Below the pieces are notes generated by a model, which made no database searches, was not told where the DNA came from, and saw only the letters and a program-made list of their open reading frames with translations. A stretch of 64,000 bases of DNA from Pelagibacterales bacterium SAG-MED22 (GTDB lineage: Bacteria; Pseudomonadota; Alphaproteobacteria; Pelagibacterales; Pelagibacteraceae). The position numbers and the translations under genes are program-made. The number at the start of each line of letters is the position of its first letter. Within the stretch, counting starts at the first letter, position 1. The stretch covers positions 186,001 through 250,000 of the forward strand of contig JACWDT010000001.1 in assembly GCA_014653985.1 (NCBI GenBank). Direction: 5' to 3'. This document shows positions 1 through 64,000 of this stretch, piece by piece.

Positions 1-625
1 TGCAATCGATGATAAATCTCCAAACGCTTACGAAGAGTCTTGGGATGGTGTAACTGACGCTGATGAGGAAACTGTTCCAAATGGTTTATCAGCTGACAAC
101 ATGTTTACTTACAAGTCAGCAGACTTAAGTGGAACTACAGTAACAATTGGATACGTTCCATCAGGTGTTTCTGGAAAAACACCTAAAGATGGTTACATGG
201 ACTTTTCAGTTGTAAACTCAGATGGATTAATGGATGGTTTAACTGTTGGTCTTGGTATGGGTGAGTCTGAAGAAACTGTTGGTACAACAATTGATACAAC
301 TGTCCTGTATGCTACATACACGACTGGTGGTTTAACTGTTGGTGCTACAATGTCTGAAGCTGACGGTTCAACTTCAGCTACTACAGTTGACTTTGAAGCA
401 ATTGGTGTGACTTATGCAATAACTGATGATTTTTCAATTGGTTACAACGTATCTACTTCTGATAAAGGAGATGCAACTATTGACCAAGAGGCATCAGGTA
501 TCTCAGCATCTTACACTTCAGGTGGGATTACTGTTGGTGGTATGATCAATGACGTAGATAACGTTGGTTTTGATTCTGCTGATGACACTGAAGGTTACGA
601 GTTCAATATAGCATTTGCATTCTAA
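1..625 (+). CDS. Outer-membrane porin-like protein, 5' end cut by window edge
   Basis: The reading frame is open from the first bases of the window, so this is the C-terminal about 208 residues of a longer protein. It aligns without any net indel, at a constant offset of 1772 bases, with the complete gene at 1411-2397. The visible part is rich in Gly, Thr, Ser and Asp with alternating hydrophobic residues (for example TVTIGYVPSG and ISASYTSGGITVGG). It ends in a terminal Phe (NIAFAF), the usual C-terminal signal of beta-barrels inserted by the BAM machinery. The family is inferred to be a general porin-like outer-membrane protein; the substrate cannot be read from sequence. The first in-frame ATG in the window (101) is internal and not the true start. 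A strong terminator follows the stop. Confidence 0.85.
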   Translation, partial: AIDDKSPNAYEESWDGVTDADEETVPNGLSADNMFTYKSADLSGTTVTIGYVPSGVSGKTPKDGYMDFSVVNSDGLMDGLTVGLGMGESEETVGTTIDTTVLYATYTTGGLTVGATMSEADGSTSATTVDFEAIGVTYAITDDFSIGYNVSTSDKGDATIDQEASGISASYTSGGITVGGMINDVDNVGFDSADDTEGYEFNIAFAF

Positions 626-653
626 TTAATTTTAGAAACAAATTATTAAAAAG

Positions 654-678
654 GGCCCCTTTAAGGGGCCTTTTTTTT
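654..678 (+). terminator. Rho-independent terminator of first porin gene
   Basis: Stem GGCCCC (654-659) and GGGGCC (665-670) with a five-base loop is followed by eight T. Flanking A and T runs extend the stem. The T run reaches into the stop codon of the convergent gene at 677-1051, so that gene may use the hairpin in reverse. The hairpin differs by one loop base from the terminator of the second porin copy. Confidence 0.9.
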
Positions 679-1051
679 ATTTTAAATTTAAATGATTTAT
701 ATCCGAGAATACTTTGTGCTGATTTTTTGCCCAATTTTCTAAAACTTTTTTAGCATTAACAGTAACTTTATAATATTTTTCTCTTTTATCTTTTACATTC
801 AATTGTTTTTCAAAAAAACCAATTGCAACTCCAATTTTTAAAATATTTTGAACAGTTGATCTACTGATAATTTTAGAAGAAATATTGTAACAAATATCTT
901 CAAGTGTTGATTTCTGATCTATTTGTGATGCTATGTAAAATGAAATAAGAAGATGAGCTTTTGAATTAAATAAAAAATTTTTAAGAGGATAAGTTTTTAT
1001 TAAGGCTGTTCCGTGTAAATCTTTATAAAGCTCAGAAAAAATTTTTTCCAT
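677..1051 (-). CDS. Small winged-helix-like protein of unknown function
   Basis: This 124-residue protein is convergent with the first porin gene. I do not recognise a named family. The middle part (about residues 30-100) has the helix pattern of a winged-helix DNA-binding domain: KAHLLISFYIASQ, then a stretch resembling a recognition helix (ISRSTVQNILKIGVAIGFF), then a charged wing-like KDKREKYYKVT. This layout resembles MarR-type or other small wHTH regulators. It is rich in Lys and Ile and has no signal peptide or membrane segment. Its place between two porin copies makes a role in their control possible, but this is only inference. It could also be a lineage-specific hypothetical protein. 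Confidence 0.65.
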   Translation of the reverse strand: MEKIFSELYKDLHGTALIKTYPLKNFLFNSKAHLLISFYIASQIDQKSTLEDICYNISSKIISRSTVQNILKIGVAIGFFEKQLNVKDKREKYYKVTVNAKKVLENWAKNQHKVFSDINHLNLK

Positions 1052-1410
1052 AATTAATATTAAATTTTAATACTTGAGTTTAATAATATAAATTAAACAT
1101 TACAGGTATGTGACAATTAAAAAAAAAAACTCATTTTAGGTTTTATTTTTTTGTGTTGAATTTGTATTTGTTGCAATTAAGCTACACTTTAAAATTATAA
1201 AGCATACATATTTTTAATATTAAAAATTACATTTAAAATTTAATTATTTTTTTTTTTGTTAAATATAAGTTTTTTTAAATTTATTTTTACAAATTTAAGT
1301 AAGTAATATTTACTAGTAAGTTTTAAACTTTTTATCATACATAATTTTAATAGAACCAGATCGTTAATGTTAATTATTAATAATAAACAATAAAGAAAGG
1401 TTAGATTAAT
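1052..1410. other. Long AT-rich intergenic region upstream of second porin gene
   Basis: These 359 bases contain no convincing ORF. They must hold the porin promoter and the divergent start of the winged-helix gene. Visible elements are poly-A/T tracts, a perfect ten-base palindrome TTACTAGTAA at 1310-1319, a candidate -10 CATAAT at 1340-1345 with no good -35, and a Shine-Dalgarno AAGAAAGG at 1393-1400, ten bases before the porin ATG. This is the longest spacer in an otherwise tightly packed window, which fits a highly regulated or highly transcribed outer-membrane protein. Confidence 0.5.
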
Positions 1411-2397
1411 ATGAACAAAATAACAAAAATTGGATTATCAGCTTTAGCTGGTTCTCTTGTTACGTTGTCAGCGCATGCTGGTTCATTATCAGCATCTGGT
1501 TCTGCATCTATTTCATTTTCAGACGGTGACGTTGATGAAGTAGTAGTTGGTGATGGATTAACTCCAGAAGGTAACCAATGGACAATGGCTGACTCAATCA
1601 AAATGACTGGTTCAGGAGATATGGACAATGGTATGTCTGTTTCTGTAACATTTGAAATTGATAACGATGAAACTGATGCTGGTGATGTATTAGATACTCA
1701 CGGTATTACATTAGACACTAATGGAATGGGAACACTTATGTTTTATGGCCACGGTGGTGATGGTGCATTAAGTGCAATCGATGATAAATCTCCAAACGCT
1801 TACGAAGAGTCTTGGGATGGTGTAACAAACGCTGATGAAGAGACTGTTCCAGATGGTATTTCAGCAGACAACATGTTCACTTACAAGTCACCAAGCTTTG
1901 ATGGAACTACAGTAACAATTGGATACGTTCCGTCAGGGGTTGCTAAGACAACACCTAAAGATGGTTACATGGACTTTTCAGTTGTAAACTCAGGTGGAAT
2001 AATCGACGGTTTAACTGTTGGTTTTGGTATGGGTGAAACAGAGTCAACTGTTGGTACAACAATTGATGATCAAATCATCTATGCTACATACTCGACTGGT
2101 GGTTTAACTGTTGGTGCTGTAAGGTCTGAAGAAGATGGTCCAACGACTGCTACTTCACTTGACTTTCAAGCGGTTGGTGTGACTTACGCAATAACTGATG
2201 ATTTCTCAGTTGGTTATAACGTTTCAACTTCTGATCTAGGAAGTGCATCTGTTGACCAAGAGGCATCAGGTATCTCAGCATCTTACACTTCAGGTGGTGT
2301 TTCTATCGGTGGTATGATTAACGAAATCGATAACGTTCGTTTTGATGATGCTGATGACACTGAAGGTTACGAGTTCAATATAGCATTTGCATTCTAA
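1411..2397 (+). CDS. Outer-membrane porin-like protein, complete tandem copy
   Basis: This 328-residue protein starts with a classical Sec signal peptide: MNKITK, a hydrophobic core, then a likely cleavage after AHA at residue 23. The mature part is acidic and Gly/Ser/Thr-rich with alternating beta-strand patterns, and it ends in Phe (NIAFAF), as trimeric porins do. The start is supported by AAGAAAGG ten bases upstream. It is the second member of a tandem pair; the last 16 or so codons and the terminator are almost identical to the first copy. Porins of this kind are expected to admit small solutes through the outer membrane; the solute is unknown. The codons are less AT-extreme than in the neighbours, consistent with high expression. 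Confidence 0.88.
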   Translation: MNKITKIGLSALAGSLVTLSAHAGSLSASGSASISFSDGDVDEVVVGDGLTPEGNQWTMADSIKMTGSGDMDNGMSVSVTFEIDNDETDAGDVLDTHGITLDTNGMGTLMFYGHGGDGALSAIDDKSPNAYEESWDGVTNADEETVPDGISADNMFTYKSPSFDGTTVTIGYVPSGVAKTTPKDGYMDFSVVNSGGIIDGLTVGFGMGETESTVGTTIDDQIIYATYSTGGLTVGAVRSEEDGPTTATSLDFQAVGVTYAITDDFSVGYNVSTSDLGSASVDQEASGISASYTSGGVSIGGMINEIDNVRFDDADDTEGYEFNIAFAF

Positions 2398-2451
2398 TTA
2401 ATTTTAGAAACAAATTATTAAAAAGGGCCCCTCTAAGGGGCCTTTTTTTTA
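2349..2451. repeat. Near-identical 3' end shared with 577-679
   Basis: Positions 2349-2432 match 577-660 base for base (84 bases covering the last codons, the stop and the stem). After one mismatch the identity continues to 2451/679. The upstream parts of the two genes have diverged much more, so this block looks recently homogenised. Confidence 0.85.
2426..2450 (+). terminator. Rho-independent terminator of second porin gene
   Basis: Stem GGCCCC (2426-2431) and GGGGCC (2437-2442), loop TCTAA, then eight T. It is a near-perfect copy of the hairpin at 654-678. The T run abuts the stop codon of the convergent ThiE-like gene. Confidence 0.9.
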
Positions 2452-2976
2452 CTTAAAATACGATATACCTGCAAATCCGCTACAATTAGTGAGTTTTAAT
2501 TTTTTTTTATTTATTTTATTTATTCCTCCTAAAGCAACAATATCTGTTTTGGTGAGGCTAGTTAGTTTTTTAAATTTATTCATTCCAAGATAATTCTTAT
2601 TTTTTTTGAATATAGAGGATATGAAAATTAATTGTACTTTTTGTAATTCTTTTATTTTAATTTCTTTTAAATTATGTGCAGATCCAAAAATTAAAAATTT
2701 TTCTTTCAATGTATATGATAGATGAGACGTACTTTTATTAAACGAGGGTAAATAAATACCATCTAAATTTAATTTGATTGCTAACTTAAAGTTATTTGCT
2801 AGGATAAATTTAATTCGTTTTTTTTTACAAAAATTTTTAATTTTTAAAATGACGTTGACGTCATTTTTTTCAGTATAATTTCTATAGATTATAGTTGTAT
2901 TTTTATCCTGTTTATTAATAGAGTTTGAATCAAAATTACTTATAAAGTAATACTTTAATAGAGGTTTATTATGCAT
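2449..2976 (-). CDS. ThiE/TenI-family thiamine phosphate synthase-like protein
   Basis: The protein has about 175 residues with a TIM-barrel thiamine monophosphate synthase/TenI pattern. Recognisable pieces are an N-terminal KYYFIS strand, LNLDGIYLP (where ThiE has a DGVHLGQ-like motif), LIFGSAHNLKEI, the VQLIFISSIF strand and a phosphate-binding VALGGIN near the C-terminus. ThiE joins HMP pyrophosphate and thiazole phosphate, while TenI-like relatives can be thiazole tautomerases or inactive. Several ThiE substrate residues look altered, so the exact activity is uncertain. I chose the ATG at 2976 because the protein then begins MHNKPLLKYYF, as ThiE proteins do. That ATG abuts the yggS start (ATGCAT). 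A longer version starting at 3021 would run into yggS. Confidence 0.7.
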   Translation of the reverse strand: MHNKPLLKYYFISNFDSNSINKQDKNTTIIYRNYTEKNDVNVILKIKNFCKKKRIKFILANNFKLAIKLNLDGIYLPSFNKSTSHLSYTLKEKFLIFGSAHNLKEIKIKELQKVQLIFISSIFKKNKNYLGMNKFKKLTSLTKTDIVALGGINKINKKKLKLTNCSGFAGISYFK

Positions 2977-3633
2977 GATACAGTCAAATGTTATAAAGAA
3001 ATAATTAGTGCAATTGAACAAAGATTAAAAGGCCAAAATATAGACAATAGATCAAAAGTAATTGCTGTTTCAAAAACCTTTAAATTAGAAAAAATATTAC
3101 CATTAATAGATTATGGCCATTTAGACTTTGGTGAAAACAAAGTACAGGAGGCTATAGAAAAATGGTCAGAAATTAAGACCAAAAAAAAAGATATCCAACT
3201 TCATTTAATTGGAAAACTTCAATCTAATAAAGCAAAGTTTGCGGTAAAAATTTTTGATTATATTCATTCTTTAGACAGTGAAAAACTAGCTAAGAAAATT
3301 TCTGAAGAACAGATTAAACAAAATAAAAATATTAAGTTATTTATTCAAGTAAATATTGGAAACGAAGATCAAAAATCTGGAATATCAATTAATCAACTAA
3401 ATGATTTTTACCAATTTTGTAATCAATTAAATTTAAACATTATTGGTTTGATGTGTATTCCTCCATTTGATCAAAATCCAGATAGTTACTTTAAAGAAAT
3501 GCAATCTCTAAAAGAAAAGTTGAATTTGAAAGAATTAAGTATGGGGATGTCGTCAGATTATTTGCAAGCAGTAGATTATTCATCAACTTATTTAAGAATA
3601 GGCTCAAGCATTTTTGGAAAAAGAGATCAGTAA
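2971..3633 (+). CDS. yggS: YggS/PLPBP family pyridoxal-phosphate homeostasis protein
   Basis: This 220-residue protein matches the YggS/PROSC family in length and motifs. It has the PLP-lysine strand VIAVSKT (Lys35), the DFGENKVQEA loop, HLIGKLQSNKAK, the VNIGNEDQKSGI strand, GLMCIPP and the phosphate-binding LSMGMSSDY followed by LRIGSSIFG. These proteins bind PLP without a known catalytic reaction and buffer free PLP in the cytosol. GAGG at 2961-2964 lies before the ATG. It diverges from the ThiE-like gene with directly adjoining start codons, and its end overlaps the convergent L,D-transpeptidase gene by seven bases. Two cofactor-related genes (PLP, thiamine) thus share one short control region. 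Confidence 0.92.
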   Translation: MHDTVKCYKEIISAIEQRLKGQNIDNRSKVIAVSKTFKLEKILPLIDYGHLDFGENKVQEAIEKWSEIKTKKKDIQLHLIGKLQSNKAKFAVKIFDYIHSLDSEKLAKKISEEQIKQNKNIKLFIQVNIGNEDQKSGISINQLNDFYQFCNQLNLNIIGLMCIPPFDQNPDSYFKEMQSLKEKLNLKELSMGMSSDYLQAVDYSSTYLRIGSSIFGKRDQ

Positions 3634-4121
3634 ATTTTTATTTTCGTATTTTTATCTATTAATTTTAACATAATTAAAAAATCTTTTTTATTTAATGCAA
3701 CACATCCAGCGGTAGGCTTATAATTTTTAGTAAGGTGAATAAAAATACAGCTTCCTTTCCACAGAATTGGATTTGAAAAGTTATACTTAATTGGTATCAA
3801 TAAATCGTACTTGTAATCTTTTCGGTAAAGTTTTTCATGGGACAGGTTATAATTCTTATTAATTAATTTATTATATCTCTTAGGGTCACGACTATCATCA
3901 CACCATTTCATATTTTTATTAATTGCCTGACATTTAAGTTTTGTGGATGGTTTTTCCACTCTATCTTTCCTAAAGTATAAATGACCAATTTTGAAGTTTC
4001 CTGAAGGAGTTTTTTTATCACCTTCAAGTTTTCTTTTGGTAATTCCTCTTTTTCCAATACAACACTTAAAATAAAACTCACCTACTTTAAGAGTATGTTT
4101 GTTTTTTAAGAAAATTGTCAT
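3627..4121 (-). CDS. YkuD-type L,D-transpeptidase family protein
   Basis: The 164 residues form a single YkuD-like catalytic domain. The family hallmarks are GDKKTPSGNFKIG near residues 34-46 (like the GDxxTPxGxF motif) and IFIHLTKNYKPTAGCVAL toward the C-terminus, which supplies the catalytic His and the Cys of the (S/T)xGC motif. Such enzymes form 3-3 crosslinks or attach proteins to peptidoglycan in the periplasm. No N-terminal signal peptide is visible: the sequence begins MTIFLKNKHTLKVG directly with a beta strand. Stand-alone proteins of this subfamily (YkuD/ErfK-like, formerly DUF-type) are common in alphaproteobacteria, and whether they are exported is unclear. It overlaps the end of yggS by seven bases and diverges closely from the next gene. 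Confidence 0.85.
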   Translation of the reverse strand: MTIFLKNKHTLKVGEFYFKCCIGKRGITKRKLEGDKKTPSGNFKIGHLYFRKDRVEKPSTKLKCQAINKNMKWCDDSRDPKRYNKLINKNYNLSHEKLYRKDYKYDLLIPIKYNFSNPILWKGSCIFIHLTKNYKPTAGCVALNKKDFLIMLKLIDKNTKIKIY

Positions 4122-4134
4122 ATTTTAATTATAT

Positions 4135-4704
4135 ATGGATAATCAAAATTTAATAATATTCAAATTTGAGAATTTTTATGAAATATTTAAAGAACTAGAA
4201 CAAAATACTACTTTTAAAAGTTTCGAAGTATCAGAATATAAAATCCTTCAAGAAAAGAAAAAAATACTAAAAAATTATATAATCATCACTCAAAAAGAAA
4301 TTAAAGATTGCTCAAGACAAGTTATATTGGATCAACTACCAATAAAATTTTTTAATTTAATCGAAAAATTAAATATTGAATTTCTTAAACTTCAATATAA
4401 TGAAAAATCAGAATTTAAAGTTGGAAAATACAAAATAAACTTAAATTCTAGGGAGCTAATAGGTGAAAACAAATCGTTAAAATTAACCGAAAAAGAAACA
4501 AAAATTATAATCTATCTTTCAAAATTAAATAAACCTGTAAGTATAAACGAACTTCAATCAGAAGTTTGGGACTATAACTCAAAACTTGAAACTCATACTG
4601 TAGAAACTCATGTTTATAGATTAAGAGAAAAAATTTCTAAAAATTTTAATAACAAAAATTTCATAGAGAGTAAAAAAAGTGGGTATAAAATTAATTTAGA
4701 CTAA
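4135..4704 (+). CDS. Orphan OmpR-type winged-helix protein with degenerate N-terminal domain
   Basis: The C-terminal half of this 189-residue protein (about residues 95-189) is a clear Trans_reg_C (OmpR/PhoB) winged helix: KLTEKETKIIIYLSKL, INELQSEVW, THTVETHVYRLREKI and a final wing ESKKSGYKINLD. The N-terminal 90 residues have receiver-like size and strand/helix rhythm, but I cannot find the paired acidic residues, the phospho-acceptor Asp in its usual context or the KP-type lysine. It is therefore probably a phosphorylation-independent or differently sensed regulator. No histidine kinase is adjacent. It lies 13 bases from the divergent L,D-transpeptidase gene, making an envelope-related role possible but unproven. 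Confidence 0.8.
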   Translation: MDNQNLIIFKFENFYEIFKELEQNTTFKSFEVSEYKILQEKKKILKNYIIITQKEIKDCSRQVILDQLPIKFFNLIEKLNIEFLKLQYNEKSEFKVGKYKINLNSRELIGENKSLKLTEKETKIIIYLSKLNKPVSINELQSEVWDYNSKLETHTVETHVYRLREKISKNFNNKNFIESKKSGYKINLD

Positions 4705-4714
4705 TAAAATTAAT

Positions 4715-5329
4715 TTACTTAAAATTGTTAATATTTACATTGAAACTAATAACAATTCGATCTTCCTTAGAATTATTTTCTGATACTTTGTGAGGTAGGT
4801 ATGCAGGAAAAATTAGTAATTCTCCCTCCTCGATTTTTAATCCTGCAGTTTTAAGATTAAATTCTGTTTTTTTCTCCTCTGCTGGATAAGAATGCGTTGC
4901 AACATCAAGTGGGTTATCTATAATAAATCTACCCCCATCCTCTGGTGCTTTTACATAATAAGCTGCGCTAAGGTATGAATTAGGGTGCGTGTGTATTACA
5001 TTAAAATCATTTGGTTTGTTAATAATCGCCCACATTTCGGTGACTATTGTTCTAGAAGGAATTAACTTCCATCCATAATTTTTTATAGTGTCAAATACAT
5101 ACTTAGTTGTTTCTAATAAAAATTTATGTTGTATTGAATTTTTATCTTTTAAATCAAATGGTTTTGAATGCCAACCACCTTTATTTGATCTTATGATTCC
5201 CTCTTTATCTTCTTCATTCAATTTATAAATATATTCTGATAAGCCTTTATTAAAGTAAGCAAAGTTATCAACTTTGTATTTAAATATTGGTTGAGGAAAA
5301 TATTTTAATATTTCTCTGTTAGATATCAT
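4715..5329 (-). CDS. Putative 2OG-Fe(II) oxygenase (TIGR02466-like)
   Basis: This 204-residue cytosolic protein resembles the TIGR02466 family of putative 2-oxoglutarate/iron oxygenases. It has FPQPIFKYKV at the N-terminus, a conserved NKGGWHS, then HTHPNSYLSAAYYVKAP (about residues 116-132), which provides the first metal His. LLIFPAYLPHKVSEN and RIVISFNV near the end supply the second His and the 2OG-binding Arg. The substrate is unknown; relatives hydroxylate small molecules or proteins. It is convergent with the orphan regulator, with ten bases between them. Such genes are common in marine alphaproteobacteria and cyanophages, so lateral exchange is conceivable, but the composition here matches the neighbours. 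Confidence 0.82.
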   Translation of the reverse strand: MISNREILKYFPQPIFKYKVDNFAYFNKGLSEYIYKLNEEDKEGIIRSNKGGWHSKPFDLKDKNSIQHKFLLETTKYVFDTIKNYGWKLIPSRTIVTEMWAIINKPNDFNVIHTHPNSYLSAAYYVKAPEDGGRFIIDNPLDVATHSYPAEEKKTEFNLKTAGLKIEEGELLIFPAYLPHKVSENNSKEDRIVISFNVNINNFK

Positions 5330-5386
5330 TTTAAAAATATATAATAAGGCATTTGATGGTTAGTAAGCCGTAATATTAACTTAATA

Positions 5387-5506
5387 ATGAAGAAATTAAA
5401 TAAAAAAAATCCAATAATTAAAGACTTATATTCAAAAAAATATAAGCCTAAAATAGTTAAACCTAAAAAAGGCAAAGGAAGCTTTAAAAGGATAAAAAAG
5501 TCCTAA
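5387..5506 (+). CDS. ArfA-like small basic protein (putative ribosome-rescue factor)
   Basis: A 39-codon ORF encodes MKKLNKKNPIIKDLYSK, then a short linker, then KPKKGKGSFKRIKKS. This is the layout of ArfA: an N-terminal IKD segment and a KKGKGSY-like basic tail that in E. coli ArfA lies in the empty mRNA channel of stalled ribosomes and recruits RF2. The E. coli protein has 72 codons and is normally produced from truncated mRNA; this one ends right after the basic tail, corresponding to the functional core. No clear Shine-Dalgarno is visible. Its stop overlaps the convergent kinase gene by four bases. The function is inferred from the motif only; a random lysine-rich ORF is the alternative. 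Confidence 0.62.
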   Translation: MKKLNKKNPIIKDLYSKKYKPKIVKPKKGKGSFKRIKKS

Positions 5507-6429
5507 ATTCTTGCTCCAATTTTTTGGATAATTTTTGATGACAACTCTGTACCTTTTTTTAAACTTGCAAGTGGTGACAGATTGTTAATAACACCATGCA
5601 AATAACCAGCAGCAAATAAGTCTCCAGCACCAGTTAGGTCCGCTATATTAAGATCTTTTTTTGCAAGACATTCTACAACTTCTCCATTATTTATAGCAAT
5701 TGCTCCTTTTTCGCCGCGTGTAATAACAATACTTTTGTTTAAATTTTTACTAAATTCTATTGCATCATCAAATGACTTACTGTCAATTAGTGATAATATT
5801 TCTTGCTCGTTAGCAAAAATAATATCAAGTTTATTTTTGACTAGTTCTAAAAAATGAGGTTTGTGTCTCTCAACACAAAATAGATCGGAGAGAGACATAG
5901 CAACTTTGTTTGAGTTTTTAATCGCTTTATCAAAAGCTTTTTTAGGTTCTCCCTCGTCCCATAAATAACCTTCCAAAAAAGTTATCTCTGCTTTATTGGT
6001 TAAACCCGCATCAACATCCTGATCACTTATTTTTCCTGCGGTACCAAGGAATGTACACATTGTTCTTTCGGAGTCTGGAGTTATCAAAATTAAACAGGTT
6101 CCTGTTGGCATAGGCTCAATTTTTTTTGAGTATAAAAAATTAACATTTTCTTTTTTTAATCCGTCTTCATATTTTTGACCTAAATTGTCATCGTTGATCT
6201 TTCCAATAAATCCAACTTTATTACCCAGTTGTGACAAACCTACGATAGAATTTGCAACCGATCCTCCAGAGATTGTGTCTTCAATTGAAAGACCTGAGAG
6301 TAAATTTTTAAATTCAACCTCATCTATTAACTTCATAGTGCTTTTGGTCAGAGAATTTATATTTAAAAACGCTTCATCCACTTTGCAAAGCACATCAACA
6401 ATTGCATTACCAATTCCTAAAATTTTCAT
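5503..6429 (-). CDS. PfkB-family carbohydrate kinase, probably adenosine kinase
   Basis: The 308-residue protein has the ribokinase/PfkB fold signatures. These are a GIGNAIVDVL start, the glycine-rich GGSVANSIVGLSQLG substrate segment (about 55-70), a second strand GFIGKINDD, and DLTGAGDLFAAGYLHG (about 263-278) with the catalytic Asp and anion hole. Among PfkB subfamilies the N-terminal GNAIVDVL and GGSVANS segments are most like bacterial adenosine/sugar kinases, so AMP formation from adenosine is a reasonable guess; another nucleoside or sugar cannot be excluded. It is the last gene of a minus-strand run (dnaK-dnaJ-dapB-nth-kinase), two bases after nth. Confidence 0.85.
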   Translation of the reverse strand: MKILGIGNAIVDVLCKVDEAFLNINSLTKSTMKLIDEVEFKNLLSGLSIEDTISGGSVANSIVGLSQLGNKVGFIGKINDDNLGQKYEDGLKKENVNFLYSKKIEPMPTGTCLILITPDSERTMCTFLGTAGKISDQDVDAGLTNKAEITFLEGYLWDEGEPKKAFDKAIKNSNKVAMSLSDLFCVERHKPHFLELVKNKLDIIFANEQEILSLIDSKSFDDAIEFSKNLNKSIVITRGEKGAIAINNGEVVECLAKKDLNIADLTGAGDLFAAGYLHGVINNLSPLASLKKGTELSSKIIQKIGARI

Positions 6430-6431
6430 TT

Positions 6432-7085
6432 TTATGCTTTTTTTGTATTTATGGGTTTTTTTCTGTTAGGATAACAATTAGTGCATATTTTACAAGTTAA
6501 TCCATAGCATGCTCTTGCTTTACAATATTCTCTTCCATAAAAAATTATTTGGAGATGCAGTTTAGACCAAGTTCTCTTAGGAAAAATTCTTTTTAAATCA
6601 TTTTCTGTTTGAACAACATTTTTACCATTCGTTAAACCCCACCTTTGAGCAAGTCTATGTATATGAGTATCAACTGCAAAAGCTGGATACCCAAAGCCTT
6701 GAGACATTACCACACTAGCTGTTTTGTGGCCCACACCTGGGAGTTTTTCTAGCTCCTCAAAGGTTTTTGGAACTTTTCCATTGTGCTTTTCCAAAATTTG
6801 TTTCGACATTAAATAGATACTCTTTGCTTTAATTCTGAAAATTCCAATACTTTTGATTAATTTTTCAATTTTTTTTCTGCCTAATTTTACAAAATGTTCA
6901 GGTTTATTATATTTTGGATATATGTCCTTTGTCACATTATTCACATTAACATCTGTACATTGAGCCGATAAAAGAACTGATACCAAAAGCGTAAAAGTAT
7001 TTTTGTGTTTTAAAGGAACAGGGGCTGTAGGATAAATCTTATTTAGAATGTTTATTATTTTTTTTGCTTTTTCTTTCTCATTCAT
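6432..7085 (-). CDS. nth: Endonuclease III (DNA glycosylase/AP lyase)
   Basis: The 217 residues contain the helix-hairpin-helix LPGVGHKTASVV with the catalytic Lys, and AVDTHIHRLAQRWG with the catalytic Asp. The enzyme removes oxidised pyrimidines and cuts at abasic sites. A C-terminal cysteine cluster (CKARACYGLTCKICTNC) should bind 4Fe-4S, but its spacing differs from the C-x6-C-x2-C-x5-C of E. coli Nth: here Cys fall at relative positions 0, 5, 10, 13 and 16. The start overlaps the dapB stop by one base, and the kinase gene follows within two bases, so it lies inside an operon. Length is normal for the family. Confidence 0.95.
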   Translation of the reverse strand: MNEKEKAKKIINILNKIYPTAPVPLKHKNTFTLLVSVLLSAQCTDVNVNNVTKDIYPKYNKPEHFVKLGRKKIEKLIKSIGIFRIKAKSIYLMSKQILEKHNGKVPKTFEELEKLPGVGHKTASVVMSQGFGYPAFAVDTHIHRLAQRWGLTNGKNVVQTENDLKRIFPKRTWSKLHLQIIFYGREYCKARACYGLTCKICTNCYPNRKKPINTKKA

Positions 7086-7861
7086 TATGAAAAATTAAGC
7101 AAATCTCTCATTGAATACAAACCTGGTTTTTTTTTCATAAGCCATTTTGCTGCCGTTAAGGCTCCATCGGAGTACAATGCTCTATCAAAAGCTTCATGGT
7201 TTAAAGTAATAATTTCTTTACCACTCGAGAACTTGACCTCATGTTCTCCTATAATTTCACCTTTTCTTAAGGAATTAAAATTAATTTTTTTTCCATAGGG
7301 AAAAGATTTTTTATTTAAAAACTTTTTACCAATTAAATTATAAAGATCTTTACCTTTACCATCTGCAATACCTTTCCCTAACATTAAAGCTGTTCCTGAA
7401 GGGTAATCTTTTTTATGTTTGTGGTGTACTTCAAATATCTTGTTCAAATAATCATCATTTAAAGATTTAGAGGTGATTTCAGTCAAATACATTAATAAAT
7501 TTACACCTAAACTCATATTACCAGCTTTTAATATCGGAATTTTTTTTGAGTAGTTTCTAATTTGATTTTCTTGAGCTCTATTAAATCCAGTAGTTCCAAT
7601 CACAACTTTTTTCTTAAGTTTTGAAGCTATTTTTAATACTTCCAGTGTGCATTTAGGAATTGTGAAATCTATTATTATATCTGTTTTCTTAAATGCATCT
7701 TCTGAATTTAACTCAGGTTTAACACCAAGAATCTTTTTATTTACGGTTATGTATTCAGTAAGGGCCTTTAACTTAAAATCTTTATTATTTTTAGATGATT
7801 TAATAAGTTGTTGACCCATCCTCCCCATACAACCTGAAATACCTAGATTAATTTTTTTCAT
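7085..7861 (-). CDS. dapB: 4-hydroxy-tetrahydrodipicolinate reductase
   Basis: The 258-residue protein starts with a Rossmann nucleotide-binding motif GISGCMGRMGQ. It has VVIGTTGF, MSLGVNLLMYL, and the catalytic EVHHKHKKDYPSGTAL (about residues 145-160), where His and Lys act in the reduction of the lysine/DAP pathway intermediate by NAD(P)H. A C-terminal HEAFDRALYSDGA follows as in other DapB proteins. It supplies meso-diaminopimelate for peptidoglycan and lysine, the latter made by the lysA product at 51-52 kb. It sits between dnaJ (36 bases upstream) and nth (one-base overlap). Confidence 0.97.
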   Translation of the reverse strand: MKKINLGISGCMGRMGQQLIKSSKNNKDFKLKALTEYITVNKKILGVKPELNSEDAFKKTDIIIDFTIPKCTLEVLKIASKLKKKVVIGTTGFNRAQENQIRNYSKKIPILKAGNMSLGVNLLMYLTEITSKSLNDDYLNKIFEVHHKHKKDYPSGTALMLGKGIADGKGKDLYNLIGKKFLNKKSFPYGKKINFNSLRKGEIIGEHEVKFSSGKEIITLNHEAFDRALYSDGALTAAKWLMKKKPGLYSMRDLLNFS

Positions 7862-7897
7862 TATTAAAATACTAGCTCTTTTTAATTAATTAGTCTT

Positions 7898-9025
7898 TTA
7901 ATTTTTCCAGAAATCTTTTGCTTTTTGAAAGAATTTTTTAATACTTGGATTTGATTTTTCATTCTCAATTTCTCTGAATTGTTCTAATAATTCTTTTTGT
8001 TTTTTATTTAAATAAACAGGGACTTCTGTTTTAACCTGAACATATAAATCTCCATAATCACCTCTTCGCATAAATGGCATTCCTTTTCCCTTCAATCTAA
8101 ATTGTTTTCCATTTTGAGTACCATCAGGTATTTTAATTTTTGCTTTGCCTCCATCAATTGTTGGAATTTCAATCGTTGATCCAAGAGCAGCATCAGCAAG
8201 GGATAAAGGAAATTCAAAAAATAAATTTTCATCTGATCTCTTAAATAAATCATGAGAATGAACGTTAATAAACAAATAAAGATCTCCTGTTGATCCTCCT
8301 CTGCTTCCAGCTTCCCCTTTTCCAGCCAGTCTAATTCTCGTACCATCATCAACCCCTTTTGGAATAGTTACAGATATTTTTTTTGAGGCTTGAGTTTTGC
8401 CTTGACCATTGCAATCAGTGCAAGGGTTTGTGATTTCTTCTCCAGCACCATTACATTGTGGACAGGTTTGTTGAACAGTAAAAAAACCCTGGTTTGATCG
8501 TATTTTACCGTTACCACCACAATAAGAACATGTATCAGGCGAAGAACCAGGTCTTGAACCATTTCCTTTGCATGTTCCACATTTTTCAGTAGTTGAAAAT
8601 TTTATATCTTGTTTTTTTCCATGGTAAGCTTCTTCAAGAGAAATAGATAAATCATATCTTAAATCTGAGCCTCTGTTATTAGTTTTCCTGCTTCTGGATC
8701 TTCCACTACCACCAAAATCTCCAAAGAAGTCCTCAAAAATATCTGAAAAATCTGCACCACTAAAACCACCAAATCCTCCACCAGGTCTTCCACCTCCATT
8801 CTCAAAAGCGGCATGACCAAAGTTATCGTAGTTTTGTTTTTTTTCTTTATCAGAAAGTATTCCGTATGCTTCGCTAGCTTCTTTAAATTTATCCTCAGCT
8901 TGAGTGTTGCCAGGATTTTTATCAGGATGATATTTAACTGCTAATTTTCTATAGGCTGATTTTAAATCTTCGGGACTTGCGTTTTTAGTAACGCCCAGGA
9001 CATCATAATAGTCTCTTTTAGCCAT
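7898..9025 (-). CDS. dnaJ: Chaperone DnaJ (Hsp40)
   Basis: The 375-residue protein has the full class I DnaJ layout. It has a J domain (1-70) with HPD, a Gly/Phe-rich linker (about 75-115), and four zinc repeats ([32 protein letters not shown], about residues 148-215). A C-terminal substrate-binding and dimerisation part follows. It stimulates DnaK ATPase and presents unfolded clients. It follows dnaK with 28 bases between them and probably shares its promoter. Confidence 0.98.
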
Positions 9026-9053
9026 TTAATTACCCCAGACATTTAATGTCAGT

Positions 9054-10991
9054 TTACGCGCTTTTTTCTTTGTTCTCGTCTTTTACTTCTTCGAAATCAG
9101 CATCAACAACATTTTCGTCTTTTTTACCTGCATCATCACCACCATCGTCTTTACCATCATCTTTACCAGATTCTGGTTTAGCGCTCTGTTGTGATTTATA
9201 AATTGCTTCTCCAAGTTTCATAGAGGCTTGAACTAAAGCTTCGGTTTTTTTCTTGATATCTTCGATATCCTCACCTTTTAAAGCTTCCTTTACAGCTGAT
9301 GATGCATCTTCAATTGCTTTCTTCTCTGCATCAGAAACTTTTGCTCCATGTTCTTTTAAGTTTTTTTCTGTAGAGTGAATTAAAGTATCTGCTTGATTTC
9401 TAACATCTACTGACTCTCTTTTTTTCTTGTCAGCTTCTTTGTTAGCTTCAGCGTCTTTAACCATTTTTTCAATTTCTTCATCACTTAATCCACCAGAAGC
9501 TTGAATTTGAATTTTTTGCTCTTTGCCAGTTCCCTTGTCTTTTGCAGAAACATTTACAATACCATTTGCATCAATATCAAAAGTTACTTCAATCTGAGGA
9601 ACTCCTCTAGGTGCAGGAGCAATACCCACAAGTTCAAAATTACCTAAAGCTTTGTTGTCACTAGCCATTTCTCTTTCACCCTGTAATACTCTTATAGACA
9701 CAGCTGGTTGATTGTCCTCTGCAGTTGAAAATACTTGGCTTTTTTTAGTTGGTATTGTTGTATTTTTATCTATTAGTTTTGTAGAAACGCCTCCAAGTGT
9801 TTCAATACCAAGTGATAAAGGTGTAACATCTAATAAAAGAACATCCTTAACATCACCCTGTAATACGCCAGCTTGAATTGCAGCTCCCATTGCAACTACT
9901 TCATCTGGGTTCACACTTTTATTTGGATCTTTACCAAAAAAGTTTTTAACTTCTTCAAGAACTTTAGGCATTCTAGTCATACCACCGACCATAACTACTT
10001 CGTCAATTTCACTGGCACTCATTCCAGCATCTTTCAAAGCAGTTTTGCATGGTGGAATTGTTCTTGCAATTAAATCCTCAACTAAAGCTTCCAGTTTAGC
10101 TCTGGTCATTTTTAAATTAATATGTTTAGGACCTGTTTTGTCTGCAGTAATAAAAGGTAAATTAATATCTGTTTGTTCAGCAGATGATAATTCAATTTTT
10201 GCCTTTTCTGCAGCTTCTTTTAATCTCTGTAAAGCTAGTTTATCAGATTTAAGATCAATACCATTGTCCTTTTTAAATTCAGAAACTAAATAATCAACAA
10301 CTGCATTATCAAAATCTTCACCACCTAAAAATGTATCGCCGTTAGTAGATTTAACTTCAAAGACACCGTCACCTAATTCTAAAATAGAAACATCAAATGT
10401 TCCTCCACCTAAATCGTAAACAGCAATTTTTTTATTTTGTTTTTTATCTAAACCATAAGCTAGTGATGCAGCTGTTGGTTCATTTATAATTCTCAAAACT
10501 TCTAGTCCAGCAATTTTTCCCGCATCTTTAGTCGCCTGTCTTTGGGCATCATTAAAATATGCTGGAACAGTAATTACCGCTTTAGTTACAGCTTGTCCTA
10601 GATATTTTTCAGCTGTTTCTTTCATTTTTTGTAAAATAAAAGCAGATATTTGAGAAGGAGAATATTTTTCACCTTTAGCTTCAATCCAGGCGTCACCTTT
10701 TTCAGAATTTATTATTTTAAAAGGTGCTGCTTCTACATCTTTCTTAACTGTTGGATCTTCAAAGTTTCTTCCTATTAATCTTTTAACTGCAAAGATGGTA
10801 TTTTCTGGATTTGTTACAGCTTGCCTTTTTGCAGGTTGACCAATTAATTTTTCGCTTTCATCAGTAAAAGCTACAACTGAAGGAGTTGTTCTTGCACCTT
10901 CTGCGTTTTCTAATACTTTAGCTTGCGTTCCTTCCATTATTGCAACGCATGAATTTGTTGTACCTAAGTCTATTCCAATAATTTTACTCAT
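9054..10991 (-). CDS. dnaK: Chaperone DnaK (Hsp70)
   Basis: The 645 residues begin [17 protein letters not shown] and show the ATPase signatures [12 protein letters not shown] and [10 protein letters not shown]. These are followed by the linker [13 protein letters not shown], the peptide-binding beta domain and a helical lid. The end is an acidic, Gly/Asp-rich tail finishing in [16 protein letters not shown], as in proteobacterial DnaK. It is an ATP-driven folding chaperone acting with DnaJ and GrpE, both encoded beside it. A heat-shock-like promoter is visible upstream at 11012-11039. The gene order grpE, dnaK, dnaJ on one strand is compact and complete. Confidence 0.99.
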
Positions 10992-11011
10992 AATGTTTTA
11001 TCCTATTCGTC

Positions 11012-11039
11012 ATATAAGGTTTAAATTCTGATCTACAAG
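11012..11039 (-). promoter_or_regulatory. Candidate RpoH-type promoter of dnaK
   Basis: Read on the minus strand there is CTTGTA (11039-11034) and, 14 bases later, CCTTATAT (11019-11012), ending about 20 bases before the dnaK ATG. This resembles the sigma-32 pattern (CTTGAA, then a CC-initiated AT-rich -10). The match to the -35 is five of six. A functional link to heat shock is inferred from the gene downstream. Confidence 0.45.
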
Positions 11040-11051
11040 CTGATCTTAGAA

Positions 11052-11702
11052 TTATTTATCCTCTGTATTTTCTTTATTTTCCTCAGTTTTTTCTTCTTTT
11101 TTAGAAACTTTCTTAGATACACCAACTAAAGAAGGTCTAAGAAGTCTATCTTTGATGGTAAATCCTTTTTGAACTTCCTGAATAATTGTTCCAGGTTCTT
11201 TTGTATCGTCCTCTATTTCTATCATTGCTTGATGAAAGTTAGGGTCTAATTTTTTATTTAAACTTTCAATGGGTTTAATATTATTTTTTTCAAAAATTGA
11301 AATGGTATCTTTTTTAATAATGTCTAAATGTTCCAAGGATTTTTTAAGAGCCTCTGTATCTTTTAACTTCTCATCAGTTTCTAAAACTTGCTTTGAACGT
11401 TCTAAATTATCAATTAAATTTAATGCTTCCTTAGCAAAACTATAACCTCCATATTCAAATGCTTCTTCTTTTTCTTTTTCGAATCTTCTTCTTTGATTTT
11501 CCATTTCAGCAAAAGTTCTTGCTACTTTGTCTTCGAGTTCAAAAATTTTTTCTTCTGGAGTAGGCTCTTTAATTTCTTCCTTAGCCTCTTGAGCTGTTTC
11601 TTCTTTATTTTCACTATCTAAATTTTCCTCAGGTTTAGCTGCATCTTTTTCAGGCTCCTGATGATTTTTAGTAGCTGTATTTTGGTTTTCTTCTTTTTCC
11701 AT
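11052..11702 (-). CDS. grpE: Nucleotide exchange factor GrpE
   Basis: The 216-residue protein has a long acidic, Glu/Lys-rich N-terminal segment (1-50). A coiled coil follows (KIFELEDKVARTFAEMENQRRRFEKE, in two halves around 52-85). The compact C-terminal beta domain has the family pattern DPNFHQAMIEIED and VQKGFTIKDRLLRPSLVGVSK. It exchanges ADP on DnaK. The gene precedes dnaK by 60 bases and diverges from rdgB, with 36 bases between the start codons. The spacer contains CCATATAA on the minus strand, only a few bases before the start. Confidence 0.97.
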   Translation of the reverse strand: MEKEENQNTATKNHQEPEKDAAKPEENLDSENKEETAQEAKEEIKEPTPEEKIFELEDKVARTFAEMENQRRRFEKEKEEAFEYGGYSFAKEALNLIDNLERSKQVLETDEKLKDTEALKKSLEHLDIIKKDTISIFEKNNIKPIESLNKKLDPNFHQAMIEIEDDTKEPGTIIQEVQKGFTIKDRLLRPSLVGVSKKVSKKEEKTEENKENTEDK

Positions 11703-11738
11703 AAAGCCTTATATGGTAAGGAATTTGATAATTTCTAG

Positions 11739-12341
11739 ATGCCCAAACAAAAAATAAACGAATTACTTATTGGAACAAACAACAGAGGTAAACTGCATGA
11801 AATTAAGAGTTTACTGCCAAAAAACATTAAAATTCACTCCACATATGAATTTAATCTTAAAAGTCCAATAGAAAATGGAAAAACATTTAAAGAAAACTCT
11901 CTAATAAAATCAAAATATTTTTCAAAAAAAACAGGCCTTATATGTTTAGCAGATGACTCTGGTTTAGAAATAGACATTTTAGATAAAAATCCTGGTATTT
12001 ATTCTGCAAGATGGGGTGGAAAACATGGAGATTTTAAAAAGGCTATTAAGAGAGTTTATAGGGAGCTAAGTAAAAAAGACAAAAACTGGAAACATAAAAA
12101 AATTAGAGCAAGGTTTGTATGTGCACTATCTATTTCATATTTAGATAAAAAAATTGTCTGTGTTCAAAGTAAAATTGAAGGTTCTATTTCAACTGAATCT
12201 AAGGGAACAAATGGATTTGGCTATGATCCTATCTTTGTTCCTAAAGGTAAAAAAAAAACATTTGGAGAAATGCAGCCTGCAAAAAAATATAAAATAGATC
12301 ATAGATATTTTGCTTTTAAAAAACTTAGAAAATTTTTGTGA
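11739..12341 (+). CDS. rdgB: XTP/dITP pyrophosphatase (house-cleaning NTPase)
   Basis: The 200 residues match the Ham1/RdgB family. There is an N-terminal LIGTNNRGKLHEIKSLL (nucleotide phosphate binding), GKTFKENSLIKSKYF, the metal-binding CLADDSGLEIDIL, PGIYSARWGGKHGD and, near the end, GTNGFGYDPIFVPKG, which closes the base pocket. It hydrolyses non-canonical purine triphosphates such as dITP and XTP to monophosphates, protecting DNA. In many alphaproteobacteria it lies near grpE/hrcA, as here. Its 3' end overlaps the convergent LpoA-like gene by 17 bases. Confidence 0.96.
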   Translation: MPKQKINELLIGTNNRGKLHEIKSLLPKNIKIHSTYEFNLKSPIENGKTFKENSLIKSKYFSKKTGLICLADDSGLEIDILDKNPGIYSARWGGKHGDFKKAIKRVYRELSKKDKNWKHKKIRARFVCALSISYLDKKIVCVQSKIEGSISTESKGTNGFGYDPIFVPKGKKKTFGEMQPAKKYKIDHRYFAFKKLRKFL

Positions 12342-13479
12342 GTTCTTTGTTTTCAACTTTATAAAAGTTTAATCTATGATTAATCTTATTATTTTTTACG
12401 TCAAATATTCCTATTTTTCCTTTAAATGAGTTTTGCTTTTTAAATAGTCTACTTAAATTGGCAAGATCTGAATTGAATGACAAATAATATATGAGACCTA
12501 CTAAATCATAACTTAATAGAGACAAATGTGTGGGATCTTCATTAAAAGCATTAAAATATTTGATTTTATAATCATCAAAATTCTCTTTATTAATTGAAGG
12601 ATAATATATTGGTTGAACATCTGTTTCTTTTAATAAACTTTCATCAAACCATTGATTTAGAGTTATAAAATATTTATTTTTAGGTTGAACATCTGTATAT
12701 AAAAGAGAAGTGGTCACACTTTTTAGACTTTCATCGAAATCAGAGATAACAACTGCATCAAAGTTTAAATTTCCAATAGTGTATCTTTTTTCTAATCTTT
12801 TAATTTTCTTCTCTTTATTAGGTTCGTTTGAATTTTTAATTCTTGTAATTTCATCTTCTAGATTTTGTTTTCTTATTTTATATTTTGTGATTTCTTCTAT
12901 TTGTTTGGTAAGTTTTGTTGGATCAGTGTTATAATCATATTCTTTATAGGTCTTTATTTTTGAGTCTTTCATTCCTTTTTTAATTTCAAATTCATATTCT
13001 CGAATTGGTGTTAAAAAAATAGTCCTTTCAACATCATTTTTTTCTAAAAATTTTTTAATAGTATTGAATTGAGACGTAGAATTTATACCTGCTGAAATTA
13101 CATTTTTTGGAAGATCTAAGATTTTGTTTGTTAAAGATAAAAACGTTAAATCTTTCATTTCATCCAGATAAATTAAACTTTCATAAAAGACTGGACCTAT
13201 AACTACCTTTATACCCATTTGTTTTAGCTCAAATGCTGATTTTAGAGTTTGATTAGGTCTGGAAGCTGTATCTTTTGGGTAAATTTCAATTAAATTATTA
13301 TCAATATCTTTTATAGCTAAACTTACAGCCTTAATAATTGATTGACCAATCTCTTTATTTGATCCAGTCATTGGTACTAACAAACCAATTTTAATTTTTT
13401 CGTTTGCACTAGCGGTTTGAAAAAATAATAAAAATACTCCACATTTAAGGACAAAAAGAATTTTAAATAATTTAATCAT
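12325..13479 (-). CDS. LpoA-like periplasmic penicillin-binding-protein activator
   Basis: The 384-residue protein has a signal peptide (MIKLFKILFVLKCG, hydrophobic core, cleavage probably after TASA around residue 25). Next comes a type-1 periplasmic-binding fold: IKIGLLVPMTGSNKEIGQ, LKQMGIKVVIGPVFYESL, later LLSYDLVGLIYYL. No lipobox is evident because the hydrophobic segment ends in ASANEK without Cys. In E. coli the C-terminal domain of LpoA has this fold and activates PBP1A, and lpoA lies beside rsmI and dolP exactly as here. Alternatives are a plain ABC-transport binding protein, but no transporter genes are nearby. A lysine-rich helical insertion lies around residues 190-230. Confidence 0.82.
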   Translation of the reverse strand: MIKLFKILFVLKCGVFLLFFQTASANEKIKIGLLVPMTGSNKEIGQSIIKAVSLAIKDIDNNLIEIYPKDTASRPNQTLKSAFELKQMGIKVVIGPVFYESLIYLDEMKDLTFLSLTNKILDLPKNVISAGINSTSQFNTIKKFLEKNDVERTIFLTPIREYEFEIKKGMKDSKIKTYKEYDYNTDPTKLTKQIEEITKYKIRKQNLEDEITRIKNSNEPNKEKKIKRLEKRYTIGNLNFDAVVISDFDESLKSVTTSLLYTDVQPKNKYFITLNQWFDESLLKETDVQPIYYPSINKENFDDYKIKYFNAFNEDPTHLSLLSYDLVGLIYYLSFNSDLANLSRLFKKQNSFKGKIGIFDVKNNKINHRLNFYKVENKELTKIF

Positions 13480-13514
13480 TTTAATGTTATTATAATATTT
13501 TTTTTAGCTAAATT

Positions 13515-14378
13515 ATGATCATTAAACCACAATCTAAAATAAAAGATAATGAAAATGGTCTTTATATTGTTTCAACACCAATAGGGAATTTGAAAGATAT
13601 TACTATAAGAGCAGTAGAAATATTAAAACAATCAGATTTTATTTTATGTGAAGACACTCGTATTTCAAAAAATTTATTAAATAAATACGAAATCAAATCG
13701 AAATTGATTTCAAATCATAAATTTAATGAAAAAAAAAATACTTTAAAAATCATTGAATATTTAAAATCTGGAAAATTAATATCTCTGATTTCTGATGCCG
13801 GGACCCCTGCTATTTCTGATCCAGGCTCAGTTTTAGTTAATGAGTGTGTTAAAAATAATATTAAGATTGTACCAATACCTGGTCCATCAGCAGTGGCAAC
13901 TGCAATATCTATTAGTGGATTTTCTGATCAATTTTTCTTTTATGGTTTCTTACCAGATAAAAAACAGCAAATAACAAATGAGCTCAAAAAAATATCCGAA
14001 TTTAACTCGACGTTAGTTTTTTTTATATCTCCTAAAAAAATTAATAAAATTATACCTGAAATTAAAAAACACTTTAGTGATAGAAAAATTGTGATTTGCA
14101 GAGAAGTTACTAAGTTATACGAAGAGTTTTTAAGAGCAAATGTAAATGAATTGGAACAATTTCAAAAAGAACCAAAAGGTGAATTAACAGTTGTTATTTC
14201 AGATAGAAAGACTGATCAAAATAACTCAAAAAATTTGAATCAATCTGATATTAATATAATTAATAAAATGATCAATAAACTTACAATAAAAGAAATTACC
14301 GACTTAATTTGTCAAGATAGTAAAGTTTCAAAAAAGCAAGTATACAATTATTGTTTAAAGTTAAAAAATGAAAATTAG
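13515..14378 (+). CDS. rsmI: 16S rRNA (cytidine1402-2'-O)-methyltransferase
   Basis: The 287 residues carry the tetrapyrrole-methylase-fold signatures of RsmI: LYIVSTPIGNLKDITIRA at 17-34, LCEDTRISKNLL, LISDAGTPAISDPG, and IPGPSAVATAISISGF, followed by FYGFLP. The enzyme uses S-adenosylmethionine to methylate the ribose of C1402 in the 30S decoding centre. The divergent neighbour is LpoA-like, and the downstream BON lipoprotein gene overlaps its end by 11 bases. The linker gene yraN, usually next in other proteobacteria, is absent here. Confidence 0.97.
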   Translation: MIIKPQSKIKDNENGLYIVSTPIGNLKDITIRAVEILKQSDFILCEDTRISKNLLNKYEIKSKLISNHKFNEKKNTLKIIEYLKSGKLISLISDAGTPAISDPGSVLVNECVKNNIKIVPIPGPSAVATAISISGFSDQFFFYGFLPDKKQQITNELKKISEFNSTLVFFISPKKINKIIPEIKKHFSDRKIVICREVTKLYEEFLRANVNELEQFQKEPKGELTVVISDRKTDQNNSKNLNQSDINIINKMINKLTIKEITDLICQDSKVSKKQVYNYCLKLKNEN

Positions 14379-14961
14379 GTTCTTATTAATAATATTTGTT
14401 GGATTTATTTTGTCAGGATGTGTAGGTGTCAGCTCCAAAGGATTATTTGGGACAGGTGTTTCAGTTGCATTAGATCCTAGAACATTAGGAACACAGATAG
14501 ATGATTCCATTATGCAGAAAAGTTTAACAGCTAGACTTTTAGCTAAAGATAAAAAGTATTTTTTGTCAGTAAAATCTAAAGTACTTGACGGAAAAATTTT
14601 TTTAACAGGAAAAGTTGATAGACCTGAGGAGAAATTACAAATAACAAAAATTGCATGGGAGACAAAAGGTACCAGATCAGTTCGTAACGATATAAAAATA
14701 AAAGAAGAATTTAATTTTAAACAATCTGCTAAAGATATTTTAATTACTACACAGCTAAGAACTGCTTTAATAGTAAACAAAAATATTAAAGCTACAAATT
14801 ATCAAATAGATACATACAAAAAAAAAATATATGTATATGGAATAGCCCAAACATCTGAAGAAAAAGATTTAGTGATTAGTGAGGCTAAAGAAATCTTAGA
14901 TGTCGAAAATGTAATAGCAAGTATAATACTTGTTGAGGATCTAAGAATCCAAAAAGATTAA
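14368..14961 (+). CDS. BON-domain outer-membrane lipoprotein, DolP (YraP)-like
   Basis: The 197-residue protein has a lipoprotein signal with lipobox LSGC (Cys around residue 18). Two BON domains follow: one around 45-110 (SVKSKVLDGKIFLTGKV, then VRNDIKI) and one around 115-190 (ITTQLRTAL, KKKIYVYGIAQ, VENVIASIILVED). DolP binds anionic phospholipid at the division site and supports envelope integrity. The start overlaps the rsmI end by 11 bases, so the genes are likely co-translated. Its stop directly adjoins the convergent maeB stop. Confidence 0.9.
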   Translation: MKIRFLLIIFVGFILSGCVGVSSKGLFGTGVSVALDPRTLGTQIDDSIMQKSLTARLLAKDKKYFLSVKSKVLDGKIFLTGKVDRPEEKLQITKIAWETKGTRSVRNDIKIKEEFNFKQSAKDILITTQLRTALIVNKNIKATNYQIDTYKKKIYVYGIAQTSEEKDLVISEAKEILDVENVIASIILVEDLRIQKD

Positions 14962-17247
14962 TTATTTATTATAATCTATAACTTCAGAAGAGTAGGCAGC
15001 TATAGATGCTAAATTAATTATTTCAGAAGTCGAAGATCTTAGGGGTGCAATCTCAATTGGAAGGCCAAGCCCAATAAGCAAAGGTCCAATGACTTTTGTG
15101 TCTCCAAATGTTTTCATTAGCTTGTATGATATGGCTGCACTGTGCTGACCAGGCATAATCAGAATATTTGCTTTACCAACAATTTTTGCAAAAGGATACA
15201 ATTCTTCGTACTCGGAGTTTAAAGCAACATCTGGTTGCATGTCTCCATCAAATTCAAAATCTACTTTTTTTTCTTTTAAAATTTCAACTGCATCTCTTAT
15301 ATGTTTTGTTCGACTTGTTAAAGGCTGGCCAAAAGTTGAATGCGAAACAAATGCAACTTTAGGGTCAAATCCAAAAAGTCTAACCACTCTGGCTGTAGAC
15401 ATTGCAATTTCTGCCATTTGTTCTGATGTTGGGTATTCGTGAACACTAGTATCGCCTATAAATATAGTTTTTCCCTTATGAACCACCATATTTAGTCCAA
15501 ACATTATCTCACCTGTTCGAACATTTACAACTTGCTTAATCTTTTCCAAAGATGCACCAAAACGTCTTGTATTTCCGGTCACAGCACCATCAGCGTCTCC
15601 ACACGCAACCATGCTTGTTGCCCATATAACCCTATCATTCCTCACTAATCTATCACAATCTCGTTCGAGCAAACCCTGTTCTCTTTGTAATTTTTTAAAT
15701 AGATGTTTGACGTATTTGTTTCTTTTTTCTTCATCCTTTGAATTTATTATTTCAATATCAAAGTTCTCACTGTACCCAATATTTTTAATTTGTTCCTTAA
15801 TTTTACTTTCTTTGCCAACTAAAATAGGAATTCCTAACTTAGAATTTTTAAATGCAATTGCTGCCTTTAATGTATTTTCATCTTCTCCATCAGCAAACAC
15901 AATTCTTTTTTGATTATTCTTTATAAATGAGTTTATACCTTGCATTATAGTCACGGTTGGATCTAATCTTTGTTTAAGTTGTTCTTTATAAATTTCAAAA
16001 TCTTTAATATTTTTTCTAGCCACCCCACTTTTCATTGCAGCTTTTGCTACAGCAGCTGGAATCACACTTATTAGTCTTGGATCAAATGTAGATGGAATAA
16101 TATAATCTTTTCCATAATGGGGTCTTTCACCACCCATTGCAGCCACCACTTCATCTGGAACATCTTCTCTTGCAAGTTTAGCTATTGCTTGTGATGCGGC
16201 TACTTTCATTTTTTCATTAATAGTTTTAGACCGTACATCTAAAGCTCCTCTAAAAATGTAAGGGAAGCCAATTAAATTGTTAACTTGATTAGGATAATCT
16301 GATCTTCCAGTTGCTATAATTGCATCATTTCTTACTTCATTTATTTCTTCAGGTAAAATTTCAGGCTCTGGATTAGCGCAAGCAAAAATAATTGGATTTT
16401 TAGCCATACTCTTAACCATCTCTTTTTTGAGCACTCCTTTTGCTGACAAACCTAAAAAAACATCTGCACCTTTCATTGCGTCTTCTAGAGTTCTTAGTTT
16501 AGTCTCAACTGCATATTTTGACTTCCATTGGTCTATTCCCTCAGTTCTTCCTTTATAAATTATACCTTTTCTATCAAGCATGATCATATTTTCTGAAGGC
16601 ACTCCTGAATTTTTAAATAATTCAGTGCAAGCTTGGGCAGAAGCTCCAGCACCATTAACCACAACTTTAATTTCTTTGATTGATTTACCACTTATATCTA
16701 GAGCGTTAATTAATGCGGCTGTTGTAATTATTGCAGTACCATGCTGATCATCATGGAAAACTGGAATATCCAAAATTTCTTTTAATTTTTGTTCAATTAT
16801 AAAGCAATCTGGAGCTGCTATATCCTCTAAATTAATTCCACCAAAGCTTGGAGCAAAATTTTTAATAGAATTAATAATTTCCTCACTGTCTTTAGAATCT
16901 ATTTCAAGATCTATAGAGTCTATGTCAGCAAATCTTTTAAATAACACTGCTTTTCCCTCCATTACTGGTTTAGATGCTAATGCCCCTAAATTCCCCATTC
17001 CCAAAATAGCTGAACCATTACTGATAACTGCAACTAAATTTCCTTTACTTGTATAATCATAAGCTGCTTCTGGATTTTCACTGATCTCTTTTACTGGGGC
17101 AGCAACACCTGGAGAATATGCAAGGGCAAGATCCCTCTTAGTAATCATATTTTTTGAAGAAATGATCTCAATCTTGCCAGGTTTTTTCTCTTTATGAAAA
17201 TCTAAAGCTTCTTTATCTGTGTAATGATCAATCTTTGTTTTTTTCAT
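14962..17247 (-). CDS. maeB: NADP-dependent malic enzyme with phosphotransacetylase-like domain
   Basis: The 761 residues combine an N-terminal malic enzyme (1 to about 430) with a C-terminal phosphate acetyltransferase-like domain (about 440-761). The first shows LALAYSPGVAAPVKEI, GSAILGMGNLG, FHDDQHGTAI and VVNGAGASAQAC for NADP binding. The second shows FADGEDENTLKAA and IMPGQHSAAISYKLMK. This is the MaeB type, converting malate to pyruvate with NADPH formation; the second domain is regulatory in the family and has no proven acetyltransferase activity. It is divergent from murJ with 49 bases between starts. Confidence 0.96.
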   Translation of the reverse strand: MKKTKIDHYTDKEALDFHKEKKPGKIEIISSKNMITKRDLALAYSPGVAAPVKEISENPEAAYDYTSKGNLVAVISNGSAILGMGNLGALASKPVMEGKAVLFKRFADIDSIDLEIDSKDSEEIINSIKNFAPSFGGINLEDIAAPDCFIIEQKLKEILDIPVFHDDQHGTAIITTAALINALDISGKSIKEIKVVVNGAGASAQACTELFKNSGVPSENMIMLDRKGIIYKGRTEGIDQWKSKYAVETKLRTLEDAMKGADVFLGLSAKGVLKKEMVKSMAKNPIIFACANPEPEILPEEINEVRNDAIIATGRSDYPNQVNNLIGFPYIFRGALDVRSKTINEKMKVAASQAIAKLAREDVPDEVVAAMGGERPHYGKDYIIPSTFDPRLISVIPAAVAKAAMKSGVARKNIKDFEIYKEQLKQRLDPTVTIMQGINSFIKNNQKRIVFADGEDENTLKAAIAFKNSKLGIPILVGKESKIKEQIKNIGYSENFDIEIINSKDEEKRNKYVKHLFKKLQREQGLLERDCDRLVRNDRVIWATSMVACGDADGAVTGNTRRFGASLEKIKQVVNVRTGEIMFGLNMVVHKGKTIFIGDTSVHEYPTSEQMAEIAMSTARVVRLFGFDPKVAFVSHSTFGQPLTSRTKHIRDAVEILKEKKVDFEFDGDMQPDVALNSEYEELYPFAKIVGKANILIMPGQHSAAISYKLMKTFGDTKVIGPLLIGLGLPIEIAPLRSSTSEIINLASIAAYSSEVIDYNK

Positions 17248-17296
17248 TTGTTATAATATGTGTACAATTAGGGTAAATTTAAGACTAATATGATTT

Positions 17297-18826
17297 ATGA
17301 ACTTACTTAAGTCAACAGGCACATTTGGTTTTTATACGATCATAAGCAGATTACTTGGATATTTAAGAGATATTTTAATTGCAATATTTTTAGGAACAGG
17401 TTTGTTAGCAGATGCTTTTTTTGTAGCATTTAGAATTCCAAATACATTTAGAAGATTATTTTCAGAGGGAACTTTTAATGCTGCTTTCGTTCCAAGCTAT
17501 GCATCAGAAATGGTTAAGAGCAAAAAGCAATCCAACAAATTTGCAAATGACATTTTTAATCTTTTGTTTTTAAGTTTGTTAATAATCACATTGGTTGTTC
17601 AATTATTTATGCCTGTATTTGTATCTCTTATTGCGCCTGGTTTTGTAGGGGATATTGAAAAAATGGCAATAGCTATAACTCTGACCCGTATCACTTTTCC
17701 ATTCCTATTATTTATTTCTTTAGCATCTTTTTTTGCAGCAATATTAAATTCACACAATAAATTTGCAGCTGCATCAGGGGCACCAATAATATTAAATATT
17801 GTATTAGTTTTAGTTCTATTATTCTCAAACTCCTTAGGTGATAGCCTGGTATATTATTTATCTTATGGTGTTTCTTTAGCAGGATTATTACAAATGTTTT
17901 TTTTGTATAAATTTGTGAGAAAACATTACTCACTTAAAATTAATTTCAAAATTAAAATATCTGAAAAAGTTAAGATTTTTTTTAAAAAATTATTACCAAG
18001 CATTTTTTCTTCAGGTGTTACTCAAATAAATATATTAGTTGGAACTATTATCGCTTCATTCCAGGCAAGTGCGGTTTCATACCTGTATTATGCAGATAGA
18101 ATATATCAAATAAATTTAGCAATAGCTGGAATTGCAATTGGAGTAGTAGTTCTCCCTCAATTATCAAAACACGTCCAATCTAAAAAAAAAGATAAAATTT
18201 TGTTAATTCAAAACAAAGCGTTGGAGCTAAGTTTATTTTTGAGTTTACCAGCATCTATTGCATTAATCCTTGGTTCTGAACAAATAATTTCAGCACTTTT
18301 TGGCTATGGATCATTTGACAAAAACTCAGTATTAAATTCAAGTCTTGCTTTATATTATTTTGCTTTAGGTTTACCTGCATTTGCTTTAATCAAAGTGTTT
18401 TCTAGTTTCTTTTTTGCCAATCATAATACCAAAACACCTTTTTATATTTCTTTAATTTCTGTAGTTCTAAACATCCTAATAAGTGTTTATTATTTTAATG
18501 AAATCGGATTTATAATAATCCCTATTGCAACAACAATATCATCCTGGTTCAATGGTGTATTGTTATTTGTCTTTTTAAAAAATGGAAATTTTTTTTCATT
18601 CAATAAAATATTTGTAATAAAGTTTTTTAAAATAGTTATTGCTTCAATTTTAATGGGTTTTGTTTTTCAATTTTTATTAAACTTATTTCAAGATAAACTT
18701 GAATTTGAGCAAACATATAAATCTCTTTATTTAATATTATCAGCATTATTGGGCCTAGCGTCTTACCTTATCATTTCATATTTCATCAAAGCTTTTAAAA
18801 TAAGCGATATTCAACTAAAGTATTAA
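17297..18826 (+). CDS. murJ: Lipid II flippase MurJ (MviN)
   Basis: The 509-residue protein is strongly hydrophobic, with about 14 predicted membrane segments. It starts with the MviN motif [20 protein letters not shown] and continues [32 protein letters not shown], split here only by eye into family blocks. These carry the Arg residues needed for lipid II flipping. MurJ moves the peptidoglycan precursor across the inner membrane. It precedes trpS by four bases and is probably co-transcribed with it. Confidence 0.97.
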
Positions 18827-18830
18827 ATTC

Positions 18831-19832
18831 ATGGGTAAAAAAATATTTTCTGGCGTGCAACCTACGGGCAATCTTCATTTAGGTAATTATTTAGGAGCAA
18901 TAAAAAATTTTGTTGAGCTAAACAATGACAATGCAAATGAATGTATTTTTTGTGTGGTGGATTTACATGCTATAACAGTCAAACAAGATCCAAATGAATT
19001 AAGAAAAAATATTAGAGAAACTGTAGCAACATTTATTGCAAGTGGAATAGACGCAAAAAAAAGTATAATTTTTAATCAATCAGGTGTTGCAGCTCATTCA
19101 GAAGGTGCTTGGATTTTAAGTTGTGTGGCTCGTATGGGATGGCTAAATAGAATGACGCAATTTAAAGAAAAAGCTGGAAAGGATAAGGAAAAAGCTAGCA
19201 TTGGATTATATTCTTATCCTGTTCTTATGGCAGCTGATATCTTGTTATATGACACCACCCACGTTCCTGTAGGAGACGATCAAAAACAACATCTTGAGTT
19301 GTGCAGAGATATAGCTCAAAAATTTAATAAAGATTTTGATGTAGAGGATTTTTTAAAAGTTCCAGAGCCTTTAATTCAAAAAGAATTTTCTAGAATTATG
19401 AGTTTAAAGGATGGATCAAAAAAAATGAGTAAATCTGAGTTATCAGATTTAAGCAGAATAAACTTAACAGATGATAAAGATCAAATAATCAATAAAATCA
19501 AAAAAGCTAAAACAGATATCTTACCAATGCCAAAAGATATTAAAGAGCTTGAGGGGAGGCTAGAGGCACAAAATCTTTTAGGAATTTTTGCTAGCTTGAA
19601 TAATTCAACTTTAGAAACTTCTATAGAAAAATTTGCTGGTAAGAATTTTTCAGAGTTTAAACAAGAGCTATCTGAATTATTAGCTAATAAAATTATGCCA
19701 ATTTCTGAGGAGATTAAAAAATTACTTCAAGATCAATCACATCTTGATTCTATCCTTCTAGATGGAGTTGAAAAGGCTAACAAAATTGCATCAAAAAAGA
19801 TTAAAAATATAAAAGAAATTGTAGGTTTTTAA
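18831..19832 (+). CDS. trpS: Tryptophan--tRNA ligase
   Basis: The 333 residues are a typical class I Trp[20 protein letters not shown] with the HIGH-like HLGN near residue 17, [13 protein letters not shown] for tRNA and tryptophan binding, and the KMSKS loop [10 protein letters not shown] around residue 196. It charges tRNA-Trp in the cytosol. It follows murJ directly, a pairing also found in other alphaproteobacteria, and the nfuA-like gene follows 52 bases later. Confidence 0.98.
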
Positions 19833-19884
19833 CAAAAAATTAATATCAAGTTTTAATTTCCAAAATATAAACTATATATATTTT

Positions 19885-20424
19885 ATGTTTGTACAGACTG
19901 AAGTAACGCCAAATCCAAATTCATTGAAATTTCTTCCTGGAAAGAATGTTTCAAACAGTGGTCCTTATGAAATAACTAATAAAGATAAAATTAATAATGA
20001 ATTAGTTAAAAATATTTTATCTGTTAGTGGTGTCGAAGGTGTTTTCTTAGGAAAAGACTTTTTATCAGTGAACAAAAGTGACCAAATTAAATGGGATGAA
20101 ATAAAACATATTATAACCTCTTTTATTAATGACTTCTATTCTGACGGAAAAGAATTTGTTATTGATGAAAATATAAAAGAGGAAGAGCCAGACCTAGAAG
20201 AAATCGAAAAAAAAATTGTAAAAATCTTAGATCAAAAAATAAGACCAGCTGTTGCTAGAGATGGAGGCGATATTAAGTTTAAAGAATATAAAGATGGCGT
20301 TGTTAAAGTACAATTACAAGGTAGTTGCTCAGGTTGTCCTAGTTCTACAATGACTTTAAAACAGGGAGTTCAAAATCTATTGTGTCATTATATACCTGAA
20401 GTTAAAGAGGTAATCGCTATTTAA
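19885..20424 (+). CDS. NfuA-like Fe-S cluster carrier protein
   Basis: The 179 residues start with an Nfu_N domain (FVQTEVTPNPNSLKFLPG, residues 2-90). They end with a NifU C-terminal domain (about 105-179) holding the cluster-binding GSCSGCPSSTMTLKQGV with its Cys-x2-Cys. In the family the protein dimerises through the two Cys pairs and delivers 4Fe-4S clusters to targets. Nearby Fe-S clients in the window are MiaB, Nth and FdxA. It is followed by a Bax-like gene after three bases. Eukaryotic NFU1 has the same domain order, in line with an alphaproteobacterial origin. Confidence 0.95.
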   Translation: MFVQTEVTPNPNSLKFLPGKNVSNSGPYEITNKDKINNELVKNILSVSGVEGVFLGKDFLSVNKSDQIKWDEIKHIITSFINDFYSDGKEFVIDENIKEEEPDLEEIEKKIVKILDQKIRPAVARDGGDIKFKEYKDGVVKVQLQGSCSGCPSSTMTLKQGVQNLLCHYIPEVKEVIAI

Positions 20425-20427
20425 ATT

Positions 20428-21501
20428 ATGAATACAAATATAAAAATAAGTCACAAAAGAGTAAAAAATAAACTATTAAACACTTTTACAAGATTTTCTT
20501 TAAGTGTTTTGGTTGTTACATCGTTTTTCTACACTGCACCAATTTTTATAAATTTCGCAGATAAAAATTTTAATAATAAAGAATTCACAAATAACTCTAA
20601 GAATATTTTAAATGAAACCTTGAATAAAGGTAAAACATTTGAAGAGGACGATACATGGATGCAGAGTGATGAAATGGATCTTCTCTATGACATTTTAGAG
20701 GAAAATAATTCAGAAATAAATCTTGTAAGATATACCACCTCAGAGATCAATGCTCTGTTCAAGGAAGTAAAATATGACTTAGAAGAAGTAAGAGATACAA
20801 AGTTAGTTAAACCTATTGATATTGGTTTACTTCCCAAAGAGATTAAAAAAATAGTTAACACGAAAAAAAGAAAAGAAATGTTTATTAAAATTGTTTTACC
20901 TTTAGTTGTTAAAGAAAATAATAAAATCAGAATAGATAGAAAAAGACTTTTTATGATTTTAGGTAAAAATAGTAATACAGATATTGAAAAGAAGTGGTTA
21001 GAAAAAAAATATAAACAATATGGTGTAAGACAAAACGATCTTTCAACTTTAAAAATTAGAATGGATGAAATTCCAGTTTCATTAGCAATAGCACAAGCAG
21101 CGAAAGAAACAGGATGGGGAACTTCAAGATTTGCATTAAAAGGCAATGCTTTATTTGGACAGTGGACATGGTCTGGTGAAGGATTGAAGCCCAAAAATGC
21201 TGAAAAAGGTGAAGAGCATAAAGTGATGAAATTTCATAGTTTACAGCTTTCAGTTAGAGCTTATTTAAGAAATCTTAATACTCACTCATCTTATAAGAAT
21301 TTAAGAAAGGCAAGGACAAAGCAAAGAAATAGAAATAAACCATTGGATAGTTTAATTTTATCAAATCATCTTGACAAGTATGCGGAAACAGGAACTGAAT
21401 ATATAAAGGTACTTCAAGAAATAATAAAACAGAATAATTTAAAAGATTTTGATGAAGCACGATTGCTACCATCTAGTAAGGATTTAGAAAGTTTAATTTA
21501 A
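20428..21501 (+). CDS. Bax-like glucosaminidase-domain protein
   Basis: The 357-residue protein has a membrane anchor or signal segment (about residues 18-45, FSLSVLVVTSFFYTAPIFI). A charged stalk follows. The C-terminal domain matches Bax/GH73-type endo-beta-N-acetylglucosaminidases: FIKIVLPLVVKEN, IPVSLAIAQAAKETGWGTSRFA with the catalytic Glu, GNALFGQWTW, and LSVRAYLRNLNTHSSYKNLRK. It probably cleaves glycan strands of peptidoglycan in the periplasm. It starts three bases after nfuA-like and overlaps the convergent deacetylase gene by four bases, another envelope gene. Confidence 0.88.
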   Translation: MNTNIKISHKRVKNKLLNTFTRFSLSVLVVTSFFYTAPIFINFADKNFNNKEFTNNSKNILNETLNKGKTFEEDDTWMQSDEMDLLYDILEENNSEINLVRYTTSEINALFKEVKYDLEEVRDTKLVKPIDIGLLPKEIKKIVNTKKRKEMFIKIVLPLVVKENNKIRIDRKRLFMILGKNSNTDIEKKWLEKKYKQYGVRQNDLSTLKIRMDEIPVSLAIAQAAKETGWGTSRFALKGNALFGQWTWSGEGLKPKNAEKGEEHKVMKFHSLQLSVRAYLRNLNTHSSYKNLRKARTKQRNRNKPLDSLILSNHLDKYAETGTEYIKVLQEIIKQNNLKDFDEARLLPSSKDLESLI

Positions 21502-22559
21502 TTTGTTTTAATTGGAAATTGAACTCCAAACCATCTCCACTTACCGTTATCATTAAGAGAACAATTTACCCTTCCTCTTCTAGGCTCAAATGGTGCTCTA
21601 AATTCAATTGACAGCAAAGTACCTGAAAGGAAGGTATTTGACTTTTCCCATTTGTTTGCCTCATTTGAATAACAATTAATATTATTTAAATTTTTTTGTT
21701 CTTCAAAAAACTCAACCATAAACTTAGGGGGATTTGTAGATTTTGTTAATTGTTTTTCTAGAGGTAATAATCTTTTATATTCCAATGGAAAATGATTTAT
21801 GATCGAACTAAATCTTTTTAATTCGCCGTATTTTTCATTAATTGGAAATCTTGGTAATTCAAATTTATCCTTGTTCACATCAATAACTCCAGAGTGTTGA
21901 CCAAAAGCAAATTCAAAATTTTTAGAAATATAATCTCTCATCAATTTAGAATATTCACCAAATGGGTAAGAAAATAAATTTGGAACATAGCCCAATTCTT
22001 TTAAAAAAATCTTATTTGCCTTTTCAATATCTGATATAAATTTATCAGTTGTTTCATCAATGAGATAATCATGACTATGTGAGTGGTGTCCAATTAAAGC
22101 AAAAGACTCTTTTTCAATTTCTCTAATGTGATCCCAGGTCATATATCCATTTTTACCTACAGGTTCAGTTGAAACAAATAAGATAAAAGGAATTTTATTT
22201 TTTTTAAGATATGGCCAAGCTTCAAAATAAAAGGACTCAAATCCGTCATCAATAGTAATGAGTATCTCTTTTTTTAATCTTGCAGTACTAAATTGCTCCA
22301 TAAACTTATTGGGATTTTGAAAGTTAAAGTTTGATTTTTTAATTATCTGAATATGTTCTTTGAAAATATCCATTTGAATATTTGTTGATGGATATTCAGT
22401 TTCATTAAAACGATGATACATAATCGACAGAATTCCTTCATCTTTGGAATAGTATTTGATATTATTTTCATCTGCATTAGAACTTATATTAGAAAACATA
22501 ATAATTATGATTAAGCTTGTAATGGATATTACGAATGAAAAAATATTTTTAATGATCAT
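21498..22559 (-). CDS. Polysaccharide deacetylase (NodB domain) protein
   Basis: The 353-residue protein begins with a signal peptide or anchor (residues 1-30, ending near SNADEN). Its NodB core has the metal and catalytic motifs MYHRF, ITIDDGFES (the catalytic Asp and metal Asp), GHHSHSHDYL (metal His pair) and FSYPFGEYS. It likely de-N- or de-O-acetylates a surface or cell-wall glycan. The C-terminal 100 residues are unassigned. I chose the ATG at 22559 over the GTG one codon earlier; a start at 22499 would remove the signal peptide. The first 53 bases overlap the divergent tsaB gene. Confidence 0.85.
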   Translation of the reverse strand: MIIKNIFSFVISITSLIIIIMFSNISSNADENNIKYYSKDEGILSIMYHRFNETEYPSTNIQMDIFKEHIQIIKKSNFNFQNPNKFMEQFSTARLKKEILITIDDGFESFYFEAWPYLKKNKIPFILFVSTEPVGKNGYMTWDHIREIEKESFALIGHHSHSHDYLIDETTDKFISDIEKANKIFLKELGYVPNLFSYPFGEYSKLMRDYISKNFEFAFGQHSGVIDVNKDKFELPRFPINEKYGELKRFSSIINHFPLEYKRLLPLEKQLTKSTNPPKFMVEFFEEQKNLNNINCYSNEANKWEKSNTFLSGTLLSIEFRAPFEPRRGRVNCSLNDNGKWRWFGVQFPIKTN

Positions 22560-22893
22560 CACTAAAGATGATATTTATAATATTACTAAAGAGAATACTA
22601 AAATTAATTACGAGAAATTAACTTTAATTCTCAAAGATTTTTTAAATTTGAATAATCTGAAAATAGAAGATATTCAAAAAATCTATGTTAACAGAGGCCC
22701 AGGTAGCTTTGCGGGCATAAGAAACTCCTTATCAATAGTAAAAGCAATTAATGTTGCAAGAAAAGTTGATTATTATTGCTATAGTATTGAGGATTTCAAA
22801 GACCTAAAAGATGTAAAATACGAAGATATACCTAATTTGTGTGATAAATTTAAAATTAAAAAAAATTTGATTAAACCTATTTATTTAAGTTAG
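22507..22893 (+). CDS. tsaB: Short TsaB-like tRNA t6A biosynthesis protein
   Basis: From the ATG at 22507 the protein has 128 residues: MIKLVMDITNEKIFLMII, then VNRGPGSFAGIRNSLSIVKAI, which is the signature of TsaB/YeaZ (V-x-GPGSFTGLR). TsaB has the ASKHA fold and scaffolds TsaD and TsaE for threonylcarbamoyladenosine at tRNA position 37. E. coli TsaB has about 231 residues, so only the N-terminal lobe and a stub remain. Shortened TsaB proteins occur in compact genomes, but loss of the C-terminal lobe raises the question of what partner replaces it. An upstream ATG at 22456 adds residues with no family support. The fur-like gene follows after nine bases. Confidence 0.8.
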   Translation: MIKLVMDITNEKIFLMIITKDDIYNITKENTKINYEKLTLILKDFLNLNNLKIEDIQKIYVNRGPGSFAGIRNSLSIVKAINVARKVDYYCYSIEDFKDLKDVKYEDIPNLCDKFKIKKNLIKPIYLS

Positions 22894-22902
22894 AATTGAA
22901 CT

Positions 22903-23313
22903 ATGTCAGAAACAATTGAGCAAAAATGTTTATCTAAAGGTGTTAAATTAACTGATCAAAGAAGAATAATTGCTCAAGTGATGTCTGAAGCTTCAGATCA
23001 TCCAGATGTTGATGAATTATATAACCGGGTTTCTAAAATAGACTCAAAAATTAGCATTGCCACTGTTTATAGAACAGTGAAATTATTTGAAGAGTCTGGA
23101 ATTTTAACAAAGCACGAGTTTAAAGGTGGAAAAGCCAGATATGAAGAGTTAAATGAGGGACATCACGATCATTTAATCGATGTAAAGTCTGGAGAGATTA
23201 TAGAGTTTGTGGATGAGGAAATTGAGAAACTCCAAAAAAAAGTTGCAGAAAAATATGGATATACTTTGGTAGACCATAAACTAGAACTTTATGGGATTAA
23301 GAAGAAATCCTAA
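22903..23313 (+). CDS. Fur-family metal-responsive transcription regulator
   Basis: The 136-residue protein has the Fur winged helix: GVKLTDQRRIIAQVM, HPDVDELYNRV, and the recognition helix ISIATVYRTVKLFEESGIL. A C-terminal metal-binding dimerisation domain follows with GHHDHLIDVKSGEIIEF. The CxxC structural zinc pairs of E. coli Fur are missing, as in many alphaproteobacterial Fur/Mur proteins, where manganese rather than iron is sensed. It is distinct from the second Fur-superfamily gene at 38261, which I call Irr. It lies in a run with tsaB and miaB; miaB starts four bases after its stop. Confidence 0.93.
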   Translation: MSETIEQKCLSKGVKLTDQRRIIAQVMSEASDHPDVDELYNRVSKIDSKISIATVYRTVKLFEESGILTKHEFKGGKARYEELNEGHHDHLIDVKSGEIIEFVDEEIEKLQKKVAEKYGYTLVDHKLELYGIKKKS

Positions 23314-23317
23314 TAAA

Positions 23318-24646
23318 ATGGCACAAAAAATATTTATTAAAACATTTGGGTGTCAAATGAATGAGTACGATTCTAATAGAATATTTGACTCGGTAAAAAA
23401 AATAGGTTTTGAAAAAACAGATAATTATGAAGATGCAAATTGTTATCTTCTTAACACTTGTCATATAAGAGATAAAGCTAAAGAAAAAGTTTATCATGAA
23501 ATAGGTAGAGTAAAAAAAATTTTCCGATCAAAAGAAAAGCCATTAGTAATTATAGCAGGATGTGTTGCACAAGCTGAAAATCAAGAAATGTTAAAACGTG
23601 AGCCCTATATTGATTTAGTTATTGGTCCTCAATCTTATCACAAAATTAATGATACCATATTGAGTCACATTCAAAAAAAGAAAAAAATGGAGGAAACTGA
23701 GTTCGATGCTATCTCTAAATTTAAATATTTCAGTAAAATAAAAAATGAGGCTGGAAAAGTATCCTCATTCTTAACTATTCAAGAAGGCTGTGATAAATTT
23801 TGTCATTTCTGTGTAGTTCCTTATACAAGAGGACCTGAGTATTCAAGACCTTTTCAACAAATTATAGATGAGGCTAAATACTTATCTGAAAAGGGGACTA
23901 AAGAGATAGTACTCCTTGGTCAAAATGTAAATGCATATTATGACAGTAAAAATAGATTGTCCAACTTAATTTTGGAAATAGAAAAAATACAAGATATTAA
24001 AAGAATTAGATACACCACCTCTCATCCAAAAGACATGACTGAAGATTTGATAGATGTTTATAAAAATTCTCAAAAATTAATGCCACTTGTTCATCTTCCA
24101 GTACAAAGTGGATCTGATAAAATTTTAGAATCAATGAATAGAAAGCACACTATTAAAGACTATTTGCACATTTTTGAAAAATTAAAAAACATTAATAGTA
24201 AAATAGAATTTTCAAGCGATTTCATCATTGGTTATCCAGGAGAAAAAGAGGAAGATTTTGAAAAAACATTAAGTTTAATTGAAAAAGTTAATTTTATTAA
24301 TTCTTATTCTTTTATTTTTAGTGCCAGACCAGGAACAGTTGCTTTTGATTTAGAACTTACTGACAAAAAAACCTCAACACAAAGATTAGAAACTATCCAG
24401 AATAAATTGTATGAAAATCAAATGAATAGAAATAAACTATTTAAAAACCAAACAATTAATGTTTTGGTTGAAAATTTAACTGATGACAAAACCCAAACTT
24501 TTGGTAGATCTGAGTATATGACATCAGTAGTATTCAATGGTAATAAAAAACATATTGGAAAAATTGTTCCAGTAAAAATTAATAAATTTAATAGAACCAC
24601 TTTATTTGGTGAAATTGTTGAAGATTTAGATAAAAAGGTAGCATAA
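23318..24646 (+). CDS. miaB: tRNA-2-methylthio-N6-dimethylallyladenosine synthase
   Basis: I place the start at the ATG 23318 (MAQKIFIKTFGCQMNEYDS), giving 442 residues; an earlier in-frame ATG lies inside the fur gene. The N-terminal UPF0004 domain carries three Cys for the auxiliary cluster (FGCQMN, LNTCHIRDKA, IAGCVAQ). The radical SAM motif is CDKFCHFCVVPYTRGPE (CxxxCxxC), and a TRAM domain closes the protein (about 375-440). It thiomethylates i6A37 of tRNAs. The order miaB-phoH-ybeY-lnt is conserved in proteobacteria. Confidence 0.97.
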   Translation: MAQKIFIKTFGCQMNEYDSNRIFDSVKKIGFEKTDNYEDANCYLLNTCHIRDKAKEKVYHEIGRVKKIFRSKEKPLVIIAGCVAQAENQEMLKREPYIDLVIGPQSYHKINDTILSHIQKKKKMEETEFDAISKFKYFSKIKNEAGKVSSFLTIQEGCDKFCHFCVVPYTRGPEYSRPFQQIIDEAKYLSEKGTKEIVLLGQNVNAYYDSKNRLSNLILEIEKIQDIKRIRYTTSHPKDMTEDLIDVYKNSQKLMPLVHLPVQSGSDKILESMNRKHTIKDYLHIFEKLKNINSKIEFSSDFIIGYPGEKEEDFEKTLSLIEKVNFINSYSFIFSARPGTVAFDLELTDKKTSTQRLETIQNKLYENQMNRNKLFKNQTINVLVENLTDDKTQTFGRSEYMTSVVFNGNKKHIGKIVPVKINKFNRTTLFGEIVEDLDKKVA

Positions 24647-24649
24647 TAA

Positions 24650-25645
24650 TTGAGTAGCATAACAAATAAAAATATCGATCCATCTTTGAAGTTTGTTTAC
24701 TCAGATAACAATTCTTTAAGTGTCATATTTCATGATAATGATTTGTTGATGGGTGTTGTGGGTGAATTTAATAAAAATTTACAAGAGTTAGAGAAAGTTA
24801 CAAACTGTAGTTTGTACTCCAGAGGAAACTCAATATTAATTAAATCAAATCCAGAAAAGAATGAATTATTAAAAAATGCTATTCAGTTTTTAGCTAATCA
24901 GTTCATTAACAATGGAAGCATCGAGAGTAAAGATATAGTTTCTTCAGTTGATAAATTTATGATTAGTGAAAAAGTTAAAAATAACAATGTTACTGATATA
25001 ATTAAAACTCCAAAAAAATCTATAATTCCAAGATCTGAAAAACAAAAAGATTATGTAAGAGCACTAAGACAAAGTGATATTGTAATTTCAGCAGGCCCTG
25101 CTGGAACAGGAAAAACCTTTTTAGCAGTTGCTGTAGGACTGACAATGTTGTTAGAAAAAAAAATTGAGAGAATTATTTTATCAAGACCAGCAGTTGAAGC
25201 AGGCGAGCGTTTAGGATTTTTACCTGGAGATATGAAAGAAAAAGTAGATCCATATTTGAGGCCCTTATACGATTCTCTTTATGATCTTTTTGATTTTGAA
25301 AAAATTCAAAGGATGATTGAAATAGGTGATATAGAAATTGCTCCATTAGCTTTTATGAGAGGACGGACACTTAAAAATTCATTTGCAATTTTGGATGAAG
25401 CTCAGAATGCTACCGATACTCAAATCAAAATGTTTTTAACACGTATAGGAGAAAATTCTAAAATTGTAGTTAATGGTGATCCCACCCAAATAGATTTGCC
25501 AAACAAAGGTATGTCAGGATTAGTGCGTTCAAAACAATTATTAGGACACTTAAATGAGATATCAGTTGTTGATTTTGATCACTCTGATGTTGTAAGGCAT
25601 CCACTCGTTTCTAAAATTGTAAAAGCTTACTCTAAGAATGATTAA
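24650..25645 (+). CDS. ybeZ: PhoH-like ATPase (YbeZ)
   Basis: The 331 residues begin at a TTG codon three bases after the miaB stop. An N-terminal KH-like segment is followed by the PhoH NTPase core: Walker A SAGPAGTGKTFLA around residue 144, SRPAVEAGERLGFLPGD, Walker B SFAILDEAQNAT, and VVNGDPTQIDLP. YbeZ works with the YbeY endoribonuclease encoded next (eight-base overlap) in rRNA maturation and stress. TTG is the only start consistent with family length. Confidence 0.95.
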   Translation: MSSITNKNIDPSLKFVYSDNNSLSVIFHDNDLLMGVVGEFNKNLQELEKVTNCSLYSRGNSILIKSNPEKNELLKNAIQFLANQFINNGSIESKDIVSSVDKFMISEKVKNNNVTDIIKTPKKSIIPRSEKQKDYVRALRQSDIVISAGPAGTGKTFLAVAVGLTMLLEKKIERIILSRPAVEAGERLGFLPGDMKEKVDPYLRPLYDSLYDLFDFEKIQRMIEIGDIEIAPLAFMRGRTLKNSFAILDEAQNATDTQIKMFLTRIGENSKIVVNGDPTQIDLPNKGMSGLVRSKQLLGHLNEISVVDFDHSDVVRHPLVSKIVKAYSKND

Positions 25646-26099
25646 TATAAATGTCTTCTCAGAAGAGAAGGCTTGGTCAAAAAGGGTTAGAAATAAACAT
25701 GTTTTTTTTCAAAAAATCTGCAATGCTTTCCCAAAAAAATATAAGTTTTTACATAAAAAAGTAAGTTTTACTTTGTTGCTCTCTAATAATAAGAATATTC
25801 AAAAATTAAATAAACTTTTTAGAAAAAAAAATAAGCCCACAGATATCTTGTCATTTCCATCAACTAAAAAAGTTAGAATTTCTAAACAAACTTATTTAGG
25901 AGATATAATAATTAGTTATAATTTTATAAACAAACCTAAATCATTAAATACAAAGCTTTTTAGAGAGAAAGTGACCAAAATATTCATCCATGGTTTCCTC
26001 CATTTATTAGGTTTTGATCATAAAAAAAATAAAGATTATAAAAAAATGTTAAAAGAAGAGGCACAAATATACAAGTTCGTAATTTCTAAAACAAAATAA
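25638..26099 (+). CDS. ybeY: Endoribonuclease YbeY
   Basis: The 153-residue protein ends with the zinc triad HGFLHLLGFDH (H-x3-H-x5-H). It includes the family block KPTDILSFPS and the strand YLGDIIISY. YbeY takes part in 16S rRNA 3'-end maturation and ribosome quality control. The N-terminal half is unusually Lys-rich, as are many proteins here. It overlaps ybeZ by eight bases and is followed one base later by lnt. In most alphaproteobacteria a corC-type gene lies between ybeY and lnt; it is missing here. Confidence 0.95.
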   Translation: MININVFSEEKAWSKRVRNKHVFFQKICNAFPKKYKFLHKKVSFTLLLSNNKNIQKLNKLFRKKNKPTDILSFPSTKKVRISKQTYLGDIIISYNFINKPKSLNTKLFREKVTKIFIHGFLHLLGFDHKKNKDYKKMLKEEAQIYKFVISKTK

Positions 26100-26100
26100 A

Positions 26101-27645
26101 TTGACTAAAAAATCATATATTGAATTTATATTTTTAATATTTTTAGGGGCCGTAACGTCCCTAAGTTTACCACCTTTTAACTATATAATTATTAACTTTA
26201 TTACCCTAAGTTTTTTATTTGCCTTTTTAATAAATAGGTCAAAAGAAACTAAAAATAAAAAAATATTCTTCTTTTATGGATGGTTTTTTGGTTTTGGTTA
26301 TTTCATTTCAAATCTTTATTGGATATCAATTTCATTAACTTTTGATGAGACTTTTAAGTTTTTGATCCCAGTAACATTAATTCTTATTCCAGCTTTTTTA
26401 GCCTTATTTTATGGACTAATTTCATTTTTATTTTTTATTTTTAAAACTAAAAAAATAATTTCATCTTTCTTTCTGTTTTCTTTAATTTTTGGTTTAATAG
26501 AGTATGTTAGAGGTTCTATCTTAACAGGATTTCCATGGAATTTAATTGCCTATAGTTTCTCAAATCATTTAGAAATTTTAAATATCACCTCTGTTATAGG
26601 TACCTACGGATTCAATTTATTTTGCATTTCACTATTTATAAGTCCAGCAGTATTTATTTTAAGGGATACAAGAGCTGACATATGGGTCTGTATATTTTTT
26701 CTTTTAATCACAATTATTTTGTATCTTTATGGATCTCAGTCCAAAAAGGTTTTTACTGAAGCTGAAATAAATTCTATTGATTATAAGGTTAGAGTTATTG
26801 GTTCCAAGATTAAATTAGATAGATTTTATTCTAATATTGATCCAATAACAGCTATTGAGGATTTAATTGAACTCAGTGAGCCTGATAAAAACGAAAAAAT
26901 TATTTTTGTGTGGCCAGAGGGAATACTGCCAGGCATATCTAGAGAAAAAATAGTTGATTACAAATGGTTATTTGAAAATCATTTTAATCAAAATCATTTA
27001 TTAGTCCTTGGTATAAATAGTAAATCTATTGAGAATGGTGTTGTTAAATATTTTAATTCTCTCTCAGTATATGATCACAGTTTAAATTTATTAAATTCAT
27101 ATGACAAAAATAACCTTGTGCCGTTTGGGGAATTTTTACCATTTGAACATATACTTAAATATATTGGTTTAAAAACGTTAACTAATAATTACCAGTCTTA
27201 TTCAAAAGGAAGTGAGAGAAATATAATTAAAATTAATAAAAACAATTCCTCCTTAAAATTTTTACCCCTTATTTGCTATGAAATAATTTATTCTGGAAGA
27301 ATTTTTAATAATCCAGATTTTGATTTTATTATAAATATTTCAGAGGACGGATGGTTTGGTCAATCCATTGGACCAAGACAACATTTTATTCACAGTAAAT
27401 ATAGAGCAATTGAAAGTGGTAAATATGTATTACGCTCTGCAAATAATGGAATATCAGCTATAATAAATCCAATTGGTGATATTGAACAAGAAGTTAGCTT
27501 TAATGAAACAGGCTATATTGATTTTAGTCAATTTAAAAAAATTCAACCAACAGTATTTTCTAAATATGGAAATAAAATTTTTGGATTAATAATTTTATTG
27601 TATATTTTTTTATTTTTTTCATTTAATAGAATTAACAATGAGTAA
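26101..27645 (+). CDS. lnt: Apolipoprotein N-acyltransferase
   Basis: The 514-residue protein has an N-terminal membrane region of about six helices (residues 5-210), a periplasmic nitrilase-like domain and one C-terminal helix. The catalytic triad is visible: Glu in [10 protein letters not shown], Lys in [17 protein letters not shown] and Cys in [11 protein letters not shown]. It transfers the third acyl chain to lipoproteins, needed for the DolP-like and LptM-like lipoproteins in this window. Translation appears to start at TTG 26101 one base after the ybeY stop. It overlaps metK by eight bases. Confidence 0.95.
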
Positions 27646-28807
27646 TTTAAAAAATTTTCTTTTCACTAGCGAGTCAGTTTCAGAAGGACACCCGGATAAA
27701 GTTTCAGATAGAATTTCTGATATGGTAGTTGATAGTTATCTTTCAGGAGATCCATTTTCAAGAGTAGCTTGTGAAACACTTACAACAACAAACAAAGTCG
27801 TTTTAGCTGGTGAAGTAAGAGGTCCAGAAATTAAAAAAAATGATTTAATTGAAAAAGTGAGATACTGCATAAAAGATATTGGTTATGATCAAGATGGATT
27901 CACTTGGAAGGAAGCTACAAAAATAGAAAGCCATCTTCATTCCCAATCATCTGATATAGCAATGGGTGTAGATTCTTCAGGCAATAAAGATGAAGGAGCT
28001 GGAGATCAAGGAATAATGTTTGGTTATGCATGCAATGAAACAGAAGAGTTAATGCCAGCCCCTATTCATTACTCACACAAAATTTTAAGACTAATGGCTG
28101 AAGATAGAAAGTCTGGTAAACTTAAAAACATCGAACCAGACTCTAAAAGCCAAGTTACTTTTGAGTATGTTGATGGAAAACCAACAAAAGTTAAATCTGT
28201 TGTTATTTCATCACAACATTCTGCAGACGTAAATCAAATGCAGGTTAGAGATTTATTAAGACCTTATATGATAAACTCTATTCCAAAATTTTTTTTAGAT
28301 GGCTTCAATGAAGAGGAGTTCTATGTAAATCCAACAGGTAATTTTGTTATTGGAGGCCCTGATGGTGATTGTGGGCTAACAGGAAGAAAAATTATAGTCG
28401 ATACTTATGGAGGTGCAGCACCTCATGGTGGTGGGGCATTTTCAGGAAAGGATCCAACTAAAGTTGATAGGTCAGCAGCTTATGCAGCTAGATATATTGC
28501 AAAAAATGTAGTTGCCTCAAAAATTGCTAACAAATGTTTAATTCAATTAGCTTATGCAATAGGTGTATCTAAACCGTTATCAATTTATGTTGATTTATTT
28601 GATAACGATGTTGAAAAAAATAAATTCGTTGTAGAAAAAATTAATGATAATTTTAACTTAAGCCCAAGAGGAATTAGGGAAATGTTAAATCTAAATAAAC
28701 CTATATATGAAAAAACAGCTGCATATGGTCATTTTGGAAGAAGTCCAGAAGAAAACGGCTCTTTTTCTTGGGAAAAAATAGATAAAATAAAAGCCTTTTT
28801 AAAATAG
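27638..28807 (+). CDS. metK: S-adenosylmethionine synthetase
   Basis: The 389 residues contain [31 protein letters not shown] and [19 protein letters not shown], the methionine-, ATP- and phosphate-binding signatures of MetK. It makes SAM from methionine and ATP. The gene begins inside the end of lnt, so there is no room for a leader riboswitch. A strong hairpin lies 57 bases after its stop. Confidence 0.98.
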
Positions 28808-28863
28808 TTTCTGTTGAATTAAAAAAAAACTTTACTATATTCCCATTACATTATTGAAGTTAC

Positions 28864-28890
28864 AAAATGGGCTCTTGCCCATTTTTTTTT
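28864..28890 (+). terminator. Terminator or attenuator between metK and nusA
   Basis: A nine-base perfect stem, AAAATGGGC (28864-28872) and GCCCATTTT (28877-28885), with a TCTT loop, continues into a run of T up to 28890. It lies 15 bases before the nusA ATG. It can end the metK transcript. Since no other obvious promoter lies between it and nusA, it may instead act as an attenuator in the nusA leader. Confidence 0.8.
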
Positions 28891-28905
28891 AGAATAGATA
28901 AATAA

Positions 28906-30459
28906 ATGTTAAATAAAAGAGCAGATAAACTAGAATTACTAAGAATTGCAGAAGCTGTAGCCTTAGAGAAATCAATTGATAAAGAACTAATTATTAGTTC
29001 AATGGAAACAGGTATCGCAAAAGCGGCTAAATCTAAATTTGGTCAAGAAAATGAAATTAAAGTTTCAATCAATAGAGATAGTGGAGATATTGAACTTTTT
29101 AGAAAATTAATAATTGCTGAAAATCCAGAAAATGCAAATACAGAAATAAAATTAGAGGATGCAATTAATTTAAATGAAATTAATAAAGAAAAGTCGATTG
29201 GTGATGAGGTTCTTCAGCCTTTACCATCTTTTGATTTTGGAAGAATAGCTGCGCAAACTGCAAAACAAGTTATCAGCTTCAATGTTAGAGAGGCTGAAAG
29301 AGAAAGACAATTTAATGATTTTATAGATAAAAAAGATTCAATTTTAAGTGGAATTGTAAAAAGACTAGAATTTGGAAATATAATTGCTGATTTAGGAAGA
29401 ACCGAAGCAATTATTCAAAAAAATGAATTAATTCCAAGAGAGAATATCAAGGCTGGGGATCGTATTAAAGCTTATTGTTATGATGTAAGAAGAGAACCAA
29501 GAGGACAACAAATCTTTTTATCAAGAGCTCACCCTAAATTTATGGAAAAACTTTTTGTCCAAGAAGTGCCTGAAATTTATGACGGATTAATAGAAATTAA
29601 ATCTTCTTCGAGAGATCCTGGAAGTAGAGCAAAAATATGTGTCAAAGCTGTTGATACTTCACTAGATCCAGTTGGAGCCTGTGTAGGTATGAGAGGATCA
29701 AGAGTTCAGGCAGTTGTGAATGAATTGCAGGGTGAAAAAATTGATATTGTTAATTGGTCAGAGGATCCAGCTATTTTAGTATCAAATGCTTTATCTCCAG
29801 CAGAGGTTCAAAGAGTAAATGTTGATGCAGAAAGAAAAAAACTTGATGTAATACTTACAGAGGAAAATTTAAGTAAAGCTATTGGTAGAAGAGGTCAAAA
29901 TGTAAGACTTGCAACAAAGTTGTTAAATTATGAAATCAACATAATGACGGATGCAGAGGACTCTGAGAGAAGACAGTTAGAATTTAAAGAAAAAACTGAA
30001 AACTTTGTAAAAAATTTAGAATTAGACGAGACGCTTGGCCAGTTATTGGTAGCAGAAGGCTTTTCAACAATTGATGACATCAAAGATAGTTCAGCAGAAA
30101 ATTTAATGAAGATAGAAGGTATCGAAGAAGATACTGCAAAAGCACTTATAGAAAGAGCTCAAGAATTTCATCAAAAAGATCAAGAAGATATTTCGACAAG
30201 AATTAAAGAATTAGGTCTTGAGGATACTTTAATCAATTTAAAAGGACTTACCCCAGGAATGTTGGTTACCTTAGGTGAACAAAAAATTTTAACCTTAGAA
30301 GATTTCGCAGATCTAGCATCTGATGAATTAACTGGTGGTTTTGATGTGGTAAAAGGCGAGAGAGTAAAAATTCAGGGATACTTGGAAGATTTTGCTTTAT
30401 CAAAAGAAGAGGCAGATGAGCTAATTATGTCTGCTAGAAACATTGTTTATAAAGATTGA
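28906..30459 (+). CDS. nusA: Transcription termination/antitermination factor NusA
   Basis: The 517 residues show the NusA N-terminal RNA-polymerase-binding domain (1-125) and an S1 domain (about 135-200). Two KH domains follow (PGSRAKICVKAVD, VGACVGMRGSRVQAV; then LSKAIGRRGQNVRLATKLL). The C-terminus has two acidic helical repeats (about 360-420 and 430-500, DETLGQLLVAEGF and LEDTLINLKGLTPGML). It modulates pausing, termination and antitermination. Gene order nusA-infB-rbfA-rpsO-pnp is conserved, but rimP, normally just upstream, is absent. The ylxR-type gene often found after nusA is also absent. Confidence 0.98.
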   Translation: MLNKRADKLELLRIAEAVALEKSIDKELIISSMETGIAKAAKSKFGQENEIKVSINRDSGDIELFRKLIIAENPENANTEIKLEDAINLNEINKEKSIGDEVLQPLPSFDFGRIAAQTAKQVISFNVREAERERQFNDFIDKKDSILSGIVKRLEFGNIIADLGRTEAIIQKNELIPRENIKAGDRIKAYCYDVRREPRGQQIFLSRAHPKFMEKLFVQEVPEIYDGLIEIKSSSRDPGSRAKICVKAVDTSLDPVGACVGMRGSRVQAVVNELQGEKIDIVNWSEDPAILVSNALSPAEVQRVNVDAERKKLDVILTEENLSKAIGRRGQNVRLATKLLNYEINIMTDAEDSERRQLEFKEKTENFVKNLELDETLGQLLVAEGFSTIDDIKDSSAENLMKIEGIEEDTAKALIERAQEFHQKDQEDISTRIKELGLEDTLINLKGLTPGMLVTLGEQKILTLEDFADLASDELTGGFDVVKGERVKIQGYLEDFALSKEEADELIMSARNIVYKD

Positions 30460-30469
30460 GTGATGAGCT

Positions 30470-32689
30470 ATGGAAAAAAAAACAAAATTAACAATATCTG
30501 GCTCAGCCAAAAAATCGATCAAAAATATAGAGATTGCTAAAACCCAAAGCAAAAACGCAGTTGTTATAGAAAAGCAAACTGGGAAATTTCCTAATAGAGG
30601 AGGATCTTTTAGAGCTAACCCAGGTAAACCTAAACCAACCTCTTCTTTTAGTAGGGGTACTGGGATTAAACCACCTTTTGTAACAAAATCACCCCCTATA
30701 ACAAATGATTTTGAAAGACGTAAGCTTGCAGAGCAAAGAGCCACAAAGAGACTTAAAGGTGATAGTGATGGAAAAGATAAAAAAACTTTAAAGTCTGGAA
30801 CAAAAAAAAGAGAGTTAAAATTAACAGTTTCAAGGGCTCTAAGCGATGAAATAGAGGCAAGAGAAAGAAGTTTAGCTTCAGTTAAAAGAGCAAGATTAAA
30901 AGAGAATAAAAATTTATCTAAAGATCAAAACCAAGAAAGTCTCAAACCAGTTAAAAGAGATATCAATATTCCAGAAGCTATCACTGTTAGAGAGCTAGCT
31001 AATAGAATGGCTGAGCAATCCAGCAATGTTATTAAATATTTATTCGGCATGGGGGTAACAGTTACAATCAATCAAACTCTTGCAGCAGATACAGCTGAGT
31101 TTTTAGTTAAAGAGTTTGGGCATAATCCTATTAGAGAAGAAAAAGCAGAGGAAATAATTCAGAAAATAAAAGCAACAAGAGTAGAAAATTTAAAAAATAG
31201 ACCACCAATTGTTACAGTGATGGGACATGTTGATCATGGCAAAACATCAGTTCTTGATGTTTTGAGAAGCGCAAATGTTGTATCAGGAGAATTTGGTGGA
31301 ATAACTCAACACATAGGGGCCTACCAAATTGAAAGCCAAGATAATAAACTAACTTTTATTGATACCCCAGGTCACGCAGCTTTTACAGAAATGAGAGCAA
31401 GAGGATCAAAATTAACAGACGTAGTTGTATTAGTGGTTGCTGCAGATGATGGTGTGAAGCCGCAAACAATCGAATCAATTAAACATGCAAAAGCAGCAAA
31501 TGTTCCAATTGTTGTTGCAATTAATAAATGCGATCTTCCAGATGCAGACCCACAAAAAATTAAAAATCAATTATTAGAACACGAGTTGGTTGCCGAAGAT
31601 CTATCAGGCGATACTTTAATGGTAGAGATTTCAGCAAAGACAAAATTAAATTTAGATAAACTAGTTGAATCCATAATTCTTCAAGCTGAAATTTTAGATT
31701 TGAAAACCGATTATGAGTCTAAAGCTACAGGCATAGTGTTAGAATCTAAAATTGATGTTGGTCGAGGACCAGTTGCAACAATTATTGTAACTACAGGAAC
31801 TCTTAAAAAAGGAGACTTTTTTGTAAGTGGATTGAAGTGGGGAAAAATTAGAGCAATAATCAATGATAAAGGTAAAAATATTGATGAAGCCTCGCCATCT
31901 ACTCCAGTTGAAATTTTAGGTATTAATGGTGCAGCAAAAGCAGGAGATGACTTCATTGTTCTTGAGAGTGAAAAAGAGGCTAAAACACTAAGTGAAAACA
32001 GAGCAGAAGAGACAAAGGATGGAAAAAATCCTTTAACATTTGCTACGCAAGAATCTGCATTTTCAGACAAATCTTCAGAGGAATTAAATTTAATTATTAA
32101 ATCTGATGTACATGGATCTTCTGAAGCAATTAAAAATGCGATTAGTCAAATTAAACATGATGAAGTTAAACCTAAAATTATTTTAGCGGACATTGGAATG
32201 GTTACAGAAACTGACGTTACATTAGCAAAAGCGTCGAATGCTGTGCTAATCGCTTTTAATGTTAAGCCAAGTAAAGAAGCAAAAAAACTTGCTGAAAACG
32301 AAAAAATAAAAATTTCTTCATACAATATTATCTATGAAGTACTAGATTATATTAAACAAAAAATGTCGGGACTATTAACCCCAGATGTTCAAGAAACTAT
32401 AACCGGATCAGCGCAAATCTTAGAAATTTTTAAAGTCTCTGGAGCTGGTAAAGTTGCAGGTTCAAAAATTACTGAAGGTGAAATTACCAGTAGCTCAGAT
32501 GTTAGAATAATTAGAGATGGAGCGATCATTTATACTGGAAAAGTTGGAACTATTTTTAGAGAAAAAAACCAAGTAAAACAGGTTAGTGATGGACAAGAAT
32601 GTGGAATAACAGTTAAAGATTATATGGATTTCCAAAAAAATGACACAATAGAAGCTTTTAGTGTTACTTCTACAGAGAGGTCAATTTAA
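30470..32689 (+). CDS. infB: Translation initiation factor IF-2
   Basis: The 739-residue protein has a basic N-terminal region (1-165) and an IF2-N domain (about 165-220). The GTPase has G1 [12 protein letters not shown]2 [11 protein letters not shown]3 DTPGHAAF and G4 [10 protein letters not shown]. Domains II, III and the fMet-tRNA-binding C-terminal domain follow ([18 protein letters not shown]). Compared with E. coli (890 residues) only the N-terminal extension is shorter. It starts ten bases after the nusA stop and its stop shares one base with the rbfA start (TAATG). Confidence 0.98.
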
Positions 32690-33057
32690 TGGCAGATAGA
32701 ATAGGAAAACCAATTTCACAAAGACAGCTTAGAGTTGGAGAAATGATCAAACAGTCTTTAAGCATGATTTTTATCAGAAATGAGGCTAAAGTCCCCAATT
32801 TAGAAACAAACACGATAACGGTTACTGAGGTTAGAATGAGTCCAGATTTAAAAATTGCTAAAGCATATGTACTTCCATTAGGAGGAAAAGATGCTGAGGA
32901 GACAATAAATACATTAAAAGAGTACTCATTTCTAATAAGAAAAATTTTATCACAGAAAGTGGTTATGAAATTTTTACCAAAATTACTTTTTAGAAAAGAC
33001 GAGTCTTTTGAGTATGCGGAAAAAATAGAAAACTTAATAAAACAAACAAATAAATAG
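32689..33057 (+). CDS. rbfA: 30S ribosome-binding factor A
   Basis: The 122 residues match RbfA: RQLRVGEMIKQSLSMIF, the strand ITVTEVRMSPDLKIAKAYVLPLG and LRKIL-like IRKILSQKVVMKFLPKLLFRKDES. It is a KH-fold factor for 30S maturation and 16S 5'-end processing. Translation is coupled to infB. The tRNA pseudouridine synthase gene truB, normally between rbfA and rpsO, is not here; rpsO starts 12 bases after the stop. Confidence 0.96.
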   Translation: MADRIGKPISQRQLRVGEMIKQSLSMIFIRNEAKVPNLETNTITVTEVRMSPDLKIAKAYVLPLGGKDAEETINTLKEYSFLIRKILSQKVVMKFLPKLLFRKDESFEYAEKIENLIKQTNK

Positions 33058-33069
33058 GAAAAACGAGGC

Positions 33070-33318
33070 ATGAACAAAAAGGCACAAGAATTAGCAATGC
33101 ATGATAAAGATACTGGATCCTCTGAGATACAGATTGCTTTGTTAACAGAGAAAATTGAAACTCTCTCTAAACATATTAAGCAATTCAAAAAAGACAAACA
33201 TTCGTCTGTTGGATTGTTGAGAGCAGTCAATAGAAGAAAGAAATTGTTAGAATACTTAAAGAAAACAAAAATGGATTCTTACAAGAATGTACTGTCGAAA
33301 TTGAATTTAAGAAAATAG
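33070..33318 (+). CDS. rpsO: Ribosomal protein uS15
   Basis: The 82 residues carry the S15 pattern: HDKDTGSSEIQIALLTEKIETL, the LSKHIKQFKKDKHSSVGLL loop that binds 16S helices, and RRKKLLEYLKK. It is about seven residues shorter than E. coli S15, mostly at the N-terminus, which is normal for SAR11-like proteins. It starts after a GAGGC Shine-Dalgarno-like stretch. An odd purine repeat separates it from pnp. Confidence 0.97.
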   Translation: MNKKAQELAMHDKDTGSSEIQIALLTEKIETLSKHIKQFKKDKHSSVGLLRAVNRRKKLLEYLKKTKMDSYKNVLSKLNLRK

Positions 33319-33333
33319 AAGTCAAGATAGATA

Positions 33334-33375
33334 GAACGGAATGGAACGAAACGAACGAAACGAAATGGAAATGAA
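33334..33375 (+). repeat. Period-5 purine-rich leader repeat before pnp
   Basis: Starting GAACG GAATG GAACG, the region is a run of A and G with a single pyrimidine roughly every five bases (37, 42, 47, 52, 56, 61, 66 and 72 of 333xx). It continues up to the pnp ATG. It has almost no potential for base pairing with itself. It contains several overlapping GGAA/GAA motifs that could serve as weak Shine-Dalgarno sites or protein-binding sites. Confidence 0.7.
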
Positions 33376-35448
33376 ATGTTTAAAGTACACAAGAAGGAAA
33401 TAGAAGTAGCAGGAAAGAAAATAAGTTTAGAAACAGGTAAAGTAGCAAGACAAGCAGACGGGGCAATCATCGCAACATGTGGTGAAACAGTTATTCTAGC
33501 AACAGTCGTTGGAGCAAAGAAAGTAAATCCAGACATGGATTATTTTCCTTTATCAGTTAACTACCAAGAGAAGTATTACGCAGGTGGAAAAATCCCTGGT
33601 GGATATTTTAAAAGAGAAGCAAGACCAACTGAAAGTGAAACACTAATCTCTAGATTAATTGATAGACCAATCAGACCTTTGTTTCCTGATGAATTTAAAA
33701 ATGAAGTACAGTTGTTGCCAACGGTAATTTCTTACGACAAAGAAAACCAACCAGATATTCTAGCAATCACTGCTTCATCAGCAGCGTTAGCTATTTCAGG
33801 AATGCCATTTATGGGTCCTGTAGGTGCCTCTAGAGTGGGCTATATTGATGGTAAGTATATTCTTAACCCATCAAAAGAAGAGTTGGAAAATTCAAGTTTA
33901 GATCTAGTTGTAGCAGGTACTACAGATGCAGTGCTTATGGTTGAGTCTGAAACATCAGGTCTATCTGAAGAAGTAATGTTAGCAGCAGTCAAATTTGGTC
34001 ACGAAGGATTTGTTCCAGTAATCGAAATGATTGAGGAACTTGCAAAAGAATGTAGAAAACCTGAGTGGACTGTTGAGAAGAAAGATTTATCTGAAGTTAA
34101 ACAAAAACTTGAGGGAACTTTTACAGAAGATTTAACAAAAGCTTTTGCAACTAGGGACAAACAAGATAGATCAAATCAGATTTCAGAAATTACTGATAAA
34201 GCTAAAAAGCTTTTTGAAGAAAATGAAAATTATTCTGATCTTGATGTTAACTCACAGCTTAAAAATCTAGAGAAGAAAATTGTTAGAACTGATATTCTTA
34301 AAAATAAAAAGAGAATTGATGGTAGAGGATTATCTGATGTAAGACCTATAGAATGTGAAGTTGGTGTTTTACCAAGAACTCACGGTTCTGCTTTGTTTAC
34401 TAGAGGAGAAACACAAGCAATTGTTGTAACCACTTTAGGTACATCTGATGATGAACAAAGGATTGAAAGTTTAGATGGTCTTCAAAGAGAACGATTTATG
34501 CTTCACTATAATTTTCCTCCTTTTTCAGTCGGTGAAACTGGAAGAATTGGAACTGGTAGACGTGAAATTGGTCACGGTAAACTAGCTTGGAGAGCAATCA
34601 ATTCTTCATTACCTTCAAAAGAGGCTTTTCCATATACTTTTAGAATAGTATCAGAGATTACAGAGTCTAATGGTTCATCTTCAATGGCTACTGTTTGTGG
34701 AGCATCTTTAGCATTAATGGATGCAGGTGTTCCGATAAAAGAACCAGTTGCAGGTATTGCAATGGGTTTAATTAAAGAGGGAGATGATTTTAGTGTCTTA
34801 TCAGATATTCTAGGTGACGAAGATCACTTAGGGGATATGGACTTCAAAGTTGCAGGAACAAAAGATGGAATTACTTCACTACAAATGGATATCAAAATTA
34901 CTGGTATCACTTTTGAAATCATGGAGCAGGCTTTAAAGCAGGCTAAAGACGGAAGAATTCATATCTTGGGTGAAATGAATAAAGCTTTATCAACTTCAAG
35001 AGATGAAGTTGGAAAACATACTCCAAAAATGGAACAGATAACTGTTGATAAAAAAGATATCGCAGCTGTAATTGGAAAAGGTGGTGCAACTATTAGAGAG
35101 ATTGTTGAAAAATCAGGTGCAAAAGTAGATGTAAATGACGAGGGTGTAGTAACAGTTGCTGCTCCTGATGAAGAGTCTAGAAACATCGCTATGCAGTTTA
35201 TTAAAGACATCACAGCAAAAGCTGAAATGAATAAAATTTATTCAGGAAAAGTTATGAAAATTATGGAGTTTGGTGCATTTGTAAATTTCTTAGGAAAGCA
35301 AGATGGACTTGTTCATATTTCAGAACTAGCAGACAAAAGAGTAGCTAAAGTAACTGACGTTGTCAAAGAAGGTGACGAAGTAAAAGTTAAAGTGATTGGT
35401 TTCGATAGAGGTAAAGTTAAACTTTCTATGAAACAAGCTTCTGAGTAA
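33376..35448 (+). CDS. pnp: Polyribonucleotide nucleotidyltransferase
   Basis: The 690-residue protein has two RNase PH domains (about 5-135 and 315-450). The active-site blocks include [10 protein letters not shown]-like [16 protein letters not shown] and [17 protein letters not shown]. These are followed by a KH domain ([22 protein letters not shown], around 555-580) and a C-terminal S1 domain ([17 protein letters not shown] to the end). It degrades RNA phosphorolytically from the 3' end. In E. coli the leader has an RNase III hairpin used in autoregulation; here the leader is an unstructured purine repeat. Confidence 0.98.
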
Positions 35449-35458
35449 TTCGAATTCG

Positions 35459-35484
35459 AAATAGGGGCTTATTTGCCCCTATTT
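35459..35484 (+). terminator. Hairpin terminator after pnp
   Basis: A perfect ten-base stem, AAATAGGGGC (35459-35468) and GCCCCTATTT (35475-35484), with loop TTATTT, lies ten bases after the pnp stop. The T tract after it is short, so termination may be partial or Rho-assisted. It is directly preceded by the twelve-base palindrome TTCGAATTCGAA at 35449-35460. Confidence 0.75.
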
Positions 35485-35539
35485 ATCTAATATATTTATA
35501 TCTAACTATCTAGTTTACGCCCGGCTTGCTTGTTATGTG

Positions 35540-35558
35540 GGGGTAAGTCTCTTACTCC
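35540..35558 (+). other. Second hairpin in the pnp/fabI convergent spacer
   Basis: Eight pairs, GGGGTAAG (35540-35547) and CTTACTCC (35551-35558), with one G-T wobble, form over a TCT loop and are followed by a T-rich stretch. The surrounding bases (35518-35560) are richer in G and C than the rest of the spacer. The whole spacer (35449-35667) has no ORF. The hairpin may be a backup terminator or part of a small RNA. Confidence 0.45.
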
Positions 35559-35667
35559 TTTCTATATTTTTCTATATGCAGGAAAATAACTTGATTTATG
35601 CAGTTATTTACAACCTAAGATTTTGAATTTTTGCATAATGCAAATTTTAACTAAATTTAACTATATT

Positions 35668-36453
35668 TTAGGTAATATTCTTAGGATCTGGCATCCCAAC
35701 CTTATTATATCCAGCATCTACATAGTGAATTTCACCAGTAACACCGTTTGCAAGATCACTTAGTAGATATAGTGCCGAATTTCCAACATCATGAATATCT
35801 ACATTTCTTTTAAGTAAAGAATGGTCTTCATTCCATTTATATAAGAATTTTGCATCTCCAATGGCTGAAGCTGCTAATGTTTTAATCGGACCTGCGCTTA
35901 TTGCATTTACTCTCATGCCTTTAGCACCTAAATCTCTTGCTAAATACTTAACGCTAGATTCTAAAGCAGCCTTACATACACCCATCACATTGTAATTTGG
36001 GATAGCTTTGTTTGCTTCATAGCTTAAAGTAATTAGACTACCACCTTCCTTCATTACTTTAGAAGCTTCTTTTGCAACTTCTGTAAATGAAAAACAAGAA
36101 ATTAGCATACTTCTTAAAAAGTTTTCTCTAGTAGTGTTTAAATATTCACCAGATAATTCTGACTTATCTGAAAATGCAATTGCATGAACTACAAAGTCAA
36201 TTTCACCCCATTGAGATTTAATATCTTCAAATAATTTTGTTACATCTTCTTTTTTTTCAACGTCACAACTAAATGTAACTTTTGAATTCAATTTTTCTGC
36301 TAAAGGAACAACTCTTTTCTTTAAAGCATCACCTAAATAAGTGAACGCAAGTTCAGCTCCAGCTTCTGAAAGTTTTTGCGAAATACCCCAAGCAATAGAT
36401 CTTTCGTTGGCAACTCCCATTACCAATCCTTTCTTACCTTTCATCAAACTCAT
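35668..36453 (-). CDS. fabI: Enoyl-[acyl-carrier-protein] reductase [NADH]
   Basis: The 261-residue protein is a classical FabI: KKGLVMGVANERSIAWGI binds NADH, ELAFTYLGDALKKRV follows, and the catalytic Tyr-Lys region is IPNYNVMGVCKAALE. The substrate loop is MRVNAISAGPIKTLAAS. It reduces trans-2-enoyl-ACP in each elongation cycle. It starts two bases after fabB, completing a fabA-fabB-fabI operon for unsaturated fatty-acid synthesis. The strand is opposite to irr. Confidence 0.98.
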   Translation of the reverse strand: MSLMKGKKGLVMGVANERSIAWGISQKLSEAGAELAFTYLGDALKKRVVPLAEKLNSKVTFSCDVEKKEDVTKLFEDIKSQWGEIDFVVHAIAFSDKSELSGEYLNTTRENFLRSMLISCFSFTEVAKEASKVMKEGGSLITLSYEANKAIPNYNVMGVCKAALESSVKYLARDLGAKGMRVNAISAGPIKTLAASAIGDAKFLYKWNEDHSLLKRNVDIHDVGNSALYLLSDLANGVTGEIHYVDAGYNKVGMPDPKNIT

Positions 36454-36455
36454 GA

Positions 36456-37667
36456 TTATACTTTCTCAAAAATTAGAGCAGCATTAGTTCCACCAAAACC
36501 AAAACTATTAGACATTACTGTATTTAAAGTTGCTCCTGTCTCGGTTTTAGCAACTATAGGAAACTTTTTAGCCTGTTCATCCATTTCACTAATGTTAGCA
36601 GAACCTGCTATAAAATTATTTTTCATCATAATCAAACAATAGATTGCTTCATGAACTGATGCAGCTCCTAAAGGATGTCCTGATAGTGATTTAGTTGAAC
36701 TAATTTTTGGAATATCATCTCCAAAAGTATTTTTTATTGCATTTAGTTCTGTAATATCTCCAACTGGAGTAGAAGTTCCATGAGTATTTATATAATCAAT
36801 TTTATTTCTAGATGTTGCCATAGCCATCTTCATACATCTGACTGCTCCTTCACCTGATGGAGCTACCATATCGTATCCATCCGAAGTTGCTCCATAACCA
36901 GTTAATTCAGCGTATATTTTAGCCCCTCTTGCTTTGGCATGTTCGTATTCTTCAAGTACTAACACTCCACCACCACCTGCAATTACAAAACCATCTCTAG
37001 TTTTGTCATAAGCTCTTGATGCGGTCTCTGGGGTATCATTATATTTCGATGTTAAAGCAGTCATGGCGTCAAACATTGCAGTCATTGCCCAGTGAACTTC
37101 TTCACTACCACCTGCAAAAACAATATCTTGCTTACCCATTTGAATTAGTTCCATCGAATTTCCAATACAGTGTCCACTCGTTGAACAAGCCGAACTCATT
37201 GTGTAGTTAGTGCCTTTAATTTTAAACGGAACGGCAAGTGTAGCTGAAGCTGTACTGGCCATAGTTCTTGGAACAATAAACGGTCCCATTAATTTTGGAG
37301 TTTTGGCTCTAGTTTTATCAGCTGCTAAGATAACATTTTCAATTGAGGGTCCACCTGAACCCATCACTATCCCAGTTTTAAAATTACTTACTTCACTTTC
37401 TTCCAATCCAGAGTCTTCTATTGCCTCTTTCATTGCTATATAGTTATAAGCAGAGCCTGAACCCATAAACCTAATTGTTTTTCGATCAATATGATCTTCA
37501 AGTTTTATATTTGGTTTTCCGTGAACATGGCATTTAAGATTATGTTCTTTATATTCTTCTGCATAAGAAATTCCTGATTTCGAATTTACTAAAGATTGAT
37601 GTACCTCTTCTTGATTATTACCCAAACACGAAACAACTCCTAAACCAGTAATTACTACTCTTCTCAT
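36456..37667 (-). CDS. fabB: 3-oxoacyl-[acyl-carrier-protein] synthase I
   Basis: The 403-residue protein has the thiolase-fold triad of KAS enzymes: the active Cys in [13 protein letters not shown] (about residue 163), His in [11 protein letters not shown] and His in [10 protein letters not shown]. Its adjacency to fabA marks it as FabB rather than FabF; it elongates the cis-3-decenoyl intermediate made by FabA. It overlaps fabA by one base and is followed by fabI after two bases. Confidence 0.96.
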
Positions 37668-38167
37668 TATTTAAATAATCCTACTTTTAAACTATCTGCT
37701 GAATAAATTTTTTTATCATCTGCGAAAACGAACCCATTTGCAAGTCCTACAGTTGTTCCCCCTGGGGACATAATTTTCTTCATATCAATCTTATACGTTA
37801 CTAACTTAACATTTTTCAACACTTCACCTGTGAATTTTACAGTTCCAACTCCTAATGCTCTACCCTTGCCAGGGTTTCCCAGCCAACCAAGGTAGAAGCC
37901 AACCAACTGCCACATAGCGTCTAACCCCAAACAACCAGGCATGACAGGATCTGATTTAAAATGACAATCAAAGAACCAAAGGTTGTCTTTAATATCTAAT
38001 TCAGCTTTTAAGGATCCCTTATTAAAAGTCCCATTATTGTCGTTAATCTCAGTTATTCTATCAAACATTAGCATTGGAGGAAGGGGTAATTTAGCATTAC
38101 CAGGCCCAAAAAGTTCACCATTTCCACAAGTAATTAAGTCATCGTAGCTATAGGAGTTTTTTTTCAT
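37667..38167 (-). CDS. fabA: 3-hydroxydecanoyl-[ACP] dehydratase/isomerase
   Basis: The 166 residues match FabA in length and in the active-site stretch [22 protein letters not shown], with catalytic His and, further on, Asp in GLDAMWQ. The pattern [18 protein letters not shown] follows. It dehydrates 3-hydroxydecanoyl-ACP and isomerises the double bond, the branch point to unsaturated fatty acids. The divergent gene is irr with 93 bases between starts; this irr/fabA pairing is typical of alphaproteobacteria. Confidence 0.97.
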
Positions 38168-38238
38168 AAAAATTGAGTTCCCTTATTACTTGATTTAATG
38201 ATAATATAATATAATAAAACAATACAACTTATTCTTAG

Positions 38239-38255
38239 TTTAGAATTATTATAAA
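38239..38255. promoter_or_regulatory. Irr-box (ICE)-like inverted repeat before irr
   Basis: TTTAGAA-TTA-TTATAAA matches the alphaproteobacterial iron control element TTTAGAANNNTTCTAAA in 13 of 14 arm positions. It ends five bases before the irr start codon, a position suited to autorepression. The match is seen directly; binding by Irr is inferred. Confidence 0.6.
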
Positions 38256-38260
38256 GAAAT

Positions 38261-38689
38261 ATGACAAAAAACTTCAATTTTATTGAAAAGTTAAGAGAAA
38301 CTGGACTTAGACCTACAAAGCAAAGGGTTAAAATCTGTGAGGTTTTGTTTAACAGAGAGAAAACTTTTCATTTCACAATCAACGATCTTGCTAAAAAGAT
38401 ATCTGAAGAGCTAAACGAAAAAATATCTCTCGCAACAGTTTATAACACTGTTCATGCATTACAAAAAAAAGGATATTTGAAAGAAATATCAATAAACTCT
38501 GACAAAAGTTATTTTGATACTAACACCACTGTTCATCATCATTTTTATGATGAAGATACTCACCAATTAATTGACTGTGATGAAAATGAGATAGAAACAG
38601 TCAATGTTAAAAAAAATATAACTGGAAAAAAAATTAATTCAGTAGAAGTTCTGGTTAGAGTTGCGAGTGATAATCAAAATCAAAATTAA
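38261..38689 (+). CDS. irr: Iron response regulator Irr (Fur superfamily)
   Basis: The 142 residues form a Fur-like protein: LRETGLRPTKQRVKICEVLF, then the recognition helix ISLATVYNTVHALQKKGYLKEI. The heme-related HHH stretch TTVHHHFYDEDTHQLIDCDE follows. The histidine cluster and the location divergent from fabA-fabB-fabI are hallmarks of Irr, which in alphaproteobacteria responds to heme or iron-sulfur status and binds ICE boxes. There is no CxxC zinc pair. One ICE-like site lies at its own start, another before the downstream rubrerythrin gene. Confidence 0.85.
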   Translation: MTKNFNFIEKLRETGLRPTKQRVKICEVLFNREKTFHFTINDLAKKISEELNEKISLATVYNTVHALQKKGYLKEISINSDKSYFDTNTTVHHHFYDEDTHQLIDCDENEIETVNVKKNITGKKINSVEVLVRVASDNQNQN

Positions 38690-38718
38690 TTTAATATTAT
38701 CAATAACTTAAATTATAT

Positions 38719-38735
38719 ATTATAATTATTCTAAA
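38719..38735. promoter_or_regulatory. Irr-box (ICE)-like inverted repeat before rubrerythrin
   Basis: ATTATAA-TTA-TTCTAAA matches the ICE consensus in 12 of 14 arm positions, with a perfect right arm. It lies three bases upstream of the -35 element at 38739. The reverse complement of the irr site matches it in 15 of 17 positions. Placement upstream of -35 would fit an activator or a blocking repressor. Confidence 0.55.
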
Positions 38736-38738
38736 CTG

Positions 38739-38766
38739 TTGACAATCAACTTAAAACCATTATATG
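38739..38766 (+). promoter_or_regulatory. Sigma-70-type promoter of the rubrerythrin operon
   Basis: Consensus -35 TTGACA (38739-38744), a 16-base spacer and TATATG (38761-38766) as -10. A good Shine-Dalgarno AAGGAG at 38785-38790 precedes the ATG at 38797. This is among the clearest promoters in the window. Confidence 0.65.
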
Positions 38767-38796
38767 GTAAGAAATCATTAAATTAAGGAGAATAAA

Positions 38797-39213
38797 ATGT
38801 CATTAAAAGGAAGTAAAACAGAGGAAAATTTAAAAGAAGCTTTTGCTGGCGAAAGTCAAGCAAACAGAAGATATCTTTACTTCGCACAAAAGGCTGACAT
38901 CGAAGGTTACAATGATGTAGCAACAGTTTTTAGGTCAACTGCCGAAGGCGAGACTGGCCACGCGCATGGTCACCTAGAGTATTTGGAAGAAGTTGGAGAT
39001 CCAGGAACTGGTATGCCAATTGGTGAAACTAAAGCAAATTTAGCTTCAGCTGTACAAGGTGAAACACATGAGTACACAGACATGTACCCAGGTATGGCAA
39101 AAACAGCTAGAGAAGAAGGTTTTGAAGAAATTGCTGACTGGTTTGAAACTCTAGCGAAAGCTGAAAAATCTCATGCTGGTAAATTCCAAAAAACTTTAGA
39201 GTCTATTAGCTAA
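38797..39213 (+). CDS. Rubrerythrin-type diiron protein
   Basis: The 138-residue protein is a ferritin-like four-helix bundle. Its diiron ligands are in EENLKEAFAGESQANRRYLYF, TAEGETGHAHGHLEYLEEV, ETHEYTDMYPGMAKTAREEG and AKAEKSHAGKF (ExxH-type pairs). The rubredoxin-like CxxC domain of classical rubrerythrin is absent, so electron supply must come from another protein; the Fe-S protein encoded next is an obvious candidate. Family members reduce hydrogen peroxide. It has its own promoter, an ICE-like box upstream and a strong Shine-Dalgarno, and a hairpin separates it from the following gene. The codon usage suggests good expression. Confidence 0.93.
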   Translation: MSLKGSKTEENLKEAFAGESQANRRYLYFAQKADIEGYNDVATVFRSTAEGETGHAHGHLEYLEEVGDPGTGMPIGETKANLASAVQGETHEYTDMYPGMAKTAREEGFEEIADWFETLAKAEKSHAGKFQKTLESIS

Positions 39214-39221
39214 TTAATTTG

Positions 39222-39249
39222 TTTAGTGGACATTAATTTGTCCACTAAA
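39222..39249 (+). other. Intercistronic hairpin after rubrerythrin gene
   Basis: A perfect ten-base inverted repeat, TTTAGTGGAC (39222-39231) and GTCCACTAAA (39240-39249), has an eight-base loop ATTAATTT. It is followed by A residues rather than T, so it is not a standard terminator on this strand. It may stabilise the rubrerythrin message or lower expression of the downstream genes. Confidence 0.6.
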
Positions 39250-39273
39250 AAATCTAAATAAAATCCAAATAAT

Positions 39274-40605
39274 ATGAGTAAAGAAGGTAGCTTAGATGCA
39301 CCAACCAGACACCCAATAGATTTTGAGCATCCTGATTTTTTAAATCCTGAAAAATTAGACTCAGAAATGAGAAGAGTATTTGATATCTGTCACGGTTGCA
39401 GAAGGTGCTTTAATCTTTGTGATTCTTTTCCAAAATTATTCGACATGATCGATGAGTCTAAAGATGAAGATGTTGAGAGTTTATCCAGTGATCAATTTGC
39501 TCCTGTTGTAGATGCTTGTACTTTATGTGACATGTGTTTTATGACTAAATGTCCGTATGTCCCTCCCCATGACTTTGATTTAGATTTTCCTCATTTAATG
39601 TTGAGATACAGGACCGCACAGAAAAAGTTAGGAAAATTACCAAGTATACCAACTCAATTAGCTAAAATTGATAGAAACGCAAAAATTGGTGTGATGTTTT
39701 CTAAACTTGTAAATTGGGCATCAAATATAAAAAATAAATTTATAAGAAAAATTTTAGAATTCATATCTGGAATAGATAAAAGAGTTCAGTTACCAAAATA
39801 TAACTCAGAGACCTTTTCAAATTTTTTTAAAAAGAATAATGATAAAATTACGTATGATTTAATCAATAAAGACAGAAAAGTTGTTATTTATTCTACATGT
39901 TTTGTAAATTTTAATAAAAAAAGTACAGGTGTGGCAGCATTAAAAGTTTTAAAAAAAAATGGTGTGGAAGTTCAAGAAGCTTACCCAGGCTGTTGTGGAA
40001 TGCCTTTCTTGGAACAGGCAGACCTTCCAAAAGTAGTTGATCAAGCTAAAAAAGTATCAAAAGATTTAATTGAATGGATTGATAAAGGTTATAAAGTTAT
40101 AACTTTAACAGCTAGTTGTGGATTGATGTTAAAATTTGAATGGCCGTTATTATTACCTGCAGATGAAAATATAAAAAAATTATCTTCAAATGTCATGGAT
40201 ATTGATGAGTATGTGGTCGATATAGCTAATAACGAGGGATTAGCCGAAGGATTAGAGGAAATTGATGGTGGAGTAACCGTTCACCATGCTTGTCATGCAA
40301 GGGCTCAGAACATGGGCATGAAAGCTAGAGATATGTTAAAAAATATTCCTAATGTAAAAATTGATGTTGTCGAAAGATGTGCCGGCCACGGCGGAACCTT
40401 TGGAGTGATGAAGGAAACACATGATCTAGCAAATAAAGTTGGGAGACCAACCGCAAGACAAATAAAAAATAAAAATAATAAGTACATGGCATCTGATTGT
40501 CCTTTAGCTGGAAAGCATTTAAAACAATTAGAAGTGGATACAAATATTTCTAATGATGAGGCACTACACCCTATAGAACTTATGGCAAAAAGTTATAGGT
40601 TATGA
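39274..40605 (+). CDS. Fe-S oxidoreductase with CCG domains (GlpC/HdrB-like)
   Basis: The 443-residue protein carries two ferredoxin-type clusters near the N-terminus (CHGCRRCFNLCDSFP about residues 39-53, and CTLCDMCFMTKCPYVPP about 83-99). Two CCG-type cysteine-rich domains follow (YPGCCGMPFLEQ around 237 and ERCAGHGGTFG around 368). This resembles GlpC and the HdrB/D heterodisulfide reductase subunits, which pass electrons or reduce disulfides. It has no membrane helix. It is encoded between a rubrerythrin and a DUF3501 protein, a set I recall recurring in other bacteria, where its role is not established. A task as electron donor to rubrerythrin is inference. Confidence 0.87.
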   Translation: MSKEGSLDAPTRHPIDFEHPDFLNPEKLDSEMRRVFDICHGCRRCFNLCDSFPKLFDMIDESKDEDVESLSSDQFAPVVDACTLCDMCFMTKCPYVPPHDFDLDFPHLMLRYRTAQKKLGKLPSIPTQLAKIDRNAKIGVMFSKLVNWASNIKNKFIRKILEFISGIDKRVQLPKYNSETFSNFFKKNNDKITYDLINKDRKVVIYSTCFVNFNKKSTGVAALKVLKKNGVEVQEAYPGCCGMPFLEQADLPKVVDQAKKVSKDLIEWIDKGYKVITLTASCGLMLKFEWPLLLPADENIKKLSSNVMDIDEYVVDIANNEGLAEGLEEIDGGVTVHHACHARAQNMGMKARDMLKNIPNVKIDVVERCAGHGGTFGVMKETHDLANKVGRPTARQIKNKNNKYMASDCPLAGKHLKQLEVDTNISNDEALHPIELMAKSYRL

Positions 40606-41201
40606 TCATGCCTAAAGAAAAAAGAGAGATACAAAAATCTGATATAATGCCATTAGAGGCTTATATTAAAAACAGAAAAGAGTTAAGAAAAAGTATTGTA
40701 AGTTTTAAAAAAGATAGAAGAATTGCACTAGGACCTTACGCAACATTCTATTTTGAAAGTTACGAAACTATGCTAGCTCAAGTTCAAGAAATGCTTTACA
40801 TCGAAAAGGGCGGAGATGAACAATTAAAAGATGAACTAATAGCGTACAACCCGCTAATTCCAAATGGAAAAGAATTAACTGCTACTTTAATGTTTGAAAT
40901 AGATAACCCTATATCTAGAGCAGCATTTTTAGGTAAAGTTGGCGGAATTGAACAAATGGTTTTTATGAAGCTGAATGGCGAAACTATTAAAGCTGTGCCA
41001 GAGGAAGATGTTGATAGAACATCTACTGAAGGTAAAGCATCTTCAGTTCAATTTGTGCATTTTAATTTTACGGACGAACAAATTCAAAAATTTAAATCAA
41101 ATGAGATTGACGTTGAATTGGGAATGGATCATAAAGAGTATTCTCACACTACAAAACTAACTAAAGAAAATATAGCTTCTTTATCGGCAGATTTTAGTTA
41201 A
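40602..41201 (+). CDS. DUF3501 family protein
   Basis: The 199-residue soluble protein matches what I know of DUF3501: LEAYIKNRKELRKSIVSFKKDRRIALGP near the N-terminus (in family blocks), FYFESYETMLAQVQEMLYIE and a beta-rich middle. There is a conserved phrase AAFLGKVGGIEQMVF and a C-terminal FVHFNFTDEQI followed by an Asp/His stretch. No function is known. Its start overlaps the stop of the Fe-S gene by four bases (ATGA), so translation is coupled. A second start codon (ATG at 40608) would remove two residues. The repeated co-occurrence with rubrerythrin and CCG-type Fe-S proteins suggests a partner role in peroxide or redox defence. Confidence 0.85.
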   Translation: MIMPKEKREIQKSDIMPLEAYIKNRKELRKSIVSFKKDRRIALGPYATFYFESYETMLAQVQEMLYIEKGGDEQLKDELIAYNPLIPNGKELTATLMFEIDNPISRAAFLGKVGGIEQMVFMKLNGETIKAVPEEDVDRTSTEGKASSVQFVHFNFTDEQIQKFKSNEIDVELGMDHKEYSHTTKLTKENIASLSADFS

Positions 41202-41652
41202 TAGAGCCCCAAAGATTTCCAGTTTTTATCCATCCATTTAAATTATCAGTTTCTATTTTACACCATTGTTTTTCACATTTTTGAACAATGAGTAATCTAC
41301 CTTTTTTAATTAATGCAATAGGTTGAGCAAATGATGTTGGTTTTTTAAATAAAACTTTATCTTCAGTAGCAATTACTGAATTACTTTTCTTTAATTGTGA
41401 AACATGTATCCATCCACTATTATTTTTTAGATCAATTATTCTTCTAAAGTTTTCTTTCTTATCTATTTGTCTTATTGGAAGATTTATTTTTTTATAAACA
41501 TACTTGATATCAGAGTCAAAACTTGGACCATAACGAACATTTACTTTATTTTTTTTCAAAGAGACAAAAATTTCATTTGCAGAACTAATTGTGCAAAAAA
41601 ATAATAAATAAAACAATATAGAAATTTTTTTAATTTTTATTTTGAAGAGCAC
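41194..41652 (-). CDS. Secreted SH3-domain protein
   Basis: The 152-residue protein has a signal peptide (residues 1-25, MLFKIKIKKISILFYLLFF core, ending SSANE). Two bacterial SH3-like repeats follow: VNVRYGPSFDSDIKYVY with SGWIHVSQL, and KKPTSFAQPIALIKKG with NGWIKTGNLWG. Proteins like this bind cell-wall peptides or act with hydrolases in the periplasm; a partner is not obvious here. Its stop overlaps the convergent DUF3501 gene by eight bases and its start overlaps the thiF-like gene by one base. Confidence 0.85.
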   Translation of the reverse strand: MLFKIKIKKISILFYLLFFCTISSANEIFVSLKKNKVNVRYGPSFDSDIKYVYKKINLPIRQIDKKENFRRIIDLKNNSGWIHVSQLKKSNSVIATEDKVLFKKPTSFAQPIALIKKGRLLIVQKCEKQWCKIETDNLNGWIKTGNLWGSIN

Positions 41653-42392
41653 TATTTTCTTTTTTTTAATTTTACTTTTCTCATATTTAAATTTAACAAA
41701 TCTATAATTAAAATAAATCCATTTAAATTTTTGCCGATATTAAGAATTTTTTTTAGAATTTCGTTTGCCTGTATTGTGCCAACAATTCCTGCTACTGTTC
41801 CTAAAATACCATCATACTCACAATTTAAAATGTCATCAGTAACAACCTCTTCTTGGTAAAAGTCTCTTAAACTAGGATTATTTTTATTTTTAAAATCAAA
41901 GTTAAAAATGTGACCATCAAACTTACTTATAGCACCAACTACAAGAAATTTTTTATAATCTAAACTTATATCATTAATTAAAAATTTACTTTCAAAGTTG
42001 TCTGTGCCATCAATGATATAATCATAATTTTTAATAATTTTATTAAATTTGATTTTATTTAATTTATAATAAAAAATATTTATTTTGGTTTTTGGATTAA
42101 TTTCATTTAATTTTTTCTTCGCAATTTTAACTTTTGATTTATTAACATCTTTCTCAGTATACAAAGTTTGTCTATGGATATTTGACAAACTAACCCTATC
42201 GTGGTCTACAATACCTAGTGTTCCAATTCCTGAGCGTGTTAAAAATTCAGCAGCAGGGCACCCCAAACCACCCATTCCAATAATTAAAACTTTTGCATCT
42301 TGTATCTTTCTTTGACCTAGTGCACCGATATTTTTTAAAATAATTTGACGAGAAAACTTTTCTATTTCTATTTTACTTAATTTTGTGCTCAT
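41652..42392 (-). CDS. ThiF/MoeB/HesA-family adenylyltransferase
   Basis: The 246 residues have the E1-like pattern. There is a nucleotide-binding VLIIGMGGLGCPAAEFL (about residues 30-46), DHDRVSLSNIHRQTLY with the Arg finger, and DGTDNFESKFLINDISL. A later part, CEYDGILGTVAGIVGTIQANEILK, is typical of MoeB/ThiF. Such enzymes adenylate the C-terminal Gly of MoaD or ThiS. The zinc-binding CxxC pairs of E. coli MoeB are not present, and no MoaD or ThiS gene is nearby, so which pathway it serves stays open. It overlaps dut by four bases. Confidence 0.9.
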   Translation of the reverse strand: MSTKLSKIEIEKFSRQIILKNIGALGQRKIQDAKVLIIGMGGLGCPAAEFLTRSGIGTLGIVDHDRVSLSNIHRQTLYTEKDVNKSKVKIAKKKLNEINPKTKINIFYYKLNKIKFNKIIKNYDYIIDGTDNFESKFLINDISLDYKKFLVVGAISKFDGHIFNFDFKNKNNPSLRDFYQEEVVTDDILNCEYDGILGTVAGIVGTIQANEILKKILNIGKNLNGFILIIDLLNLNMRKVKLKKRK

Positions 42393-42826
42393 TTTCCTGT
42401 TGAGCCAAATCCACCCTCTCCTCGAACTGTTTCTGGCAAAGTTTCTGTTTCTTCTAGTTCCATTTTAACAACTGGTGTCAAAATCATTTGTGCTATTCTA
42501 TCATTATTATTGATTATAAATTCATTATTTCCATGGTTAAAGAGAATAACTTTTATTTCACCCCTATAATCACTATCAATTGTGCCAGGAGTATTTAATA
42601 CACTAATATTATTTTTAGCTGCCAAACCAGATCTTGGTCTTATTTGTATTTCGAATTCCTCTGAAAATGCTACAGAAATACCAGTTGGTACTAAACAAGA
42701 AGATTGTGGTTTAAGAATTATTGTTTCAGAAATAAAAGCCATTAAATCCATCCCTGAAGCTCCACTAGTTTTATAAGCAGGTAATTGAACAGATGAAGCT
42801 AATTTTTTGATTAGAACTTTTGCCAT
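42389..42826 (-). CDS. dut: Deoxyuridine 5'-triphosphate nucleotidohydrolase
   Basis: The 145 residues show all five dUTPase motifs: SGASGMDLMAF, QIRPRSGLAAKN, NTPGTIDSDYRGEIKV, NNDRIAQMI, and the C-terminal arm RGEGGFGSTGK. The trimeric enzyme splits dUTP into dUMP and pyrophosphate, preventing uracil in DNA. It overlaps both neighbours (coaBC by one base, thiF-like by four). The coaBC-dut pairing is widespread. Confidence 0.97.
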   Translation of the reverse strand: MAKVLIKKLASSVQLPAYKTSGASGMDLMAFISETIILKPQSSCLVPTGISVAFSEEFEIQIRPRSGLAAKNNISVLNTPGTIDSDYRGEIKVILFNHGNNEFIINNNDRIAQMILTPVVKMELEETETLPETVRGEGGFGSTGK

Positions 42827-44031
42827 TAATTTAATTGATCAATAATTCTATCAACTATTTCATCAGATATTTCAGACTTTTTTTTATAAAAGAGTTTTTC
42901 GTTATTTATTTTTTTATTTTTGTAGTGAATAGTTACTTCATTAAAATCAGAATTAAATCCTATATTTTTATTTGCAACATCATTTGAAATTATCCAGTCA
43001 CAATTTTTTTTATTTAACTTTTCTTCTGCATTATTTTCGTGGTCATTGGTCTCAGCTGCAAAGCCAACAACAAGACTTGGCCTCATTGAATTATGGTTAG
43101 AAACGTAATTTAAAATATCAACGTTTTTTTCAAGATTTAAATTTAATGTCTCTTGTTTTTTAATTTTATTTGTATACTTTTTTTGTAACTTAAAATCAGC
43201 TACAGCTGCTGCAAAAATTGCCACATCAGTTGGTAAACTTTTTTGAGTTGCAAGAAACATTTCTTCTGCTGTTTCAACTTTAATTAGATTTATATCATCA
43301 TCAATCTCTAAGTTAGTGGGACCTGAAATAAGCGTGGTATCGAAACCTTTTTTAGAGAGAGATTTTGCAATCTCATACCCTTGTTTGCCACTAGATTTAT
43401 TAGTTATAAATCTTACAGGATCTATGTATTCATTAGTAGGTCCTGCTGTAACTAAAGCTTTTAAATTTTTATTCCTTTTCTTATTTAAAAAAAATTGATC
43501 AATTTCTTCAGCAATTTTTCTTGGATCTGACATTTTGCCCTCACCATATTCTCCACAAGCCATGTCCCCAATTTCAGGTCCAATGAATTTATAACCACAA
43601 TCTTTCAATTTTTTTAAATTTTCTTTAGTAGTTTGATGTTCCCACATCCTTACGTTCATTGCTGGAGCTAAATAAATAATTTTATCTGAAGCGAGAACAA
43701 CCGTCGAAGCTAGATCATCTGTTGTACCCTGAGCAAGCTTTGAAATAGTATTTGCTGTTGCAGGAGCAATAACAACAACATCAGCCCATCTTGAAAGCGA
43801 AATATGGTCCATTTCAGTTTCGTTTTCGACACTGAATAATTCACTGTAAACTTTGCCTTGAGATAGCGCGGTAATTGAAAGAGGTGTTACAAATTCTTTA
43901 GCACTTGCAGTAAGTATAGTTTTGATTTCTGCACCACTTTTTTTGAAAAGCCTTATTGTCTCAAGACTTTTGTAGGCAGAAATTCCACCACATATGATAA
44001 ATAAAATTTTTTTGTTTAACAGATTTTTCAT
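42826..44031 (-). CDS. coaBC: Bifunctional phosphopantothenoylcysteine decarboxylase/synthetase
   Basis: The 401-residue protein has an N-terminal flavin decarboxylase (CoaC, 1 to about 185) with APAMNVRMWEHQ and the catalytic Cys in MACGEYGEGKM. The C-terminal CoaB synthetase (about 190-401) has LVTAGPTNEYIDPVRFITN, SSGKQGYEIA and FAAAVADF. It makes 4'-phosphopantetheine from phosphopantothenate and cysteine on the path to coenzyme A. It lies between ubiB and dut in a tight minus-strand run. Confidence 0.97.
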   Translation of the reverse strand: MKNLLNKKILFIICGGISAYKSLETIRLFKKSGAEIKTILTASAKEFVTPLSITALSQGKVYSELFSVENETEMDHISLSRWADVVVIAPATANTISKLAQGTTDDLASTVVLASDKIIYLAPAMNVRMWEHQTTKENLKKLKDCGYKFIGPEIGDMACGEYGEGKMSDPRKIAEEIDQFFLNKKRNKNLKALVTAGPTNEYIDPVRFITNKSSGKQGYEIAKSLSKKGFDTTLISGPTNLEIDDDINLIKVETAEEMFLATQKSLPTDVAIFAAAVADFKLQKKYTNKIKKQETLNLNLEKNVDILNYVSNHNSMRPSLVVGFAAETNDHENNAEEKLNKKNCDWIISNDVANKNIGFNSDFNEVTIHYKNKKINNEKLFYKKKSEISDEIVDRIIDQLN

Positions 44032-44039
44032 TTCGAGAA

Positions 44040-45608
44040 TTAAAATACTATAAGTCCAAAAATTACAAGTAGTAATAAACCAATAACAGACTGATTTCTA
44101 AAAGCATTCATTTCTGCTTTTTTATCATTTAAAGCAGTATAGGAGTTTGAATTCTGAGGGATTTGTCCGCTAGCTAAAAACGTTAAAGCTTGATTAGCTT
44201 TATCCATAATCTCAGGAAATTCTGGTAATCGCTTAATTACCTCAGAAGTACTCTTTAATGTCTCATTCAAATTTGTTATTGGATCTTTTGTTTCTCTCAA
44301 CCAAGTCTCAAGCACAGGTTTAGATGTCGTCCATATATTTGTACTTGGATTTAATTTTCTTGCAACACCCTCAACTACAACCATTGTTTTTTGTAGCATT
44401 AATAACTGTGGTTGAGTTTGCATGTTAAATTTTTCTGTCACATCAAAGAGTTGTTTCAATAATTTTCCACCCGAGATATCTTTTACCTCTTGTCCAAAAA
44501 TGGGCTCTCCTATTGATCTTAAAGCTTGAGCCAAGTCGTCTATTGGAACATCTTTTGGAACTAACCCAGCCATTAAGTGTACTTCAGCAACCTTACGGTA
44601 ATCCCTTTGAATAAAACCAAATAAAATTTCTGCCAGAAATCTCTTACTAACTTTATCTAGTCTGCCCATTATACCAAAATCTATTGGTGCAATTTGACCA
44701 CTATCATTAATAAAAATATTTCCCTGATGCATATCTGCATGAAAAAAGCCATCTCTTACAGCATGTCTTAGAAAATGTTGAATAATATCTTCTGCTATTT
44801 TACTAGTATCTAAATTTCTTTTTTTCAATTCTTCAGTTTCTCTAATTGAAACTCCATCAATCCAATCCAGAGTCATTACATTTTCACTAGTGAAATTCCA
44901 ATAAATCATTGGAACTTTAAATCCAACATCATTCTTTGTATTCTCAGCATATTCGTTAGCAGCAGCTGCCTCAAATCTTAAATCCATTTCAAGATTTGTT
45001 ATCTCTTTTAATAAAAAAACAACCTCTATTAGTTTTAATCTTTTTGTTTTTTTCACAAAAGACTCAATTATAAATGCAAACAACATCATTGCATCAATTT
45101 CTTCATTAAATATTTTTTTTATATCCGGTCTTAAAATTTTTATGGCAACATCTTTAATTGTTCCATTGTCATTAATTTTTGCTTTATGTACTTGAGCAAT
45201 TGATGCTGCTGCAACAGGTTCACTTAAATCAATTATAGAATTAAAAGACTCTTCTCCAAGATCATCTCTAATGATTTGTTTTGCATCACTTAAAGAAAAT
45301 GGAGGTAAACGATCTTGAAGATTTTCAAGTTTTTTCGATAATTCTTCCCCAATGATATCAGGTCTAGTAGCTAGAAATTGTCCCAGCTTTATAAAAGTAG
45401 TACCCATTGACTCTAGGGATCTAGAAAGTCTTTCTCCTTCGTCTTTATCTAAATTATTCTCTTCTTTTTTTTGAAATGAAAAAGATAATATTTTAAATAA
45501 AACAATTAAAATCAGTGGAGGTTTTTTAAACTTTGATGCAATTGAAAGTATGTCTGATTTTGCAATTTTTCTTCCTAATTTAAACAAGGTAATTAACTTT
45601 CTTATCAT
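44040..45608 (-). CDS. ubiB: UbiB, ubiquinone biosynthesis ABC1-type ATPase
   Basis: I take the ATG at 45608, whose first base is shared with the ubiE stop (TAATG), giving 522 residues. A GTG four codons earlier is less likely. The family blocks are visible: FIKLGQFLATRPDIIG (KxGQ motif), EPVAAASIAQVHKA (Ala-rich nucleotide loop), VAIKILRP, and HADMHQGNIFIND with PIDFGIMGR as catalytic and metal sites. A C-terminal hydrophobic helix (QSVIGLLLLVIFGLIVF) anchors it in the membrane. UbiB is needed for coenzyme Q synthesis, probably by handling lipid intermediates. ubiE lies directly upstream. Confidence 0.96.
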   Translation of the reverse strand: MIRKLITLFKLGRKIAKSDILSIASKFKKPPLILIVLFKILSFSFQKKEENNLDKDEGERLSRSLESMGTTFIKLGQFLATRPDIIGEELSKKLENLQDRLPPFSLSDAKQIIRDDLGEESFNSIIDLSEPVAAASIAQVHKAKINDNGTIKDVAIKILRPDIKKIFNEEIDAMMLFAFIIESFVKKTKRLKLIEVVFLLKEITNLEMDLRFEAAAANEYAENTKNDVGFKVPMIYWNFTSENVMTLDWIDGVSIRETEELKKRNLDTSKIAEDIIQHFLRHAVRDGFFHADMHQGNIFINDSGQIAPIDFGIMGRLDKVSKRFLAEILFGFIQRDYRKVAEVHLMAGLVPKDVPIDDLAQALRSIGEPIFGQEVKDISGGKLLKQLFDVTEKFNMQTQPQLLMLQKTMVVVEGVARKLNPSTNIWTTSKPVLETWLRETKDPITNLNETLKSTSEVIKRLPEFPEIMDKANQALTFLASGQIPQNSNSYTALNDKKAEMNAFRNQSVIGLLLLVIFGLIVF

Positions 45609-46312
45609 TAAACCTTCCACCCACTATGAATTGAAACAATACCGTTAGAAAAATTCCTATAGGAACATTTTTGAAATTTGTGTTTTTGCATCAAATCAAT
45701 TAATTCTTCTTGATTAATAAACTGCTCAATACTTTTTACTAAATATTCATAGGGCTCTTTTTCTCCTACTATGAATTGACCAATTATGGGGATTAACTTT
45801 GAGTAATTTTTGTAAATAAAATTTAGATTTGTGTTTTGGATTTTAGAGAATTCTAAGCAAAGATACCGGCCACCAGGCTTTAAAACTCTATAAGCTTCAG
45901 AAATTGCCAGATCTAAATTTTTCGTATTTCTCAAACCAAAACTGATTGTGTAGTAGTCAAAAGAGTTATCAGCTAGTGGTAATTTTTCAGCTGGAGCTGT
46001 AATCCACTCAATATTTTCATATTGAGACAATTTATTTCTTCCTTGACTAATCATTTTTTTGTTAGGATCTATGGATGTAACGTTAGATTTTTTATTAGTT
46101 TTGTCTAAAAAAAGTTTACCAATATCACCAGTGCCACAAGCAACATCTACTAATTTTTTGTTAATAGATGGGCTCATCATGTTAATCAAACTTTTTTTCC
46201 AAAGTCTGTGTATACCAAGTGACATAAAGTCATTCATCAAATCATAACGGTCATAGACTTGATCGAATACACCCTTTACTAGTCCTTTTTTATTTTGAAG
46301 ATATTGTTGCAT
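45608..46312 (-). CDS. ubiE: Demethylmenaquinone/2-methoxy-6-polyprenyl-benzoquinol methyltransferase
   Basis: The 234 residues match UbiE: VFDQVYDRYDLMNDFMSLGIHRLWK near the start (in motif blocks), the SAM loop LVDVACGTGDIG, SIDPNKKMI, APAEKLPLADNSFDYYTISFGLRN and PGGRYLCLEFSK. It carries out C-methylation in ubiquinone synthesis. It diverges from mutM with 29 bases between starts and forms the head of a ubiE-ubiB-coaBC-dut operon, an order well known from alphaproteobacteria. Confidence 0.97.
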   Translation of the reverse strand: MQQYLQNKKGLVKGVFDQVYDRYDLMNDFMSLGIHRLWKKSLINMMSPSINKKLVDVACGTGDIGKLFLDKTNKKSNVTSIDPNKKMISQGRNKLSQYENIEWITAPAEKLPLADNSFDYYTISFGLRNTKNLDLAISEAYRVLKPGGRYLCLEFSKIQNTNLNFIYKNYSKLIPIIGQFIVGEKEPYEYLVKSIEQFINQEELIDLMQKHKFQKCSYRNFSNGIVSIHSGWKV

Positions 46313-46341
46313 AAAAAATTATATATTGAATATAGTGTGAA

Positions 46342-47205
46342 ATGCCAGAATTACCAGAAGTAGAAATTGTTAGACAATCCTTAAATAAAAAAATTAATCA
46401 AAAAAGGGTGAAAAAAGTAATAATAAGAAATAGAAATTTAAGATTTTTAATACCAAACAATTTTAAAAGTTATATTAAAAATAAAAAAATAATTAAAGTA
46501 GATAGATTTTCAAAATATTTAATAATACATTTTTCAGAAGGGGATTATTGTTTAGTTCATCTGGGCATGTCAGGAACAATCCATATTGTTGATAGATTTA
46601 AAATATCAAAATTTACAAACACTAGTTTTTATCACTCACCAACACTTCCTAAAAAACACAATCATGTTGTATTTGAATTCGATAATTTTAACATAATCTA
46701 TAATGATCCGAGACGTTTCGGTTTTTTCCAATTATTTAAAAATAAAAATGCTTTAAATGAAAGACTTAAACATTTGGGCCCAGAACCATTTGATAAAAAA
46801 TTTAATTTAAATTATGTGATAGGTTTTTTTAAAGATAAAAATAAAGATATTAAAAGTTTTTTATTGGATCAAAGATTTGTTTCAGGAATTGGCAACATAT
46901 ATGCTAGTGAAATATTATTTATATCCAAAATTGATCCATTTAAACAGGCAAAATTATTAACTAAAAACGAATGTAAAAAAATTATTTTGAATTCTAAAAA
47001 AATTTTAAATACAGCAATAATTAAAGGAGGATCTAGTATTAGAAATTTTCAAGATATATCTGGAACATTGGGAGGTTATCAAAAAGAGTTTAAGGTTTAT
47101 CAGCAAGAAGGAAACAGATGCAAAGCAAATGGATGTTTAGGTATTATAAAAAAAAAAATTGCATCAAATAGATCAACTTTTTTTTGTGATTCCTGCCAAA
47201 TATAG
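46342..47205 (+). CDS. mutM: Formamidopyrimidine-DNA glycosylase
   Basis: The 287-residue protein begins MPELPEVEIVRQSL, so Pro2 and Glu3 are in place for catalysis. It has HLGMSGTIHI, NDPRRFGFFQLF, the helix-two-turn-helix around FVSGIGNIYASEILF, and a zinc finger (CKANGCLGII, then FFCDSCQ), with a C-x4-C first pair as commonly seen in alphaproteobacteria. It removes 8-oxoguanine and similar lesions. It forms, with rpsT, dnaA and dnaN, a conserved alphaproteobacterial replication neighbourhood. Confidence 0.97.
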   Translation: MPELPEVEIVRQSLNKKINQKRVKKVIIRNRNLRFLIPNNFKSYIKNKKIIKVDRFSKYLIIHFSEGDYCLVHLGMSGTIHIVDRFKISKFTNTSFYHSPTLPKKHNHVVFEFDNFNIIYNDPRRFGFFQLFKNKNALNERLKHLGPEPFDKKFNLNYVIGFFKDKNKDIKSFLLDQRFVSGIGNIYASEILFISKIDPFKQAKLLTKNECKKIILNSKKILNTAIIKGGSSIRNFQDISGTLGGYQKEFKVYQQEGNRCKANGCLGIIKKKIASNRSTFFCDSCQI

Positions 47206-47255
47206 TAAAATATTATGTTGACCACTATAAATTCTCAAGTTATACCCCTGCGCAG

Positions 47256-47516
47256 ATGGCAAACACAAAATCAGCAATTAAGAGAATACGAAGAATTTCT
47301 AAGCAAACAGTAGTTAATAAGTCTAGAAAAAGTAGATTCCGTAATGCTTTAAAAAAAATGAACCTTCTAATTGAAGAAAAAAAGAAAGATGAAGCTTTAA
47401 AATTTTTGCCTAAGCTCAATTCAGAGCTAATGAAGATTGCTAAGACAGGAATCATTAAGAAACAAAACGCTTCTAGAAATGTTTCTAGGATCACAAAGAA
47501 GATTTCTACAATCTAA
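47256..47516 (+). CDS. rpsT: Ribosomal protein bS20
   Basis: The 86 residues start MANTKSAIKRIRRISKQ and are a basic helical protein with SRKSRFRNALKKM and KKQNASRNVSRITKKI, typical of S20, which binds the 16S 5' domain. It stands between mutM and dnaA, as in Caulobacter and other alphaproteobacteria. The upstream 50 bases include ATGTTGACC at 47215-47223; TTGACC there could be a -35. Confidence 0.97.
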   Translation: MANTKSAIKRIRRISKQTVVNKSRKSRFRNALKKMNLLIEEKKKDEALKFLPKLNSELMKIAKTGIIKKQNASRNVSRITKKISTI

Positions 47517-47825
47517 GCGTTAAAAAAAATCTTATTTAATTAAACAACTCTTAGTAAGCACATTATCTATTTAAATATCATCTTGTTTTACTATATTTAG
47601 ATTTAGTAAATATTTACATTATATAAATTCAATCTACATTTGATTCAATCAGGGTTTGATTCAATTTAAAATTTTAATCTCTAATTCTTTGAAATAAAAT
47701 AAAAATTAAAATTTAACTCTGCTACATCTAAATCCACAATCCTAGATTTTATTTTTTTTTTAAATTTTTTATTAACTTGTTGCAAATTATTTTAAATGAG
47801 TTCTAACTAAGTTTCTTCCAAGCTT
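47517..47825. other. AT-rich rpsT-dnaA spacer, dnaA control region
   Basis: These 309 bases hold no ORF. I see three copies of ATTCAAT at exact 16-base spacing (47627, 47643 and 47659) and one DnaA-box-like AAATCCACA at 47730-47738 (seven of nine to TTATCCACA), flanked by ATCTA/TAGAT. A long T/A tract follows at about 47746-47775. The region certainly contains the dnaA promoter. It could take part in replication initiation, but there is no cluster of good DnaA boxes, so I do not call it oriC. Confidence 0.5.
47625..47672 (+). repeat. Three 16-bp iteron-like direct repeats
   Basis: Units at 47625-47640, 47641-47656 and 47657-47672 each contain ATTCAAT at position 3. The second and third share TTTGATTCAAT. 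The spacing of 16 is exact in both steps. They may bind a regulator of dnaA on one helix face or every 1.5 turns. Confidence 0.6.
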
Positions 47826-49241
47826 ATGAATAAACTTACAAACAATCAAAATATAGATAATTTTAAGTCGAATAACTTTGACTGGAGACTGGTTCAAGCT
47901 GACATGAAAGATAAATTAGGATCAGAAGTTTATGAAAGTTGGTTAAAAAAAATTTCATTCATAGAAGAATTTAATAATTATATATTGTTATCTGTACCAA
48001 CTAGATTTATTAGAGATTGGATAACATCACGATATTTAGATCAAATATTACAAATTATTAAAACATATAAAAAAGATATTGTCAGAATTGAATTTAGAAT
48101 AGTTGAACCAGATCATTCTGTTAAAACTAATGATGCTTTAGAAGAAATTAATTTAAAAGAGAATGTTTCCTTTATTAAAGACTCTTATTTACAATATAAT
48201 CGAATTGATCCTAATAAAAGATTTGATAATTTTATTACGGGATCAAGTAATAAGTTGGCTTACGAGGCATCACTAAAGGTTTCAGAAAATATTTCGCATT
48301 ACAACCCACTTTATATTTATGGTGGTGTAGGAATGGGTAAAACTCACTTGTTAAATTCGATTGGTTATGAGTTAAAAAAAAATAACAAAGTTATGTTTAT
48401 TTCAGCAGAACGTTTTATGTATCAATTTGTAAAATCAATCAAATCAAATGATATGGTAAAATTTAAAGAATACTTTAGAAACACTGACATATTGTTAATT
48501 GATGATATTCAATTCATAAGTGGTAAAGAGGCCATGCAAGAAGAATTTTTTCATACCTTTAATGCTCTATTGGATAAAGGTTCACAGATAATTGTCTCTG
48601 CTGATAGACCTCCTAATAAATTATCAAGAATTCAAGAAAGAATTAAATCTAGATTTTCAGGTGGACTAGTAGTTGATATTCAAAAACCAGATTTAGATTT
48701 AAGAAAAAAAATTGTTCAAAAAAAAACAAAAGAATTAAATAGTATATATTCAGACCAATTACAGATTTCAAAAGACATACAAGATTTTATAAGCACCGAA
48801 ATCAAAGTGAGTATAAGAGAGTTAGTTGGAGCAATAAACAGGGTAGTTTCTTTCTCAAGAATTTACGAAAAAGTCCCAAATTTATCCGAAACAAAAGTAG
48901 TCCTGAAGGATTTATTAAATCTATCTGAAAACAAGGTCACTATTGATTTAATTCAAACAGTGGTGTGTAAGTTTTTCAAGATAAGTAAAAATGAGATGTT
49001 GTCTTCGAGAAGATCAAGGTATCTCGTTAGGCCTAGACAAACAGCAATATATTTAACCAAAATTCTTACTTCAAAATCATTACCCGAAATTGGAAGAGAA
49101 TTTTCAAATAGAGACCACACAACAATAATACATTCTGTTAAAACTATTGAAAAAATAAAAGAAAAAGATCCTGAGATGGTTGACAATATTAACAAATTAA
49201 AAAATCAAATATTATATAATAATAAAGATAATGAAATTTAA
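47826..49241 (+). CDS. dnaA: Chromosomal replication initiator protein DnaA
   Basis: The 471 residues show the domain I-II N-terminus (1 to about 120) and the AAA+ domain with Walker A YIYGGVGMGKTHLLNSIGY and Walker B ILLIDDIQFISGKE. The sensor region RIQERIKSRFSGGL follows. The C-terminal DNA-binding domain carries the signature SNRDHTTIIHSVKTIE. It binds DnaA boxes and melts oriC. The end overlaps dnaN by 11 bases, the classical dnaA-dnaN pair. Confidence 0.98.
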   Translation: MNKLTNNQNIDNFKSNNFDWRLVQADMKDKLGSEVYESWLKKISFIEEFNNYILLSVPTRFIRDWITSRYLDQILQIIKTYKKDIVRIEFRIVEPDHSVKTNDALEEINLKENVSFIKDSYLQYNRIDPNKRFDNFITGSSNKLAYEASLKVSENISHYNPLYIYGGVGMGKTHLLNSIGYELKKNNKVMFISAERFMYQFVKSIKSNDMVKFKEYFRNTDILLIDDIQFISGKEAMQEEFFHTFNALLDKGSQIIVSADRPPNKLSRIQERIKSRFSGGLVVDIQKPDLDLRKKIVQKKTKELNSIYSDQLQISKDIQDFISTEIKVSIRELVGAINRVVSFSRIYEKVPNLSETKVVLKDLLNLSENKVTIDLIQTVVCKFFKISKNEMLSSRRSRYLVRPRQTAIYLTKILTSKSLPEIGREFSNRDHTTIIHSVKTIEKIKEKDPEMVDNINKLKNQILYNNKDNEI

Positions 49242-50343
49242 CGTTAATCAACAAGACCTTCAGCAAGCACTAAACTATTGTCAGGGGGTTATAGAAAAGA
49301 GAAGTACTTTACCAATTTTATCTAATATTTTAATAGACGCGAACAATTCAAACTTAATAATAACCGCAACAGATCTGGATTTAATTTTTATACACAAAAT
49401 AAATAATGTGGAAGTATTAGAGGAGGGAAAAACTACAACGGTATCATCGACTATATATGATATTGTCAGAAAGTTATCCTCTGGAAAAAAAATTAATTTA
49501 ACTTTGAATGAAACAAGTAAACTTCATTTAGAGTCTGAGAAATCTGTTTTTAACTTAAATTGTCTTAGTCCATCAGAGTTTCCTCTTACAGATGAAAACT
49601 TTAATCAAAATGAATTTATTATTAAATCTAAACAACTTTTGAAATTACTAAATAAATGTAAATTTTCAGTTTCTAATGATGAAACAAGACATTACTTGAG
49701 TGGAATTTATTTTCATCAAACAGAGGTAGAAGATAAAAATTATCTTACAGCTGTTGCAACGGACAGTCATCGGATGTCTATTTCTAAAATTAGATTAGAT
49801 AAAAAAATTGATTTTGATCCAATAATATTACCAAAAAAAACAATATTTCAGCTATGTTCTCTTTTGGATAGCTATGATGGTGACGTAAAGGTTTCAAATG
49901 TTAAATCTAAAATTAAGTTTGAATTAAATAATAGTATATTAATATCAAAACTGATAGATGGTAAATTTCCTAATTATATTCAGGTAATTCCTAAAAATAA
50001 TCAAAAAAAATTAGAAATAGATTTAAAATTATTTTTAAATTCTGTTGATAGGGTAGCATCAGTTTCGTTAGATAAAAAAGATGGAGTAAAATTTAGTTTA
50101 TCTAAAAATACATTAGATTTATCAGTTAATAATGCTAACAGTGGCGATGGTAAGGAGACCTTGAACACAAAATTTGATCACGACTTAGAAATTAGTTTTA
50201 ATTCTAGATATTTATTAGATGTAGCTTCTCAATTAAATGGAGAAAAAGTAGAGATATTTTTTAATGACACAGGTTCTCCAGCTTTAATAAAAGATCCAGG
50301 CGACTTTGATAGTATTTATGTTGTTATGCCAATGAAAGGCTAA
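49231..50343 (+). CDS. dnaN: DNA polymerase III subunit beta (sliding clamp)
   Basis: The 370 residues match DnaN in length and in blocks such as EKRSTLPILSNILIDA, the ATDSHRMSISKI segment and the C-terminal hydrophobic pocket signature ending YVVMPMKG. The ring-shaped dimer tethers replicative polymerase. Its start lies inside dnaA, and the recF gene often found next is absent; instead a convergent plsC gene overlaps by four bases. Confidence 0.97.
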   Translation: MKFNVNQQDLQQALNYCQGVIEKRSTLPILSNILIDANNSNLIITATDLDLIFIHKINNVEVLEEGKTTTVSSTIYDIVRKLSSGKKINLTLNETSKLHLESEKSVFNLNCLSPSEFPLTDENFNQNEFIIKSKQLLKLLNKCKFSVSNDETRHYLSGIYFHQTEVEDKNYLTAVATDSHRMSISKIRLDKKIDFDPIILPKKTIFQLCSLLDSYDGDVKVSNVKSKIKFELNNSILISKLIDGKFPNYIQVIPKNNQKKLEIDLKLFLNSVDRVASVSLDKKDGVKFSLSKNTLDLSVNNANSGDGKETLNTKFDHDLEISFNSRYLLDVASQLNGEKVEIFFNDTGSPALIKDPGDFDSIYVVMPMKG

Positions 50344-51050
50344 TTTAATAAGTTGAGTTCATTATAAATTTTACTTTCTAAAATCTGTAAAAAATTTTCT
50401 TTATCAATTCCAGCATTAATAGGTGTTAAAATAGAAACAGTTATTGTTTTATGACTATTTTTTTTACCTTTTTTTGGCCATACATAACCAGAATTAACAG
50501 CTACGGGTTGGCAGGCTATATTTAGCTCCTGATAAATTCTGGTTGCTCCTTTCTTAAAGGGAGGACGTCCTTCAGGTAAAACTCGTGTTCCTTGAGGAAA
50601 AATTATCAATGGTCTATCGCTACTACTTATTGTTCTTAAAATACCTTCAAAAAATCCTAAATTGTCTCTACTTATCTTGTTTCTATTTATAGAGATAGAT
50701 CCAATTTTTTTTAAGTACCATCCAAAGACCGGAACTCGTAATAACTCTTTTTTTAAAATAAATACTGGTGAATTGAAAATAGTTTGTAGGTAAAATGTTT
50801 CAAACATAGATTGGTGGGAGGCAGCAATAAAAAATTTTTGGTCAGTTATAATGTTTTCTTTACCTTTAATAATAATATTTACAGATAGAAAAAATTTTAA
50901 ACAAAACCCAGCCCAATGACCCATCAATTTTCCACCAAGCAAGGTAATTTTCCTTGGTAAAAGTAATGCAGGCAAAAATATTATTGAAATAATAATTATT
51001 CCTACAAAAAAAAATATTGAGAATAATGAATTTCTGATCATCTTTATCAA
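50340..51050 (-). CDS. plsC: 1-acyl-sn-glycerol-3-phosphate acyltransferase
   Basis: The 236-residue protein has an N-terminal membrane segment (about residues 8-32). The acyltransferase motifs follow: ASHQSMFETFYLQ (an H-x4-E variant of H-x4-D, seen in part of the family) and LIIFPQGTRVLP (usually FPEGTR, here Gln). It makes phosphatidic acid at the inner membrane. Both motif changes occur in related proteins, so activity is likely retained. It lies between lysA (three bases) and dnaN. Confidence 0.92.
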   Translation of the reverse strand: MIKMIRNSLFSIFFFVGIIIISIIFLPALLLPRKITLLGGKLMGHWAGFCLKFFLSVNIIIKGKENIITDQKFFIAASHQSMFETFYLQTIFNSPVFILKKELLRVPVFGWYLKKIGSISINRNKISRDNLGFFEGILRTISSSDRPLIIFPQGTRVLPEGRPPFKKGATRIYQELNIACQPVAVNSGYVWPKKGKKNSHKTITVSILTPINAGIDKENFLQILESKIYNELNLLN

Positions 51051-51053
51051 AAG

Positions 51054-52268
51054 CTAAATTAAATCTGTATGCTTTTGTCTATTTTTAATTATTTTAATTT
51101 TTCTTCCTTTTATCAATAATTCAACAGCTTTTGGTCTAAGGTTATAATTAGAGCTTAGAGACATACCGTAGGCACCAACATCACATATAGCTACAAAATC
51201 TTTTTCTTTTAGTTTTTGAAATTTTTTTAAAGTTACAAATTTGTCTGTGCTCTCACAAATAGGACCTACAAATTCATAAGCATTTCTTGAGACACTGGTT
51301 GATTTATCAACAGGTAAGATTTTATGAACTGCTCCATATAAAGCCGGTCTCATAAGATCATTCATTGCAGCATCTAAAATAATGAATTTTTTGGCCCCAC
51401 CATCTTTAATATAAATTATTTTAGATAATAAAGTTCCTGTATTACCAATTATTGATCTACCTGGTTCAAAAATAATTTTTGTATTATGCACCTTTAAAAA
51501 ATTTTCAATTGCTAGGTTATACTTTTTATAATTAAGCTTCTTAACTTTATCACTGTAAGAAATTCCCATTCCTCCACCTAAGTCGACAAATTTAAATTTG
51601 TGTTTGGTTTTATTAATTATATTACTTACAGCTTTGAGCATTCTTTCATATGGCTTGTGGTCTAATATTTGACTACCTATGTGAACACTTAAACATTGTA
51701 GACTGATATTTTTTGTGTTTTTACAGTAGTTTACAAGTTCGTAAAAAGTTTTACTGTTCACCCCAAATTTATTTTCACTCTTACCAGTAGAAATCTGTTT
51801 AAGCGTTTTTGCATCAGTATTTGGGTTTAGTCTTATCCCAACTTGCACTATTTGTCTTTTTCGTTTTGCAATTTTATCAATTTCTCGAATTTCACTTTTC
51901 GATTCAGCATTAATAAGCAATATTTTTTTTTCAATCGCAAAATTAATTTCTTCATTAGTTTTACCAACTCCGGAAAATACTATTTTGCTTGGATCGACTC
52001 CTGCTTTTAAAGCCAACATAAGTTCTCCTTTCGAGACAACGTCAGCCCCTAAACCAAATCTCTTAATTTCTTTAATTATATTTACATTGGTATTTGATTT
52101 TACTGAAAAGCAGATTAATGGAGAAAAGGATTTAAAATTTTCTTTAAAAGTATTTATGTTATCTCTTAACTTTGAGTATGAGTAACAATAGGCTGGAGTT
52201 TGAAATTTATTAGCAATATTAAGAACACTTACTTTCTCAATAAAAAGTTTTTTTTTACTGTATTTCAT
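51054..52268 (-). CDS. lysA: Diaminopimelate decarboxylase
   Basis: The 404-residue protein is a PLP alanine-racemase-fold decarboxylase. The PLP Lys is in CFSVKSNTN (about residue 57), HIGSQ and GGGMGISY bind phosphate, EPGRSIIGNTG follows, and the catalytic Cys is in GPICESTDKF. It forms lysine from meso-DAP, the product of the pathway containing DapB. The ATG overlaps the stop of the tiny lipoprotein gene upstream (TAATG). Confidence 0.97.
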   Translation of the reverse strand: MKYSKKKLFIEKVSVLNIANKFQTPAYCYSYSKLRDNINTFKENFKSFSPLICFSVKSNTNVNIIKEIKRFGLGADVVSKGELMLALKAGVDPSKIVFSGVGKTNEEINFAIEKKILLINAESKSEIREIDKIAKRKRQIVQVGIRLNPNTDAKTLKQISTGKSENKFGVNSKTFYELVNYCKNTKNISLQCLSVHIGSQILDHKPYERMLKAVSNIINKTKHKFKFVDLGGGMGISYSDKVKKLNYKKYNLAIENFLKVHNTKIIFEPGRSIIGNTGTLLSKIIYIKDGGAKKFIILDAAMNDLMRPALYGAVHKILPVDKSTSVSRNAYEFVGPICESTDKFVTLKKFQKLKEKDFVAICDVGAYGMSLSSNYNLRPKAVELLIKGRKIKIIKNRQKHTDLI

Positions 52269-52390
52269 TAATTTTTAAATATTGGGTCACATTTCTCATT
52301 ATCTGAACTCGAATATTTCGGGCATCCTTTTTTTCCACAGGATACTAATAAGATTGAAAATAAGACTATTATAGTTAATTTTTTAATCAT
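52268..52390 (-). CDS. LptM-like mini-lipoprotein
   Basis: A 40-codon gene encodes a lipoprotein signal (MIKKLTIIVLFSILL) with lipobox LVSC at Cys18, then GKKGCPKYSSS and a short tail. The CGxKG start of the mature protein and the position between argH and lysA match LptM/YifL-type proteins, which in E. coli help the LPS transporter LptD mature by assisting its disulfides. Two further Cys (23 and 34) are unusual and could form a disulfide. The ATG overlaps the argH stop (ATGA) and its stop overlaps the lysA start (TAATG), so all three genes are translationally coupled. Confidence 0.8.
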   Translation of the reverse strand: MIKKLTIIVLFSILLVSCGKKGCPKYSSSDNEKCDPIFKN

Positions 52391-53778
52391 ATTTCTTTTT
52401 TGTATTTCACTATCATCTTTTTAATATTATCAAAAGATGTTCCTCCAAAAGATTTTTTTGAATTGATAGAATTGTTTAAATCAAACACTTTCAAAACATC
52501 TTCAGTAAGTTTAGGTTCAATTTTTCTAAGTTGATCTAAAGATAGTTCGTTTAATTTTTTTTTTGTTTTTTCTGCTAAATTAACTATAGCGGAGGTTTTT
52601 TGATAAGCGTTTCTAAATGACATTGAATGATTTTTTACAAGATAGTCAGCTAGGTCTGTTGCAGTAATGTATCCTTTATTTGCAAGCTCAAGCATTTTTT
52701 TTTTATTAGGACTACAATTTTTTAATACCTCATCAAAAATTTTTAGACAATTTAAAATTGTATCATTTGAATTAAACACAATCTCTTTATCATCTTGTAA
52801 ATCTTTAAAATAAGATAATGGTAAACCTTTTAAAATAGTCAGCATAGAAAATAGATTTCCATAAGTACTTCCAGATTTACCTCTTAAATATTCTAGAAGA
52901 TCAGGATTTTTTTTTTGAGGCATTATCGAAGATCCGGTTACAACTTTATCAGACAAGTTAATTAAATTAAATCCATCTGAATTCCATATAATCAAATCTT
53001 CTGCTATTCTTGAAATATGCATAGAGCACACTGATACGCTATAAAGAAAATCAATTACAAAGTCTCTATCTGAAACCGTATCAATAGAATTGTTTGTAGG
53101 TTTTTTAAAACCAAGTTTTTTGGTTGTAAAATTTCTGTCTATATTAAATGAGGTGCCAGATAAAGCAGCGACACCAAGTGGATTTTCATCTAAACTTTCT
53201 AGATTGTTAGTAAATCTTTTTTTATCTCGATTAAATATTTCAACATAAGACATTAGATAATGTGCAAAAGAAATTGCTTGAGCATTTTTTAAATGAGTAA
53301 AACCAGGCATGATAGTTTGAATATTTTTTTCAGCTAATTTTATTGAAGTTTTAATGACTTTATCTAAATTTTTGTTTATTTCATTAGTTGCGGATTTTAA
53401 CCACAATTTAAAATCAGTGATTACCTGGTCATTTCTTGATCTTGCTGTATGGACATACCCGGCCTCTTCACCAATAATTTGAAAAAGTCTTTTTTCAATA
53501 TTCATATGAATATCCTCATATTTTTTATTAAATTCAAATTTTTTAGTAGAAATTTCTCTCTCTATTTTATTTAGACCATAAATAATCTTATTTTTAATTT
53601 TGAATGAGATTATTTTTTGCTTAAAAAGCATCTCAACATGAGCAATTGATCCTTTGATATCTTCTTTGTAAAGTTTTTTGTCGACATCTAAAGAATTACC
53701 AACTTTTTGAAACAAACTTGATGAATTTTTTTTAATACGTGTGTTCCATATTGCCTGGTTGTTTTTATTTTTTGCCAT
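52387..53778 (-). CDS. argH: Argininosuccinate lyase
   Basis: The 463 residues include the fumarase-superfamily signature GSSIMPQKKNPD, plus HTARSRNDQVITDFKLWL for substrate binding and MPGFTHLKNAQ. It cleaves argininosuccinate into arginine and fumarate. It diverges from tlpA with only 24 bases between starts, and the small lipoprotein gene and lysA follow on the same strand. argH-tlpA-lysA grouping is common in alphaproteobacteria. Confidence 0.97.
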   Translation of the reverse strand: MAKNKNNQAIWNTRIKKNSSSLFQKVGNSLDVDKKLYKEDIKGSIAHVEMLFKQKIISFKIKNKIIYGLNKIEREISTKKFEFNKKYEDIHMNIEKRLFQIIGEEAGYVHTARSRNDQVITDFKLWLKSATNEINKNLDKVIKTSIKLAEKNIQTIMPGFTHLKNAQAISFAHYLMSYVEIFNRDKKRFTNNLESLDENPLGVAALSGTSFNIDRNFTTKKLGFKKPTNNSIDTVSDRDFVIDFLYSVSVCSMHISRIAEDLIIWNSDGFNLINLSDKVVTGSSIMPQKKNPDLLEYLRGKSGSTYGNLFSMLTILKGLPLSYFKDLQDDKEIVFNSNDTILNCLKIFDEVLKNCSPNKKKMLELANKGYITATDLADYLVKNHSMSFRNAYQKTSAIVNLAEKTKKKLNELSLDQLRKIEPKLTEDVLKVFDLNNSINSKKSFGGTSFDNIKKMIVKYKKEI

Positions 53779-53802
53779 GATATTTAATTATACATATTTA
53801 AC

Positions 53803-54312
53803 ATGAGAATTTTAATATTATTTACCTTTTTCATCACTAATACTCTTGCAAATGAATTGCCGAATCTTAAAAATCTCATAGTCCTTAAAAACCCAAAATC
53901 ATACAGTAATGTTATTTTTTTAGATAATGCAGACAAAGAAATTAATATTCAAAATTTAGACAGTCAGCTAATAATGTTAAATTTTTGGGCAACTTGGTGT
54001 GCACCTTGTAGAGAGGAAATGCCCTCTTTAGACAGACTGCAAGTAAATAAAAAGTTAAAGAATTTAAAAATATACCCAATTAATATTGGCAAAGAAAGAC
54101 TAGATAAGGTTAATAGTTTTTTTGTTGAATTAGGTATAGATAATTTAGAGCCTTATTTTGATCATCCTTCAACTCTAGCAAAAACTTTTTCTTTAAGAGG
54201 ACTTCCAACAACTATACTTTTAAATTCTAAAGGAGAAGAATTTGCAAGAATTATTGGTTCAATAAATTTTGATGATGAAAACTTTATTAACTGGTTAAAA
54301 AATTTAAGTTAA
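53803..54312 (+). CDS. TlpA-type periplasmic thiol-disulfide protein
   Basis: The 169 residues start with a signal peptide (residues 1-17, ending TLANE) and have a thioredoxin fold with LNFWATWCAPCREEMPSL (active WCAPC about residue 66). It continues to the cis-Pro loop LRGLPTTILLN and IIGSINF. TlpA proteins reduce cysteines in the periplasm, for example in copper delivery to cytochrome oxidase or cytochrome c maturation. The gene is divergent from argH. Confidence 0.92.
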   Translation: MRILILFTFFITNTLANELPNLKNLIVLKNPKSYSNVIFLDNADKEINIQNLDSQLIMLNFWATWCAPCREEMPSLDRLQVNKKLKNLKIYPINIGKERLDKVNSFFVELGIDNLEPYFDHPSTLAKTFSLRGLPTTILLNSKGEEFARIIGSINFDDENFINWLKNLS

Positions 54313-54512
54313 TCTTTAAAAAAATAAGCAAAACCTACTAAAGCAATTATAGCAATAAATTGTAAAATTACTCTCATTTGCATTAACTTATTTGAATATT
54401 TTTTACTTGTTTCGCCACCCTTGAAAAGAGTACCTATGCCTAAAATTAAGACGATACCCACAGCAATTAAAAGTGCAATGGATAAAACTTTAACTATTAT
54501 TCCTGATATCAT
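54309..54512 (-). CDS. Twin-transmembrane HIG1-domain-like protein
   Basis: The 67-residue protein consists of two hydrophobic helices (about 5-30 and 46-64) joined by a charged loop GGETSKKYSNKLMQMRV. This is the pattern of HIG_1_N (hypoxia-induced) proteins in alphaproteobacteria and mitochondria, where they associate with respiratory complexes. A role near cytochrome oxidase is only inferred. It overlaps the tlpA end by four bases. Confidence 0.8.
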   Translation of the reverse strand: MISGIIVKVLSIALLIAVGIVLILGIGTLFKGGETSKKYSNKLMQMRVILQFIAIIALVGFAYFFKD

Positions 54513-54561
54513 GTTTATATTGTAGATTGTTTTTAGAAATAAAACACTTAATAAATTAACT

Positions 54562-55212
54562 ATGACATTTTGCCTTAACTCTATAATTATTAGACCTGAA
54601 AATGAAAACGAAATAAAAAACGCAATTATTTTACTTCACGGATATGGTGGTGATGGAAAAGACATTAGCATGCTCTCATTAAATTGGAAAAGACATATGC
54701 CAAACACAGTTTTTATTTGTCCAAATGGGCACGAGCCATGTGTTATGAATCCGTCTGGATATCAATGGTTTGATCTAAGTAAAGATGATCCAATTTATAT
54801 TTTAGAGCAATCAATCAAGGCAGAAAATATAATTAAAAAATTTATTGAGGAGATTAAATTAGAATTTAATTTATCAAATAAACAAATATGTTTATCTGGT
54901 TTCAGTCAAGGCTGTATGATGTCTTTAAATGTTGGACTGACATTAGAAGAAAGATTTTCTTGTATTGTTGGTTTTTCTGGAAAAATTATTGATCAAGATA
55001 GTTTAAAAAATAGAATCAAAAATAAAACTGATACTTTGCTTATCCATGGTGATACGGATCAAATTGTCCCATCAATTAATTTACTAGAGGCGAAAGACTT
55101 TTTAATTAGAAACGATGTAAAAGTTGATACACTTTTAATTAAAAATTGCGATCATCACATTCCTATACAAGCTTCTAGTAAAGCACTTAATTATATCTTA
55201 AAGAAACTTTAA
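54562..55212 (+). CDS. Alpha/beta-hydrolase, phospholipase/carboxylesterase family
   Basis: The 216-residue cytosolic protein matches the Abhydrolase_2 family (YpfH-like). It has AIILLHGYGGDGKDI as oxyanion loop, the nucleophile Ser in LSGFSQGCMMSL, Asp in LIHGDTDQIVP and His in NCDHHIP. It likely hydrolyses small esters or acyl groups; the natural substrate is unknown. It stands alone between the HIG1 gene and the HNH gene. Confidence 0.9.
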   Translation: MTFCLNSIIIRPENENEIKNAIILLHGYGGDGKDISMLSLNWKRHMPNTVFICPNGHEPCVMNPSGYQWFDLSKDDPIYILEQSIKAENIIKKFIEEIKLEFNLSNKQICLSGFSQGCMMSLNVGLTLEERFSCIVGFSGKIIDQDSLKNRIKNKTDTLLIHGDTDQIVPSINLLEAKDFLIRNDVKVDTLLIKNCDHHIPIQASSKALNYILKKL

Positions 55213-55259
55213 TATCTCTTAATGTTGATTAAGTAGATTAACTAAGTTAAAAATAGTTA

Positions 55260-55829
55260 ATGAATAATTTTATTGAACAAGATGTTTCATTAGAAAAATG
55301 CCCGGCATTAGTTTTAAATGCCGATTATAGACCATTAAGTTATTACCCCTTATCATTGTGGTCATGGCAAGACACAGTTAAATCTGTTTTTTTAGATAGA
55401 GTAATCATAGTAAGTAATTATGATAGAGTTATTAGAAGCCCTTCTTTTAACATGCAATTACCAAGTGTTATTGCCTTAAAAGATTATATTGTTCCACTTT
55501 CAAAACCTAGCTTTACAAGATTTAACGTATTCTTAAGAGATAAATTTTCTTGCCAGTATTGTGGTAGTGGTGATGAACTAACATTTGATCATCTGTTGCC
55601 CAGATCAAAAGGAGGAGAAACTAACTGGGACAATGTAGTTACCGCCTGTTCAGCATGTAATGTAAAAAAAGGTGGTAAATTATTAAAAAATTCAGGAATG
55701 AAGTTGTACCAGTATCCTTATAGACCCTCAACAGAAGATTTACATAAAAATGGAAAGAATTTTCCTCCAAACTTTCTTCACAAAAGTTGGATGGACTATT
55801 TATATTGGGATGTTGAACTAGAGGCTTAG
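55260..55829 (+). CDS. HNH endonuclease family protein
   Basis: The 189-residue protein has the HNH motif: FSCQYCGSGDELTFDHLLPRSKGGE (in blocks) with a zinc Cys pair CQYC, the catalytic DH, NWDNVVTACSACN with the second Cys pair and KKGGKLL. The N-terminal 75 residues (ALVLNADYRPLSYYPLSLW) are conserved in alphaproteobacterial and cyanobacterial HNH proteins of this type, which are chromosomal and not obviously linked to phage. Its biological role is not known. It overlaps coq7 by four bases in convergent orientation. Confidence 0.92.
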   Translation: MNNFIEQDVSLEKCPALVLNADYRPLSYYPLSLWSWQDTVKSVFLDRVIIVSNYDRVIRSPSFNMQLPSVIALKDYIVPLSKPSFTRFNVFLRDKFSCQYCGSGDELTFDHLLPRSKGGETNWDNVVTACSACNVKKGGKLLKNSGMKLYQYPYRPSTEDLHKNGKNFPPNFLHKSWMDYLYWDVELEA

Positions 55830-56365
55830 ATTTTTTCGGATATATTTATTGCAATTTTAGAACCAGTTTTTATTAACTTATCTAAAATCGAGTAAGGTCC
55901 TTTTTTTGTTGCACCCTTTTCATAGGCTATATCTTTATGATTTAACTCATCTTCCCTGAATTTTATAATTTTTTTCTTCAAGATTTTTTCACTATTATCA
56001 AGTTGTTTAATTTGATTTAAGTAATGTTCATCAATAACCTCTTCAACAGAAGCAGTGCAAAGCATTGCAGCTTTTTTACCTAATAAAGTGGATCCAAACC
56101 CCAAACCTACACCTAACAAATCCCATAGAGGCAAAAATTTTGTTGGAGCTATATTTCTTTTTTTTATTTCCTTTTCAAAAAAATCACGATGTTCTTTTTC
56201 ATGAATTTTCATTTCTTCAATAGTTTTTTTTAATTTATCATTTTTAACAAATGTATTTAAAGCAAGTAATTGGCCTTCGTAAATTTTGACAGCACCTCTT
56301 TCACCAGCGTGATCAACCCTTATAAATTCCTCAATTTTTTTTTTATCTGCTCTTTGCATATCCAA
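55826..56365 (-). CDS. coq7: 3-demethoxyubiquinol 3-hydroxylase (Coq7-type)
   Basis: The 179-residue protein is a ferritin-like diiron enzyme with ligands in RVDHAGERGAVKIYEGQL, MKIHEKEHRDFF, SVEEVIDEHYL and FREDELNHKD (ExxH pairs). It carries out the last hydroxylation in ubiquinone synthesis, complementing ubiE and ubiB in this window. The start overlaps the dsbB end by 23 bases; an ATG two codons later is equally plausible. Confidence 0.95.
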   Translation of the reverse strand: MDMQRADKKKIEEFIRVDHAGERGAVKIYEGQLLALNTFVKNDKLKKTIEEMKIHEKEHRDFFEKEIKKRNIAPTKFLPLWDLLGVGLGFGSTLLGKKAAMLCTASVEEVIDEHYLNQIKQLDNSEKILKKKIIKFREDELNHKDIAYEKGATKKGPYSILDKLIKTGSKIAINISEKI

Positions 56366-56828
56366 AGTAAAATCTTGTTAAAGTAATAGTTAATAATATA
56401 GAAATTATAATATTGTAGCTTGTAAGCGATAATCCAAAAATTTGAAATGTTACATCTTTGCAACTTATATTTTTTTGTTGTAATTGCTTTAATATTTCCT
56501 CTTTATCAAGCATATTTGCTCCCTTTTCAAGATCGCAAAGTAAAGACTCTTGTACAAACCCTTGTTCAATTCCTAAGTGATATAAAGATAATATTGTTGC
56601 TATTAAAAAAATTATAGCCAATAAGAGAACTAGGTACTTTTCTAGTTTGTTGTATTTATAATTTATTAATACAATTAAGATCCCTAAAAAATATGGGATC
56701 CTTTCATATAGACAAAGATTACAAGGCTGATAACCAAGAATGTATTCTATAAAATATGCAGTCACTAAAGCAATAAAGCTTATTAGAAATACACTCCCAA
56801 ATAAATTTTTTTTGCTGAGGTTAAACAT
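56343..56828 (-). CDS. dsbB: Disulfide bond formation protein B
   Basis: The 161 residues contain four membrane helices. The first periplasmic Cys pair is in YQPCNLCLYERIPYF and the second in LCDLEKGA followed by ISCKDVTF, as in DsbB, which reoxidises DsbA and passes electrons to quinone. It overlaps both neighbours (dedA-like by eight bases, coq7 by 23). The order dedA-like, dsbB, coq7 is known from other alphaproteobacteria. Confidence 0.93.
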   Translation of the reverse strand: MFNLSKKNLFGSVFLISFIALVTAYFIEYILGYQPCNLCLYERIPYFLGILIVLINYKYNKLEKYLVLLLAIIFLIATILSLYHLGIEQGFVQESLLCDLEKGANMLDKEEILKQLQQKNISCKDVTFQIFGLSLTSYNIIISILLTITLTRFYFGYAKSR

Positions 56829-57426
56829 TAAATTTATAAAATAAAAATATTATTAAGAATATAATAACAAGCAATATCCCCAAAATGGTAAACCATTTTG
56901 ATCCATGCTTGTTCATAAAATCAGTAAATAAATATCCAAATTTATAGGACAAGTAAGAAATAATAAAAAATCTAAGGCTTCTAGAGATTAGACTTACAAA
57001 GATAAATATGAGTAGATTAAAACCAATTAGTCCGCTAGCAATTGTGAAAGCTTTATAAGGCAAAGGAGTAAAACCTGCTAAAAAAAGTATACTTAACCAA
57101 GCTATAAATCCTTCTCCAATAGAGAGATTATATTTTAACTTTTCTACTTTATTTTCATATCCATAAAACTCGATCACACTAAAAGATAAATCATAAAAAA
57201 ATGATCCTAAAAAGTAACCAAAAACACCTCCTAAAACTGAAAAAATGGATGCTATCAAAAATATTTTTATGTAATTTTTTTTCTTTGCAATAACCATAGG
57301 CACAATCATTACGTCTGGAGGTATGGGAAAAAATGAACTTTCAATAAACGAAACTAAACCCAAATAAAAGTTTGAGCTTTTATGTGATGCTAAATCCAAA
57401 CATTTCCTGTAAAGAGTTTGAAACAT
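56821..57426 (-). CDS. YqaA/DedA-family membrane protein
   Basis: The 201-residue protein has about five membrane segments and the SNARE-associated/DedA (VTT) pattern: GLVSFIESSFFPIPPDVMIVPMVIA near residues 24-48 (in blocks) and FLAGFTPLPYKAFTIASG around 116-133. The reentrant-loop prolines and basic residues are typical. Members are lipid scramblases or flippases, for example for undecaprenyl phosphate. It shares a run with dsbB and coq7. Confidence 0.9.
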   Translation of the reverse strand: MFQTLYRKCLDLASHKSSNFYLGLVSFIESSFFPIPPDVMIVPMVIAKKKNYIKIFLIASIFSVLGGVFGYFLGSFFYDLSFSVIEFYGYENKVEKLKYNLSIGEGFIAWLSILFLAGFTPLPYKAFTIASGLIGFNLLIFIFVSLISRSLRFFIISYLSYKFGYLFTDFMNKHGSKWFTILGILLVIIFLIIFLFYKFNV

Positions 57427-57488
57427 TTTTTGGTTTTAATATAATTTTAGTTCTTATACTATTTAAATATAATTTAATTCAAACTAGA

Positions 57489-57573
57489 GGGCGAATGGCG
57501 GAACTGGTAGACGCGCACGACTCAAAATCGTGTTTCGCAAGAAGTGAGAGTTCGATTCTCTCTTCGCCCACCA
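57489..57573 (+). tRNA. tRNA-Leu (anticodon CAA)
   Basis: The 85-base gene folds as a class II tRNA. The acceptor arms are GGGCGAA (57489-57495) and TTCGCCC (57563-57569). The anticodon stem CACGA/TCGTG holds loop CTCAAAA with anticodon CAA, read as Leu (UUG codon). A 13-base variable arm follows, then the T arm GAGAG-TTCGATT-CTCTC. The 3' CCA is encoded (57571-57573). It is immediately followed by the acyl-CoA synthetase gene six bases later. Confidence 0.96.
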
Positions 57574-57579
57574 AAAGAT

Positions 57580-59277
57580 ATGGAAATAGACAAAAAAAAT
57601 AATCTTTTAGAACTTTTTTATCAACAATACTTAAAAGAAAAGCCTGATCAAATTTTTTTGAAATCATTAAAAAATTTAAAAAATGAATTTACATGGAAAG
57701 AAACGTATTTAAATATTTTAAAATTATCTCAAGAGTTAAGTTCATTTATAGAGAATAAAGATCGTTGTTTGTTAATTTCAGAAAACAGACCTGAATGGAT
57801 GATCTCCGATTTAGCAATAATGTTATCAAAAGGTGTTACTGTTCCAGCTTATACGACCTATGTAGAAAGAGATTACGAATATTTAATTAATGATTGCAAT
57901 CCATCAGTTGTAATTGTTTCAGACACTTTACAATATAATAAAATTAAAAATATAGTTAATTCCAAACCTTTCATAAAAAAAATATTATCTTTTGAAGAAA
58001 TTAAAGATGCAAATAACATCATTTGCATCAAAAATATTTTTGAAAAAAAAAATTACGAGGAAAAAAATTTTTTAAATTTAGATATTTCTAGAGAAGATCT
58101 TGCCTGTATAATTTATACTTCAGGCACACAAGGAAACCCCAAAGGTGTAATGTTAACTCATGGAGGAATATTAAGTAATTGTGAAGGAGCTTTATTTTTA
58201 CTCAAAGATTTTATTTCAAAAAAAGCTAAGTTTTTAACATGGTTACCATTGTCACACTCGTATGAGCATACTGTTCAATTTGTACAGATAGCATTGGGTG
58301 GCAAGGTGTTTTATGCTGAAAGCATAGAAAAGCTGATAAAAAATATGGGTGAATGTAATCCTGATATAATGACTGCTGTCCCAAGATTTTATCAAAATTT
58401 GTATCAAAAGATAAATGCATCTTTTAATAAAACAACTGGCTTAAAAAAATATCTTATCAACAAAATGCTTTCTCTTGGGGAGAAGGTTTTATTTAAAAAT
58501 AAATTGTCTAATTTAGAAAAAGTACAAAATATTATTTGTGAAAAATTAGTTAGAAAAAAAATAAAAGCACAATTTGGTGGTTCCCTGAAGTTATTTATTT
58601 CTGGAGGTGGTGCTCTAGATAAAGATGTGGGAGTATTTTTAAATGCAATAGGATTACCGACACTACAGGGATACGGCTTAACAGAAACCTCTCCAGTGGT
58701 TAGTTGTAATCCAAAAGATGATATAAGAATCGATACTGTTGGACCTGCTTTTGCTGCAAATGAGGTTAAAATAGCAGATGATGGGGAGATCTTGGTTAAG
58801 GGTGAAAACGTAATGTTAGGCTATTGGAATAATGAGGAAGAAACTAAAAAAGTTTTAAATGATGGATGGTTATCTACTGGTGATATAGGTCATTTTGAAA
58901 ATAAATACTTAAAAATTACAGATAGAAAAAAAGATATCCTAATCACTCCCGGAGGAGATAATATTTCACCAATAAAAATTGAAAATGATTTATTAAAAAT
59001 TAATTTTGTTGAGCAAACTTTAGTGTATGGTGACAATAAACCTTATTTGGTTGCATTATTAGTTTTAAATAAAGAAAAATCTGACATGTCTGATGCGATA
59101 ATTTTAAAAGAATTAGAAATAGTAAATAAAAACTTATCAAAAATAGAAAAAATAAAAAAATTTATTGTTATTAAAGATCAATTTACAATTGAAAATGGAC
59201 TGATGACTCCGACATTAAAATTAAAAAGATATAAAATTATACAAAAATATAAAAATCTTTTAGAAAATCTTTATTAA
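57580..59277 (+). CDS. AMP-binding long-chain acyl-CoA synthetase
   Basis: I place the start at the ATG 57580, just after the tRNA; an earlier in-frame ATG lies inside the tRNA. The 565 residues carry the ANL-superfamily motifs: IYTSGTQGNPKGVMLTHGG (P-loop), WLPLSHSYEH, QGYGLTETSPVVS, WLSTGDIGHFE, and DRKKDILITPGGDNISP, with a short C-terminal domain. It most resembles long-chain fatty acyl-CoA ligases, activating fatty acids with ATP and CoA. No beta-oxidation gene is nearby; a truncated thioesterase lies at the end of the window. Confidence 0.92.
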   Translation: MEIDKKNNLLELFYQQYLKEKPDQIFLKSLKNLKNEFTWKETYLNILKLSQELSSFIENKDRCLLISENRPEWMISDLAIMLSKGVTVPAYTTYVERDYEYLINDCNPSVVIVSDTLQYNKIKNIVNSKPFIKKILSFEEIKDANNIICIKNIFEKKNYEEKNFLNLDISREDLACIIYTSGTQGNPKGVMLTHGGILSNCEGALFLLKDFISKKAKFLTWLPLSHSYEHTVQFVQIALGGKVFYAESIEKLIKNMGECNPDIMTAVPRFYQNLYQKINASFNKTTGLKKYLINKMLSLGEKVLFKNKLSNLEKVQNIICEKLVRKKIKAQFGGSLKLFISGGGALDKDVGVFLNAIGLPTLQGYGLTETSPVVSCNPKDDIRIDTVGPAFAANEVKIADDGEILVKGENVMLGYWNNEEETKKVLNDGWLSTGDIGHFENKYLKITDRKKDILITPGGDNISPIKIENDLLKINFVEQTLVYGDNKPYLVALLVLNKEKSDMSDAIILKELEIVNKNLSKIEKIKKFIVIKDQFTIENGLMTPTLKLKRYKIIQKYKNLLENLY

Positions 59278-59395
59278 TTTATTTTTATAAGATGGTTTAT
59301 TAACCGCATAAACATTAACTTAATTAATAGATTAAAATTTAAAAAAAATAAAAAATAAAAAATAATTTTTCAAATTCTAAGTTTTAATTAAAGGT

Positions 59396-59424
59396 TTGAC
59401 ATAACTTATAGAAAAAAATAAAAA
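59396..59424 (+). promoter_or_regulatory. Consensus promoter of the polylysine mini-gene
   Basis: TTGACA (59396-59401), exactly 17 bases, then TAAAAT (59419-59424). It is the best sigma-70 promoter visible in the window and points at the ORF 59477-59569. The 118 bases before it are nearly pure A/T. Confidence 0.65.
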
Positions 59425-59435
59425 TAAAGTAATAC

Positions 59436-59452
59436 CGAATCATTTTGATTCG
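59436..59452 (+). promoter_or_regulatory. 5' leader hairpin of the polylysine mini-gene
   Basis: CGAATCA (59436-59442) and TGATTCG (59446-59452) form a perfect seven-base stem with a TTT loop, just downstream of the expected transcription start. It is followed by TTTAACTAAAAA, so it is not a terminator; it may protect the 5' end of a short abundant RNA. Confidence 0.55.
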
Positions 59453-59476
59453 TTTAACTAAAAAAGGGAGCTAAAG

Positions 59477-59569
59477 ATGCCTAAGAAAAGAAAAAAAGCG
59501 GCAAAGAAAACTAAGAAAAAAGCTAAGAAAAAAGCTAAGAAAAAAGCAAAAAAAAGAAGAAGAAAATAG
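59477..59569 (+). CDS. 30-residue polylysine protein
   Basis: The ORF encodes MPKKRKKAAKKTKKKAKK, then further KAKK repeats, ending KRRRK: 29 codons after Met are nearly all Lys, Arg and Ala. A strong Shine-Dalgarno AGGGAG (59465-59470) lies six bases before the ATG, a consensus promoter lies upstream and a strong terminator downstream, so it is an independent transcription unit. The composition is like histone H1 tails or nucleoid-binding peptides and recalls the N-terminal tail of the CarD-like protein next door. DNA or rRNA binding is a guess. I do not know a named family. Confidence 0.7.
   Translation: MPKKRKKAAKKTKKKAKKKAKKKAKKRRRK
59510..59545 (+). repeat. 12-bp tandem repeat within the polylysine ORF
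   Basis: ACTAAGAAAAAA followed by two copies of GCTAAGAAAAAA; the fourth unit is degenerate (GCAAAAAAA). Each unit encodes Ala/Thr-Lys-Lys-Lys. Copy number could change by slippage without a frameshift. Confidence 0.8.
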
Positions 59570-59591
59570 TAACTTAGTATTCTTTACAAAA

Positions 59592-59632
59592 AACGCTTCT
59601 CATTACAGTTTGTGTGAGAGGCGTTTTTTTTT
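59592..59632 (+). terminator. Terminator between the polylysine gene and carD
   Basis: An 11-base stem, AACGCTTCTCA (59592-59602) with TGAGAGGCGTT (59615-59625), containing one T-G wobble, has a 12-base loop and is followed by T up to 59632. The T run includes the first bases of the carD stop codon (minus strand). The A run before the stem lets it work for carD as well. Confidence 0.88.
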
Positions 59633-60533
59633 ACTCCTCAATAGCTTCGTCTGTATCTGAAATTGGTTCGTCTTCTGTTAGTTCTGTTGCAGCTGCTTTG
59701 GTTGCAATAGGTGCAGCTTGTGCTTGACTACCCAGGTTTCTTTTTAAGGCTTTATCTAATTTTTTTTGAGTATCCTCTAGTGATAAATTTAAAATAATCT
59801 GAAACTCAGATAAAATTCTTTCATAAGCTTTTTCAAAGAGTTGTCTTTCACTATAAGATTGATCAACCATCAGATCATCACCTTTATTCAAATCTCTGAC
59901 CACTTCTGCTAATTCATAAATTTTTCCAGAGGAAATTTTTGCTTCATATTCTTGTGCCCGTCTACTCCACATTGATCTTTTTATTTTTGGCTTACTTTTA
60001 AGTATCGAAATACATTTATTAACTTGATTAATAGTTGCTAAGGGTCTTAAATGAGACTGCTTATTAACCGGCACCATTCCATTTGCTTTATCCTTTTCAA
60101 ATTTTATAACATAAGTCTCAACGTCAATGCCACCTATATTGATTTTTTTAAACTCTGTAATTTGTCCAACACCGTGTTTAGGATAAACAACATAATCTTT
60201 GATTTTGTATTCTCTTTTTTCAGTTTCTTGTTTTTTAACTTTCTTTATCTCTGGTTTTACTTCGTTAGTTTTAGAGATTCTTAGGTTGTCAGCTTTTGGC
60301 TCTGCTGGAGCAGAAACTGTTTTTTTATTTGTTTTTGATTTTATAGATTTTGTAGGGGTTTTTTTTGAAACTTTTTTAATTTTTTTTGAAACTATTTTTT
60401 TTGTTTTTTTTACTTTGCTTTTAGCAGCCTTTTTTTTAGTAACTTTTTTTTTCACTTTTTTTTTGGCTTTTCTATTAAAGATTTTCTTTAAAATATTTTT
60501 CGTACTTATTTTGCTCATCCTTAAATTTTTCAT
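59631..60533 (-). CDS. CarD-family transcription regulator with long basic N-terminal tail
   Basis: The 300-residue protein has a CarD/CdnL RNA-polymerase-interacting domain starting about residue 105 ([19 protein letters not shown]). The helical C-terminal domain follows ([24 protein letters not shown]). In front stands a tail of about 100 residues made of Lys with Ala, Thr, Ser and Val ([17 protein letters not shown] and similar), far longer than in typical CarD (about 160-180 residues). CarD stabilises open promoter complexes, especially at rRNA promoters. The C-terminal 30 residues are acidic. The start overlaps fdxA by 59 bases; an ATG five codons later (60518) has AAGG directly before it and is possible too. 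Confidence 0.87.
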
Positions 60534-60801
60534 GATCCGGTGGAGGATCTTTTTTTACACTTATGTTAGGCCAGATCTCAGAGTATTTTGTATTAATCTC
60601 TAACCATTTTTCACTTCCAGGTTCGGTATCTGCTTTAATGGCATCAACTGGACATTCTGGCTCGCAAACGCCACAATCTATACACTCATCCGGTTTAATT
60701 ACAAGCATATTTTTCCCCTCATAAAAGCAATCTACTGGACATACATCAACGCAGTCAGTTAATTTACATTTAATACAATTATCATTAACAAGATATGTCA
60801 T
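60475..60801 (-). CDS. fdxA: Seven-iron ferredoxin FdxA
   Basis: The 108-residue protein has [21 protein letters not shown] for the 3Fe-4S and part of the 4Fe-4S cluster and [19 protein letters not shown] for the rest, then a conserved tail with [15 protein letters not shown]. It is the widespread alphaproteobacterial FdxA, a low-potential electron carrier found beside carD and a helicase gene. It overlaps carD by 59 bases at its 3' end and terB-like by four bases at its start. Confidence 0.95.
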
Positions 60802-61214
60802 TTCAAATTTTCATTTTTAATTTTGTTTTTAATATCTCCCATTACTTTGCTATCTATATAAAGTAGACCAGCAAGTCTTCTCATTAAATTAGTCTCATAT
60901 AAATCAGCATCTTTGTTTGAATATATTATAGCCCAGAGTGCCTCTATTATTTTGATTTTTTCATTCTCAGATAAATTTTTTACCTCTCTTGTAAATTCAA
61001 GGATTTGATTTGAATTTTCCTCAATAATTTTTGCTTCCTTAATTGTGGAATAAAGATTTTCGTTTTTAACTCCCAATTCTAAAAGCGTTTTTTTAATTAT
61101 TTCTTCTTCATTATCAGTATAATTTTCATCAATCTTAGCTGCATGGATTAACAAAGCACCGACTTTAATTAGAAAGCTATCTTCAATTTTTTTATCATCT
61201 TTCTTAAAAAACAT
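60798..61214 (-). CDS. TerB-like helical protein
   Basis: The 138 residues form an all-helical protein with TerB-type pattern: [30 protein letters not shown] at 14-43 (in blocks), [38 protein letters not shown] with its acidic residues. TerB-like domains bind metal ions in tellurite-resistance proteins, but stand-alone ones in proteobacteria have unknown function. In other alphaproteobacteria an S4 RNA-binding protein gene commonly stands at this place between helicase and fdxA; here it is missing. Start overlaps with fdxA show operon membership. Confidence 0.8.
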
Positions 61215-61219
61215 AATGA

Positions 61220-63700
61220 CTATCTAAGGTTTAAATTTTTTAAAACTTCAAATGGATTTTCTTTCGAAACTTTTTTAATTGGACCTTTTTTGAATTTTTT
61301 AATTGGATTATATTTAAAATATATTTCTTTTTCTTTTTCAAATACTTTATAATTCATTCTCGTTAAGAGTTTTTTAAAGTTTTCTTTACTGCATCCTAAT
61401 AAATTTAACATTTCAGGAACTACTTTAATGTCACTTTTTTCTTTTGAATTTGAATTAATGATTAACATAAATAGTCTTTCTAGAATATCTATCCTAACAA
61501 AGAATGCGTCAAATTTTTCAAATCCACATAAAAGCATGAAGTTTTGATTTTTTATGTCTTTATTGTCTACAAAATTAAGACCAAATGTGGGGGGTTTTAA
61601 ATTATAAAATTTTTGATGAAAATTTTTCCACAATAGAGTTCTTAAAGAAACAGCTTCAGGTTTAATTAATTGATGCAGAAACACATGATACCGTCCAAAT
61701 TTTACGCCTAATTCTCTAAGAATTTTTCTCTCATTTTGACCTAAATTTTTTAAGTATTCAGATACCTGATCCCTCTTTAAGACACCATTATTTTCATAAA
61801 GTTGATAGGCCAAAGCTTTTATCGATGGGTTATTTTCTTTAATATTTTTTAGGTCAAAAAGGCTTTTTAATACCTCATTGATTTTTGTTTGAATCCACTC
61901 GTAAATATATTCATTTAATTTTTGTTTAGGACTTTGATCAATTATGTCATCTATTATCAAATTAAAATTAGGATTTAGATAATCTGTACCTGTAGAAAGT
62001 TTTGCAATAGGAAATTTGTTCCAATAAATTTTGAAATCCTCACGGAGTTGAATTAAACCCGTATCAATAATTGCCTGAATTCTTCTCTCAAGTTCTGGAC
62101 CAATAGTCTGTCTTGCTGCTTTTTTTAAGGATTTTATATCTGTCTCTAGAGCACCTTTTTTTAGGTCTAATTCTAATTTTAACCCATTGATTCTCCCAAT
62201 AAATTGTTCATCAATCATTACCTCATTGTTTTCCAAGATTTCTGTTTTAAATTTCATGTCTTGTTTTAATCCTCTTGCAAGAACACTTGCTCTTTTATCA
62301 ATAAAAGTTTTAGTAAGTTCTTCATGAAGTCTATCTGAAAGTCTATCTTCTAAGTGTTTAGTTTTCTCAATCCAATAATCTTGATTTTCTACCCAATTAT
62401 TTTTATTCGAAACATATGACCAAGTCCTAACATTTGCAATTCTATTTGATAAAGAGTCAACATTTCCATCTAATTTGTCAAGTTTCAAGAGCTGTAATCT
62501 CATATAATCGTTGGAAATCACTCTTTTATCACTACTTAAAAATTTAAATACACTACTAATAACCTCATAATGGTTACCATAAGTTTTTTTTACAAAATCA
62601 GGAATTTGACAGCACTCCCATAGTAGACTTAGAGTTTTCTCATCAAATTTTAAATTATTAAAATTAGTATCTTTTAAAAAATATTTAAGAGCTTTTTCAT
62701 CCTCACATTCATGTATTTTTCTCAACCATTCCATTTGAGGTTTTTCATCTAAACTTTTAATTAAACTAGAAGAGTTATTAAAATTTAAATTTGAATTCCT
62801 CCAAAATAAAGTTCTTATTTCTTCAAATTTATGACTCTCTAAGAGATCCACATCCTCAGCCGTTATTTCTTTACATTCTCCAGTTATACCAAAACTTCCA
62901 TCATTTAAATATCTTCCAGCTCTTCCAGCTATTTGACCTATCTCAGAAAGATTAAGTCTCCTTAATTTTTTTCCATCAAATTTTTTAAGATTAGAAAAAT
63001 AAACATGCTCTAAATCCATATTAATACCCATCCCAATAGCATCAGTTGCAACTAAAAAATCTACATCTCCTGACTGATATAATTCCACTTGAGCATTTCT
63101 TGTTTTAGGACTAAGCGAACCCATTACTATAGCTGCCCCACCCTTTTGTCTTCTTATTAGCTCAGCTATTGCATAAACTTCTTCTGCAGAAAATGCTATA
63201 ATTGCCGTTTTTCTATTTATTCTAGAAATTTTTTTATGACCTGAATAGGTAAGTTTTGACAGTCTATCTCTATTTATAAATTCTATATCGCCATCTAACT
63301 TAGTAATAATATTCTTTATGGTATTAGATCCCATTAACATTGTAAGTTTTTCACCCCTCATATTTAAAAGTCTATCTGTAAAAATATGACCTCTTTCATG
63401 ATCTGCACACATTTGTATTTCATCTACTGCAACAAATTCTAAATATTTGTCGATTGGCATAGACTCAACTGTGCATAAGAAATATTTTGCATTTGATGGA
63501 ATAATTTTTTCTTCTCCAGTGATTAAAGCAACTTTGTCAGTGCTAATCTTTTTTATTACTTTGTCATATACTTCTCTTGCTAACAATCTAAGAGGAAAAC
63601 CAATCATTCCAGTTTCAAATGAGAGCATAGTTTCTATTGCAAGATGGGTTTTTCCTGTGTTTGTAGGTCCCAGAACAGCAGTAATTTTATTTTTTTTCAT
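61220..63700 (-). CDS. Suv3-like DExH helicase
   Basis: The 826-residue protein has an N-terminal superfamily 2 helicase core: Walker A AVLGPTNTGKTHLA (residues 9-22), RLLAREVYDKV, LITGEEK, AVDEIQMCADHERGHIF (DExQ-type motif II), and motif VI QIAGRAGRYLNDGSFG. A long C-terminal region of about 450 residues follows, ending in Lys-rich segments. The VLGPTNTGKTH start and DEIQ motif are characteristic of the Suv3 family, the mitochondrial RNA-degradosome helicase whose relatives occur in alphaproteobacteria. An RNA helicase role, possibly with PNPase, is inferred from the mitochondrial complex. terB-like and fdxA follow closely. Confidence 0.9.
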   Translation of the reverse strand: MKKNKITAVLGPTNTGKTHLAIETMLSFETGMIGFPLRLLAREVYDKVIKKISTDKVALITGEEKIIPSNAKYFLCTVESMPIDKYLEFVAVDEIQMCADHERGHIFTDRLLNMRGEKLTMLMGSNTIKNIITKLDGDIEFINRDRLSKLTYSGHKKISRINRKTAIIAFSAEEVYAIAELIRRQKGGAAIVMGSLSPKTRNAQVELYQSGDVDFLVATDAIGMGINMDLEHVYFSNLKKFDGKKLRRLNLSEIGQIAGRAGRYLNDGSFGITGECKEITAEDVDLLESHKFEEIRTLFWRNSNLNFNNSSSLIKSLDEKPQMEWLRKIHECEDEKALKYFLKDTNFNNLKFDEKTLSLLWECCQIPDFVKKTYGNHYEVISSVFKFLSSDKRVISNDYMRLQLLKLDKLDGNVDSLSNRIANVRTWSYVSNKNNWVENQDYWIEKTKHLEDRLSDRLHEELTKTFIDKRASVLARGLKQDMKFKTEILENNEVMIDEQFIGRINGLKLELDLKKGALETDIKSLKKAARQTIGPELERRIQAIIDTGLIQLREDFKIYWNKFPIAKLSTGTDYLNPNFNLIIDDIIDQSPKQKLNEYIYEWIQTKINEVLKSLFDLKNIKENNPSIKALAYQLYENNGVLKRDQVSEYLKNLGQNERKILRELGVKFGRYHVFLHQLIKPEAVSLRTLLWKNFHQKFYNLKPPTFGLNFVDNKDIKNQNFMLLCGFEKFDAFFVRIDILERLFMLIINSNSKEKSDIKVVPEMLNLLGCSKENFKKLLTRMNYKVFEKEKEIYFKYNPIKKFKKGPIKKVSKENPFEVLKNLNLR

Positions 63701-63805
63701 TTCTATGTTTGGTATAATTTTTTTTTTACCTACCAGATATTGTTGTAGCTATAGAACAAAAATAGACTAAAACATGACCGAATCGGAGCACAAAAAGTTC
63801 TCATT

Positions 63806-64000
63806 TTATTTTTTTAAAATTTTCCAAATACCTGAAGCGGAGGTAATAATTTTTTTATCACAGCTGAGTTCACAAAAGAGAAAAACAAGTGTTTTAGTTC
63901 TTTTTAAAATTCTAGTGTGCCCAACTATTTCGTCACCTTCTTTTGAGGACCCAATAAACTTTATGTCTAGAGAAATTGTTACACAGGGAACGTTACCAGC
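63806..64000 (-). CDS. PaaI-type hotdog thioesterase, 5' end outside window
   Basis: On the minus strand the frame is open from the window end to a stop at 63808-63806, giving the last 64 residues. These read VTISLDIKFIGSSKEGDEIVG, then RILKRTKTLVFLFCELSC and a final ITSASGIWKIL, the C-terminal half of a hotdog-fold acyl-CoA thioesterase (PaaI/YigI type). The catalytic Asp or Glu would lie in the missing N-terminal part. The opposite-strand ORF at 63774 is its shadow. The substrate is not deducible. Confidence 0.75.
   Translation of the reverse strand, partial: AGNVPCVTISLDIKFIGSSKEGDEIVGHTRILKRTKTLVFLFCELSCDKKIITSASGIWKILKK

Follow-up and report, generated by a model that had tools for sequence, protein, structure and literature searches.

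The window, by which we mean the whole 64,000-nucleotide stretch analysed, comes from the genome of Pelagibacterales bacterium SAG-MED22 (contig JACWDT010000001.1, positions 186,001 to 250,000). Within it, a short open reading frame that starts with ATG at 5387 and ends with TAA at 5504-5506 encodes a 39-residue product, MKKLNKKNPIIKDLYSKKYKPKIVKPKKGKGSFKRIKKS, put forward in a preliminary description as a ribosome-rescue factor of the ArfA type overlooked by reason of its size. The frame and its surroundings comprise the following features:

4135-4704, forward strand: gene for an OmpR-type DNA-binding regulator (Trans_reg_C; PF00486, E = 1.6e-13)
4715-5329, reverse strand: gene for a 2OG-Fe(II) oxygenase (PF13759, E = 1.1e-23), between the regulator gene and arfA
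5387-5506, forward strand: arfA-like gene, 39 amino acids plus a TAA stop codon
5408-5443, forward strand: N-terminal segment N8-Y19 (NPIIKDLYSKKY) of the arfA-like product, aligned through solved ArfA chains with N14-F25 of Escherichia coli ArfA, the part facing RF2 and the decoding centre
5465-5491, forward strand: KKGKGSFKR, residues 27-35 of the same product, equivalent to the mRNA-channel tail K33-R41 of E. coli ArfA and largely invariant in 29 SAR11 homologs
5503-6429, reverse strand: convergent gene for a PfkB-type sugar kinase (open reading frame), whose stop overlaps that of arfA

The frame, whose boundaries had been given correctly, is a real gene under strong purifying selection, far above chance. 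Among its homologs at 80 named SAR11 loci the median dN/dS is 0.095, all 604 pairs with a usable dS fall below 1, and variation at the third codon position is three times that at positions 1 or 2, which rules out a spurious open reading frame; frame-shifted dN/dS values constitute no independent control and are given no weight. Clear homologs occur in most of the genus (61 genomes searched), and the conservation in relatives extends through the order, the homolog profile matching 151 of 198 Pelagibacterales genomes (118 of the 149 high-quality ones); the weakest of these 151 matches, in a sister family and in one genus, are to the B-type proteins described below.

The gene order around arfA is conserved as well. 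All 80 loci have the regulator gene upstream; in most relatives it directly adjoins and overlaps arfA, whose start lies 20 nt inside the end of the regulator gene at 47 of the 80 loci, an overlap that suggests translational coupling. The convergent kinase, named from its own sequence rather than via a family search, is found downstream at 75 of the 80 loci, with one gene between in nine of these, so that the frame recurs beside the kinase gene in other SAR11 genomes. The oxygenase gene stands between regulator and arfA in the window and at six of the 80 named loci (among these six, L056 probably represents the window's own genome). Its position around arfA varies among relatives, which have it ahead of arfA, behind it or beyond the kinase gene (L059, L079, L104, L111, L127), as if it had been inserted there repeatedly. 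In the regulator at 4135-4704, PF00486 covers residues 113-185 only and the first 110 residues have no Pfam match.

Judged by sequence comparison, the 39-residue protein is a homolog of ArfA. Its sole Pfam match is to the ArfA family (PF03889; E = 1.5e-5), at 24.8 bits and thus 0.7 bits below the curated cut-off of 25.5; the same family is matched by all 29 aligned homologs (best E = 2.6e-8), some of them above the cut-off, as in a relative from another Pelagibacteraceae genus (32.8 bits). A search of the PDB with the SAR11 homolog profile returned solved ArfA chains only (E about 4e-6), and profile-profile comparison of the SAR11 homologs with gamma ArfA, represented by 14 ArfA sequences from other proteobacterial genomes, gave E = 2e-9. 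The HMM of this reference set scored the 29 real sequences at 18.6-33.9 bits and 8,700 composition-matched shuffles at 13.4 bits or less, ruling out an artefact of lysine-rich composition. Searches of NCBIfam and PHROGs with the protein gave no match, and the frame has no match to PF00472, the GGQ domain of class I release factors that marks ArfB.

ArfA is ordered only when on the ribosome. The preliminary description's likening of the frame to the functional core of ArfA is borne out at the level of single residues: the protein aligns with E. coli ArfA (YhdL; PF03889) free of gaps over the core N...L....F..(R/K).....KKGKGS(Y/F).R, and the eight residues invariant in the 14-sequence gamma set (N14, F25, K34, G35, K36, G37, S38 and R41) are all retained in SAR11, F25 as Tyr and K36 occasionally as Arg. 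Within SAR11 itself, N8, K12, L14, K27, K28, G29, G31, S32 and R35 are identical in 29 of 29 homologs and Y19 nearly so. Cryo-EM structures show the basic tail of ArfA inside the mRNA tunnel, with L19, L24 and F25 placed against Trp319 of RF2 (PMC5378476). This hydrophobic RF2-binding patch of the E. coli protein corresponds to D13, K18 and Y19 in the window protein, L14 of which aligns with E. coli L20, and the position of A18 is occupied by an invariant Lys in SAR11; according to James et al. (2016), as summarised in PMC5378476, exchange of A18 for Thr in E. coli ArfA leaves RF2 compact. The replacement of L19, L24 and A18, together with the channel-binding tail being the best-conserved part of the protein, would suit a descendant of ArfA that continues to bind the mRNA channel yet no longer activates RF2 and has taken on a new task, for example keeping hold of idle ribosomes during starvation. 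However, the conservation of L14 (L20), Y19 (F25) and the equivalent of N14 indicates that the RF2-facing half is also constrained, and alpha- and gammaproteobacterial relatives with an LRTPxF pattern also possess KGKGS-type tails (L047, L177); we consider such a change of function unlikely.

In E. coli, RNase III cleaves the arfA transcript, and active truncated ArfA results only when trans-translation falls short (PMC4245945); the active form, ArfA-deltaC17, has 55 residues (PMC4245945). Aligned to E. coli ArfA, the SAR11 frame ends at about residue 45. The regulatory hydrophobic tail is thus missing, as had been pointed out, but the protein does not stop exactly where that tail would begin, its end lying some ten residues before that of ArfA-deltaC17. 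When the last 45 nt, the stop codon and the following 40 nt (88 nt) were folded, a significant hairpin (z < -2) was found at none of the 80 SAR11 loci (mean z +0.3). The window locus itself gave z = -0.5. For a longer SAR11 stretch, beginning at the core and again including 40 nt beyond the stop, z was +0.4 and one locus of 80 fell below -2. By comparison, classical arfA loci, folded over 170 nt, display strong structure after the KGKGS codons in 11 of 11 cases (z -2.6 to -7.6). Folding of the window and the 80 SAR11 loci thus revealed no hidden hairpin for tmRNA control and no terminator. Since the tail is missing, the stop codon is normal and the hairpin seen in 11 classical loci is absent from 80 SAR11 loci, control of SAR11 arfA by tmRNA and RNase III in the manner of E. 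coli appears unlikely, in line with the earlier proposal that this gene stands outside the tmRNA loop known from enterobacteria.

The genome carries the remaining components of such a rescue system. A permuted tmRNA of the alphaproteobacterial kind (225.9 bits, tag ANESYALAA) and SmpB (193 bits) are both present. RF2 carries the switch-loop Trp (IGWGHQIRSY) together with SPF and HTSF motifs and RF1 is without that Trp, which agrees with the RF2 contacts described in PMC5378476. ArfB, sought together with tmRNA, was not found: a PF00472 search of the genome gives RF1 and RF2 only, and ArfB was likewise not found in 41 genomes of the order or in the 20 arfA-lacking genomes considered below, which rules it out as the actual backup; a 151-residue PF00472 open frame in one genome (G007) is probably a release factor cut by the contig end.

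Taken as a whole, these observations are in all likelihood best explained by a minimal ArfA that is presumably made constitutively and would back up tmRNA-SmpB. As we infer from its homology, the protein would act in rescue by binding the ribosome and recruiting RF2. As the gene ends in a normal stop codon and lacks both the hairpin and the hydrophobic tail, the active protein would be made directly and not solely upon failure of tmRNA. In most SAR11 genomes arfA is probably translated together with the upstream OmpR-type regulator gene; in the window genome the oxygenase gene splits the two. Because no ArfB was found, arfA would be the sole known backup to tmRNA-SmpB in this genome. Against this explanation we count the replacement of L19, L24 and A18, the score of the window protein 0.7 bits under the Pfam cut-off, and the nine of 20 arfA-lacking genomes that have no strong candidate for a replacement.

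SAR11 ArfA resembles E. coli ArfA in sharing its genome with tmRNA, SmpB and an RF2 bearing the switch-loop Trp. It differs in its length (39 residues versus 72), in lacking both the hydrophobic tail and a hairpin of the RNase III type while possessing a normal stop codon, in the three replaced residues (L19, L24 and A18), and in its occurrence in Alphaproteobacteria, where it adjoins genes for an OmpR-type regulator and a PfkB-type kinase. From its description in the literature, Bacillus subtilis BrfA is likewise a short RF2-recruiting rescue factor, reported as expressed from an mRNA that RNase III cleavage has left without a stop codon (PMC11633108). Published surveys restrict ArfA to part of the beta- and gamma-proteobacteria plus a few Bacillus, and a review confines it to subsets of the beta- and gamma-proteobacteria (PMC8012679). 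The survey of 15,259 genomes by Callan et al. (2024) recorded arfA in none of 2,376 Alphaproteobacteria (PMC11633108); it used nucleotide profiles (PMC11633108), which would probably miss a short AT-rich gene such as SAR11 arfA. Among the papers searched, a single one deals with both ArfA and SAR11, and it concerns the phage. ArfA itself and the naming of a phage homolog (gp30, below) were already known; what is new is its occurrence, as a short form lacking the hairpin, in a class for which the survey lists none. Here most of one of the ocean's most abundant bacterial orders carries ArfA, and apparently lacks the switch by which tmRNA reserves it for emergencies in E. coli. This raises the question as to whether a streamlined cell without ArfB runs ArfA constitutively beside trans-translation.

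Relatives of arfA are also found in at least 274 IMG/VR viral contigs, where their surroundings are clearly those of phages: they neighbour a T4-like clamp loader (L199), SbcC/SbcD-like subunits (L210) or GroES (L195). The cultured pelagiphages HTVC027P (gp30) and HTVC034P (gp63), both with HTCC1062 as recorded host, encode homologs; HTVC027P gp30 has already been named ArfA (PMC12753301), and gp10 of Citromicrobium phage RXM is annotated as ArfA. A tblastn search of phages with the SAR11 consensus gave no match, probably owing to low-complexity masking, whereas phage-type queries gave matches. HTVC027P gp30 and RXM gp10 have the same general N-terminal segment as the SAR11 protein and a KKG(K/R)GS or LKGRGS tail; they differ in being phage-borne, and gp30 has an extra N-terminal segment and adjoins the gene for the terminase small subunit. 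In several phages, ArfA-like segments are fused to segments of other small phage proteins (SKNIRKLKKEGKPQ... at L232:4881-5288, L260 and L263; MPGKWDGKSR... at L210, L204 and L208). With so many viral contigs carrying a relative and both pelagiphages encoding one, the SAR11 gene might be phage-derived and retained for a purpose in phage-host relations, for instance helping or hindering phage translation; but its chromosomal position is the same throughout the genus, in a pattern of ancestral presence and not within a prophage, and a phage origin would leave the likely rescue mechanism unchanged, so that we regard this account as very improbable. Least credible of all, and largely refuted, is the view that the protein is a general basic peptide for binding RNA or DNA, its likeness to ArfA stemming from its richness in lysine (about 40% of residues), a view favoured by the lack of matches in NCBIfam and PHROGs; no shuffle of the same composition nears the real scores, conservation falls on residues specific to ArfA (G, S, R and N), and the PDB gives ArfA only.

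If HTCC1062 lacks arfA, HTVC027P and HTVC034P would bring a function that their host is without. Beyond SAR11 and its phages, PF03889 is matched in nine of 386 alphaproteobacterial genomes scanned, six of the nine lying outside SAR11 (part of them inspected), and ArfA-like proteins with KG(K/R)GSY occur in a few other alphaproteobacterial families (L044, L045, L047), for example NPIARALRTPTFRQRKIRPKKGRGSYSR.

A minimal ArfA acting as backup would also accommodate the natural absences of the gene. Among 20 high-quality genomes of the genus without an arfA match, the locus could be retrieved in 17, and in all 17 the genes on either side are preserved, with hardly any gap between those for the regulator and the kinase, which rules out missed detection. 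A tree built from the kinase and endonuclease III proteins implies that arfA was present ancestrally and was lost four times; such clean losses are consistent with a dispensable backup. A short protein of a second kind, termed B-type, is encoded by a clear gene in 11 of the 20 arfA-lacking Pelagibacter genomes versus 0 of 20 arfA-carrying ones, the latter count meaning that none has a B-type gene in addition to arfA. As the 11 genomes form one clade, this represents a single event and not statistical proof; the other nine have no strong replacement candidate, and a backup is thus not required everywhere. The natural losses and the phage copies carried into hosts offer ready comparisons.

B-type proteins show the pattern NPxAKxL...KxYxRK, with a KxYNRK tail in the arfA-lacking clade. 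These proteins, which are related to DUF7230 (PF23876), have the N-terminal segment NPxAKxLRTPKF(K/R) in common with SAR11 ArfA (hhalign against the SAR11 profile, E = 1.6e-10); they differ in being without the KGKGS motif and are similar to classical ArfA only weakly (hhalign E = 0.0017, probability 16%). It is conceivable, if on balance doubtful, that streamlined marine bacteria and their phages possess a larger set of short rescue factors, of which ArfA forms just one branch. In that case the B-type proteins might perform the same function through a channel tail of another type, and one of them might have replaced arfA in a SAR11 clade. Examples from that arfA-lacking clade are L344 (G246:C1:28662-28796, minus strand), for instance MSKKRKKVKKKNPMAKLLSSPMLRNKIVKNKKKIYNRKKFKLGNE, and L343, L345-L350, L352, L359 and L360. 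Related proteins of 35-44 residues without KGKGS are found in the SAR11 sister family and in one Pelagibacteraceae genus (L266-L273, L342, L351, L353-L358), and at the sister-family loci examined the gene follows one for an SDR-type dehydrogenase. T4-like Acinetobacter phages, for example Ac42 (L330:1492-1611), encode a 39-residue B-type protein, MKGKRNPIAKAVRTPAFKMQVVKDKTQYSRKEKFKKSYE, near rIIA, where it is annotated as hypothetical.
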